From NCBI GenBank assembly GCA_023258975.1, contig JAHFRD010000024.1, positions 1 through 43,010 of the forward strand: a DNA stretch of 43,010 bases. Direction: 5' to 3'. A program made the translations under genes and the position numbers. This document shows, one piece after another, positions 1-43,010 of this stretch (positions are counted from its first letter, which is position 1; each line of letters opens with the position of its first letter). The notes below the pieces were generated by a model that made no database searches, had not been told where the DNA came from, and saw only the letters and a program-made list of their open reading frames with translations. This stretch comes from Hydrogenophilales bacterium (GTDB lineage Bacteria > Pseudomonadota > Gammaproteobacteria > Burkholderiales > Thiobacillaceae).

Positions 1-348
1 ACAACAGATCCAACTCATCCCATGCCGTGTTTACCCCGCAGCAATAAGATTGCTGTATGCGCAACGTTGTGCAGTGCCATTTATCTCGCAAAATCGAGCC
101 AAATATCGCGCGCCGCTCCATCCTGCTCAAGCCTGAGCATTTTCCCACCCAGACTCCCAGCCAGAAAAGTCCCATCCAAATTCCGACAGGCTGCCAAGTT
201 AAACGGATGGCCTTGGCGCGTCCCGCGCTGCTACGATGCCGCGTCCGTGCCACCCCGATCGGGATGGGCTGACAAATTCATACAGATGGCGTGCCCGGCT
301 CCGCGTTTCATGGGCGATGGGCACGCTGATGGCAAGGGAGACGCACGC
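1..348. other. Left-edge stretch without a recognisable gene
   Basis: No open frame here has convincing family character. The minus strand is open from about position 176 to the left edge, with a potential ATG at 176-174, but I do not recognise the 58-residue translation. The stretch ends in a good ribosome-binding sequence (AAGGGAG, 334-340) placed for the hsdR stub that starts at 349. Confidence 0.5.
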
Positions 349-471
349 ATGACGCCGGAAGACAAGGCGCGCCAGCGGATCGACCAAAAGCTCGATCAGG
401 CCGGCTGGGTGATTCAGGACATGAAGCAGCTCAACCTCTCGGCGGGGGTGGGCGTGGCCGTGCGCGAATAC
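349..471 (+). pseudogene. hsdR: 5' stub of type I restriction subunit HsdR
   Basis: From the ATG at 349, behind an AAGGGAG ribosome-binding site, about 41 residues match the N-terminal start of type I restriction endonuclease HsdR. The stretch AGWVIQDMKQLNL followed by GVAVREY is the characteristic opening of this family. In an intact protein of roughly 750 to 1000 residues, nuclease and DEAD-box translocase domains follow. Here the similarity stops near 471, and the reading frame runs only to a stop at 502-504. Immediately after, another frame carries the tail of a Fic protein, so a deletion has joined two genes. The stub cannot make a working enzyme. Family assignment is from recognition of the N-terminal motif, not a search. 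Confidence 0.7.
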
Positions 472-472
472 T

Positions 473-670
473 CTGTTCGACCGGCCGATTTTCCAGTCGG
501 GTGACTTTGTGCAGCGTTCCGGCATTCCCAAACAGTCGGCGCTGCCGTTTCTGCGCACCCTGCGGGAGGCGGGCATTTTGCAAGTTTTACGCGAGAGCAG
601 CGGGCGCCGTTCGGCGGTGCTGGCCTTCCGTGAATTGCTCAATTGCGCCGAGGGCCGGGAGATTCTTTGA
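473..670 (+). pseudogene. C-terminal remnant of a Fic-family protein
   Basis: Starting with LFDRPIFQSGDFVQ at 473 and ending at the TGA at 668-670, about 65 residues match the winged-helix C-terminus typical of Fic/DOC family AMP-transferases. The closing GRRSAVLAFRELLN and AEGREIL segments are characteristic. There is no start codon and no catalytic HPFxxGNGR motif, because the whole N-terminal and Fic core are missing. It is fused out of frame to the hsdR stub. Fic genes often sit inside type I restriction loci, which fits the hsdM relic downstream. No function is expected. Confidence 0.7.
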
Positions 671-681
671 GTCCAACCCGT

Positions 682-745
682 CATACACAACGCGGATTGC
701 GTATTAAAAATAGCGAAATATCAGACACAAACTGCGTTGTGTATG
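682..745. repeat. 12-bp perfect inverted repeat upstream of hsdM relic
   Basis: CATACACAACGC at 682-693 is the exact reverse complement of GCGTTGTGTATG at 734-745, with 40 nt between. A smaller ACACAA/TTGTGT pair (725-730 and 737-742) is nested in the right arm. The surrounding 672-876 gap is AT-rich compared with its neighbours and otherwise holds no gene. It may be an old operator pair for the restriction locus; no regulator is left here to test that. Confidence 0.6.
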
Positions 746-855
746 GTGACTCGGACGCAAACCGTCTTGTGGGCTACGCTCAATTTATTATCCAAAGGTC
801 GGGATAATAACGACGAGAATTAACATAACGCATTGAATGTAAAAATAATATTTAG

Positions 856-1699
<844 letters not shown>

Positions 1700-1868
1700 G
1701 GGCCTGGCCCGATGCATGGCCCACGTTGAGATGGCGGCCGGCACGCTTCACTTGTTTCGTCACCGCCGGGTCGCTAAAGTCCGGCGCGCCCCGGTTCCGT
1801 TCACGATGCGCGGCTGCCACTTGCAGCATCCGGTACCCCAACCCAACACCCTGTCGGATTTGCCCGCC

Positions 1869-2684
1869 ATGTTTCGCTGCGGCCGCACCCTGTTTGCATT
1901 GGATCGCCCTCTGGTCATGGGCATCGTCAACGTCACCCCGGATTCGTTTTCCGACGGCGGCCGTTCGCCGCGCCAGGCCATCGTGCACGGCCTCGCCCTG
2001 CGTGAGGCGGGGGCGGACATCCTCGACATCGGCGGCGAATCGACGCGGCCGGGGGCGGCGGCGGTGTCCATTCAGGCCGAGTTGGATCGCGTCCTGCCGG
2101 TGTTGGAAGGGCTGCGCGACTGCGGCGCGGCATTGTCGGTCGATACCATGAAGCCGGAGGTGATGCGCGCCGTGCTGGCGGCGGGCGCCGACCTCATCAA
2201 CGACGTGCGCGCCCTGCAAACGCCCGGCGCCCTGGAAGCGGTGGCGGGCTCGGATTGCGGCCTGTGCCTGATGCACATGCGCGGCGAACCGCGCGGCATG
2301 CAGAGCGACCCGCGCTATGGCGACGTGGTGGCGGAAGTGGTGCGATTCCTGCGAGAACGGGTCGAAGCGGCCTTGCAAGCCGGCATTGCTCGCGAGCGGC
2401 TGCTGATCGACCCCGGTTTCGGTTTCGGCAAGACCCTGGAACACAACATCGCGTTGTTCAAGGCGTTGCCCGAATTCGCGCATATCGCCCCGGTGCTGGC
2501 CGGCGTGTCGCGCAAATCCATGCTTGGCCAGATCACCGGGCGGCCGGTCGGGGCGCGCCTGGCCGCCAGTGTCGCGGCGGCGCTGTTGGCGGCGCGGCGC
2601 GGCGCGGCGATACTGCGCGTCCACGATGTGGGGGACACCGTGGATGCCTTGAAAATCATGAACGTATTAGGAGACCCACAATGA
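1869..2684 (+). CDS. folP: Dihydropteroate synthase
   Basis: FolP condenses 6-hydroxymethyl-dihydropterin diphosphate with p-aminobenzoate in folate synthesis, in the cytoplasm. The 271-residue protein starts with the family signature: [11 protein letters not shown] at residues 21-31, then [13 protein letters not shown] near 53-65, [13 protein letters not shown] at 181-193 and GVSRKS at 212-217, which line the pterin and pABA pockets of the TIM barrel. I chose ATG 1869 because family members begin shortly before this signature; ATG 1806 is possible but adds an unconserved stretch. The stop overlaps the glmM start by four bases (ATGA), so the two are translationally coupled. In relatives ftsH commonly precedes folP; here the restriction relic does. 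Confidence 0.95.
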
Positions 2685-4042
2685 GCAGGAAATATTTCGG
2701 CACCGACGGCGTGCGCGGCAAGGTGGGCGAGGAGCCCATCACCCCCGATTTCGCCATGCGTCTGGGCTATGCCGCCGGCCGTGTGCTGGCGTCGGTGGAG
2801 GTCGAGGCGATGCACGGAGAACGCCCCGGCGTGCTGATCGGCAAGGACACGCGCATTTCCGGCTACATGCTGGAATCCGCGCTGCAGGCCGGCCTCACGG
2901 CGGCGGGCGTGGATGTGCGCCTGACCGGGCCGATGCCCACACCCGGCATCGCCTACCTCACCCGCGCCCTCAGATTGCAGGCGGGGGTGGTGATTTCCGC
3001 CTCGCACAATCCGTATGAGGACAACGGCATCAAGTTCTTCTCCGCGCGCGGCACCAAACTGCCGGACGACGTGGAGCTGGCCATCGAGGCCGCGCTCGAC
3101 CAGCCGATGAAGACCGCCTCCTCGAAACAACTGGGCAAGGTCAAGCGGGTGGATGACGCCGCCGGCCGCTACATCGAGTTCTGCAAGAGCACGTTTCCCA
3201 CCGACATGGATTTGCGTGGCATGCGCATCGTGGTGGATTGCGCCAACGGCGCCGGCTATCACATCGCGCCGCACGTGTTCCACGAATTGGGCGCCGATGT
3301 CATCGCCATCGCCAACGAACCCAATGGCATGAACATCAACAAGGAGTGCGGCGCCACCCACACCGATTGCCTGTCGCGCGCGGTGCGCCAGCATCGCGCC
3401 GATGTCGGCGTGGCCCTGGACGGCGACGGCGACCGCTTGATGATGTCGGACGCCGCCGGCCAGATCATGGACGGCGACAAACTGCTCTATGCCATCGCCC
3501 GCTATCGCAAGGAAGTCGGCCATCGCAACGGTGGTGTGGTCGGCACCCTGATGACCAATCTGGGCACCGAACTGGCGCTCAAGTCCCTGGGCTGCGAGTT
3601 CACGCGCGCCAAGGTGGGTGACCGCTATGTGCTGGAGCAACTGCAACAACATGGCTGGCAACTCGGCGGCGAATCCTCCGGCCACCTCCTCTGCCTGGAC
3701 AAGCACACCACCGGCGACGGCATCGTCTCCGCCTTGCAGGTGCTCGCCGCCCTGCGCGGCTCCGGCCAGTCGCTGACCGATTACACGCGCGACTGCCCCA
3801 CCTACCCGCAACTCCTGGTCAACGTGCGTGTGGCGCGAGGCTTCAAGACCGACGGGGACGCCGGCGTGGCGCGGGCCGTGGCCGAAGTGGAGGCGGAGCT
3901 GGGCGACAGCGGCCGCGTGGTTCTGCGCGCTTCCGGCACCGAGCCGCTGATCCGGGTGATGGTGGAAGGCCGCGACGAGGCCCAGGTGAAACGCACCGCC
4001 AACCATATCGCCGACGCGGTACGGGCGGCTGCGGGGGGATGA
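2681..4042 (+). CDS. glmM: Phosphoglucosamine mutase
   Basis: GlmM interconverts glucosamine-6-phosphate and glucosamine-1-phosphate on the way to UDP-GlcNAc for peptidoglycan and LPS. The 453-residue protein has all four expected landmarks. It opens with [10 protein letters not shown], and the catalytic phosphoserine loop is SASHNP at 106-111 (the phosphorylated serine should be Ser108). The magnesium site is DGDGDR at 247-252. GESSGH forms the sugar-binding loop, and RASGTEP near the end is the phosphate-binding loop. Length is normal for the family. ATG 2681 overlaps the folP stop and has AGGAGA a few bases upstream. Its 3' end is followed by a 10-bp dyad at 4075-4105 before pstS. Confidence 0.97.
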
Positions 4043-4074
4043 GGCCGTCGAGGCGGCGGCGTGGATCGGGTTGG

Positions 4075-4105
4075 ATTATTACAGCCGTCACGAGCCTGTA
4101 ATAAT
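4075..4105. repeat. 10-bp perfect dyad in the glmM-pstS gap
   Basis: ATTATTACAG (4075-4084) and CTGTAATAAT (4096-4105) are exact reverse complements around an 11-nt spacer. The right arm contains the second half of the pstS Pho-box candidate. There is no T-run after it, so a simple terminator is unlikely; an operator is possible. Confidence 0.6.
4085..4102 (+). promoter_or_regulatory. Candidate Pho box of pstSCAB
   Basis: CCGTCAC-GAGC-CTGTAAT consists of two 7-mers at 11-bp spacing. Each differs at one position from the enterobacterial PhoB half-sites CTGTCAC and CTGTCAT. A weak -10-like CATAAG follows at 4111-4116. The pstS start is 54 nt downstream. PhoB control of pst operons is well established; this site is by eye. 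Confidence 0.6.
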
Positions 4106-4155
4106 TCGCGCATAAGCTGCGCCGGTTCCCAACTGAACCTGTCCGGAGATCACCC

Positions 4156-5178
4156 ATGAATCGTACCCCGCTGAAACTGGCCACTCTGGCCGCCGCCACG
4201 TTTGTCACTTTTTCCCTGAGCCTGTCCGCCCTGGCCGCCAATGTCACCGGCGCCGGCGCGACTTTCCCTTACGCCGTCTACACCAAGTGGGCCGAGGCCT
4301 ATAAGGGCGCGACCGGGAATCAGGTCAATTACCAGGGCATCGGCTCTTCCGGCGGCATCAAGCAGATCAAGGCCAAGACCGTCGATTTCGGCGGCACCGA
4401 CGCGCCCCTCTCCGAAGCCGAACTGGACGCGGCCAATCTGGTGCAGGTGCCGACCGTGATGGGCGGCGTCACCATCGTGTTCAACCTGCCCGGCGTCGAA
4501 TCCGGCAAGCTGAAGCTGGATGGCGTCACCGCCGCCAACATCTTCCGCGGAGCCATCACCAAGTGGAACGATCCCGCCATCGCCGCGCTGAATCCCGGCG
4601 TGAAACTGCCTGCCACCGCGATCACCGTGGCGCACCGTTCCGATGGTTCCGGCACCACCCACGTGTTCACCCACTATCTGGCCAAGCAGTCGATGGCGTT
4701 CAAGCGCGATGTCGGCGCCGACAAGACCGTGAACTGGCCGGTCAACGGCGTCGGCGGCAAGGGCAACCCCGGTGTCGCCGCCAATGTCCAGAAGATCGCC
4801 GGCGCCATTGGCTACGTCGATATCGCCGATGCCATGAAGAACGGCATGCACTTCGTGGCGTTGAAGAACCGGGCCGGCAACTTCATCGTGCCGAGCCAGG
4901 ACGCGGTGGCTGACGCTGCGGGCGGCGCCAACTTCAAGATCAAGGGCATGGCCCCGGATCTGCTCGACCAGACCCACAAGAATGCCTGGCCGATCACCAG
5001 CGCCACCTACATGCTGGCCTATGAGAAGGGTTCCGACGCCGCCCGTCAGAAGGGCGTGGTTGATTTCTTCGCCTGGTCGCTGAACCACGGCCAGAAGATG
5101 GCCGAGGAACTGGGTTTCGTGGCCCTGCCGTCCAACGTGGTGAAGATGGTCGAAGCCGAGATGAAGAACATCAAGTAA
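4156..5178 (+). CDS. pstS: Periplasmic phosphate-binding protein PstS
   Basis: PstS captures phosphate in the periplasm and delivers it to the PstCAB importer. The 340-residue precursor has a Sec signal peptide: positive N-region, hydrophobic core, and a likely cut after Ala27 in SALA-AN. The phosphate-binding loops are recognisable: GAGATFPYAVYTKW right after the signal, GIGSSGGIKQI, DFGGTDAPLS, and HRSDGSGTTHVFTHYL in the second lobe. ATG 4156 is followed immediately by the signal peptide, and CCGGAGAT lies upstream. It is the first gene of pstSCAB and follows a Pho-box candidate. A 204-nt gap with a repeat element separates it from pstC, which in many bacteria lets pstS be expressed above the rest of the operon. 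Confidence 0.97.
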   Translation: MNRTPLKLATLAAATFVTFSLSLSALAANVTGAGATFPYAVYTKWAEAYKGATGNQVNYQGIGSSGGIKQIKAKTVDFGGTDAPLSEAELDAANLVQVPTVMGGVTIVFNLPGVESGKLKLDGVTAANIFRGAITKWNDPAIAALNPGVKLPATAITVAHRSDGSGTTHVFTHYLAKQSMAFKRDVGADKTVNWPVNGVGGKGNPGVAANVQKIAGAIGYVDIADAMKNGMHFVALKNRAGNFIVPSQDAVADAAGGANFKIKGMAPDLLDQTHKNAWPITSATYMLAYEKGSDAARQKGVVDFFAWSLNHGQKMAEELGFVALPSNVVKMVEAEMKNIK

Positions 5179-5196
5179 TTTCAATCGCTTGTATCG

Positions 5197-5310
5197 GTTC
5201 GGGCGCGGAAGTCGTAACACGCCGGGCCGCCCCAAGTGTTTCTTGCCCCCCTTGGGGGGGGGCGCCGCCGGGTGTTTGGCGCCCTCGGGGGCATTCTTCC
5301 GCGCCCGAAC
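5197..5310. repeat. Palindromic intergenic element between pstS and pstC
   Basis: A 15-bp perfect inverted repeat encloses the element (GTTCGGGCGCGGAAG, 5197-5211, and its complement at 5296-5310). Inside is a hairpin AACAC (5216-5220), core GCCGGGCCGCCCCAA (5221-5235), GTGTT (5236-5240), then a C6-TT-G9 foldback near 5246-5261. A near-identical core in a longer hairpin occurs inverted at 35953-35987. It probably attenuates or processes the transcript between pstS and pstCAB. Confidence 0.75.
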
Positions 5311-5382
5311 TTTCTCCGAAAGCCTCCTTGTGTAGTCGAGGGGCCTTCCGGAGAATGCCGGATCAATTCAGGAAAGACTGCA

Positions 5383-6354
5383 ATGAGTGACATGGCCCCT
5401 CCCATCGACCTGCACGCCAGCCAGGTCAGGAAGTTCAATATTCAGGACATGCTTTTCCACCAGGTTACCCTGGTGTTCGCCTTCATCGTACTGGCGGCGC
5501 TGGCCGGCATCCTGATCTCCCTGGCCATCGAGGCTCTGCCGGTATTGAAACAAACCGGCCCGGCTTTCCTCTGGACCAATGTCTGGAACGTGCCGGAAGA
5601 GCAGTTTGGCGCGCTTTCCGCCATCTACGGCACCGTGGTGACCTCCGTTATCGCTCTGCTGATCGCCGTTCCGGTCAGCTTTGGCATCGCCCTGTTCCTC
5701 ACCGAAACCTGCCCGGTCTGGTTGCGCCGCCCGCTCGGCACCGCCATCGAACTGCTTGCCGGTGTGCCCTCCATCATCTACGGCATTTGGGGCCTGTTCG
5801 TGTTCGCGCCGCTGTTCGCCCAGCATGTGCAGCCCCACTTGCAAACCGCCCTCGGCGACGTGCCGGTGATCGGCGGCTGGTTTGCCGGCCCGCCCATCGG
5901 CATCGGCATCCTCACCGCCGGCATCGTGCTGTCCCTGATGGTGATTCCCTTCGTCGCCTCGGTGATGCGCGACGTGTTCGAGACCGTGCCGGCGCCGCTC
6001 AAGGAATCCGCCTACGGGGTCGGCTGCACCACCTGGGAAGTGGTGGTCAACGTGGTTCTGCCCTACACCCGGGTCGGCGTCATCGGCGGCATCATGTTGG
6101 GCCTCGGCCGCGCTCTGGGCGAGACGATGGCGGTCACCTTCGTGATCGGCAACGCCAACCGCATCGTCGGCAGCCTGTTCGCCCCCGGCACTTCGATCGC
6201 CTCCACACTGGCCAATGAATTCGGCGAGGCCGACCCCGGCCTGCATATTTCCTCGTTGTTCGCTTTGGGTCTGGTGCTGTTCGTCATCACCTTCGTGGTG
6301 TTGGCGCTCTCGCGCTGGCTGATCCATCGCGGCACCGTGAAGCAGGGCAAATGA
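5383..6354 (+). CDS. pstC: Phosphate ABC transporter permease PstC
   Basis: PstC is one of the two inner-membrane permeases of the high-affinity phosphate importer. The 323-residue protein has about six hydrophobic segments. The permease-to-ATPase coupling loop (EAA-like: ESAYGVGCTTWEVVVNVVLP) starts near residue 208, and GRALGETMAVTFVIG, typical of PstC, follows near 243. I chose ATG 5383 because AGGAAAG lies seven bases upstream and because the open frame before it runs through the repeat element, which is not protein-like. PstA follows after 22 nt. Length is in the normal range for betaproteobacterial PstC. Confidence 0.95.
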   Translation: MSDMAPPIDLHASQVRKFNIQDMLFHQVTLVFAFIVLAALAGILISLAIEALPVLKQTGPAFLWTNVWNVPEEQFGALSAIYGTVVTSVIALLIAVPVSFGIALFLTETCPVWLRRPLGTAIELLAGVPSIIYGIWGLFVFAPLFAQHVQPHLQTALGDVPVIGGWFAGPPIGIGILTAGIVLSLMVIPFVASVMRDVFETVPAPLKESAYGVGCTTWEVVVNVVLPYTRVGVIGGIMLGLGRALGETMAVTFVIGNANRIVGSLFAPGTSIASTLANEFGEADPGLHISSLFALGLVLFVITFVVLALSRWLIHRGTVKQGK

Positions 6355-6376
6355 GCGGGCAACCTGGAGTCACGCG

Positions 6377-7219
6377 ATGAGCTTGTATACCCGCCGCATC
6401 TGGACCAATCGCATCGGCATCGCCCTGTCGATGCTGGCGATGGCGTTTGGCCTGCTCGCGCTGCTGTGGATACTCTGGACCCTGTTCTACAACGGCTTCT
6501 CGGCGCTTTCCTGGAATTTCTTCACCCAGGACACCCCCGCGCCGGGCAGCGAGGGCGGCGGCCTGCGCAACGCCATCGTCGGTAGCCTGATGATCGTCGG
6601 CGTGACCACGCTGGTGTCGACGCCGATCGGCATTCTGGCCGGGATCTATCTGGCGGAATTCGGCACGACGTCCAAGTTCGCCGCGACCACCCGCTTCATC
6701 ACCGACATCATGTTGTCGGCGCCCTCCATCGTTGTCGGTCTGTTCGTCTATGCCCTGGTGGTGGCCACCCTGGGCGGCTTCTCCGGCTGGGCGGGCTCGC
6801 TGGCGTTGTCCCTGATCGCCATTCCCGTGGTGGTGCGCACCACGGAAAACATGCTGCTGCTGGTGCCCACCAGCCTGCGCGAGGCGGCATTCGCCGTGGG
6901 CGCGCCACGCTGGCAGGTGTCGCTGAAAGTTACCCTGCGCGCGGTCAAGGCCGGTGTGGTCACCGGCATCCTGCTTTCCATCGCCCGCGTCACCGGCGAA
7001 ACCGCGCCGCTGCTGTTCACCGCGCTGAACAACCAGTTCTACAGCACGAATATGTCGCAGCCGATGGGCAATCTGCCCGTGGTGATTTTCCAGTTCGCCA
7101 TGAGCCCCTATGACAACTGGGTCAGCCTGGCCTGGGGCGGCGCCCTGCTGATCGCCCTGCTGGTGCTCGGGATCAATGTGATCGCGCGGGTGCTGTTCCG
7201 CAAAAAATCCTCAGACTGA
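6377..7219 (+). CDS. pstA: Phosphate ABC transporter permease PstA
   Basis: PstA is the partner permease of PstC. The 280-residue protein has an N-terminal membrane helix (residues about 13-35), a periplasmic stretch with [20 protein letters not shown], and about five further helices. The coupling loop [19 protein letters not shown] is where PstB docks, and [14 protein letters not shown] is a PstA signature. ATG 6377 is preceded by ACCTGGAG. It lies 22 nt after pstC and 14 nt before pstB, so the genes are cotranscribed. Nothing unusual is seen. Confidence 0.95.
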
Positions 7220-7233
7220 ATTCGGAGTTCCCC

Positions 7234-8016
7234 ATGTCCGCCCCCCAACAGACCGCCGACGGCGACGCCATCCTGGAAGTTCGCGACCTGAACTTCTTCT
7301 ACGGCGATTTTCGCGGCCTGACCAATGTCTCCCTGGACATCGCCAAGAGCCGGGTGACCGCGTTCATCGGCCCGTCCGGCTGCGGCAAGTCCACCCTGCT
7401 GCGCACCTTTAACCGCATGTACGACCTCTATCCCGGCCAGCGCGCCGAAGGGCAGATCAACTTTCACGGCAACAATCTGCTGGATCGGAAACAGGACGTG
7501 AATCTGGTGCGCGCCAAGATCGGCATGGTGTTCCAGAAGCCGACGCCGTTTCCGATGACCATCTACGAGAACATCGCCTTCGGCGTGCGCCTGTACGAAA
7601 AACTGCCCAAGTCGGAGATGGACGACCGCGTCGAATGGGCGTTGCGCAAGGCGGCGATCTGGGAGGAAACCAAGGACAAACTGCAACAGAGCGGCCTGTC
7701 GCTCTCCGGCGGCCAGCAACAGCGCCTGTGCATTGCCCGCACCATCGCGGTGAAGCCGGAAATCGTCCTGCTCGACGAGCCGACTTCCGCGCTCGACCCG
7801 ATTTCCACGGCCAAGATCGAGGAGCTCATCAACGAGCTGAAGGACGATTACACCATCGCCATCGTCACCCACAACATGCAGCAGGCGGCGCGCATCTCCG
7901 ACTTCACCGCCTTCATGTATCTGGGCGAACTGGTCGAGTTCGGCAAGACCGACACCCTGTTCATCAAGCCCCGGGAAAAACAGACCGAGGACTACATTAC
8001 CGGCCGCTTCGGCTGA
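7234..8016 (+). CDS. pstB: Phosphate ABC transporter ATPase PstB
   Basis: PstB powers phosphate import by ATP hydrolysis at the inner face of the membrane. The 260-residue protein shows Walker [10 protein letters not shown] at 46-54, Q-loop [20 protein letters not shown] signature [13 protein letters not shown] starting near 157, Walker [14 protein letters not shown] and a switch histidine in TIAIVTHNM. These are PstB-specific in wording as well as order. It ends the pst operon. phoU, which follows pstB in many bacteria and links the importer to PhoR signalling, is absent here; a Pho-box candidate follows instead. Confidence 0.97.
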
Positions 8017-8019
8017 TCC

Positions 8020-8041
8020 GTGGCGCCGGCGAGTCGCCGGC
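8020..8041 (+). repeat. REP-like element, GCCGGC family, after pstB
   Basis: GTGGCGCCGGCGAGTCGCCGGC forms a 7-bp stem GCCGGCG/CGCCGGC (8025-8031 and 8035-8041) with a 3-nt loop. It closely matches GTAGCGCCGGCGTCTCGCCGGC at 38040-38061 and its inverted partner at 38086-38106. It may also end or stabilise the pst transcript. Confidence 0.7.
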
Positions 8042-8045
8042 CCGG

Positions 8046-8090
8046 TTGTCATATTTCCTTCACCCATCCGTCACCTGGGGTGGTTATCCT
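8046..8090 (+). promoter_or_regulatory. Triple Pho-box candidate and -10 after pstB
   Basis: Three 7-mers lie in exact 11-bp register: TTGTCAT (8046-8052), CCTTCAC (8057-8063), CCGTCAC (8068-8074). Against the CTGTCAT/C half-site they match at 6, 5 and 6 of 7 positions. TATCCT at 8085-8090, ten bases later, fits the usual distance of the -10 box from a Pho box. Transcription would start near 8097, heading for the gene at 8335 through a leader of about 240 nt. Confidence 0.6.
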
Positions 8091-8096
8091 GCCGGC

Positions 8097-8334
8097 TTCA
8101 TCGTGGTCGAAGCCTGAGCCGCGCCTCCTTTCGAAATACAACACGAGCTGGCGCCCGCGCGCGGGGGCTTGGCGATGGAAACCGGCTGGAGCAGGCTCGC
8201 AGAGATTCGGGCAGCCACATTGTGGCTGGCGGAAACGATCCCTGTGCCGGTAGTCTGGCAACCCGCGTGTTCGAGCAACCGATCTAGGGAATCCGCCCGC
8301 TTGCGGGCATTACATTGGTAAGGAAACCAGCATC
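8097..8334 (+). other. Structured leader or possible small RNA region
   Basis: About 240 nt without a convincing gene lie downstream of the Pho-box promoter candidate. They contain a self-complementary CCCGCGCGCGGG (8154-8165), an AGCCACA/TGTGGCT hairpin around 8212-8226, and a perfect GCCCGC-TT-GCGGGC hairpin at 8295-8308. That last hairpin lies just before the ribosome-binding site AAGGAAA (about 8320) of the 81-residue gene. It could be a long 5' leader, or a small RNA with read-through. I do not recognise a known riboswitch. Confidence 0.4.
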
Positions 8335-8580
8335 ATGGCCAACGCCGTCAAAACCATCGCCAAGTACATCCGGAAAAATCCGGAGAACGAAGCCACGCCG
8401 ATCCTCAAGGATCTCTGCGCCGCCCTGGAAGACTCCTCCGCTTTCGCGATGGGGCGCCTGTATCAACTGGACAAGAAACCCTTCGAACTGGCCATCGACC
8501 TGCTCGAAGAATGGCGCTTCGACCGCCATGTGTTCGAGCGGCGCCTGCAGAAATATCTGGATGAACCGGCGGAAGAATAA
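8335..8580 (+). CDS. Unknown 81-residue cytoplasmic protein
   Basis: I do not recognise this family. The 81 residues have no signal peptide, no membrane segment and no cysteines. The composition is charged and helix-friendly, with a repeated leucine/aromatic pattern in the segments AVKTIAKYIRKNPENEA, ILKDLCAALED, FELAIDLLEEW and VFERRLQKYLDE. This suggests a small all-helical, possibly dimeric or partner-binding protein. ATG 8335 follows AAGGAAA at good distance, and codon use is like its GC-rich neighbours, so it is very likely translated. The triple Pho-box candidate upstream and its position between pstB and the plcP operon suggest a role under phosphate limitation; that part is inference. 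Confidence 0.75.
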   Translation: MANAVKTIAKYIRKNPENEATPILKDLCAALEDSSAFAMGRLYQLDKKPFELAIDLLEEWRFDRHVFERRLQKYLDEPAEE

Positions 8581-8622
8581 GGGTCGTGGGATGGGCAATG
8601 CGGGGCGTGCCCAGCCTATGTC

Positions 8623-9792
8623 CTAGCGCCGCGCCACTTCCCACAGCATCGCCTCGAACCGCTCGACGATGCTTTTCCAGCCATATTCCCGCATGGAACG
8701 GCTGGCTTCCTCGCCCTGGCGCCGCCGTAATTCCGGGTTGCCGGCCAGGGCCAGGGCGGCGGCGATGAAAGCCTCCGCGTCACCCGGAGCGACGGTCATG
8801 CCGTTCTCCCCGTCGCGAATCAATATCGCCGCCGCCGCGCGCCGGTAGGCGACGACATTCAAGCCACTGGCCAATGCTTCGGTCAGCACATTGCCCCAGG
8901 TTTCCGAGAGGCTGCCGAACAGAAACAGGTCGGCGCTGGCGTAATGGGCGGCCAGATCTTCGCCAATGCGCGAGCCGGCGAAGATGTGCTCCGGATGTGT
9001 CTCGCGCAGACGCGGCAGGGCGGGGCCGTCGCCCACCCAGACCATGCGCGCGCGCCGGTTGTGAGTGGCGATGGCGGCAAATGCCTGTTCCACCACGGCC
9101 AGGTTTTTCTCCGGGGCGAGGCGCCCGACATGGAGGCAGGCGAGGTCGTCGTCCGCCAGTCCCCAGCGCTTGCGCAACGCGTGGTCGCGCCGCGCCGGCT
9201 GAAACAACCGGGTATCGACGCCGCGCCCCAGCGCGCGCGCGTTGGGGATGCCGCGCGCGCCCAGTGTCGCGGCCAGTTCCGGCGTCGGCGCCAGGGTGGC
9301 CTGGCAGCGCCGATGCAGGGCGTCGAGCCAGCGGGTGACCCAGGGCATCATCCAGCCCAGCCCATAGTGGCCGCTGTATTGATCGAAGTGGGTGTGATAG
9401 CCGGAGGTCACCGGCAAGCCGCGCGCTCGCGCGGCCCACAAGGCGGCCCAGCCCAGGGGGCCTTCGGTGACCACATGCACGAGGTCGGGCCGCTGCCCGT
9501 CCATCAACCTTCCCAGGCGCCGCCAGGCCGGAAGGCCAAGGCGCAGGCCGGGATAGTTCGGTAGCGCCAGGCCGGGCACGACCCAGGTATCCGCCGCGTC
9601 CCGGTCATGCCGCTGCCTTGGGCGTACCACGCCCACCCAATGGCCGCGCGCGCGCAGGCCTTGCACCAGGCGTTCCGTGGTCATGGCGACGCCGTTGATT
9701 TCCGGGGGGTAGGTTTCCGTGACCAGAAGGATGCGCAGAACCCCGCGTGGGAGCGGGCTTGCCCGCGACGCGGCGGAGGCGATCGCGGTCAT
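8623..9792 (-). CDS. GT4 glycosyltransferase, Agt/SqdX-like
   Basis: This is a GT-B fold, retaining glycosyltransferase of family GT4, 389 residues from ATG 9792. The opening RILLVTETYPPEINGVAMT is the acceptor-side Rossmann start, GYHTHFDQYSGHYGLG a lipid-acceptor region like that of Agt/SqdX and related mannosyltransferases, and GRGVDTRLFQP the interdomain hinge. VGRLAPEKN and the E-x7-E pair in SETWGNVLTEA bind the sugar nucleotide. Enzymes of this group make glycolipids from diacylglycerol. ATG 9792 overlaps the upstream stop as ATGA. Residues 8 to 18 (ASRASPLPRGV) are encoded by a REP-like repeat and are probably an acquired extension. Third gene of the plcP operon. Sugar donor cannot be told from sequence. 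Confidence 0.85.
   Translation of the reverse strand: MTAIASAASRASPLPRGVLRILLVTETYPPEINGVAMTTERLVQGLRARGHWVGVVRPRQRHDRDAADTWVVPGLALPNYPGLRLGLPAWRRLGRLMDGQRPDLVHVVTEGPLGWAALWAARARGLPVTSGYHTHFDQYSGHYGLGWMMPWVTRWLDALHRRCQATLAPTPELAATLGARGIPNARALGRGVDTRLFQPARRDHALRKRWGLADDDLACLHVGRLAPEKNLAVVEQAFAAIATHNRRARMVWVGDGPALPRLRETHPEHIFAGSRIGEDLAAHYASADLFLFGSLSETWGNVLTEALASGLNVVAYRRAAAAILIRDGENGMTVAPGDAEAFIAAALALAGNPELRRRQGEEASRSMREYGWKSIVERFEAMLWEVARR
9747..9769 (+). repeat. REP-like element, GGAGCGG family, inside glycosyltransferase gene
   Basis: GTGGGAGCGGGCTTGCCCGCGA is the textbook form of a Pseudomonas-type REP, with stem GCGGGC/GCCCGC and loop TT. It lies within the first codons of the GT4 gene at 8623-9792. 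A variant, GTAGGAGCGGCCTTGGCCGCGA, sits inside nuoG at 19454-19475. Confidence 0.8.
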
Positions 9793-10931
9793 CGCGCAAG
9801 CCCTCGGTAAATCTCCGCCAACCTGTCCGCCAGCGCCTGATCCGACCATTCGCGCGCATAGGCGCGCGCTTGTTCGCCGAGGCGCATGAGCGTGACTGGA
9901 TCGTTCAGCAATTCCACCATCGCGCGCGCGAAGCCGGCGGGGTCGTCGGGGGCGACGCGGCAGCCGCGCCGGGGTTCCAGGATGTCCGCCGTGCCCATGA
10001 CCGATAGGCCCACTACCGGGCAGCGCTGCGCCATCGCTTCCAGCAACACCAGCCCCTGGGTTTCGGTGCGCGAGGCGAAGATGAAGATGTCTGCGGCGGC
10101 GTAGGCGGCGGGAAGCTCGCGCTTGCGATCCAGGTAGCCGAGAAAACGCACGCTGCCGGCCAGGCCCATTTGCGCCGACCGCTGTTCCAGATCGGCGCGC
10201 GCCGGGCCTTCGCCGGTGACCAGAAACAACAGTTCCGGAAGAACGCGCCGAGCAAGGGCGACCGCTTCCAGGAGAAAACCGATGTTTTTTTCATGCGCCA
10301 CTCGCCCGACGAACATCACCACCGGCCGCGCCGGGGAAATGCCGTGACGGGCGCGAAAGCCGGCGGCTTCTCCCGGCGTAAAGGCCGTGGATGGCAGGCC
10401 GGTGGGCAATACATGCGGGGGGCGGGTGACACCGTAGTCGCGCAGGCGCGCGCGCATGGCGGAGGAGGGCACGATCACCGTGTCCAGCGCGTTGCACTGG
10501 CCGCACGAGAAGCGCCGCGCCAGGCCGCGCAGCCAGGCCGCCGGCAGCCAGGGGATGTAGTGCCGCAGGTATTCCTCGAACAGGGTGTGGTAGGTGGCGA
10601 TCACCGGCTTGTTCAGCCGACGCGCGGCGCGCAGGCCGGCGTAATGCGCGGCGAACGGGGTCTGGATGTGGATCACGTCGCAGCTCTCGGCCGCTTTGAG
10701 GGTGGCGCGGCGCAGCTTTACGTAATGCGCCAGGCGATCCTCCGGGTCGCCTGGCACGCGCCGTGCCGGCACCCGGATGATCCCCGCCGCCGGCGCGTCG
10801 TCGCCATAGCTTGGCGCCACCAGCGTGACCTCCACACCGCGCGTGGCGAGCGCGCCGCGAAAGGTTTCAATGGAGGTGGAGACGCCGTTGATGCGCGGGA
10901 AATACACGTCCGAAACCATCAGGACGCGCAT
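9789..10931 (-). CDS. GT4 glycosyltransferase, diacylglycerol glucosyltransferase-like
   Basis: A second GT4 enzyme of 380 residues. It begins with RVLMVSDVYFPRINGVSTS and carries IATYHTLFEEYLRHYIP, a motif seen in monoglycosyl-diacylglycerol synthases. VGRVAHEKN and the E-x7-E pair in RTETQGLVLLEAM form the nucleotide-sugar site. Like its neighbour it should work at the inner face of the membrane. I chose ATG 10931 because it sits in TGATG with the plcP stop and because the next residues are the family start; the frame upstream encodes only shadow of plcP. Two related but clearly different GT4 enzymes in tandem could add two sugars in sequence or use different donors. The specificity is inferred from motif resemblance only. 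Confidence 0.85.
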   Translation of the reverse strand: MRVLMVSDVYFPRINGVSTSIETFRGALATRGVEVTLVAPSYGDDAPAAGIIRVPARRVPGDPEDRLAHYVKLRRATLKAAESCDVIHIQTPFAAHYAGLRAARRLNKPVIATYHTLFEEYLRHYIPWLPAAWLRGLARRFSCGQCNALDTVIVPSSAMRARLRDYGVTRPPHVLPTGLPSTAFTPGEAAGFRARHGISPARPVVMFVGRVAHEKNIGFLLEAVALARRVLPELLFLVTGEGPARADLEQRSAQMGLAGSVRFLGYLDRKRELPAAYAAADIFIFASRTETQGLVLLEAMAQRCPVVGLSVMGTADILEPRRGCRVAPDDPAGFARAMVELLNDPVTLMRLGEQARAYAREWSDQALADRLAEIYRGLAR

Positions 10932-11734
10932 CAGTCGGGCTCGGCCTGGAACGCCGGCGTCTTTCGCCCAAGCAAACTTGCCGGCAAGGATGCCGGCGCT
11001 ATAGCGCTCCACACCACCATTTCCAGGCGGCCGTCCTCGTGTTCGACGATGGCGGTGCAGGAATCCACCCAGTCGCCGCAGTTGGCGTAGATCAGACCAT
11101 CCATCTCCTTCAGCGCCGCCCAGTGGATATGGCCGCAGATCACGCCGTCGAGGCCGCGCTCGCGCACATGGCGCATCACCGAATCCTCGAAGTCGAAGAT
11201 GAACCGCAAGGCGGTCTTCACCCGCCGTTTGGCGTAGCCCGCAAGCGACCAGTATCCAGGGATGCCCAGGAGCCGGCGCAAGCGCGACAGCCAGCCGTTG
11301 ATGCGGACCAGCAGGTTGTAGGCAACGTCGCCGAGCACCGCCACCCAGCGGTGATACCGGGTAACCTGGTCGAAATCGTCGCCGTGAATGAGCAGGAAGC
11401 GGCGCCCGTCGGCGGTCTCATGCACGTATTCGTGTTCCACCCGGATATCGCCAAACGCGCTTCCTCGGTAATCGCGCAGGGCTTCGTCATGGTTGCCCGG
11501 CACGAATACCACTTGCTCGCCGTGGCGCGCGCGCCGCAGCACCTTCTGGATCACGGTGTTCTGCGCAGGGCTCCAGTGGATGCCCCGGCTCATGCTCCAG
11601 AAGTCGATGATGTCGCCGACCAGATAGAGATGGTGGGCGGGATATTCGCGCAGGAAGGCGAGCAGGCTTTCAGCCTGGCAGGCGCGGGTGCCCAGATGGA
11701 CATCCGAGATGAAGACGGAGCGGACGGCTGGCAT
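10931..11734 (-). CDS. plcP: PlcP-type metallophosphoesterase (phospholipase C)
   Basis: A 267-residue calcineurin-like phosphoesterase. Metal ligands are all present: SDVHLG near the N-terminus, GDIIDFW, GNHDE, HGDDFD and GHIHW. The family is usually annotated UDP-2,3-diacylglucosamine hydrolase, but the wording (FISDVHLGTRACQAE, VGDIIDFWSMSR, GDVAYNLLVRIN) is closer to PlcP as I know it from Sinorhizobium, which cleaves phosphate headgroups off membrane lipids when phosphate is scarce. The two coupled GT4 genes and an upstream Pho-box candidate support that reading. ATG 11734 is chosen because the 16 extra residues from ATG 11782 are encoded by the Pho box. The last 20 or so residues (SAIAPASLPASLL...) come from a REP-like repeat. 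LpxH-like activity remains the alternative. Confidence 0.75.
   Translation of the reverse strand: MPAVRSVFISDVHLGTRACQAESLLAFLREYPAHHLYLVGDIIDFWSMSRGIHWSPAQNTVIQKVLRRARHGEQVVFVPGNHDEALRDYRGSAFGDIRVEHEYVHETADGRRFLLIHGDDFDQVTRYHRWVAVLGDVAYNLLVRINGWLSRLRRLLGIPGYWSLAGYAKRRVKTALRFIFDFEDSVMRHVRERGLDGVICGHIHWAALKEMDGLIYANCGDWVDSCTAIVEHEDGRLEMVVWSAIAPASLPASLLGRKTPAFQAEPD
10970..11005 (-). repeat. REP-like element, GCCGGC family, inside plcP 3' end
   Basis: Read on the minus strand, TATAGCGCCGGCATCCTTGCCGGCAAG resembles the paired REP elements at 38039-38107, with stem GCCGGCA and TGCCGGC around a short loop. It encodes the unconserved C-terminal APASLPASLL of the PlcP-like protein, so it was probably gained by insertion near the old stop codon. 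Confidence 0.6.
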
Positions 11735-11758
11735 GGCCAGCGAATGTGGCAGGGGAGT

Positions 11759-11776
11759 GTGAAAGTTTGGTGACAA
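11759..11776 (-). promoter_or_regulatory. Candidate Pho box of the plcP operon
   Basis: On the minus strand TTGTCAC-CAAA-CTTTCAC gives two 7-mers in 11-bp register, matching CTGTCAC at 6 and 6 of 7 positions. It ends 24 nt before the chosen plcP start, so a promoter at standard spacing would give a very short leader. It is the third Pho-box candidate in 8 kb. Confidence 0.6.
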
Positions 11777-11823
11777 CGGCATGCGTGTTTTTTGAATGGA
11801 ACGCGCGCGTTACCAGTTCCGGA

Positions 11824-11852
11824 TTGACCTTCTTTGCGTTCCAACATACCAT
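11824..11852 (+). promoter_or_regulatory. Sigma-70 promoter candidate for tpiA
   Basis: TTGACC (11824-11829) and TACCAT (11847-11852) with a 17-nt spacer match 5 of 6 and 4 of 6 consensus positions. They lie 30 nt before the tpiA start and diverge from the plcP operon. Confidence 0.5.
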
Positions 11853-11881
11853 TCGCGGCCTTTTTTAGAGGGGGAAACCCG

Positions 11882-12628
11882 ATGCGTCGCAAACTGGTCG
11901 CCGGCAATTGGAAGATGCATGGCAGTCTGGCCGAGAACGAGGCCCTGTTGTCCGGCATTCTTGCCGGCATGGGTAGCGTGACGGCGGACGTGGCGGTTTG
12001 TGTGCCGTTTCCCTACCTCGCGCAGGTACAGGCCAAGCTGACCGGCAGCGCCATTGCCTGGGGCGCGCAGAACCTGAGCCAGCAGGCCAAGGGCGCGTTC
12101 ACCGGTGAGGTGTCCGCCAACATGCTGAAGGATTTTGCCTGCGCCTATGTGATTGTCGGCCACTCCGAGCGGCGCGCCATCTACGGCGAGAGCGACGAGT
12201 TGGTGGCGGAGAAGTACGCCGCCGCGCAGGCCGCCGGTCTGACCCCCATCCTGTGCGTGGGCGAGACTCTGAACGAGCGCGAGGGTTGCATCACCGAAGC
12301 CGTGGTGGCGCGCCAGATGGATGCCGTGATCGCCAAGTGCGGCGTGTCGTCTCTGGCCAGGGCGGTGGTGGCTTATGAGCCGGTTTGGGCGATCGGGACC
12401 GGCGTGACGGCCACACCCGACCAGGCGCAGGCGGTGCATGCCTTCATACGCGCCAAAGTGCGCGAGCTGGATGCCGTCGTGGCGGAGGGTCTGGTGATTC
12501 AGTACGGCGGCAGCATGAAGGCCGGCAACGCGGTCGAGTTGCTGGGGCAGCCGGACATCGACGGTGGCCTGATCGGTGGCGCCGCCCTGAACGCGGAAGA
12601 ATTCCTGGCAATCTGCCGGGCGGGTTAA
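11882..12628 (+). CDS. tpiA: Triosephosphate isomerase
   Basis: TpiA interconverts dihydroxyacetone phosphate and glyceraldehyde-3-phosphate in glycolysis, gluconeogenesis and the Calvin cycle. The 248-residue protein has AGNWKMHG with catalytic Lys11, VGHSERR carrying the electrophilic histidine, and [11 protein letters not shown] with the catalytic glutamate. [10 protein letters not shown] and the phosphate-gripping segment GGLIGGAAL close the barrel. ATG 11882 follows GAGGGGGA and the AGNWKMHG start sits at the expected depth. secG follows after 33 nt; the tpiA-secG-tRNA-Leu-nuo order is common in proteobacteria. Confidence 0.97.
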
Positions 12629-12661
12629 GTTGGGTTTTTAGTTGGGTATATAGGAATCGAA

Positions 12662-13000
12662 ATGGAATTTATCGTCTGGATCTTTCATGTGCTGGTGGCG
12701 GTGGCCGTGATCGGTCTGGTGCTGATGCAGCACGGCAAGGGCGCCGACATGGGCGCGGCGTTCGGTGGCGGGTCTTCCGGCAGCCTCTTCGGGGCAACCG
12801 GCTCGGCCAACTTTCTGTCGCGCACGACCGCTGTGCTGGCCACGGCATTTTTCCTGACCAGCATGGGGTTGACCTATTTTTCCAGCCTCAAGAGCACGGC
12901 GGCCAAGCCGGCCGCGCAACGGGCGGCTCCGGTAGCGCCGCAGTCGGCCCCGGTGCAGGCACCGGCGGGTCTGGATAAGTCGGGCGCAATTCCGAAATAA
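12662..13000 (+). CDS. secG: Protein translocase subunit SecG
   Basis: SecG is the small accessory subunit of the SecYEG protein-export channel in the inner membrane. The 112-residue protein has the usual two transmembrane segments (about residues 3-21 and 54-76). Between them lies the conserved cytoplasmic loop [20 protein letters not shown] followed by [14 protein letters not shown]. The tail is rich in alanine, proline and glutamine ([14 protein letters not shown]), as is common and variable in betaproteobacteria. TAGGAA lies seven bases before ATG 12662. Confidence 0.97.
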
Positions 13001-13016
13001 GTCGTATCGAGTTCTT

Positions 13017-13039
13017 CGGCATGCTCCCTGGGCATGCCG
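13017..13039 (+). repeat. Hairpin between secG and tRNA-Leu
   Basis: CGGCATGC (13017-13024) pairs perfectly with GCATGCCG (13032-13039) around a 7-nt loop. No T-run follows. It lies six bases before the tRNA and may guide 5' processing of a secG-tRNA transcript. Confidence 0.55.
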
Positions 13040-13045
13040 CGTAAT

Positions 13046-13130
13046 GCCGACGTGGTGAAATTGGTAGACACGCTGTCTTGAGGGGGCAGTGACGAAAGTC
13101 GTGCGAGTTCGAGTCTCGCCGTCGGCACCA
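13046..13130 (+). tRNA. tRNA-Leu (anticodon GAG)
   Basis: The 85-nt gene folds into a complete cloverleaf of class II type. Acceptor strands are GCCGACG and CGTCGGC, with discriminator A and an encoded CCA at 13128-13130. The anticodon arm is CTGTC-TTGAGGG-GGCAG, so the anticodon is GAG (13080-13082), reading CUC and CUU. The long variable arm GACGAAAGTC marks leucine. The T-arm GCGAG-TTCGAGT-CTCGC is canonical. Confidence 0.97.
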
Positions 13131-13166
13131 TCGAATTTCTTTATATCCCCTTAAATCAATTATTAA

Positions 13167-13197
13167 CTCATTGATACCAATGGGTTTTTTGTTTTTT
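13167..13197 (+). terminator. Rho-independent terminator after tRNA-Leu
   Basis: CTCATTG (13167-13173), loop ATAC, CAATGGG (13178-13184) form a 7-bp stem with one wobble. TTTTTTGTTTTTT follows at once. It separates the tpiA-secG-tRNA unit from the nuo operon. Confidence 0.75.
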
Positions 13198-13203
13198 GTC
13201 GCC

Positions 13204-13232
13204 TTGACGCAAGGTCGCTGAAAGCCTAGACT
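13204..13232 (+). promoter_or_regulatory. Sigma-70 promoter candidate for the nuo operon
   Basis: TTGACG (13204-13209), 17-nt spacer, TAGACT (13227-13232) match 5 of 6 and 4 of 6 consensus positions. The first nuo codon is 44 nt further on, behind a GGGGGA ribosome-binding site. A terminator lies directly upstream, so this is the likely operon start. Confidence 0.6.
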
Positions 13233-13276
13233 GCGCGCCTTCTTGGCGTAGGTTGGCCGCGCCATTCGGGGGAGCC

Positions 13277-13633
13277 ATGCTCGAAAATTATTTTCCGGTT
13301 CTGATGTTCATCCTGGTGGGGCTTGCCATTGGCGTGGCTCCCATGGTCGCCGGCTTCGTGCTGGCGCCACACAAACCGGACGCGGAAAAGCTCTCCCCTT
13401 ACGAATGTGGTTTCGAGGCCTTCGAGGATGCGCGCATGAAGTTCGATGTGCGCTACTACCTGGTGGCCATCCTGTTTATTCTGTTCGACCTGGAAATCGC
13501 CTTTCTTTTTCCCTGGGCCCTGGTGCTGGAGGAGATCGGCCTGTTCGGGTTTGTGTCCATGATGATTTTCCTCGGCATCCTGGTGGTGGGCTTCGTCTAC
13601 GAATGGATGCAGGGCGCCCTGGATTGGGAATGA
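13277..13633 (+). CDS. nuoA: NADH-quinone oxidoreductase subunit A
   Basis: NuoA is a small membrane-arm subunit of complex I near the quinone cavity. The 118-residue protein has three hydrophobic segments and the conserved loop [20 protein letters not shown], followed by [20 protein letters not shown], which carries the family's acidic membrane residues. ATG 13277 is preceded by GGGGGA; an upstream TTG would only add eight unconserved residues. It starts a 14-gene nuo operon whose gene order is the standard one apart from an insertion between nuoF and nuoG. Confidence 0.97.
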
Positions 13634-13637
13634 CGAC

Positions 13638-14114
13638 ATGAGCATCGAAGGCATCCTGGAAAAAGGCTTTATCACCACCAGCGTCGACGCGGTGGTGAAT
13701 TACACCCGTACCGGTTCCCTGTGGCCGATGACCTTCGGTCTGGCCTGCTGCGCCATCGAAATGATGCAGGCGGGCGCTTCACGTTATGACCTGGATCGTT
13801 TCGGCATCGTGTTCCGTCCCAGTCCGCGCCAGTCCGACCTGATGATCGTCGCCGGCACACTGTGCAACAAGATGGCGCCGGCTTTGCGCAAGGTCTACGA
13901 CCAGATGGCCGAGCCGCGCTGGGTGATCTCGATGGGTTCCTGCGCCAACGGCGGCGGTTACTACCACTATTCCTACTCCGTGGTGCGCGGTTGTGATCGC
14001 ATCGTGCCGGTGGATATCTATGTGCCGGGGTGCCCGCCGACGGCGGAGGCGCTGCTGTACGGGTTGATCCAGTTGCAGAAGAAAATCCGCCGTACCAGCA
14101 CCATCGCCCGCTGA
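13638..14114 (+). CDS. nuoB: NADH-quinone oxidoreductase subunit B
   Basis: NuoB carries iron-sulfur cluster N2, the last relay before quinone. The 158-residue protein shows the four ligands: adjacent Cys37-Cys38 in LACCAIEMM, a third in [10 protein letters not shown] and a fourth in [12 protein letters not shown]. The quinone-facing segment [11 protein letters not shown] is intact. It starts 4 nt after the nuoA stop. Length and motifs are normal. Confidence 0.98.
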
Positions 14115-14126
14115 CAGGACGCCGCC

Positions 14127-14726
14127 ATGCCACTGACTCCTGAAGTGCTGCTCGATCGTGTTAACGACGCGCTGGGCGACAAGATTCTCACCAGCAAGAT
14201 TGCGCAGGAACAGGTCACCATCGAGGTGCCGGCCGGTGACTGGCTGGAAATCTGCGCGACGCTGCGCGACACCCCCGCGCTGGCCTTCGATCTGATGATC
14301 GACCTCTGTGGTGTGGACTATTCCGCTTACAAGGATGGCGCCTGGGACGGTCGACGCTTCGCCGTGGTGCTCAATCTGCTGTCGATCAAGCGCAATCACC
14401 GCCTGCGCGTGCGCACCTTCTGCGCCGACGACGAATTGCCGATATTGCCCTCCCTGGAGGAAGTCTGGCCGGCGGTGAACTGGTTCGAACGCGAGGCCTT
14501 CGACCTGTTCGGCATCGTCTTCGACGGCCATCCGGACCTGCGCCGCATCCTCACCGACTACGGCTTCATCGGCCATCCGTTCCGCAAGGACTTCCCGATT
14601 TCCGGCCACGTGGAAATGCGTTACGACCCGGAACTCAAGCGCGTGGTGTATCAGCCGGTGAGCATCGATCCGCGTGAGGTGACCCCGCGCATCGTGCGCG
14701 AAGACAACTACGGGGCCGCGCAATGA
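14127..14726 (+). CDS. nuoC: NADH-quinone oxidoreductase subunit C
   Basis: NuoC is the 30-kDa hydrophilic subunit that braces NuoD and NuoB in the peripheral arm. The 199-residue protein contains the family signature [20 protein letters not shown], followed by [20 protein letters not shown]. It is a separate gene, not fused to nuoD as in E. coli, which is usual for betaproteobacteria. Its stop overlaps the nuoD start by four bases, giving translational coupling of two proteins that must assemble together. Confidence 0.97.
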
Positions 14727-16003
14727 CCGCCTCCGCAAGCGCTGAAATCCGCAACTACACCATCAACTTCGGCCCGCAGCACCCGGCCGCGCACGGCGTG
14801 CTGCGCCTGGTGCTGGAACTCGACGGCGAGGTGATCGAACGCGCCGACCCGCACATCGGTCTGCTGCATCGCGGCACCGAGAAACTGGCGGAAACCCGCA
14901 CCTTCCTGCAATCCGTGCCCTACATGGATCGGCTCGACTACATGTCCATGATGCAGAACGAGCACGCCTACTGCATGGCGATCGAGCGCCTGCTGGGCCT
15001 CTCGGTGCCGGAACGCGCGCAATACATCCGGGTGATGTTCGACGAGATCACCCGCATCCTGAATCACCTGCTCTGGCTGGGCACCCACGCGCTCGACATC
15101 GGCGCCATGACCGTCTTCCTCTACGCCTTCCGCGAGCGGGAAGATTTGATGGACGTGTACGAGGCGGTGACCGGCGCGCGCATGCACGCGGCCTACTATC
15201 GGCCGGGTGGCGTCTACCGCGACCTGCCGGACGCGATGCCGCAATACCAGGCCAGCAAAAAGAAGAACGAATCCGATCTGCGCCGCCTCAACGAAAATCG
15301 CCAGGGCAGCGTGCTCGACTTCATCGAGGATTTCTCGAAACGTTTCTTCGGCTATGTCGATGAATACGAGACCCTGCTCACCGACAACCGCATCTGGAAA
15401 CAGCGCACCGTCGGCATCGGCGTGGTCGAGGCCGACCGCGCCAAGGCGCTGGGTTTTACCGGCCCCATGCTGCGCGGCTCCGGCATCGTCTGGGATTTGC
15501 GCAAGATGCAGCCCTACGCGGTGTACGACAAGCTCGACTTCGAGATTCCCATCGGCCGCACCGGCGACAGCTACGACCGCTATCTGGTGCGCATGGAAGA
15601 GATGCGCCAGTCCAACCGCCTCATCCAGCAGTGCGTGGCATGGCTGAAAGCTGATTCTGCCAAAGGCGCTGGCCCGGTCATCAGCGAGAACCACAAGGTG
15701 GCGCCGCCCTCGCGTGAAGCGATGAAGTCGAACATGGAAGAGCTGATCCATCACTTCAAGCTGTTCACCGAAGGCATGCACGTGCCGGAAGGCGAGGTCT
15801 ACGCGGCGGTGGAGCATTCCAAGGGCGAGTTCGGCGTCTACCTGATCTCCGACGGCGCCAACAAGCCTTATCGTCTCAAGCTGCGCGCGCCCGGTTTCTC
15901 GCATCTGGCCGGCCTCGACGAAATGTCACGCGGCCACATGATCGCCGACGTGGTGGCCATCATCGGTACCCTGGACATCGTGTTCGGCGATATAGACAGA
16001 TGA
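14723..16003 (+). CDS. nuoD: NADH-quinone oxidoreductase subunit D
   Basis: NuoD is the 49-kDa subunit that forms, with NuoB, the quinone-binding pocket. The 426-residue protein opens with the family signature [20 protein letters not shown] and has the quinone-site histidine and tyrosine regions ([23 protein letters not shown]). It also has the long insertion [19 protein letters not shown] common in betaproteobacteria, and the conserved end [17 protein letters not shown]. The ATG overlaps the nuoC stop. Confidence 0.98.
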
Positions 16004-16019
16004 GTGATAGGTAACAGAC

Positions 16020-16493
16020 ATGCTTTCCGCTGAATCCCTCGCCCAGATCGACAAGGAACTCGCCAAGTACCCGCCCGACCAGAAACAGTCGGCGGTGATG
16101 GGCGCCCTGCGCATCGCCCAGAACGAGATGGGCTGGCTGTCGCGCGACAGCATCGAGTTCGTTGCCCACTACCTCGCCATGCCGGCCATCGCCGCCTACG
16201 AGGTCGCCACCTTCTACAACATGTACGACCTGGCGCCGGTTGGCCGCAACAAGGTCACCCTCTGCACCAACCTGCCTTGCCAGCTCCAGGGCGCGGACAA
16301 GATCGCCGAGCACCTGCAAGGCAGGCTGGGCATCGGCTTCGGCGAAACCACGGCGGATGGCCGTTACACGCTCAAGGAAGGCGAGTGCATGGGCGCTTGT
16401 GGCCACGGCCCCCTGTGTCTGCACAACAATCACGAGATGCACGACCACCTGACGCCGGAATCGGTGGACAAGCTGCTGGATGAGATGAAATGA
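16020..16493 (+). CDS. nuoE: NADH-quinone oxidoreductase subunit E
   Basis: NuoE is the 24-kDa thioredoxin-like subunit binding the off-path 2Fe-2S cluster N1a. The four cysteines are Cys82 and Cys87 in LCTNLPC and Cys123 and Cys127 in ECMGAC, with exactly the spacing expected. The 157-residue length is normal. The stop overlaps the nuoF start by four bases, so the NADH-oxidising module NuoEF is translationally coupled. Confidence 0.97.
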
Positions 16494-17770
16494 GCCTGAA
16501 TACGCCCGATACTCAGGTCTGTCTCTGGACGCTGCGGCATTCCGAGCCCGCCTCGCTGGCTACCTACACGGCCAACGGCGGCTATGAAGCGCTGAAAAAG
16601 ATCCTCGCCGAGAAGACCCCGGCCGAGGACATCATCGCCCAGGTCAAGACCAGCGCCCTGCGCGGTCGCGGCGGCGCCGGTTTTCCCACCGGCCTGAAGT
16701 GGAGTTTCATGCCGCGCAATTTTCCCGGTGACAAATACGTGGTGTGCAACACCGACGAGGGCGAGCCGGGCACCTTCAAGGACCGTGACATCCTTCGCTT
16801 CAACCCGCACCAGCTCATCGAGGGCATGGTCATCGCCGGCTATACCCTGGGCGCGGTGGCGGGTTACAACTACATCCACGGCGAAATCTTCGAGCAGTAC
16901 CAGTCTTGGGAACGCGCGCTGGAGGAAGCTCGTGCGGCGGGGTTTCTCGGCAAGAACATCCTCGGTTCCGGTTGGGATTTCGATCTGCACGCGCATCACG
17001 GCTACGGCGCCTATGTCTGCGGCGAGGAAACCGCCCTGCTGGAGTCCATCGAGGGCAAGAAGGGGCAGCCGCGCTTCAAGCCGCCTTTCCCCGCCAGTTA
17101 CGGCCTCTACGGCAAGCCGACCACGATCAACAACACCGAAACCCTGGCTTCGATCCCCTGGATCCTGCGCCACGGCGGCCAGGCCTTCCTGGAACTGGGC
17201 AAGCCCAACAACGGCGGCTCCAAGATCTTTTCCATTTCCGGCCACGTCAACAAGCCCGGAAACTATGAAATTCCGCTCGGCACCCCCTTCGCCGACCTGC
17301 TGGAAATGGCCGGCGGCGTGCGCGCCGGGCATACGCTGAAAGCGGTGATTCCCGGCGGCTCCTCCGCCCCGGTGCTGCCCGCCGACGTGATGATGGCCTG
17401 TACCCTGGACTTCGATTCCATTTCCAAGGCCGGTTCCATGCTCGGTTCCGGCGCGGTGATTGTGATGGACGACAGCGTGTGCATGGTGAAAGCCCTGCAA
17501 CGCCTGTCCTACTTTTATTTCGAGGAATCCTGCGGCCAGTGCACCCCCTGCCGCGAAGGCACCGGCTGGCTCTACCGCATCGTGCATCGCATCGAGCAGG
17601 GCCAGGGCCGTCCGGAAGACCTCGACGAATTGCTGCGCATCGGCAAGAACATCGGCGGCAACACCATTTGCGCCCTGGGCGAGGCGGCGGTGGGGCCGGT
17701 CGCCAGCTTCGTGAAACATTTCCGCAAGGAATTCGAGTACCACATCAAGCACAAGAAGTGCTTGGTGTAA
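16490..17770 (+). CDS. nuoF: NADH-quinone oxidoreductase subunit F
   Basis: NuoF is the 51-kDa NADH- and FMN-binding subunit where electrons enter complex I. The 426-residue protein has the FMN/NADH glycine-rich loops [15 protein letters not shown] and [13 protein letters not shown], the [17 protein letters not shown] signature, and the N3 cluster ligands Cys348, Cys351 and Cys354 ([11 protein letters not shown]) plus Cys394 ([10 protein letters not shown]). The stop TAA at 17768-17770 begins a TAACT pentamer that recurs at 18112-18116 on the far side of an unexpected gene. Normally nuoG follows directly. Confidence 0.98.
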
Positions 17771-17784
17771 CTTGCGAGTGGCAC

Positions 17785-18111
17785 ATGACAAACATCGTTA
17801 ACCAAAATCGACAAGCGAATTTCAAGCTAATTAGGCTTGTTGCGTTTAATACTGCGCAGAAAAATTTCGCCAAGATATTGAATTTAAGCCAAAGCGAATA
17901 CAGTCAATACGAACGTGGCGAAAGAGCTATTCACCCTCACTATGCAAGGAAACTTGAGGAAGAACTAAAATTACCCAATGGCTGGATGGATCGTGATAAC
18001 GCCGCCCTCTTTCTCGATGAAGTTGAGTTTGAGTTGATTTGCAAATTACGAAATCAATCTGAGGATTTCCGCAACAAGCTGCTGAATTTAATTAGCAGCT
18101 TATCGGAATAA
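17785..18111 (+). CDS. Phage-repressor-like HTH protein inserted in nuo operon
   Basis: A 108-residue lambda-repressor-like (XRE) DNA-binding protein lies between nuoF and nuoG. The helix-turn-helix is visible as FAKILNLSQSEYSQYERGER, followed by ARKLEEELKLPNGWMDRD; LPxGWMD is typical of phage C1/C2-type repressors. The C-terminus is a short helix (ELICKLRNQSEDFRNKLLN), with no LexA-like peptidase domain. GC is about 40 percent by hand count over 17821-18060 (96 of 240), far below the neighbouring nuo genes, so it was probably acquired. ATG 17785 has no clear ribosome-binding site (only GAG nearby), suggesting weak expression or coupling to nuoF. It is not a complex I subunit. Targets are unknown. 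Confidence 0.85.
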   Translation: MTNIVNQNRQANFKLIRLVAFNTAQKNFAKILNLSQSEYSQYERGERAIHPHYARKLEEELKLPNGWMDRDNAALFLDEVEFELICKLRNQSEDFRNKLLNLISSLSE

Positions 18112-18118
18112 TAACTCC

Positions 18119-20476
18119 ATGCCCCTGATCGAAATCGACGGCAAGGAACTGGAAGTCGCCGCTGGCAGCACGGTCATGGATGCCGCGCATGAGGCCGGCA
18201 TCGCCATCCCGCATTTCTGCTACCACAAGAAACTCTCCATCGCCGCCAGTTGCCGCATGTGTCTGGTGGAAGTGGAAAAGGCGCCCAAGCCCTTGCCCGC
18301 CTGCGCCACGCCGGTGACCGACGGCATGAAGGTGATGACGCGTTCGCCCAAGGCGATCACGGCGCAGAAAGGCGTGATGGAGTTCCTGCTCATCAACCAC
18401 CCGCTCGATTGCCCGATCTGCGATCAGGGCGGTGAATGCCAGTTGCAGGATATCGCCGTCGGTTATGGCGGCTCCGCCTCGAATTACCACGAACCCAAGC
18501 GCGTGGTGAAAGAGAAGGATCTCGGCCCGCTGATCGCCACCGACATGACCCGCTGCATCCATTGCAGCCGCTGCGTGCGCTTCGGCCAGGAAATCGCCGG
18601 CCTGATGGAGCTGGGCATGCCCGGCCGCGGCGAGCACACCGAAGTGATGCCGTTCCTGGAAACCCAGGTCAGCCATGAACTCTCCGGCAACGTCATCGAA
18701 CTTTGCCCGGTGGGTGCGCTGACTTCCAAGCCGTTCCGCTACAGCGCGCGTTCCTGGGAACTGTCGCGCAGGAAGTCGGTGAGTCCGCACGACGGTCTCG
18801 GCGCCAATCTCCAGGTGCATGTGAAGAACAACCGTGTCCTGCGCGTGGTGCCACGGGAGAACGAAGCCATCAACGAATGCTGGATCGCCGACCGTGACCG
18901 TTACAGTTATGAAGCGCTGAATTCCGAGCAGCGTCTGACCATACCGATGCTGAAACGAGATGGGCAGTGGCGGGAAGTGAGCTGGCGGGAAGCCCTCGAA
19001 CACGTCGCCGACCGCCTCGGCCGGATTCGCGAGAGCAACGGCCCGGCCGCCATCGGCGCGCTCGCCTCTCCGCATCAAACGGTCGAGGAGTTGTATCTGT
19101 TCACCAAGCTGATGCGCGGCCTCGGCACGGAAAATATCGACCATCGCCTGGCGCAGGCCGACGCGACGGTCGGCGACGGCGCGCGCTGGCTGGGAATGCC
19201 CATCGCCGATATTGATACGCTGGATCGCGTGCTGCTGATCGGTTCCACGATTCGCCAGGAACAGCCGCTGCTCGCGCAGCACCTGCGCCATGCGGTCAAG
19301 CATGGCGCCCAACTCAACGTGCTGCATACGGCGGGCGATGATCTGCTGTGCAAGGTCAACTCCCGCCTCATCGCCAAGCCCGGCGCCTGGGTGAACAATC
19401 TGGCGCAAATCGCCAAGGCCATGCAGGAAGCCGGCGCCGAGGTGGGCGCGGATGTAGGAGCGGCCTTGGCCGCGATCTCCAGCGTCAGTGACAGCGCCCG
19501 TGCCATCGCCGCCAGTCTGCTTGGTGGCAACGGCGGCGGTGAGAAGAAGGCCGTGCTGTTGGGCGCGCTGGCGCAGAACCATCCCGCCGCCGCGCAACTG
19601 CATGTTCTGGCCCAGGCCATCGCCGAGGCGAGCGGCGCCACGCTCGGTTTCCTTTCTCCCGCCGCCAACAGCGTCGGCGCGCAACTCGTGGGCGCGTTGC
19701 CCGGCCCCGACGGTCTTGGCGCCAGCGCCATGTTGGCGGATGCGCGTTCCGCCTACGTTCTCCTCGGCGCCGAACCGGAACTGGATGCCTATGACGCCGC
19801 CACGGCCGCCGCTGCGCTGCGCGGGGCCGAGTTCGTGGTCGCGCTGGGCGCCTTCAGGAGCGACGCGCTGGACTACGCAGATGTGTTGTTGCCCATCGCG
19901 CCGTTCACGGAGACCGCCGGCAGCTTCGTCAACATGGAAGGCCGCCTGCAAAGCTTCCACGGCGTGGTCAAGCCATTGGGCGAGGCGCGCCCGGCCTGGA
20001 AGGTGCTGCGCGTGCTGGGCAACCTGTTGAGCCTGGGCGGTTTCGATTACGACAGCGCCGAGGCGGTACGCGCGGATACCTTGCCCGGCAATCCCGCCGC
20101 CGACCTGGCCGAACGCTTGAACAACCGCATCGCCGGCGCCGGCGCCGGCCTGGACCTGGCGGCTCCCGTCGAGGGCCTGGAGCGTCTGGGCGAAACCCCG
20201 ACGTATCAACTCGACCCCATCGCGCGCCGTTCCCCCGCCTTGCAGGCGACGCCGGGTGCCGGCGTCCCCGCCGTGTGGATCGGCAGCGAGTTGCTGACTC
20301 GCCTGGGCGTGGCCGAGGGCGGCATGGTGCGGGTGCGCCAGGGTGCGGCCGAAGCGATTCTTCCGGTGCGCCGCGATGACCGCCTGGCGGTGGATGCCGT
20401 GCGCGTGGCCGCCACCCACCCCCTGACCGCCACCCTGGGCGCGCGCCTGGGTTCCGTGAGCGTGGAGAAAGCCTGA
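18119..20476 (+). CDS. nuoG: NADH-quinone oxidoreductase subunit G
   Basis: NuoG is the 75-kDa iron-sulfur subunit carrying electrons from NuoF into the arm. The 785-residue protein has the N1b ligands Cys34, Cys45, Cys48 and Cys62. It also has [14 protein letters not shown] for N5, [13 protein letters not shown] with the later [13 protein letters not shown] for N4, and a C-terminal molybdopterin-oxidoreductase-like domain without cofactor function. A REP-like repeat at 19453-19475 is read in frame as residues of the segment [12 protein letters not shown], probably a surface loop. ATG 18119 lies 7 nt after the HTH gene stop, with only a weak ribosome-binding site (ACTCC), so translation here may depend on the inserted gene. 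Confidence 0.97.
19453..19475 (+). repeat. REP-like element inside nuoG
   Basis: GTAGGAGCGGCCTTGGCCGCGA, preceded by T, has a perfect 6-bp stem GCGGCC/GGCCGC (19460-19465 and 19468-19473) with loop TT. REP elements are normally intergenic; this one is translated within an otherwise intact nuoG. Confidence 0.8.
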
Positions 20477-20477
20477 T

Positions 20478-21506
20478 ATGGACGCAATGCTCGCTCCCAT
20501 CGCCGAACTGCTCGGCCCCGCCTGGCTGCCGGTCTGGACCCTGGTCAAGATCATCGCCATCGTCGCGCCCCTGATGATCTCCCTGGCCTATCTGACCTAC
20601 GCCGAGCGCAAGATCATCGGCTACATGCAGGTGCGCATCGGCCCCAACCGGGTCGGCCCGCTCGGCCTGCTGCAACCCATCGCCGACGGCCTCAAGCTGT
20701 TGATGAAGGAAATCATCCTCCCCAGCGGCGCCAACAAGGGCCTGTTCATCCTCGGCCCGGTTCTGGTGTTGGCGCCGGCGCTGGCGGCCTGGGCGGTGTT
20801 TCCGTTCACCGAATCGCTGGTGCTGGCCAACATCAACGCGGGCCTCCTGTACGTCATGGCCATCACCTCGATGGGCGTGTATGGCGTGGTGATCGCGGGC
20901 TGGGCATCCAACTCCAAATACGCCTTCCTCGGCGCCCTGCGTTCCTCGGCGCAGATCGTGTCGTATGAAATCGCCATGGGCTTCGCTCTGGTCGGGGTGC
21001 TGATGTGCGCGCAGAGCCTGAATCTGAGCGACATCGTCAAGGCGCAGAGCGGCGGTTTCTGGCACTGGTACTTCCTCCCGTTGTTCCCGCTGTTCCTCGT
21101 CTATCTGATCGCCGGTGTGGCGGAACTCAACCGCGCTCCGTTCGACGTGGCGGAAGGCGAGTCGGAAATCGTCGCGGGTTTCCATGTGGAATATTCCGGC
21201 ATGGCCTTCGCCGTGTTCTTCCTGGCCGAATACGCCAACATGATCCTGGTCGCGGGCCTCACCAGCGTCATGTTCCTGGGCGGCTGGCTGTCGCCGTTCC
21301 CCTTCCTGCCGGATGGATTCTTCTGGATCGCGGCGAAGATGGGCTTCGTGCTGTTCCTGTTCCTCTGGTTCCGCGCCACCTTCCCGCGTTATCGCTATGA
21401 CCAGATCATGCGCCTGGGCTGGAAGGTGTTCATCCCGGTGACCCTGGTCTGGATCGTCGTGGTCGGCGCCGCCATGCAGACGCCTTACGGCTATCTGTTC
21501 CACTAA
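20478..21506 (+). CDS. nuoH: NADH-quinone oxidoreductase subunit H
   Basis: NuoH is the membrane subunit joining the peripheral arm to the proton-pumping arm and lining the quinone tunnel. The 342-residue protein has about eight membrane segments and the signatures [34 protein letters not shown] and [20 protein letters not shown], the last holding the acidic residues of the E-channel. It begins 1 nt after the nuoG stop. Length and motifs are normal. Confidence 0.98.
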
Positions 21507-21519
21507 GGAGGACGCGATC

Positions 21520-22023
21520 ATGTTCAACGGCATCAAGTCCTTCCTTGACACCTTTCTGCTTACCGAGTTGCTGCGTGGCATGGCCCTGACCGGGCGCAAT
21601 CTGTTCGCGCACAAGATCACGGTGCAGTTCCCGGAAGAAAAGACCCCGCAATCGCCGCGCTTCCGCGGCCTGCACGCGCAACGCCGTTATGCCAATGGCG
21701 AGGAACGCTGCATCGCCTGCAAGCTGTGCGAGGCGGTGTGCCCGGCGATGGCGATCAAGATCGAATCGGAACAGCGCGACGACGGGAACGGGCAAAGCTC
21801 GCGCCGCACCACGGTCTACGACATCGACCTGACCAAGTGCATCTTCTGCGGCTTCTGCGAGGAAGCCTGCCCGGTGGATGCCATCGTCGAAACGCGCATC
21901 CTGGAATACCACGGAGAAAAGCGCGGCGACCTCTACTACACCAAGGAAAAACTCCTGGCGGTGGGCGACCAGTACGAAGAACAGATCGCGCGCGACCGCG
22001 CGGTCGATGCAAAGTACCGCTGA
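21520..22023 (+). CDS. nuoI: NADH-quinone oxidoreductase subunit I
   Basis: NuoI is the ferredoxin-like subunit with clusters N6a and N6b, passing electrons to N2. The 167-residue protein has two canonical Cx2Cx2CxxxCP motifs: [12 protein letters not shown] at Cys64/67/70/74 and [12 protein letters not shown] at Cys107/110/113/117. An amphipathic N-terminal helix ([17 protein letters not shown]) sits on the membrane. AAGGAGG lies upstream of ATG 21520, the best ribosome-binding site in the operon. Confidence 0.98.
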
Positions 22024-22034
22024 CGGACATACTC

Positions 22035-22652
22035 ATGGAATTCAAGAGCCTCGTTTTCTACGTTTTCTCCGGCATCCTGCTGCTGGCGTCTTTGCGCGTG
22101 ATTACCGCGCGCAACCCGGTGCATTCCGCGCTGGCGCTGGTGCTGGCCTTCTTCACGGCGGCCGGCCTCTGGCTGCTGCTGGAAGCCGAATTCCTCGCCA
22201 TCACCCTGGTGCTGGTCTACATCGGCGCGGTGATGGTGCTGTTCCTGTTCGTGGTGATGATGCTGGACATCAATCTGGCGGAACTGCGCAAGGGTTTCTG
22301 GAACTACCTGCCCGCCGGCCTGCTGGTGGCCGGCCTCATGATTATCGAGATGGTCATGGTGCTGGGCGGGGCCGACCTCGGCCTGACCGAACCGGCGCCG
22401 CTGCCGGCCGATTACAGCAACACCAGGGAACTCGGCCGCCTGCTCTACACCGTCTATGTCTACCCCTTCGAACTGGCGGCGGTGCTGCTTCTGGTCGCGA
22501 TGATCGCCGCCATCTCGCTGACTCACCGCAAGCGCCAGGATAGCAAGCGACTGGATCCGGCCGCGCAGGTGAAGGTGAAACGCGCCGACCGCGTCTACAT
22601 GGTCAACATCAAATCGCAGAAGCCGGAAGCGCCGAAGGAGGACGAGGAATGA
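22035..22652 (+). CDS. nuoJ: NADH-quinone oxidoreductase subunit J
   Basis: NuoJ is a membrane-arm subunit with five transmembrane helices. The 205-residue protein has the conserved third-helix segment [20 protein letters not shown], whose pi-bulge region takes part in coupling. The C-terminus ([20 protein letters not shown]) is cytoplasmic and charged. ATG 22035 is chosen because the protein family begins at the first membrane helix; the upstream frame is antisense-free shadow of nuoI. The stop overlaps the nuoK start by four bases. Confidence 0.96.
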
Positions 22653-22954
22653 TCGGTCTCAATCACTACCTCATCCTGGGCGCGGTGCTGTTCGCCATCA
22701 GCGTGGTCGGCATCTTCCTGAACCGCAAGAACGTGATCATCCTGCTCATGGCCATCGAACTCATGCTGCTGGCGGTGAACATGAACTTCGTGGCTTTCTC
22801 GCATTACCTGGGCGACATGGCCGGCCAGGTGTTCGTGTTCTTCATCCTCACCGTGGCGGCGGCGGAATCGGCCATCGGCCTGGCCATTCTGGTGGTGTTG
22901 TTCCGCAATCTGCGCACCATCAACGTCGACGACCTCGACCGCCTGAAGGGCTGA
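22649..22954 (+). CDS. nuoK: NADH-quinone oxidoreductase subunit K
   Basis: NuoK is the smallest antiporter-related membrane subunit. The 101-residue protein has three helices with the buried glutamates in [15 protein letters not shown] and [18 protein letters not shown], both needed for proton translocation in the family. It opens with [14 protein letters not shown], typical for NuoK. Translationally coupled to nuoJ; nuoL follows after 3 nt. Confidence 0.98.
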
Positions 22955-22957
22955 ACG

Positions 22958-24970
22958 ATGGACATGAAAACCCTTTACCTCCTCGTTCCCCTCGCCCCGC
23001 TGCTCGGCGCGGTCATCGCCGGCCTGTTCGGCAAGACCATCGGCCGTGCCGGCGCCCACACGGTCACCATCCTCGGCGTCGCGATTTCCCTGCTCGCGTC
23101 ACTGGCGGTGTTCCAGGACGTGCAGGCCGGCAACACCTTTAACGGCACGATTTACACTTGGCTGACCTCGGGCGACGTGACTTTGGAAATCGGTTTCCTG
23201 ATTGACCGCCTCACCGCCGTGATGATGCTGGTGGTGACTTTCGTCTCGCTCATGGTGCATATCTACACCATCGGCTACATGGCGGACGACCCCGGCTATC
23301 AACGTTTCTTCAGCTACATCTCGCTATTCACCTTCTCCATGCTGATGCTGGTGATGAGCAATAACTTCCTGCAGTTGTTCTTCGGCTGGGAAGCGGTGGG
23401 CCTGGTGTCGTATTTGCTGATCGGCTTCTGGTACACGCGGGAATCGGCGATCTACGCCAATCTGAAAGCCTTCCTGGTCAATCGCGTCGGCGACTTCGGT
23501 TTTCTGCTGGGCATCGGCATGGTGCTGGCTTATTTCGGCAGCCTGGACTACCAGCAGGTGTTCCAGATGGCGCCGCAATACGCCGATCACAATGTCAGCC
23601 TGATCGAAGGCCATCCCTGGCCCTTGATGGCCGTGATCTGCATTCTGCTGTTCGTCGGCGCGATGGGTAAATCGGCGCAGTTCCCGCTGCATGTCTGGCT
23701 GCCGGACTCGATGGAAGGCCCCACCCCGATTTCCGCGCTGATCCACGCCGCGACCATGGTGACCGCCGGCATCTTCATGGTGGCGCGCATGTCGCCGCTG
23801 TTCGAGTTGTCCGACATCGCCCTGTCCTTCGTCATGGTGATCGGCGCCATCACCGCGCTGTTCATGGGCTTCCTCGGTGTGATCCAGAACGACATCAAAC
23901 GGGTGGTGGCGTATTCCACCCTGTCGCAACTGGGCTACATGACCGTGGCCCTGGGCGCGTCCGCCTACTCGGTGGCGATCTTCCACCTGATGACCCATGC
24001 CTTCTTCAAGGCCCTGCTGTTCCTGGCCGCAGGTTCGGTAATCATCGGCATGCACCACGACCAGGACATCCGCAACATGGGCGGCCTGCGCAAGTACATG
24101 CCGATCACCTGGATCACCTCGCTGATCGGTTCGCTGGCTCTGATCGGCACGCCGTTCCTGTCCGGCTTCTACTCCAAGGACTCGATCATCGAGGCGGTGA
24201 AGTTCTCCACGCTGCCCGGTTCCGGCTTTGCCTATTTCGCCGTGGTGCTGGGGGTGTTCGTCACCGCCTTCTATTCCTTCCGTATGTATTTCCTGGTGTT
24301 TCACGGCAAGGAGCGCTTCAAGTGTGCGCATGACACGCACGACCACGAGGGGGACAAGAACGGCGACGCTCACGGCCATCATCATGGCGGCCATAGCTGC
24401 CCGCATGAGACGCCCTGGGTGGTCACCCTGCCGCTGATCCTGCTGGCGATTCCTTCCCTGGCCATCGGTTATGTCGCCATCGAACCCCTGTTGTTCGGCG
24501 GCTGGTTCGGCCACGCCATCCAGGTCGCGGAACGCCACGGCGCCATGCATGAGTTGCAACACCATTTCCACGGCGCCGCCGCGATGGCCCTGCATGCGCT
24601 GGCCACCTTGCCGTTCCTGCTGGCCGTCGCCGGTGTCGGCCTGTCCTGGTTCTTCTACATGAAGCGGCCGGATATTCCCGCCGCCATTCGGAAGCGCTTC
24701 CACCTGATCCATCTGGTTCTGGAGAAGAAATACGGTTTCGACGATTTCAACGACTGGTTCTTCGCCGGTGGCGCCCGCAAGCTGGGCGGCCGTCTGTGGC
24801 GCTGGGGTGACGTCAAGGCAATCGACGGCTGGATGGTGAACGGTTCTGCCCGCCTGGTCGGCAGGATCGCCGGCATCGTGCGCCACCTGCAATCCGGTTA
24901 CATCTACCACTACGCCTTCGTCATGATCATCGGTGTGCTGCTTATGGCCACCCTGTTCGCGCGGGCCTGA
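22958..24970 (+). CDS. nuoL: NADH-quinone oxidoreductase subunit L
   Basis: NuoL is the distal antiporter-like proton pump of complex I. The 670-residue protein has about fifteen membrane helices, the conserved FFGWEAVGLVSYLLIGFWY with the key glutamate, GKSAQFPLHVWLPDSMEGPT with the central lysine, and a long C-terminal lateral helix region. Between helices, near residues 456-485, is a loop with nine histidines and two cysteines (CAHDTHDHEGDKNGD, then AHGHHHGGHSCPH). Such loops occur in betaproteobacterial NuoL and could bind metal, but this is not shown. Confidence 0.97.
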   Translation: MDMKTLYLLVPLAPLLGAVIAGLFGKTIGRAGAHTVTILGVAISLLASLAVFQDVQAGNTFNGTIYTWLTSGDVTLEIGFLIDRLTAVMMLVVTFVSLMVHIYTIGYMADDPGYQRFFSYISLFTFSMLMLVMSNNFLQLFFGWEAVGLVSYLLIGFWYTRESAIYANLKAFLVNRVGDFGFLLGIGMVLAYFGSLDYQQVFQMAPQYADHNVSLIEGHPWPLMAVICILLFVGAMGKSAQFPLHVWLPDSMEGPTPISALIHAATMVTAGIFMVARMSPLFELSDIALSFVMVIGAITALFMGFLGVIQNDIKRVVAYSTLSQLGYMTVALGASAYSVAIFHLMTHAFFKALLFLAAGSVIIGMHHDQDIRNMGGLRKYMPITWITSLIGSLALIGTPFLSGFYSKDSIIEAVKFSTLPGSGFAYFAVVLGVFVTAFYSFRMYFLVFHGKERFKCAHDTHDHEGDKNGDAHGHHHGGHSCPHETPWVVTLPLILLAIPSLAIGYVAIEPLLFGGWFGHAIQVAERHGAMHELQHHFHGAAAMALHALATLPFLLAVAGVGLSWFFYMKRPDIPAAIRKRFHLIHLVLEKKYGFDDFNDWFFAGGARKLGGRLWRWGDVKAIDGWMVNGSARLVGRIAGIVRHLQSGYIYHYAFVMIIGVLLMATLFARA

Positions 24971-24984
24971 TCAAGAAAAAAACC

Positions 24985-26481
24985 ATGACGGAAGGATTAG
25001 GAATCGGCGTGTTGAGTCTCACCATCTGGGTGCCCATCCTGGCGGGGGTGCTCATCCTCATCACCGGCGGCGACAAGAACGCGGAGGGCCAGAAAACTCT
25101 GGCCCTGCTCGGTGCCGCGCTTGGGTTCGCGGTGGCCATCCCCTTGTGGACAGGTTTCGACGCCGGCACGGCGGAAATGCAGTTCGAGGAACTGGCGCGC
25201 TGGGTGCCGATGTTCAAGATCAACTACCACCTTGGCGTGGACGGCATTTCCATGCCCTTCATTCTGCTCAACAGCTTCACCACCATCCTGGTGGTACTGG
25301 CCGGATGGCAGGTCATCAAGCAGCGTGTCGGCCAATACATGGCGGCTTTTCTGATCCAGTCCGGCCTCATCAACGGCGTTTTTGCCTCGCTCGACGGCAT
25401 CCTGTTCTACGTGTATTTCGAGGCCATGCTGATTCCGCTGTACCTGATCATCGGCATGTGGGGTGGCCCCAATCGCGTCTATGCGGCGATCAAGTTCTTC
25501 CTTTACACCCTGCTCGGCTCGCTGCTGATGCTGGTCTCGCTGCTCTACCTGTTCTTCCAGAGCGGCGGCAGTTTTGAAATCCTTACCTGGCACAGGCTGC
25601 CGCTGGCGATGACCGCACAGATTCTGCTGTTCGTCGCGTTTTTCTTCGGCTTCGCAGTGAAGGTGCCGATGTGGCCGGTACACACCTGGTTGCCGGACGC
25701 GCACGTGGAAGCGCCCACCGGTGGTTCCGTGGTGCTGGCCGCCATTACCCTGAAGGTCGGCGCCTACGGCTTCCTGAGATTCGCCCTGCCGATCGCGCCG
25801 GATGCCAGCCACTATCTGGCCGGTTTCATGATTACGCTGTCGCTGATCGCCGTGGTCTACATCGGCCTGGTTGCGCTGGTGCAGTCGGACATGAAGAAGC
25901 TGATCGCCTATTCGTCCATCGCCCACATGGGTTTCGTCACCCTGGGTTTCTTCATCTTCAACCCGCTTGGCATGGAAGGTGGCCTGGTTCAGATGATTTC
26001 GCACGGCTTCATCTCCGCCGCCATGTTTCTGTGCGTGGGCGTGATGTACGACCGCGTGCATTCGCGCCAGATTGCCGATTACGGCGGTGTCGCCAACAAG
26101 ATGCCCAGATTTGCGGCGTTCTTCATGTTGTTCGCGATGGCTAACGCCGGCTTGCCCGGCACCTCCGGTTTTGTCGGCGAGTTCCTGGTGATTCTGGGCA
26201 CGGTGAAAGTGAACTTCTGGTGGGCCTTCCTGGCCGCCACCACGCTGATTTTCGGCGCCGCCTATACCCTGTGGATGTACAAGCGCGTGGTGTTCGGGCC
26301 GGTAGGCAACACCCACGTGGAGGAAATGCTGGACATCAACGGCCGCGAATTCATTGTGCTGCTGCTGCTGGCCGTCAGTGTGCTGGGCATGGGCCTATAC
26401 CCGCGGCCCCTGACCGAGGTCATGCACGCCTCCGTGGACAATCTGCTGGCGCACGTGTCGCACAGCAAACTGGTGCCCTGA
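24985..26481 (+). CDS. nuoM: NADH-quinone oxidoreductase subunit M
   Basis: NuoM is the second antiporter-like proton pump. The 498-residue protein has about fourteen helices, the LGVDGISMPFILLNSFTT signature, FYVYFEAMLIPLYLIIGMWG with the functional glutamate, and VKVPMWPVHTWLPDAHVEAP with the membrane lysine. The start ATG 24985 lies 14 nt after nuoL; GAAAAAAA precedes it, a weak ribosome-binding site. Nothing is missing. Confidence 0.97.
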   Translation: MTEGLGIGVLSLTIWVPILAGVLILITGGDKNAEGQKTLALLGAALGFAVAIPLWTGFDAGTAEMQFEELARWVPMFKINYHLGVDGISMPFILLNSFTTILVVLAGWQVIKQRVGQYMAAFLIQSGLINGVFASLDGILFYVYFEAMLIPLYLIIGMWGGPNRVYAAIKFFLYTLLGSLLMLVSLLYLFFQSGGSFEILTWHRLPLAMTAQILLFVAFFFGFAVKVPMWPVHTWLPDAHVEAPTGGSVVLAAITLKVGAYGFLRFALPIAPDASHYLAGFMITLSLIAVVYIGLVALVQSDMKKLIAYSSIAHMGFVTLGFFIFNPLGMEGGLVQMISHGFISAAMFLCVGVMYDRVHSRQIADYGGVANKMPRFAAFFMLFAMANAGLPGTSGFVGEFLVILGTVKVNFWWAFLAATTLIFGAAYTLWMYKRVVFGPVGNTHVEEMLDINGREFIVLLLLAVSVLGMGLYPRPLTEVMHASVDNLLAHVSHSKLVP

Positions 26482-26487
26482 TCAATC

Positions 26488-27942
26488 ATGCACGCGATGA
26501 CCTTCTCCTTCTCCGACCTCGTTCCCGTTCTGCCCGAGATCTTCGTGCTGGTCATGGCCTGCGCCATCCTGCTGCTCGAAGCCACGGCCAAGCAGCGCCT
26601 GTGGTCCTACACCCTGACCCTGCTCACCCTGGTCGGCGCCGCGCTGCTTACGTTCTTCTCGGCCTCCGGCGCGCCGCAATATGCTTTCGGCGGACAGTTC
26701 GTAGACGACATGATGGCCGATGTGCTGAAGTTGATGACCTACCTGGCGTCCCTCGCCGTGCTGGTCTATTCACGCTCCTATCTGAGCGAGCGCGACCTGT
26801 TCAAGGGTGAATTCTTCGTTCTGCTCCTGTTCGCCACCCTGGGCATGATGGTCATGATCTCGGCCAACCACTTCCTGGTGCTCTACGTTGGCCTGGAGCT
26901 ACTGTCGCTGTCGCTTTACGCGCTGGTCGCCATGCGCCGGGACAATGCCCAGGCCACCGAGGCGGCGATGAAGTATTTCGTGCTCGGCGCCCTGGCCTCC
27001 GGCCTGCTGCTCTACGGCATGTCCATCCTCTACGGCCTGACCGGCACCCTGGAACTGAACAAGCTCGCCGCCACCGTCTACCTGGGTGTGCAGAACCCCA
27101 TGCTGCTCAGTTTCGGTCTGGTCTTCCTGGTGGCTGGCCTGGGTTTCAAGCTGGGTGTCGCTCCCTTCCATATGTGGGTGCCTGATGTTTATCAGGGCGC
27201 GCCCAGCGCGGTCACCCTGTTCATCGGTTCCGCGCCCAAGCTGGCCGCCTTCGCCTTCACCATGCGCATTCTGGTAGACGGCCTGCAACCCGCCGTGGCC
27301 GAGTGGCAGGGGATGTTGGCGGTGATGGCCGTACTCAGCATGGCCATCGGCAACCTCGCCGCCATCATGCAGAGCAACATCAAGCGGATGCTGGCCTACT
27401 CCACCATTTCGCATATGGGCTTCCTGCTGCTGGGAATTCTGTCCGGCACTTTCGCCGGCTACGCGGTTTCCATGTTCTACGCCATCGTCTACGTGCTGAT
27501 GAGCCTGGGCACCTTCGGCCTGGTCGTGTATCTGTCGCAGAATGGCCATGAGGCCGAGACGCTCGATGATTTCAAGGGCCTCAATCAGCGCCAGCCCTGG
27601 CTGGCCGCGCTGATGGCCATGCTGATGTTCTCGATGGCCGGCATTCCTCCTTTCGTCGGCTTCTACGCCAAGCTCTCGGTGCTGCAAGCCCTGGTCGGCG
27701 CCGGTTGGTTGTGGCTGGCCCTGGTGGCGGTACTGTTCTCCCTGATTGGTGCTTACTATTACTTGCGTGTGGTGAAGATTCTCTACTTTGACACCCCGCA
27801 CGCGGAAGCCAGGCCCGTGTCGGTTCTGGCCGACAGCCGCGCGCTGCTATCGCTCAATGGACTGGCCGTCCTGCTGTTGGGGATTGCGCCTCAAGGGCTC
27901 ATCGCCCTCTGTGTTTACGCGATGCAGATGTCGATGCAGTAA
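26488..27942 (+). CDS. nuoN: NADH-quinone oxidoreductase subunit N
   Basis: NuoN is the third antiporter-like pump and ends the operon. The 484-residue protein has about fourteen helices, the [20 protein letters not shown] motif, [20 protein letters not shown] with the key lysine, and the [18 protein letters not shown] signature. ATG 26488 and ATG 26497 are both possible; the family usually starts close to the second. No T-rich terminator follows, but hairpins lie at 27990-28093. Confidence 0.97.
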
Positions 27943-27989
27943 GTAGGTAAGCACCGCGATGGGGTTGTGGCGGTTCGCCGAAGCGTCTT

Positions 27990-28093
27990 GTCCGGCTGTC
28001 CCTGAATAACCCTGGCAGGAGGCCCGCTTGAGGGCCGGTTGCGAACGCGGCGCTGGCCAAAACGGCCAATCGCGCCACGAGCATCGCTCCTAC
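27990..28093. repeat. Hairpin-rich repeat region after nuoN
   Basis: GGCCC/GGGCC (about 28021-28036), TGGCC-AAAAC-GGCCA (about 28054-28068) and, on the minus strand, GTAGGAGCGATGCTCGTGGC (28093-28074) form a compact set of hairpins. The last resembles the opening of the GGAGCGG REP family seen at 9747 and 19454 but is degenerate. The region lies between the convergent nuoN and hvfA-like genes and may end both transcripts. Confidence 0.5.
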
Positions 28094-28100
28094 GTCGTTA

Positions 28101-28508
28101 TTACATTGCGCCGCACTTCTTCTTTTCATCGGCCTTCTTGTCGGTGGTTTTCGTGTCGCCGCTCTTATCCTTGGCCTTCTTGTCGTCGGCATCCTTGCCG
28201 CCGCCGCACTTCTCCATGTCCATCATGCCCTTCATGTGTTTCTTGTGCTTTTCCTTCATTTTTTCCTTCATGTCTTTCATGTCGCCGCACTTGCTGTCGG
28301 CGGCTTTGGCTGTGTCGGGTTTCGCCGGGGCGCTCTTCATGTCGCCACACTTGGCATCATTGGTCTTGTCTGCTTCAGCGACTAGATAGCCTTTGCCAAC
28401 CGCATTTGAGGCGAACGGATTGCCGGCGGCCGAGGCGGGGGCGGCCGCCAGTGAGATGGCAAGGGCGGCGCCCAGGAGTAGGGACAGAGCAGTTTTATTG
28501 GTGGTCAT
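28101..28508 (-). CDS. Exported low-complexity KCG-motif protein, HvfA-like
   Basis: A 135-residue secreted protein. A Sec signal peptide ends near Ala27 (PASA-AG), followed by NPFASNAVGKGYLVAEADK, which resembles the start of the HvfA/COG3767-type low-complexity family, known for EGKCG repeats that can be modified to copper-binding oxazolone/thioamide groups. Here the cysteines are Cys54, Cys74, Cys101 and Cys132, each in a Lys-Cys-Gly context (KCGDMK twice). The rest is lysine- and methionine-rich (KEKHKKHMKGMMDMEK). The usual partners HvfB (DUF692), HvfC and a DoxX protein are not in the window. ATG 28508 follows AAAGGAAT. Metal handling is likely; post-translational modification is uncertain. 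Confidence 0.7.
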   Translation of the reverse strand: MTTNKTALSLLLGAALAISLAAAPASAAGNPFASNAVGKGYLVAEADKTNDAKCGDMKSAPAKPDTAKAADSKCGDMKDMKEKMKEKHKKHMKGMMDMEKCGGGKDADDKKAKDKSGDTKTTDKKADEKKKCGAM

Positions 28509-28796
28509 GTTGATTCCTTTTAGAAGGTGAATGGGGTGCAACAGCCATTTATCGGTGAATTGCAGTTCTGATCCGCCTGGCTTGGTGGTATGGGTGTTGA
28601 TGTGACGAATTCAGGCCGGATCGAACCGCGAAAACGACCCCGCAGAGGGCCGCCGCAATGTAGACGTTAGGCCTCGTGACTGGCAAGTTCTTTTTAAACT
28701 CAAAGAGATAGCCTTCTATTGAATGTTTTTCTGGGGGAGTGATATTGCAATTACGGAGCCGCGCGGTTTCCGGCGAATTTCGTCAGGGAGCCAGAG
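28509..28796. other. Gap between HvfA-like gene and hsp20 relic
   Basis: No gene is seen. TTGAAT (28719-28724) and GATATT (28741-28746), 16 nt apart, could be the old promoter of the hsp20 relic. No clear promoter or metal-regulator operator was found for the HvfA-like gene on the minus strand. Confidence 0.4.
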
Positions 28797-28988
28797 AAGA
28801 GCAACATTGTCAGAGGCGATCCATTCACCATCGGCGACATGCTGAACGATTTATTCAAGAGAGATTTCGTGCGCCCGATGCGTATGACCGGAGAGCAGCC
28901 GGAAATGCAGATGATCAAGATGGATGCGAAGGAAGGCGACTAGGAATACACCGTGCATGCTGAATTACATGGTGTGGGTAAAGACGAT
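28797..28988 (+). pseudogene. Degenerate small heat-shock protein (hsp20) fragment
   Basis: Read from 28800, SNIVRGDPFTIGDMLNDLFK, then FVRPMRMTGEQPEMQMIKMD, matches the N-terminus of proteobacterial Hsp20/alpha-crystallin proteins. Three lesions are visible. The expected start codon reads AAG at 28797-28799, a TAG stops the frame at 28941-28943 where the family has a short acidic residue run, and after EYTVHAELHGVGKDD (28944-28988) similarity is lost. The alpha-crystallin domain is missing almost entirely. The qmo terminator begins 40 nt later. It is a relic with no expected function. Confidence 0.75.
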
Positions 28989-29028
28989 AGGTGGTGGCAG
29001 CACCTGTGCCGTCTTTGCGCAAGCAACA

Positions 29029-29052
29029 AAAAAGGGGCCGCAGCCCCTTTTT
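29029..29052 (-). terminator. Rho-independent terminator of the qmo-hdr operon
   Basis: AAAAAGGGGC (29029-29038), loop CGCA, GCCCCTTTTT (29043-29052) is a perfect 10-bp stem. On the minus strand it is followed by TTGTTGC after the T-run and lies 18 nt past the hdrB stop. It is symmetric enough to work in both directions. Confidence 0.9.
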
Positions 29053-29070
29053 ATTGCGATTGCGCGCTGC

Positions 29071-29967
29071 TTACTTCCCGGCAAACTCTTCCAGCTTGCG
29101 TGCGCGCACGACGTTCCCGTCCAGCGCGGCCTGCTTGGCGGTGCCGCCGTAGGCCAGGGTCATCAACTGGGAGTAGTACAGCACCGGAATGTCGAACTTG
29201 GTGCCGTACTTCTTGTTGATCTGGCCCTGGTAAACCTCGACGTTGGCCTGGCACAGAGGGCAGGGGGTGACGATCATCTCGGCGCCGCCGTCATAGGCCG
29301 CCTCGATGATGTCCTTGATCTGTGCCTGCGCCTTTTCCGGCTCGGAGAACGCCAGCGCGCCGCCGCAGCAGGTGACCTTTTGATCGTAGGGAACGGCTTC
29401 GCCGCCGACGGTTTCAATCAGCTTGTCGAGATACATGGGGTTCTCGAACGACTCGCCGTTGATGCCGAAGGGGCGGTTGGTCTGGCAGCCGACGTAGCCC
29501 GCGAATTTCATGCCGTTCAGGGGTTTCTTGACTGGCTTTTTCAGTTCGTCGTATCCCAGGTCTTCAATGAGGACTTCCACCATGTGGCGGATTTCAGGAA
29601 TGACCTTGATCTGCAGGCCGGCTTCCTTCAGTGCGGTCTGGGTGTCGGCCAGCAGCCCGGAATTGTGCTCCAGGCGCTCCTTGGACTCGCGTGAACCCAG
29701 CCAGCAAGCGGCGCAGGTGGCGACGATGTCCTGTCCCGGCAGGTTGGATTCAGCCAGGGCAAAATTGCGCGCGTTCATGGCGGTACGCGGCAACTCGCCT
29801 GATTCGGCGTAGCTGACGGAAGCGCCGCAGCAGTTCCAGTCCGGGATTTCGGTCATCTTGATGTCCAGCGTATTGCACATGGACTCGACCGAGGTCAGGT
29901 AGTTGGAGGCCGATGCGCCCTTCTGGGACGAACAGCCAGGGTAGAAAGCGTATTCCTTGCGTGCCAT
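29071..29967 (-). CDS. hdrB: Heterodisulfide reductase-like subunit B (HdrB/QmoC-like)
   Basis: HdrB-type proteins carry two CCG domains binding noncubane iron-sulfur clusters. The 298 residues show both domains complete. The first has Cys12, Cys31, Cys46-Cys47 (NCCGAS) and Cys85/Cys88 (CAAC). The second has Cys161, Cys200-Cys201 (TCCGGA) and Cys236/Cys239 (CPLC). No membrane segment is present. It is the last gene of qmoA-qmoB-hdrC-hdrB. In Qmo complexes of sulfate reducers a single QmoC fuses an HdrC-like part and a membrane cytochrome b; here soluble HdrC and HdrB stand in, as reported for some sulfur oxidisers and Gram-positive sulfate reducers. Expected role: electron exchange with the quinone pool or another carrier. 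Confidence 0.9.
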   Translation of the reverse strand: MARKEYAFYPGCSSQKGASASNYLTSVESMCNTLDIKMTEIPDWNCCGASVSYAESGELPRTAMNARNFALAESNLPGQDIVATCAACWLGSRESKERLEHNSGLLADTQTALKEAGLQIKVIPEIRHMVEVLIEDLGYDELKKPVKKPLNGMKFAGYVGCQTNRPFGINGESFENPMYLDKLIETVGGEAVPYDQKVTCCGGALAFSEPEKAQAQIKDIIEAAYDGGAEMIVTPCPLCQANVEVYQGQINKKYGTKFDIPVLYYSQLMTLAYGGTAKQAALDGNVVRARKLEEFAGK

Positions 29968-29979
29968 TGTCTTTTCTCC

Positions 29980-30618
29980 TTACGCCTTGGCTTTTTCAGC
30001 CTTGCGCTGGGCTTCCAGTTCGTTCGCCTTGGCGAGCATGGCCTGGATGCCCTTGATGTCCTTGCACTTGTGGGCGATGCCGATGGCTTCGAGCGGGTTG
30101 AGACGCTTGGCCTTGACCAGACCGAGCGCGACCGCCTGCATTTCCATCGCCTTCTTGATGCCCGCGCCGATACCGTCCTTGAAGTAGAGTGACTGCGTCA
30201 ACTTCACCTCGTTGACGCGGCCGGTCTTGGTGCAGTTGTCCCAGAAAGTCTTGGAGAGATGCTGGGTGGGCTGGTTCTTGGGCGACTGGCCGATACGGTA
30301 AGCGTATTCGGCGATACCGTGCATGACGTGGGTGACCGGCACCTTGCGTGGGCAGCGCACGTAGCAGTTGTAACAGGAGGTGCACATCCACATGGAGTTG
30401 GACTTCAGCACCTCGTCGCGCTTGCCGGCGCGGATCATCATGAAGATTTCCTGCGGCGGGTGGTCCCAGCCGGCCTGGAAGTTGGTGGGGCAGGAGCCGG
30501 AACAAAGGCCGCACTGCATGCACATCTTGACCCACTCGCCCATCTCGGCCTGTTCCTCGATTTCCTTGAGGAAATTGTTCTGGTACCTGGCCGCCATCGT
30601 TTGATTGAGATCGCTCAT
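29980..30618 (-). CDS. hdrC: Heterodisulfide reductase-like subunit C (HdrC)
   Basis: HdrC is a ferredoxin-like relay with two 4Fe-4S clusters. The 212-residue protein has CMQCGLCSGSCP at Cys33/36/39/43 and CTSCYNCYVRCP at Cys79/82/85/89. In Qmo proteins this half is followed by a membrane-bound cytochrome b; here the chain instead ends in a charged helical tail (AKANELEAQRKAEKAKA) with no membrane segment. It lies 12 nt before hdrB and 39 nt after qmoB, all on one strand, with GGAGAAAA before the start codon. It passes electrons between QmoAB and HdrB. Confidence 0.93.
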   Translation of the reverse strand: MSDLNQTMAARYQNNFLKEIEEQAEMGEWVKMCMQCGLCSGSCPTNFQAGWDHPPQEIFMMIRAGKRDEVLKSNSMWMCTSCYNCYVRCPRKVPVTHVMHGIAEYAYRIGQSPKNQPTQHLSKTFWDNCTKTGRVNEVKLTQSLYFKDGIGAGIKKAMEMQAVALGLVKAKRLNPLEAIGIAHKCKDIKGIQAMLAKANELEAQRKAEKAKA

Positions 30619-30657
30619 CTGTTTTCTCCTGGCTTGAAAGCCCTAGAACGGGGAGGC

Positions 30658-32913
30658 TTAGAAGCCCTTGAACGGGCTGGGGGGGAAGGATTTGATCAAC
30701 GCCGCGTAGTCGTTGATCTTTTGCGGCAGGGTGGCGATATCGGTAATCGCCACTTCCACATCCATCACGCGTTCAGTTTCCAGGTTCATGCCCTTGAGGG
30801 TGTCGCCCACCTTGGACAGGCGGTAGCGGCCGAGTTCAGAGCCCTTCACGAAGTGGCACTGGTATTCCTCGCCGTGCTTGCAGCCCATCAACATGACGCC
30901 ATCGTAACCGCCGTTGAGCGCGTCGGTAATCCAGATGGTGTTGACCGAACCCAGGCAACGGATCGGAATGACGCGCACGAAGGGATCGTATTCGTGGCGG
31001 TTCATGCCGGCCATGTCGAGTGCCGGGTAGGCGTCGTTTTCGCAGGCCAGGATCAGGATGCGCGGCTTCTCGGAGAACTCGTCCGGCACGTCCACGGCCT
31101 TGATTTGGCTGCCGACGGTGTTGACCGAGTAGTTCTCGAACGAGATCACGCGCACCGGGCAGGCGCCCATGCAGGTGCCGCAGCGGCGGCAGCGCGACTC
31201 GTTGAATAGCGGGAAGCGTTTCGCGTCCTCGTCGATGGCGCCGAACGGGCATTCCACGGTGCAGCGCTTGCACTGGGTGCAGCCTTCGAGGCGCACGGTC
31301 GGGAACGACAGGTCGCCGGCGCGGGGATGCGCGGCCTTGCCGAGACCGGCGTTTTCCATCGCCTGGATCGCCTTCATCGCGGCGCCGGTGGCGTCCTCCT
31401 GCGCTTGCAGGATGTCCATCGGACGGCGCACGGGGCCGGCGTTGTAGATCGCGGTGCGGCGGGTTTCGTAGGGGAAGCAGATGAAGTGGCTGTCGTTGAA
31501 GCCGTGCTTGAACTGCGGCACGTCCGGGCCCTGACGGTAGGTCAGGTTGAGCACGGACTTGGACATCATCTGCACGACTTGCTCCTTGGCGCCTTCGTCA
31601 CCGCCTTCAGCGAGACGGTTGGCTTCGTTGAGTGCGTCGAGTTCGGGGCCGCTGCTGGGCACCATGCCGGTGGCGAGCACGACCAGGTCGGCCTGAGTGT
31701 CGACTTCCTCGTTCAGGATCAGATCCTTGAACTTGACCGAACAGGTGTTACCCGATGCGGAGACATTCGAGACCACGCCCTTGGAGAAGATCACGCCCTT
31801 GTTCTGCGCGGCGCGATAGAAATCCTCGCCGTTGCCGGGGGTGCGCAGGTCGGTGAACAGCACCACGGTGTCGATGTCCGGGTTGCCGTCCTTGAAGTAC
31901 ATGGCCTGCTTGATGCTGGTATTGCAGCAGAAGCCGGAGCAGTACTGGAGATGGGTGCCGGTGGTGTCGCGCTGGCCGGCGCACTGGACGAAAACGACCT
32001 TGTTGACCGGTTGGCCGTCGGAGGGGCGGCAGATCGGCTTGCCGGCGGCGGCGGCATCGCGCGCCAGGCCTTCCAGGCCGGCCTGATCAACCACGTTGGG
32101 CGACTTGCCGTAGCCCAGTTCCGGCAGCTTGTTGGCGTCGTACAGGGTGAAGCCGGTCGCCTGGATGATGGCCCCGATGTCTTCGTTGGCGATCGCGCCG
32201 GATTCAATCGCAATTTCGACCTTGAAGCGGCCGGGAGAACCGTCGGTCTTGGCGATGGTGGCGTTGAGGTAGACCTTGATGTTGGAGTCGGCCTCGATGC
32301 GGGCGACCATGTCGCTTACACCGTTGTCTTCCGGCGCCTTGAACGGCTCACGGGTGGGGATGCGCTTGTGCAACTTGGCGGTCCAGCCTCCCAGAGCGCC
32401 GGTCTTCTCGACCAGGACAACCTTGTAGCCAGCCTTGGAGGCTTCCAGCGCGGAGGTCATGCCGGACATGCCGCCACCGACCACCAGCAGGGTTTTCACG
32501 CCGCCGGTGTTGGGGTTGCCTTGCGGCACCTGCATGGCCTTGACTTCGGCGCAGGCCATGCGCACGTAGTCTTCCGCCATTTCCTGCGTGGTTTCGCGCG
32601 CCGCCTCGGTGTCGGGGCGAATCCAGATCACGCCTTCACGCAGGTTGCCACGGGAGATGGCGGTGGTGGGGAAATTGAACGCATCGGTCTTGGCCCGGCG
32701 CGAGCAGGCGCAGATGGCGGCGTGGGTGACGCCTTCGTTGTCGATGTCGTTCTGGATCATCGCCACGCCTTCGGCGGAACAGAGGAAGTCGTGCTCGCGC
32801 ACGATGTTCATCTTGCCGGATTTGGTGGCGGCCTTGGCGAGAGCGGCGACATCGACGCGTTTGTCGATCTCGCAGCCCTTGCAGATGTATGCAGCAGTCT
32901 TTACGTCAGCCAT
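30658..32913 (-). CDS. qmoB: Quinone-interacting oxidoreductase subunit QmoB
   Basis: QmoB is an HdrA-type flavoprotein with a fused MvhD-like domain. The 751-residue protein has an N-terminal cysteine-rich part (ICKGCEIDKR, AICACSRRAK), an FAD fold opening with LLVVGGGMSGMTSALEA near residue 142, and two ferredoxin motifs, CTQCKRCTVECP and CRRCGTCMGACP, around 565-610. A C-terminal MvhD domain carries the IRCLGSV and MGCKHGEEYQCHF cysteines. This order is diagnostic of QmoB. It sits 3 nt after qmoA. In sulfur oxidisers the Qmo complex is thought to take electrons from AprAB, which oxidises sulfite via APS; apr genes are not in this window. Confidence 0.92.
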   Translation of the reverse strand: MADVKTAAYICKGCEIDKRVDVAALAKAATKSGKMNIVREHDFLCSAEGVAMIQNDIDNEGVTHAAICACSRRAKTDAFNFPTTAISRGNLREGVIWIRPDTEAARETTQEMAEDYVRMACAEVKAMQVPQGNPNTGGVKTLLVVGGGMSGMTSALEASKAGYKVVLVEKTGALGGWTAKLHKRIPTREPFKAPEDNGVSDMVARIEADSNIKVYLNATIAKTDGSPGRFKVEIAIESGAIANEDIGAIIQATGFTLYDANKLPELGYGKSPNVVDQAGLEGLARDAAAAGKPICRPSDGQPVNKVVFVQCAGQRDTTGTHLQYCSGFCCNTSIKQAMYFKDGNPDIDTVVLFTDLRTPGNGEDFYRAAQNKGVIFSKGVVSNVSASGNTCSVKFKDLILNEEVDTQADLVVLATGMVPSSGPELDALNEANRLAEGGDEGAKEQVVQMMSKSVLNLTYRQGPDVPQFKHGFNDSHFICFPYETRRTAIYNAGPVRRPMDILQAQEDATGAAMKAIQAMENAGLGKAAHPRAGDLSFPTVRLEGCTQCKRCTVECPFGAIDEDAKRFPLFNESRCRRCGTCMGACPVRVISFENYSVNTVGSQIKAVDVPDEFSEKPRILILACENDAYPALDMAGMNRHEYDPFVRVIPIRCLGSVNTIWITDALNGGYDGVMLMGCKHGEEYQCHFVKGSELGRYRLSKVGDTLKGMNLETERVMDVEVAITDIATLPQKINDYAALIKSFPPSPFKGF

Positions 32914-32916
32914 GTC

Positions 32917-34200
32917 TTAAACCTCCGCGCGGGCGACTTTGTTGACGACCTGGATGGCTCGCAGCGCGGCCGCGGTCGCGCTCTGCACGGAGCGGTTCAC
33001 ATCCAGGGCATTGGTGGCGCAGCCTGCGCCGAAGATGCCGGCATTGGCCGGGTCGGCCATGATGAAGCCGGAGGAGTCGGACATCACGTCGGCGGGAATG
33101 TCCATGCCCTTGACGGCGGGCTCCATGCCGACGGCAAGCACCACCAGATCGTGGGCGGTTGCGTAGCGTTTGTAACCTTCGACATTGACGCCGTTACAGA
33201 CCGGGTTGCCGTCCTTGTCCTGGGTGATGCGGGCGACCTTGGATTTCACGAAGGACACGTTCGGGTTGGCTTGCACCTTCTGGTAGAAGTCCTCGAAACG
33301 GTCGATGGCGCGAATGTCGATGTAATAGATGGTGGATTTGCCGGCATCGCCGAAGGCTTCTTCCACGTAGTGGGTCTGCTTGAGCGAACCCATGCAGCAG
33401 AAGCGCGAGCAGTGGCGCAGGTGGTTTTCGTCACGCGAACCGGCGCACTGGATGAAGGCGACGTTTCTGGCTTCCTTGCCGTCAGACGGGCGCAGGATCT
33501 TGCCGCCGGTGGGGCCGTGCGGGTCGGCCAGACGCTCGAACTCGACGTTGGTGATGACGTTGGGGAAACGGTCGTAGCCGTAATAAACGATCTTCTCGGC
33601 GGCGTAAGGCTGCCAGCCGGTAGCCCAGACGATGGCGCCGGCGTTGAGGCTGATGACTTCTTCCTCCTGTTCCAGATCGACGGCATCGTATTTGCAGGCG
33701 GCCTTGGCGCGCTCCGCGTCGGGCGTGCCGATGATGCTGGAGTCGATTACATAACGCTGTGGGTAGGCCATGCTGGACGGCAGGTAGGCCGCCTTGATCT
33801 TGCCCAGGTTGTAGTTGAACTCGTCGGCGATCTCGGTCTGAACCACCTTGCCGCATTCACCGCAGGCCGTGCAGTTGGCATTCACGTAACGCGGCTTCAG
33901 CTTCACGGAGACACTGTAATTGCCTTTGCTGCCGGAGATGCCGGTCACTTCGGCCAAGGTCAATACCTGGATGCGCGGGTTTGCTTTCAAACGGCGCAGG
34001 TTGATTTCCAGGCCGCAGGTGGGATGGCACATTTTGGGGAAATACCGGTACAGCTGAACGGTGCGGCCGCCCAGGTACGGGTTGGTTTCCACCAGCACGA
34101 CTTGCTTCCCGGTTTCGGCCGCTTCCAGAGCGGCTGTCATGCCGGAGATGCCGCCGCCCACGACCAGGATGGTCTGGTTGGTCGCCACTACAGACGTCAT
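32917..34200 (-). CDS. qmoA: Quinone-interacting oxidoreductase subunit QmoA
   Basis: QmoA is an HdrA-like FAD protein of 427 residues. The FAD-binding start ILVVGGGISGMTAALEAAE lies at residues 11-29. Next come GGRTVQLYRYFPKMCHPTCG, a cluster motif CTACGECGK near residue 110, and the typical HdrA middle segment AFIQCAGSRDENHLRHCSRF with paired cysteines (FCCMG). I chose ATG 34200 because CGGAGGCG lies just upstream and the family starts here; the frame further up is unconserved. First gene of the operon. QmoA and QmoB are paralogous and probably form the core heterodimer. Confidence 0.92.
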   Translation of the reverse strand: MTSVVATNQTILVVGGGISGMTAALEAAETGKQVVLVETNPYLGGRTVQLYRYFPKMCHPTCGLEINLRRLKANPRIQVLTLAEVTGISGSKGNYSVSVKLKPRYVNANCTACGECGKVVQTEIADEFNYNLGKIKAAYLPSSMAYPQRYVIDSSIIGTPDAERAKAACKYDAVDLEQEEEVISLNAGAIVWATGWQPYAAEKIVYYGYDRFPNVITNVEFERLADPHGPTGGKILRPSDGKEARNVAFIQCAGSRDENHLRHCSRFCCMGSLKQTHYVEEAFGDAGKSTIYYIDIRAIDRFEDFYQKVQANPNVSFVKSKVARITQDKDGNPVCNGVNVEGYKRYATAHDLVVLAVGMEPAVKGMDIPADVMSDSSGFIMADPANAGIFGAGCATNALDVNRSVQSATAAALRAIQVVNKVARAEV

Positions 34201-34502
34201 ACATCGCCTCCGATGGGTGAGGATTTGGAACTTGACTTGAAAAATCGGATTGGCGCGCCGGAACGGACTGCCGCCAAAAATAGGCGCGAATGGTACTCGC
34301 AAAGCCCCCGGCCTCGCGATATGGGTTTAATCGAAAGTTCTTATGAACGAATAGACTGGGTATATCTGAGAGTGATTCGGGGTTATCGCGGAATAGCTGA
34401 TATACAGCAGGTTTGCGGGCCATACCGCAGTCCCGATTGCCTGGCCGATCAGCGCCTGGCGTCCCGCATCCACCTGATTTACGGCTTGGTCACCTTATTT
34501 CC
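34201..34502. other. Divergent intergenic region upstream of qmoA
   Basis: About 300 nt between the divergent qmoA and methyltransferase genes hold no recognisable gene. AT-rich sequence lies at 34320-34400, including a short GTTC-TTAT-GAAC dyad (34337-34348). I see no convincing sigma-70 promoter on either strand, but both operons should start here. Confidence 0.5.
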
Positions 34503-35249
34503 ATGTCCACCTTCAAAGACCATTTTTCCGACAATTCGAGCGGTTATGCCGCGTTCCGGCCCGAGTACCCCGCCGGGTTGTTTTCCTTCCTTTCCGATCA
34601 GGTGGAGGGCCACGACCTGGCCTGGGACTGCGCCACCGGCAACGGCCAGGCGGCACGCGGTCTGGCGACACATTTTCGGGCGGTGATGGGGACGGATGCG
34701 AGTTCGCAACAGATTGCCAGCGCGGTTCCCCATCGCGGCGTGAGTTATCGGGTGGCGCCAGCGGAAAGTTCCGGTCTGGCGTCGGCGAGTGTCGATCTGG
34801 TGACGGTGGCCCAGGCCGCGCACTGGTTCGATTTACCGCTGTTTTATGCCGAGGTGAAGCGGGTGCTGCGCCCCGGCGGGGTGTTGGCGTTGTGGTGCTA
34901 TGAGCGTTTGCGCGTGGATCCTGCCATCGACCCGCTGATCGAGTCTTTCTATTCGGATACGCTCGGGCCTTACTGGCCGCCGGAGCGGCGCTGGGTGGAA
35001 GGCGGCTACCGGGAATTGCCCTTCCCCTTCGAGGAGCTGTCGGCGCCGTCTTTCGTGATGCGCGCGGAATGGAGCCTGGATCAGATCATGGGCTATTTCG
35101 CCACCTGGTCCGCAGTGAAGGCATATCGCGCCGCGTTGAATCGCGACCCATTGCCCGGCCCGCGCGCGGCCCTGGAGGCACGCTGGATTTCCAATAGCGG
35201 CCGCAAAACCCTAAAATGGCCGCTTTCCCTGCGGCTTGGGCGTGTTTGA
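34503..35249 (+). CDS. Class I SAM-dependent methyltransferase
   Basis: A 248-residue methyltransferase of the type-11 (UbiE-like) group. Motif I is WDCATGNGQAARGLA near residues 41-55, followed by the acidic GTDAS end of strand 2, SVDLVTVAQAAHWFD as motif post-II, and RVLRPGGVLALWCYE as motif III. These are typical of small-molecule methyltransferases annotated as trans-aconitate-like or unknown substrate. ATG 34503 is chosen because FKDHFSDNSSGYAAFRPEYP is the usual opening; the frame upstream is unconserved. It lies 26 nt before ribE but has no known part in riboflavin synthesis. The substrate cannot be told. Confidence 0.85.
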   Translation: MSTFKDHFSDNSSGYAAFRPEYPAGLFSFLSDQVEGHDLAWDCATGNGQAARGLATHFRAVMGTDASSQQIASAVPHRGVSYRVAPAESSGLASASVDLVTVAQAAHWFDLPLFYAEVKRVLRPGGVLALWCYERLRVDPAIDPLIESFYSDTLGPYWPPERRWVEGGYRELPFPFEELSAPSFVMRAEWSLDQIMGYFATWSAVKAYRAALNRDPLPGPRAALEARWISNSGRKTLKWPLSLRLGRV

Positions 35250-35275
35250 ACGCCCTGCATCGGCACACTCCCATC

Positions 35276-35902
35276 ATGTTCACCGGAATCATCCAGGCCG
35301 TCGGCCATATCTCCCATCTTGTCGAAACCCGTGGCGGTGACGCGCGCGTCACCGTCGCGGCGGGCGGGCTCGATCTCACCGAGGTGCGATTGGGTGATTC
35401 CATCGCCTGCAACGGCGTCTGCCTGACCGTGGTGGAGAAGACCGCCGACAGTTTCAGCGTCGATGTGTCCGCCGAGACCTTCTCCTGCACCATCGGCTAT
35501 GCGCCGGGTGACCCGATCAATCTGGAAATGGCCATGCGCCTGTCCGACCGTCTCGGCGGGCACCTCGTCTCCGGCCATGTCGATGGCGTCGGCACGGTGC
35601 TGCATTTCGCTCCGGTCGCGAGCCAGGAGGGAGAAGAGAGCAGTTGGCGCCTGGATATTCGCGCGCCGGGCGGCCTGGGGCGTTATCTGGCGCCCAAGGG
35701 CTCAATCGCGGTGAACGGCGTCTCGCTCACGGTGAACAAGGTGCAGGGCACCGACTTCTCCATCAACCTCATCCCCCACACGCTTGAGCAGACCATGCTC
35801 AAAGATTTGCGGCCCGGTAGTCACGTGAATCTGGAGGCCGACATGCTGGCTCGCTACGCCGACCGCCTGCTGAATTTCGTACACGAACAGGATAAAGACT
35901 GA
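35276..35902 (+). CDS. ribE: Riboflavin synthase, alpha subunit
   Basis: Riboflavin synthase dismutates two 6,7-dimethyl-8-ribityllumazine molecules to riboflavin. The 208-residue protein opens with the invariant MFTGIIQAVG and has two homologous barrels. Each has its lumazine loop: SIACNGVCLTVV with GGHLVSGHVDG in the first, and SIAVNGVSLTVN in the second. The end of the second barrel (NLIPHTLEQTML) is intact. Length is normal. It is the first rib gene of the cluster; no FMN riboswitch is visible upstream. ribBX follows after a repeat element. Confidence 0.97.
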   Translation: MFTGIIQAVGHISHLVETRGGDARVTVAAGGLDLTEVRLGDSIACNGVCLTVVEKTADSFSVDVSAETFSCTIGYAPGDPINLEMAMRLSDRLGGHLVSGHVDGVGTVLHFAPVASQEGEESSWRLDIRAPGGLGRYLAPKGSIAVNGVSLTVNKVQGTDFSINLIPHTLEQTMLKDLRPGSHVNLEADMLARYADRLLNFVHEQDKD

Positions 35903-35935
35903 TATGAAACGCCCCCCACGCTCACTTCGTTCGCT

Positions 35936-35987
35936 GCCCCCCGAGGGGGCGCTGTCAGCACCTTGGGACGGCCCGGCGGTGCTGACA
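35936..35987 (+). repeat. Palindromic element overlapping the ribBX start
   Basis: A GCCCCC-CGA-GGGGGC hairpin (35936-35950) is followed by a perfect 10-bp stem TGTCAGCACC (35953-35962) and GGTGCTGACA (35978-35987) around a 15-nt core. The core is the reverse complement of that at 5221-5235 with one change. The last base of the stem is the A of the ribBX start codon. Such elements are familiar in betaproteobacterial gaps. Confidence 0.8.
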
Positions 35988-37096
35988 TGAGCCTCGCCCC
36001 CATCGAAGAAATCGTCGCTGAACTGAAAGCCGGCCGCATGGTCATCCTGGTCGACGAGGAGGACCGCGAGAACGAGGGCGATCTGGTGATGGCCGCCGAG
36101 CACGTCACCCCGGAAGCCATCAACTTCATGGTGCGCCACGCGCGCGGCTTGGTCTGCCTGACGCTGACCGACGCCCGCTGCCGCCAACTCGGCCTGAAAC
36201 AGATGGTGAGCGACAACCAGACCCCGCACGGTACCGCTTTCACGGTTTCCATCGAGGCGGCGGAGGGGGTGACCACCGGAATTTCCGCCGCCGACCGCGC
36301 CGCCACCATCCAGGCCGCCGTGTCCAAGAACGCGCAGCCGACCGACATCGTCCAGCCCGGCCATATTTTTCCGTTGCGCGCGCAGCCGGGTGGTGTGCTG
36401 GTGCGCGCCGGCCATACCGAGGCGGGCTGCGATCTGGTCGGCATGGCCGGCCTGGTGCCGGCTTCGGTGATCTGCGAAATCCTGAAAGAAGACGGCACCA
36501 TGGCGCGCCTGCCGGACCTGCTGGAATTCAGCAAGGAACATGGCCTCAAGATCGGTGCCATCGCCGACCTGATTCATTACCGCGCCGCCAACGAAAGCCT
36601 GGTGGAACGGGAAGGTTCGCGCGTGATGAACACGCCTTATGGCGAATTCCGCCTCCATGTCTACCGCGACAAGGTCAGCCGCGCGACACACCTGGCTTTG
36701 TCCAAAGGCGACATTCGAGCCGACGGTGAAACCCTGGTGCGGGTGCATGAGCCGGTGTCGCTGATCGACACCCTGGATCTGGCCGCTACCGGCCACGCCT
36801 ATTCGGTGCCGGCCGCGCTGAAGATCATCGCCGATGCGGCGGCGAACGAAAAAGCGGGCGTACTGGTATTGCTGCATCGTCCGGAATCCGCCGATGAACT
36901 GGCCAGCCGCGCGCTACCGACATCCGCCATCGCGCCGACGAAGAAATTCGACCTGCGCAATTACGGCACCGGCGCGCAAATCCTGCGCGATCTCGGTGTC
37001 GGCAAAATGAAACTCCTCGCCACCCCCCGCAAGATGCCGGCCATGGACGGCTTCGGGCTGGAAGTGACGGGCTATTTGGAACAGGAAGGAAACTGA
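35987..37096 (+). CDS. ribB: DHBP synthase with degenerate GTP cyclohydrolase II domain
   Basis: The N-terminal half (about residues 1-205) is a complete 3,4-dihydroxy-2-butanone-4-phosphate synthase: [20 protein letters not shown] with the metal-binding acidic residues, [13 protein letters not shown], and [15 protein letters not shown]. The C-terminal half matches RibA in length and overall layout but lacks the zinc cysteines (expected C-x10-C-x-C); its equivalent reads [14 protein letters not shown]. This is the RibBX arrangement known from other proteobacteria, with only RibB activity expected. GTP cyclohydrolase II must then come from elsewhere. ATG 35987 has no clear ribosome-binding site and lies in a hairpin. 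369 residues. Confidence 0.93.
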
Positions 37097-37097
37097 A

Positions 37098-37565
37098 ATG
37101 GGCCGCTACGCACAGATTTTTGAATTCGAACCGAACGAGGACGGCAAGGGGCTGAGGATCGGCATCGTCATGAGCCGCTTCAACATCGACATTTGCGAAG
37201 GACTGCTGTCCGCCTGCAAGGCGTCGCTGGTCAAGCATGGTGTGGCGCTGGAAGACATCCGCATCGCCACTGTCTCCGGCGCGCTGGAAATTCCGCTGAC
37301 CCTGAAGAAGATGGCGGAAACCGGAAAATACGACGCGCTGATCGCGCTGGGTTCCGTGGTGCGCGGCGATACCTACCATTTTGAGGTGGTCTCCAACGAA
37401 TCCGCCTCCGGCATCATGCGGGTGTGCCTGGATGCCGGTATCCCCATCGCCAACGCCATCCTCACCACGGACACCGAGCACCAGGCCACCGCGCGCATGT
37501 CGGAAAAGGGCTCCGAGGCGGCCCGTGTCGCCATCGAGATGGTGCGCCTGCTGCGGGCGCTGTAA
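37098..37565 (+). CDS. ribH: 6,7-dimethyl-8-ribityllumazine synthase
   Basis: RibH joins the RibB product with the pyrimidine intermediate to lumazine, the substrate of RibE. The 155-residue protein has the expected [12 protein letters not shown] near the start, [28 protein letters not shown] with the catalytic histidine, and [15 protein letters not shown]. It begins 1 nt after the ribBX stop and overlaps nusB by one base. Nothing is unusual. Confidence 0.97.
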
Positions 37566-38032
37566 TGAGCGCCGACAAACCCTCAAGAGCCGCCGGCACC
37601 GGACGTGGCAGCCGCCAGATTTCCCGTGAACTGGTGCTGCGCGCGCTCTACGAACGCCTGTCCGCCGGCACCGATTTCCCTGGACTGGTCGGCTTCGCCG
37701 AGGAAGCGCATGAGTACGCCGAGGCCAACACCGGTTTCTTTCGGGAACTGCTGGAAGGCGTACTGAAACAGGCGGCGACACTGGATGCGGCGTTGGTGCC
37801 GCATCTCGACCGGCCGGTGAGCGAGCTCTCTCCGGTGGAGCACGCCGCGCTGTGGATCGGCGCCTATGAACTCGGCCATAGCCTCAATGTGCCTTACAAG
37901 GTGTGCATCAACGAGGCGGTCAACCTGACCAAGAAATACGGCGGCACCGACGGCCACAAGTTCGTCAACGGCGTGCTGGACAAACTGGCGCGGGTGGCGC
38001 GCGCGGTGGAACTGGATGCCGCCGGCAGGTAA
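37565..38032 (+). CDS. nusB: Transcription antitermination factor NusB
   Basis: NusB binds boxA RNA together with NusE (S10) in rRNA antitermination complexes. The 155-residue all-helical protein shows the conserved RELVLRALYERL start and, in the second half, LSPVEHAALWIGAYEL followed by KVCINEAVNLTKKYGGTDGH and KFVNGVLDKLAR, the family's most conserved part. Its N-terminal SADKPSRAAGTGRGSRQ is a positively charged, flexible extension seen in betaproteobacteria. Start ATG 37565 shares its first base with the ribH stop (TAATG). The ribH-nusB-thiL order is standard. Confidence 0.97.
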   Translation: MSADKPSRAAGTGRGSRQISRELVLRALYERLSAGTDFPGLVGFAEEAHEYAEANTGFFRELLEGVLKQAATLDAALVPHLDRPVSELSPVEHAALWIGAYELGHSLNVPYKVCINEAVNLTKKYGGTDGHKFVNGVLDKLARVARAVELDAAGR

Positions 38033-38038
38033 ATACTG

Positions 38039-38107
38039 TAGCGCCGGCGTCTCGCCGGCATCGTTCTTCTAACCAGACAAACGAGCCGGTGAGACGCCGG
38101 CGCTACG
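38039..38107. repeat. Paired REP-like element between nusB and thiL
   Basis: GTAGCGCCGGCGTCTCGCCGGC (38040-38061) and its near reverse complement GCCGGTGAGACGCCGGCGCTAC (38085-38106) flank about 23 nt. Each half is a hairpin by itself, and the halves can pair with each other. A palindromic pair of REPs like this is a BIME. It ends just before the thiL start and may cause partial termination inside the cluster. Confidence 0.8.
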
Positions 38108-38111
38108 CCCA

Positions 38112-39074
38112 ATGCCCTCCGAATTCGACCTGATCGCCCGTTTCTTCACCCGCCCCGCGCCAAACGCGGTCCTCGGCGTGGGTGACGACGCGGCGCTGCT
38201 GGCGATTTCGCCGGGCATGGAACTGGCGGTATCCACGGACATGCTGGTCTCGGGGCAGCACTTCTTCCCGGATATCGACCCCTATTTGCTGGGCCATAAA
38301 ACCCTGGCGGTGAATCTCTCCGATCTCGCCGCGATGGGTGCCACGCCGCGCTGGGCCACACTTTCGCTCGCCCTGCCGGCGGCGGAAGTGGACTGGCTGG
38401 AAGTGTTCAGCCGGGGCCTGTTCGACATGGCAGCGCGCTTCGACGTGAGCTTGGTGGGCGGCGACACCACCCGTGGCCCGCTCAATCTGAATGTGACCAT
38501 CCTCGGCGAGGTGCCGGCCGGCCAGGCTTTGCGCCGCTCCGGCGCGCGCGTCGGCGATGACATCTGGGTTTCCGGCGATCTCGGTGGCGCCGCCTTGGGA
38601 CTGCGCCATCTATTGGGCGAAGCCAATCTGGCCGACGCGGACGAAATTGAGGCCTGTCTCACCCGTTTGCACGCCCCGGAGCCGCGCGTGGCGTTGGGGC
38701 GCGCGCTACTCGGCGTGGCGCATGCCGCCATCGACATTTCCGATGGCCTGCTGGCGGATCTGGGGCACATCCTGGCGTGTTCCGAAACCGGCGCCGAGAT
38801 CGAATTCGCGCGCTTGCCCGCGCATCCCGCCGTGGCCGCGCGTTTGCCGCATCGCCTGATGCAACGATGTCTGTTGGCGGGAGGCGACGATTACGAACTC
38901 TGTTTCACCGCCGCGCCGGAGCGCGCGCATGTGGTGCTGGCCGCCGCCGCCTCCGCTGGCGTGCATGTGACGCGCATTGGCCGCATCACCGGCGAGCCCG
39001 GGTTGCGCGTGCATGCGGCGGATGGATCGGTCATGCGGGTTCAGGAGAGCGGTTTTGACCACTTCGCCGGATAG
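38112..39074 (+). CDS. thiL: Thiamine-monophosphate kinase
   Basis: ThiL phosphorylates thiamine phosphate to the active diphosphate. The 320-residue protein has the PurM-like fold signatures: LGVGDDAALL, STDMLVSGQHFFPD, KTLAVNLSDLAAMGA, VGGDTTRGPLNLNVT, and AAIDISDGLLADLGHIL in the C-terminal domain. It ends with the family's RIGRITGEPGL segment. The ATG is preceded by the paired REP, with a poor ribosome-binding site. The 3' end overlaps pgpA by 20 nt. Confidence 0.96.
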   Translation: MPSEFDLIARFFTRPAPNAVLGVGDDAALLAISPGMELAVSTDMLVSGQHFFPDIDPYLLGHKTLAVNLSDLAAMGATPRWATLSLALPAAEVDWLEVFSRGLFDMAARFDVSLVGGDTTRGPLNLNVTILGEVPAGQALRRSGARVGDDIWVSGDLGGAALGLRHLLGEANLADADEIEACLTRLHAPEPRVALGRALLGVAHAAIDISDGLLADLGHILACSETGAEIEFARLPAHPAVAARLPHRLMQRCLLAGGDDYELCFTAAPERAHVVLAAAASAGVHVTRIGRITGEPGLRVHAADGSVMRVQESGFDHFAG

Positions 39075-39528
39075 ACGCTTTTTACTCGCCCACCCCGCCC
39101 ACTTTCTCGCCCTCGGTTTTGGCGCCGGCCTGTCGCCCAAGGCGCCCGGCACCGTCGGCACCCTGGTTGCTTTTCCCCTGTTCTGGCTGCTGGCTGGTTC
39201 GCCGCTGTACTGGGCCTGGATCGCCCTGTTTCTAGTGGTGGGGGTCTGGGCTTGTGATGTGGCCGGCCGCGCTCTGGGTGTGCATGACCACGGTGGACTG
39301 GTCTGGGATGAGGTGGCCGCCTTTCTCATGGTGCTGCCGTTCGCGCCCGCCACGCCGCCGGGCTATGCGCTGGCCTTTGCCCTGTTCCGTCTGTTCGACA
39401 TCTGGAAACCCTTTCCCATCGGCTGGCTGGACGCGCGCGTGCCGGGCGGCTTCGGCGTGATGCTGGACGATGTGCTGGCGGCGGCCTACGCGATTGCAGT
39501 GCTGTTGGTGCTGGCGCAATGGATGTGA
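39055..39528 (+). CDS. pgpA: Phosphatidylglycerophosphatase A
   Basis: PgpA removes the phosphate from phosphatidylglycerophosphate to give phosphatidylglycerol in the inner membrane. The 157-residue protein has the family motifs GAGLSPKAPGTVGTLVAFPL near the N-terminus, HDHGGLVWDEVAAFLMVL with the metal-binding acidic residues, and ALFRLFDIWKPFPIGWLD, together with PGGFGVMLDDVLAAAYA. I chose the TTG at 39055 because AGGAG (39043-39047) is seven bases upstream and the family begins here; no ATG fits. It overlaps thiL by 20 nt and pncC by 10 nt. Confidence 0.93.
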   Translation: MTTSPDRRFLLAHPAHFLALGFGAGLSPKAPGTVGTLVAFPLFWLLAGSPLYWAWIALFLVVGVWACDVAGRALGVHDHGGLVWDEVAAFLMVLPFAPATPPGYALAFALFRLFDIWKPFPIGWLDARVPGGFGVMLDDVLAAAYAIAVLLVLAQWM

Positions 39529-40013
39529 CCCAGGCCGAACTGGAGTCGCTCGCCGCCGAACTGGGCGCGGCGCTGCTTCGATGCGGCATGATGCTGGCGG
39601 CGGCCGAGTCCTGCACCGGCGGCTGGGCGGCGCAGGCATTGACCGCCGTGGCCGGTTCTTCCGCCTGGTTCGAGCGCGGCTTCGTTACCTACAGCAATGA
39701 CGCCAAGGTGGAGATGCTGGGGGTGCGTCAGGAAGCGCTGGAGACATTTGGCGCGGTGAGCGAGGAAACGGCCAGAGAGATGGTCGAAGGTGCTTTGGCG
39801 CATAGCCGAGCACAGGCCGCCTTTGCCATTACCGGCATCGCCGGGCCGAGCGGCGGGACGTTGGACAAACCCGTCGGCACGGTCTGTTTTGCCTGGGCGC
39901 GCGCCGGCGCGGAGGTGGTTTCGGCGCGACATCGGTTCTCTGGTGATCGCCGACAAGTTCGCGCGCAATCGGTGCAAGAGGCGCTCAGGAACATGCTGGC
40001 CCTCATGCCATAA
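39519..40013 (+). CDS. pncC: Nicotinamide-nucleotide amidase PncC (CinA C-domain)
   Basis: PncC deamidates nicotinamide mononucleotide to nicotinic acid mononucleotide, recycling NMN released by DNA ligase. The 164-residue protein is the CinA C-terminal domain on its own. It has [20 protein letters not shown] with the catalytic serine, [18 protein letters not shown], and [13 protein letters not shown]. The N-terminal MocF-like domain of full CinA is absent, as in E. coli YgaD. It precedes recA by 29 nt, a pairing seen in many proteobacteria. Confidence 0.95.
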
Positions 40014-40042
40014 TCGCCCGGCTCAATCTGGAGGAAACAAAC

Positions 40043-41055
<1,013 letters not shown>

Positions 41056-41059
<4 letters not shown>

Positions 41060-41484
41060 ATCTGCGCGAGCGGGCCATGAACTATCTGGCGCGGCGGGAA
41101 CACAGCCGCGCCGAACTGGCCCGCAAGTTGTCACCGCACGCCGAGGCGGAGGCAATCACCGCCTTGCTCGATCAACTGGAGCGGGAAAACCTGCTCTCCA
41201 ACGCCCGCTTCGCGGAAGCCTTGGCGCACAGCCGCGCCGGGCGCCACGGCAGCGTGCGGCTCAAATCCGAATTACGTGAAAAAGGCGTGCCGGAATCGGT
41301 CATCACCGAGGTCATCGCCCAGGCCCGTGAGGCCGATCTGGCCGCCGCGCGCGCGGTCTGGAGGAAGAAATTCGGCCAGCCGCCCAAGGATTCGAAGGAA
41401 CGTGCCAGGCAACAACGGTTTCTGCTCGGGCGCGGTTTTCCCTCGGAAGTGGTCAGGCGCGTGGTGGGCGGCGAGGAAGATTAA
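41056..41484 (+). CDS. recX: Regulatory protein RecX
   Basis: RecX blocks RecA filament growth. The 142-residue helical repeat protein shows [34 protein letters not shown], and [18 protein letters not shown], followed by [20 protein letters not shown], matching the three-helix repeats of the family. The start is GTG 41056, overlapping the recA stop (GTGA). ATG 41077 would cut into the conserved first helix. Translational coupling keeps RecX below RecA. It overlaps the convergent ADH gene by four bases. Confidence 0.95.
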
Positions 41485-42665
41485 AGCCGTGATCGCACGA
41501 TGCTGCCTATCTCGTCGTCTGTGAGAACAATGGGATTGGTCTTCATGCTGGAGCCACGGCTGTTGGCGACGATGCGCGCCACATCCGCTTCGGTAACGCC
41601 GTAATCCCCTAGACGCGGCAGATTGAGGCGCCGGGTCCAGTCATCCAGCAAATCCAGTAAGTAAGCCAACGCCTCCGGGTCAGGTAGGGGCTGGCCACTG
41701 AGCAGGCGCCCGACCTGGGCGTAGCGGCGCGGCGCGGCCGACTCGGGCGCGCGCAGGCGCAAGGCACTCAGATTCACGCGCGTCGCGACGGCGACCAGGG
41801 TGCCGCAGACCACGCCATGCGGGATCGGGAAAAAGGCACCGAGAGGCGACGCCAGTCCGTGCACCGAACCCAGACCCACCTGGGCCAGCGTCATACCGGA
41901 GATCAAGGCGGCATAAGCCATGCTGGAGCGATGTTCGGCCTGGTTGCCCACTTCTTCATACCAGAGCAGCAAGGCATTGCGCATCGCTCCAAGACCGGAG
42001 AGCGCCAGAACATCCGTAAATGGATTCGCCTTGGTCGATACGTAGGATTCAAGCAGTTGGGTGAAAGCATCCATGCCGTTCGCGGCGATCACTTGCTTCG
42101 GGCAGTCGGCGAGTAGATCGGGGTCGATTACGGCGTATTCCGCGACCAATTTTTCGTCACGAAACGATTTTTTGAAGCCATCCGCGCCCTGGACACTGAG
42201 CACAGCGTTCTTGGTAGCCTCCGAGCCGGTTCCCGCCGTTGTCGGCACGGCGATGAAAGGTGTGGAGGGGCCTTGATAGGGGAGCTCCGGGCCAACACCT
42301 TCCAGGTGATCGAGCACCGAGTTTCCGGGTTTCAACAGGCCGGCAATGGCCTTGGCGGCATCAAGCGCGCTGCCACCGCCGATCCCGACGACACAGTCGA
42401 TGGGGTCGCCGCGTACCGCGCGGACGCTGTCATCGATCAAGGTGGGCGAAGGCTCGCCGGCGATGTGGATCAGTTGCCAGGTGAAGCCACGTTGTTGAAG
42501 CGCGCGCGAAAGTGCCATCCAGGGCTCACTTTGTACGAATGACCGCGCGCCGGTAACGATCAGCAGGTGCGTCCCATAGCTCGATACGAGATCGGGAATA
42601 CGCGAAAGTCTACCCGGACCAAACTCAACGCGGGGCAACCGCGCGATGGAAAAGGGTAGGTTCAT
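41481..42665 (-). CDS. Iron-containing alcohol dehydrogenase family protein
   Basis: A 394-residue group III (iron-dependent) alcohol dehydrogenase-like enzyme. It has the NAD-binding GGGSALDAAK (residues 96-105), the TTAGTGSEATKNAV loop (142-155) and the metal site region NGMDAFTQLLES, then HGLASPLGAFFPIPHG. The classical ligands are Asp, His, His, His; here they are Asp199, Gln203, His269 and His283, so the second is replaced. ATG 42665 is chosen because PRVEFGPGRL at residues 11-20 is the family opening. The ribosome-binding site is poor. Substrate is unknown. The gene faces recX tail to tail and is flanked upstream by tRNA-fMet, so it is probably a single-gene unit. Confidence 0.88.
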   Translation of the reverse strand: MNLPFSIARLPRVEFGPGRLSRIPDLVSSYGTHLLIVTGARSFVQSEPWMALSRALQQRGFTWQLIHIAGEPSPTLIDDSVRAVRGDPIDCVVGIGGGSALDAAKAIAGLLKPGNSVLDHLEGVGPELPYQGPSTPFIAVPTTAGTGSEATKNAVLSVQGADGFKKSFRDEKLVAEYAVIDPDLLADCPKQVIAANGMDAFTQLLESYVSTKANPFTDVLALSGLGAMRNALLLWYEEVGNQAEHRSSMAYAALISGMTLAQVGLGSVHGLASPLGAFFPIPHGVVCGTLVAVATRVNLSALRLRAPESAAPRRYAQVGRLLSGQPLPDPEALAYLLDLLDDWTRRLNLPRLGDYGVTEADVARIVANSRGSSMKTNPIVLTDDEIGSIVRSRL

Positions 42666-42743
42666 GGTGGTGTGTGGGGGCGTTGATAGCAGGTGGAAGG
42701 GGTGGGTAACATGCCTACATTCATAAAGAAACGCAGAACACGG

Positions 42744-42772
42744 TTGACACATGGTTTTCAGACCCCTATAGT
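42744..42772 (+). promoter_or_regulatory. Strong sigma-70 promoter for tRNA-fMet
   Basis: TTGACA (42744-42749, perfect), 17-nt spacer, TATAGT (42767-42772, 5 of 6). The tRNA starts 13 nt after the -10 box. Confidence 0.85.
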
Positions 42773-42785
42773 AGCGAACTCCTAA

Positions 42786-42862
42786 CGCGGGGTGGAGCAG
42801 TCTGGCAGCTCGTCGGGCTCATAACCCGAAGGTCACAGGTTCAAATCCTGTCCCCGCAACCA
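42786..42862 (+). tRNA. Initiator tRNA-Met (anticodon CAT)
   Basis: The 77-nt gene is initiator type. The first base C42786 cannot pair with A72, while GCGGGG and CCCCGC pair. The anticodon stem is rich in GC pairs (TCGGG-CTCATAA-CCCGA) with anticodon CAT at 42820-42822. The T-arm ACAGG-TTCAAAT-CCTGT is canonical, and CCA is encoded (42860-42862). Confidence 0.97.
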
Positions 42863-42909
42863 GTTCTTTGCTCGTTGATTTGTTGGAAGCTTTTTCAGGT
42901 GCATCGAAG

Positions 42910-42957
42910 AAGATTCTTAAAAAAACAAGTTGACGGGTTATATGAAGTCTGTAGAAT
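42910..42957 (+). promoter_or_regulatory. rRNA-like strong promoter at right edge
   Basis: An A/T-rich stretch (about 42912-42928, resembling an UP element) precedes TTGACG (42930-42935), a 16-nt spacer and TAGAAT (42952-42957, 5 of 6). The following sequence carries a CTCGCTGCT/AGCGGCGAG hairpin near 42968-42992. This layout resembles a betaproteobacterial rrn P1 promoter and leader; the rRNA genes would lie beyond the window, so the downstream product is inferred. Confidence 0.7.
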
Positions 42958-43010
42958 GCCGGCCTCTCGCTGCTGCAACGAAGCGGCGAGAAAGAAGCGA
43001 AGCGGTAAGA

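Follow-up and report, generated by a model that had tools for sequence, protein, structure and literature searches.

The stretch analyzed here, which we call the window (43,010 nucleotides of contig JAHFRD010000024.1 from a Hydrogenophilales bacterium), contains three genes, plcP, GTa and GTb, joined by short overlaps: TGATG between plcP and GTa, and ATGA between GTa and GTb (Table 1). The initial annotation had described a COG2908-type metallophosphoesterase and two GT4 genes with these overlaps, preceded by the motif TTGTCAC-N4-CTTTCAC and lying beside a phosphate importer. All of this was found in place, with the domains assigned by Pfam. The importer genes, which we take to be pstS, pstC, pstA and pstB, occupy 4156–8016 on the strand opposite to plcP-GTa-GTb; pst genes adjoin the operon in many relatives. 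A longer plcP reading frame, starting at 11782, would take in the Pho box, and the start at 11734 was used.

Table 1. Features of the plcP operon and the neighboring pst genes (window positions)
Feature	Position	Strand	Description
plcP	10931–11734	−	Predicted PlcP-type phospholipase C (COG2908-like metallophosphoesterase), 267 aa; Metallophos domain (Pfam)
GTa	9789–10931	−	GT4 glycosyltransferase, 380 aa; PlcP-linked clade distinct from Agt and Agt2; GT4 domains (Pfam)
GTb	8623–9792	−	GT4 glycosyltransferase, 389 aa; orthologue of P. aeruginosa Agt2 (glucuronosyl-diacylglycerol synthase); GT4 domains (Pfam)
Pho box of plcP operon	11759–11776	−	TTGTCAC-N4-CTTTCAC; position common to many relatives
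−10 element of plcP operon	11743–11748	−	CACATT; exactly 10 bp past the Pho box; ATG 8 nt further
Pho box of pstS	4085–4102	+	CCGTCAC-N4-CTGTAAT
−10 element of pstS	4113–4118	+	TAAGCT; exactly 10 bp past the pstS Pho box
pstS, phosphate-binding protein	4156–5178	+	From ORF list; presumed name
pstC	5236–6354	+	From ORF list; presumed name; true start probably within the ORF
pstA	6377–7219	+	From ORF list; presumed name
pstB	7234–8016	+	From ORF list; presumed name

By phylogeny, the first gene encodes PlcP, a predicted phospholipase C, and not LpxH. In a tree that omits two loci with stops inside plcP (L050 and L066) and four short loci (L007, L008, L012 and L029), 57 PlcP-side rows, including those of S. 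meliloti and P. aeruginosa, were split from 14 LpxH rows by a branch supported at 100/100. Every one of the 57 carries the motif GNHD, as does the window protein, whereas all 14 LpxH rows have GNRD. The metal-site motifs DxH, GD, GNHD, HGD and GHxH are all present in the window protein and invariant in 12 aligned rows. It is 54% identical to P. aeruginosa PlcP and 49% to S. meliloti PlcP; these two reference rows were picked out by gene context, the P. aeruginosa reference sequences coming from plasmid-collection records, and their mutual identity of 47% is near the 46% given in the accessible text of PMC8528852. The class sample yielded no Pseudomonas-like match, its best being 66% identical to P. 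aeruginosa PlcP. The same genome encodes a separate LpxH, which scores 259.5 bits with TIGR01854 (cut-off 190.35) versus 42.3–43.0 for the window protein. Among 101 genomes examined, PlcP is patchy (58, compared with 93 for LpxH), and 54 of the 58 PlcP carriers also have LpxH above cut-off. The tree, the GNHD motif, the sub-cut-off score and the separate LpxH bear out the suspicion, voiced in the initial annotation, that the label UDP-2,3-diacylglucosamine hydrolase is wrong for this gene, and the LpxH reading was dropped.

Comparison of the glycosyltransferases identifies GTb as an Agt2 orthologue and predicted glucuronosyl-diacylglycerol (DAG) synthase. It is 49% identical to P. aeruginosa Agt2 and 34% to Agt1, and is Agt2-like at nine of nine diagnostic columns, defined from 51 GTa, 49 GTb and 48 Agt rows after leaving out rows with X or shorter than 300 residues. 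In a quick tree without bootstrap (155 rows minus two under 290 residues) it falls inside the P. aeruginosa Agt2 clade (51 rows, SH-aLRT 99), apart from Agt; rows were labeled by best-matching query, so that label clustering is partly built in. An earlier reading of GTb as Agt1 was given up once the Agt2 reference entered the comparison. Three NDP-sugar dehydrogenases above cut-off are encoded in the genome and could plausibly supply the donor for a UDP-glucuronate-using GTb.

GTa forms a GT4 clade of its own in the tree, apart from both Agt and Agt2. With the α-monoglucosyl-diacylglycerol synthase model NF049988 it reaches 113.5 bits, under the cut-off of 400. The proposal that the operon encodes two different GT4 enzymes, one of them Agt-like, thus holds, with GTb being specifically Agt2-like; the other, likened there to diacylglycerol glucosyltransferases, stays below their curated model. 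A fold search with GTa returned general GT4 enzymes (MshA, BshA, PimB), which decides nothing on its role, and we found no characterized relative close enough to give its donor or acceptor. No Agt1-type gene was found in the genome: at 1e-10 only GTb and GTa match Agt1, and at 1e-55 nothing does. The idea that GTa is a plain substitute for Agt is weakened by the occurrence of both in 8 of 79 PlcP genomes. We regard GTa as a candidate new DAG glycosyltransferase.

Promoter comparison, together with the presence of PhoB and PhoR in the genome, gives good comparative support for Pho control of the operon. When both strands of the whole window were scanned for a Pho box followed by a −10 element, the top two sites were those of plcP and pstS, both scoring 11.5, a score matched on average 0.0 times in 20 Markov controls; the score of the plcP box was never reached when its upstream region was put through 60 single-base shuffles. 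Among 69 non-redundant A-type plcP upstreams (73 minus four near-identical), 26 have a box of at least 10.5 of 14 at −44 to −38, while any one of 15 further 7-bp windows has 0–4, and a box at −40 to −42 is kept where the upstream neighbor differs. Of the 69 upstreams, 31 have a box of at least 10 at −42 to −40, and all 31 show an nAnnnT −10 element at an offset of precisely 10 bp; they include the window's own and come from loci related to one another. At 16 other offsets the element occurs in at most 3 of 31. The 10-bp rule also holds in seven of seven GTb genes with their own box, promoters selected by eye for a box among 14 loci. Of 23 loci given for GTb, 21 were scored and 14 reached 10.5 on either strand; GTb lies upstream of plcP in nine loci, of which eight were scored before GTb and four reached 10.5. 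For pstS, with 10 of 12 given loci scored, a box of at least 10.5 on the pstS strand was found only in the window (11.5) and in L063 (10.5), while in L052–L054 and L106 the site near pstS points towards a divergent GTb. The genome's PhoB (360 bits) and PhoR (417 bits) are both above TIGRFAM cut-offs and both below the stricter PRK models. With its −10 element 8 nt before the ATG, the plcP mRNA probably has little or no leader.

Genes, promoter and linkage, as read from the sequence, make it very probable that this is a Pho-regulated operon for membrane-lipid remodeling, in which phospholipids are replaced by glycolipids. When phosphate is scarce, PhoR/PhoB would switch on the plcP promoter through the Pho box, the 10-bp gap and the −10 element, with the transcript starting at the plcP start codon or a few bases off. 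PlcP, judging from its family, would convert phospholipids into diacylglycerol and a phospho-headgroup, freeing phosphate, and the pst operon next door, which has the same promoter type in the window, would bring phosphate in. GTb, by orthology, would place glucuronic acid on diacylglycerol to give an acidic glycolipid. GTa may, with about an even chance, attach a hexose to this diacylglycerol too, yielding a neutral glycolipid. A fair share of the related loci have a DAG kinase gene within or next to the operon, and the kinase would turn surplus diacylglycerol back to phosphatidic acid. With queries taken from A-type loci, dgkA turned up close to plcP at A-type loci in 17 of the 39 named and 2 of the 31 related ones, and at B-type loci in 0 of the 41 named and 2 of the 23 related ones. 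Agt is within reach in 1 of 31 related and 1 of 39 named A-type loci, while for B-type loci the figures are 18 of 23 related and 32 of 41 named. Of 580 confirmed stretches, the 80 best make up the named loci, which overlap with the relatives (L104 with L042, for example, and L122 with L066); titles among the betaproteobacterial loci include Dechloromonas, Accumulibacter, Thauera, Gallionella and, in many cases, uncultured Betaproteobacteria.

The main rival for GTa is that the two enzymes act in sequence, GTb making glucuronosyl-diacylglycerol and GTa adding a second sugar to give a diglycosyl lipid, much as Caulobacter Sgt1 and Sgt2 do on ceramide. The distribution of the genes bears on this. 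PlcP occurs in 79 of 274 genomes sampled, and it accompanies GTa in 26 of 30 genomes, GTb in 24 of 32 (the other eight having GTb without PlcP) and Agt in 44 of 45, with at most seven candidates scored per genome; none of the three was found in seven of the 79. Agt and GTb are nearly exclusive, coinciding in just 1 of the 79 (P. aeruginosa is a known exception), while GTa is found with Agt in eight and with GTb in 13, as would be expected if Agt and GTb were alternative first steps. A PhoB-regulated two-step pair of this kind is documented in Caulobacter, according to the accessible text of PMC6445935. Against sequential action, GTa occurs with neither Agt nor GTb in 5 of the 79, in three of them directly beside plcP (G121, G269 and G342; loci L212, L213 and L231), so that GTa can probably use diacylglycerol itself. 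We consider sequential action possible but on the unlikely side.

That the glycosyltransferases of a Pho-regulated operon here act on a different acceptor, be it ceramide, phosphatidylglycerol or a surface polysaccharide, is improbable. Among curated models, GTa and GTb do match N-acetylglucosaminyl-phosphatidylglycerol synthase best, and the Caulobacter Sgt enzymes do use ceramide; but the scores, 135.6 and 139.2, are well under the cut-off of 480, and P. aeruginosa Agt2, a diacylglycerol user in the accessible part of PMC8528852, has the same sub-cut-off score, 135.2. NCBIfam scores do not tell GTa, GTb and Agt2 apart. In addition, the operon includes a phosphoesterase from PlcP, a family that makes diacylglycerol, and relatives have a DAG kinase in it too.

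That the Pho box is a coincidence and PhoB does not control the operon appears very unlikely, although single sites give this idea some footing. Genome-wide, a loose Pho pattern with at most one mismatch had 11 sites and its control had 11 as well, which means that little can be concluded from the sequence of the box by itself; the pattern was written to fit the window site, which makes that site's being the sole exact match circular. The six ORFs beside weaker sites included no known phosphate gene in a Pfam scan (ribosomal protein S3, a SoxA/TsdA cytochrome domain and four without a Pfam match), and 38 of the 69 A-type upstreams have no box of at least 10 at −42 to −40, plcP not being the first gene in some. 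What argues against coincidence is the constant position of the box, its constant 10-bp gap to the −10 element and its recurrence at GTb genes with their own promoters. Finally, it is scarcely credible that the metallophosphoesterase is LpxH or an LpxH paralogue of lipid A synthesis with glycosyltransferases that build lipopolysaccharide: LpxH shares its fold, PlcP homologues are usually named UDP-2,3-diacylglucosamine diphosphatase in databases, and the solved structures that most resemble the PlcP model are those of LpxH (TM about 0.5), so that fold alone cannot tell the two apart, but LpxH differs in motif and clade and is a separate gene in this genome, and the patchy occurrence of PlcP, the Pho promoter and the pst neighborhood speak against it as well.

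The predicted remodeling operon has clear counterparts. In P. aeruginosa, PlcP, Agt1 and Agt2 are PA3219, PA3218 and PA0842 (PMC8528852, accessible text), and the system shares with the window its PlcP, an Agt2 orthologue, a Pho box, two glycosyltransferases and a diacylglycerol intermediate. There, agt1 follows plcP, and agt2 lies elsewhere, beside plcR and a phospholipase C gene; in the window, the gene following plcP is GTa, and the agt2 orthologue belongs to that operon too. The alphaproteobacterial plcP-agt systems (S. meliloti PlcP; SAR11 and Agrobacterium Agt; PMC4796936, as far as accessible) share PlcP, Pho regulation and the glycolipid output predicted here. The window PlcP belongs to an A-type group, not necessarily a single clade, and its partners are GTa and GTb instead of Agt. 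The initial annotation's claim that this is the alphaproteobacterial system finds support as regards PlcP with GT4 enzymes and a Pho promoter, but the arrangement is a related one and not the same. The Caulobacter crescentus Sgt1/Sgt2 pair is PhoB regulated, as predicted for GTa/GTb, and is likened to it by description, the Sgt acceptor being ceramide. In Methylosinus trichosporium OB3b, plcP-agt is required for GADG under phosphate limitation, and the MGDG synthase is reported as unidentified in the accessible text of PMC9239053; GTa is a candidate for an MGDG-synthase-like role in PlcP bacteria.

Putting these points together, we tentatively suggest, at somewhat less than even odds, that GTa represents a new family of DAG glycosyltransferases for phosphate-starvation remodeling, making a neutral or second-sugar glycolipid beside the glucuronosyl-making Agt or Agt2-type GTb; that with an operonic DAG kinase it would form a complete diacylglycerol-partitioning module; that such enzymes could account for some of the glycosyltransferases that PlcP bacteria are reported to have but that are listed as unidentified; and that the PhoB promoters yield leaderless mRNAs. 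Methylotenera is a betaproteobacterium. Its plcP transcripts (PMC9239053) and plcP expression in Baltic bacteria (PMC13086504), both from accessible text, put plcP itself already on record there. The accessible portions of the open-access literature contained no betaproteobacterial plcP-GTa operon, characterized GTa-like enzyme or leaderless Pho promoter of this kind.

The PlcP assignment mends an annotation that is both wrong and common. Because Agt and GTb nearly exclude one another and GTa pairs with either, assigning glycolipids to enzymes becomes a matter of a few direct assays. In the literature found, as far as accessible, PlcP-dependent remodeling has been worked out in alphaproteobacteria and Pseudomonas; a betaproteobacterial PlcP group with its own set of glycosyltransferases would extend it to organisms living in wastewater, freshwater and sediment.

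The initial annotation read three minus-strand genes, linked by TGATG and ATGA overlaps and preceded by a Pho box, as one lipid-remodelling operon, and every element of that layout was found in the window. The operon lies between pst genes and a divergent tpiA-secG-nuo block. Among the named loci, the best 80 of 580 confirmed stretches, the closest PlcP is that of L104, from a MAG titled Betaproteobacteria, with 86% identity and an identical layout.

Features of the window.
Feature	Position	Strand	Description
plcP	11734-10931	-	267 aa; Metallophos domain
GTa	10931-9789	-	380 aa; GT4-type glycosyltransferase domain
GTb	9792-8623	-	389 aa; GT4-type glycosyltransferase domain
Pho box TTGTCAC-CAAA-CTTTCAC	11776-11759	-	upstream of plcP
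pst genes	4156-8016	+	one flank of operon
81-aa ORF	8335-8580	+	between pstB and GTb; 69-79% conserved in same-layout relatives; no match in Pfam scan
108-aa HTH_3-domain protein	17785-18111	+	between nuoF and nuoG
HsdR-like N-terminus, then N6 adenine methylase piece	346-1699	+	methylase PF02384 at 1040-1699

The HsdR assignment is presumptive, made by resemblance, and Pfam gave no match for it; this segment may be the remnant of a type I restriction locus.

Judged by its sequence, the phosphoesterase is PlcP, and the suspicion that an LpxH-type label would be wrong for it proved justified. A separate LpxH is encoded in the same genome (259.5 bits), whereas the window gene scores 42.3 bits against a cut-off of 190.35. 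Across 101 genomes (its own and 100 relatives), homologues of the window protein occur in 58 (threshold 1e-30) and LpxH exceeds its cut-off in 93; both are present in 54 of the 58, the exceptions being G005, G010, G038 and G075. The last, a single-contig genome listed as 100% complete, has two PlcP copies (L073, L075), and an LpxH search of it at 0.001 gave no match. Gene context served to identify the named references: plcP of S. meliloti (next to genes for an AHL synthase and a LuxR-type protein), plcP-agt1 of P. aeruginosa and lpxH of E. coli. In a tree whose bootstrap had not fully settled, the PlcP side (57 rows) and LpxH (14 rows) part at 100/100, and both PlcP references fall on the window's side. 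The motif GNHD is found in 57/57 PlcP-side rows and GNRD in 14/14 LpxH rows.

Within PlcP, a branch of 28 rows (96/100), which we call B-type, has about 45-54% identity to the window protein and includes the characterised enzymes. Rows nearer the window, at about 60-91% identity, are termed A-type, a working label for which the tree gives no single clade (2 changes). Some references come from records labelled as plasmids. On three P. aeruginosa plasmid records (L035; matches H3-H5 and H78-H80) plcP occurs with agt1, and the surroundings in L035 resemble a chromosomal segment. A 3.7-Mb S. meliloti record labelled pSymB (L033) bears AHL synthase, LuxR-type and plcP genes, which we take to be chromosomal, so the label may be wrong. 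On a Mitsuaria plasmid (L036), plcP adjoins ppk1 and a Ppx/GppA phosphatase.

The two types differ in their partners: in contrast to the Agt-partnered B-type, the A-type PlcP group carries GTa and GTb instead of Agt.

Genes near plcP. The A/B line was drawn at 55% identity (relatives) or 57% (named); some loci are cut by contig ends, the two sets overlap, the named set consists of the best 80 of 580 stretches, and dgkA queries were drawn from A-type loci.
Set	Loci	GTa	GTb	Agt	dgkA	pst
A-type, relatives (incl. window)	31	29	24	1	2	22
A-type, named	39	21	20	1	17	8
B-type, relatives	23	0	2	18	2	0
B-type, named	41	0	2	32	0	1

A class-wide sample of 274 genomes, with at most 7 glycosyltransferase candidates scored per genome, included 79 with PlcP, 30 with GTa (26 of them also with PlcP), 45 with Agt (44) and 32 with GTb (24). 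Of the 79 PlcP genomes, 35 have Agt alone, 13 GTa with GTb, 10 GTb alone, 8 GTa with Agt, 5 GTa alone and 1 GTb with Agt, and 7 have none of the three. Agt and GTb are thus almost mutually exclusive (Fisher p 3e-10); P. aeruginosa, described as having both Agt1 and Agt2 (PMC8528852), is an exception. GTa pairs with either. In 13 of the 26 genomes with both GTa and PlcP, the two genes are no more than 4 kb apart; part of the 30 GTa loci adjoin Agt, Agt2-type, dgkA or plcP genes, and others have none of these within the short stretch viewed.

That the operon encodes two different GT4 enzymes, one of them Agt-like, held up; the Agt-like enzyme is GTb, specifically an Agt2 orthologue, and GTa belongs to a clade of its own. 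The Agt2 reference comes from a P. aeruginosa record with a plcR/phospholipase C neighbourhood; from that context and its 34.6% identity to Agt1 we take it to be PA0842. GTb shares 49% identity with Agt2 and 34% with Agt1, and GTa 30-34% with Agt1, Agt2 and GTb alike. A 153-row tree (quick search, SH-aLRT support only) resolves three clades: GTa (51 rows, 100), Agt (51 rows including Agt1, 99) and GTb (99), the last made up of 49 rows together with Agt2 and a homologue from A. baumannii. Nine columns separate GTb from Agt. Agt2 has the GTb residue in 9/9 of them, while GTa agrees with Agt at 3, with GTb at 2, and has its own residue at 4. A search of the source genome with Agt1 at 1e-10 matched GTa and GTb and no other protein. 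A GTa model (pLDDT 91) is nearest MshA, BshA and PimB-type GT4 structures. In PMC8528852 Agt2 was shown to form glucuronosyl-diacylglycerol, and Agt1 to form glucosyl-diacylglycerol, so the predicted product of GTb is an acidic lipid of the glucuronosyl-diacylglycerol type. In A. baumannii (L200), the Agt2/GTb-type gene (39% to GTb) is followed by one for a PAP2-family phosphatase, a possible further source of diacylglycerol.

Pho-like boxes scoring at least 10.5 (maximum 14) start at -44 to -38 in 26 of 69 non-redundant A-type plcP upstreams; 15 other windows of 7 bp have 0-4 apiece. The box is retained in L052-L060, whose upstream neighbour is not tpiA. In 31 loci a box of at least 10 stands at -42 to -40, and in 31/31 of them the hexamer that follows it at a distance of exactly 10 bp has A2 and T6 (at most 3/31 at 16 other offsets). 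This count is not a probability, since the loci, the window among them, are relatives of one another. The remaining 38/69 have no such box at -42 to -40; some have GTb or GTa before plcP. In a both-strand scan of the window for box plus -10, plcP and pstS ranked as the top two, each at 11.5, under a rule formed without pstS; in 20 first-order Markov sequences as long as the window, the mean number of hits scoring this high was 0.0. Against the Pho reading, pstS upstreams in relatives are weaker, reaching 10.5 on the pstS strand in 2 of 10 scored loci of 12 given (window, 11.5; L063, 10.5). For GTb, 21 of 23 upstreams given could be scored, and 14 had a box of 10.5 or more on one strand or the other; seven GTb genes with their own box, selected from a set of 14 loci, all keep the spacing rule. 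The genome encodes PhoB (360 bits, cut-off 296) and PhoR (417, cut-off 334) together at another locus; the higher cut-offs of the PRK models were not reached. A looser genome-wide Pho pattern gave 11 sites, as did its control. Between the end of the box and the start codon lie 22-24 nt; given Pho-promoter spacing, transcription would be expected to begin roughly at that codon, and we infer that plcP mRNA would be leaderless or nearly so.

At some related loci a gene for a prokaryotic diacylglycerol kinase is placed between GTa and GTb or in their vicinity (PF01219 in 4/10 ORFs scanned), an arrangement that suggests diacylglycerol as the shared intermediate. Work on a Pseudomonas strain is in line with such a branch point: a Pho-regulation mutant lacked PlcP in its proteome under starvation, and PlcP, DagK, OlsA and OlsB are termed Pho-dependent by the authors (PMC5082522). 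The gene, dgkA, is inside or beside plcP-GTa-GTb operons at L107, L110, L111, L131 and other A-type loci; L230 has a GTa-dgkA pair, with no plcP within the stretch viewed. Of the named loci, L110 (Azonexaceae bacterium s22) combines plcP, GTa, dgkA and GTb, and L135 (Aromatoleum toluclasticum) pairs an A-type plcP with GTb. The source genome has two dgkA genes outside the operon, one 64-73% identical to operonic ones.

On the best reading, PhoB would induce PlcP, phospholipids would be converted to diacylglycerol, and GTb would add glucuronic acid to it. GTa would most likely, with about even chances, transfer a hexose onto diacylglycerol. Its pairing with either Agt or GTb is compatible with this and also with addition of a second sugar to the GTb product, as modelled on Caulobacter Sgt1/Sgt2 (PMC6445935); we consider the second course the less likely one. 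GTa accompanies plcP without Agt or GTb in 5/79 PlcP genomes, which favours hexose transfer onto diacylglycerol.

The lipid-remodelling pathway itself is already known (PMC4796936, PMC8528852, PMC9239053). Within the literature searched, five things appear to be new: an A-type PlcP group with GTa and GTb replacing Agt, GTa as a clade, dgkA as a member of the operon, the way GTb and Agt nearly exclude one another, and a PhoB promoter of fixed geometry. Two papers leave a glycolipid synthase without assignment, that of UGL in P. aeruginosa and that of MGDG in Methylosinus (PMC9239053), and GTa is, in general terms, a candidate for such a role.
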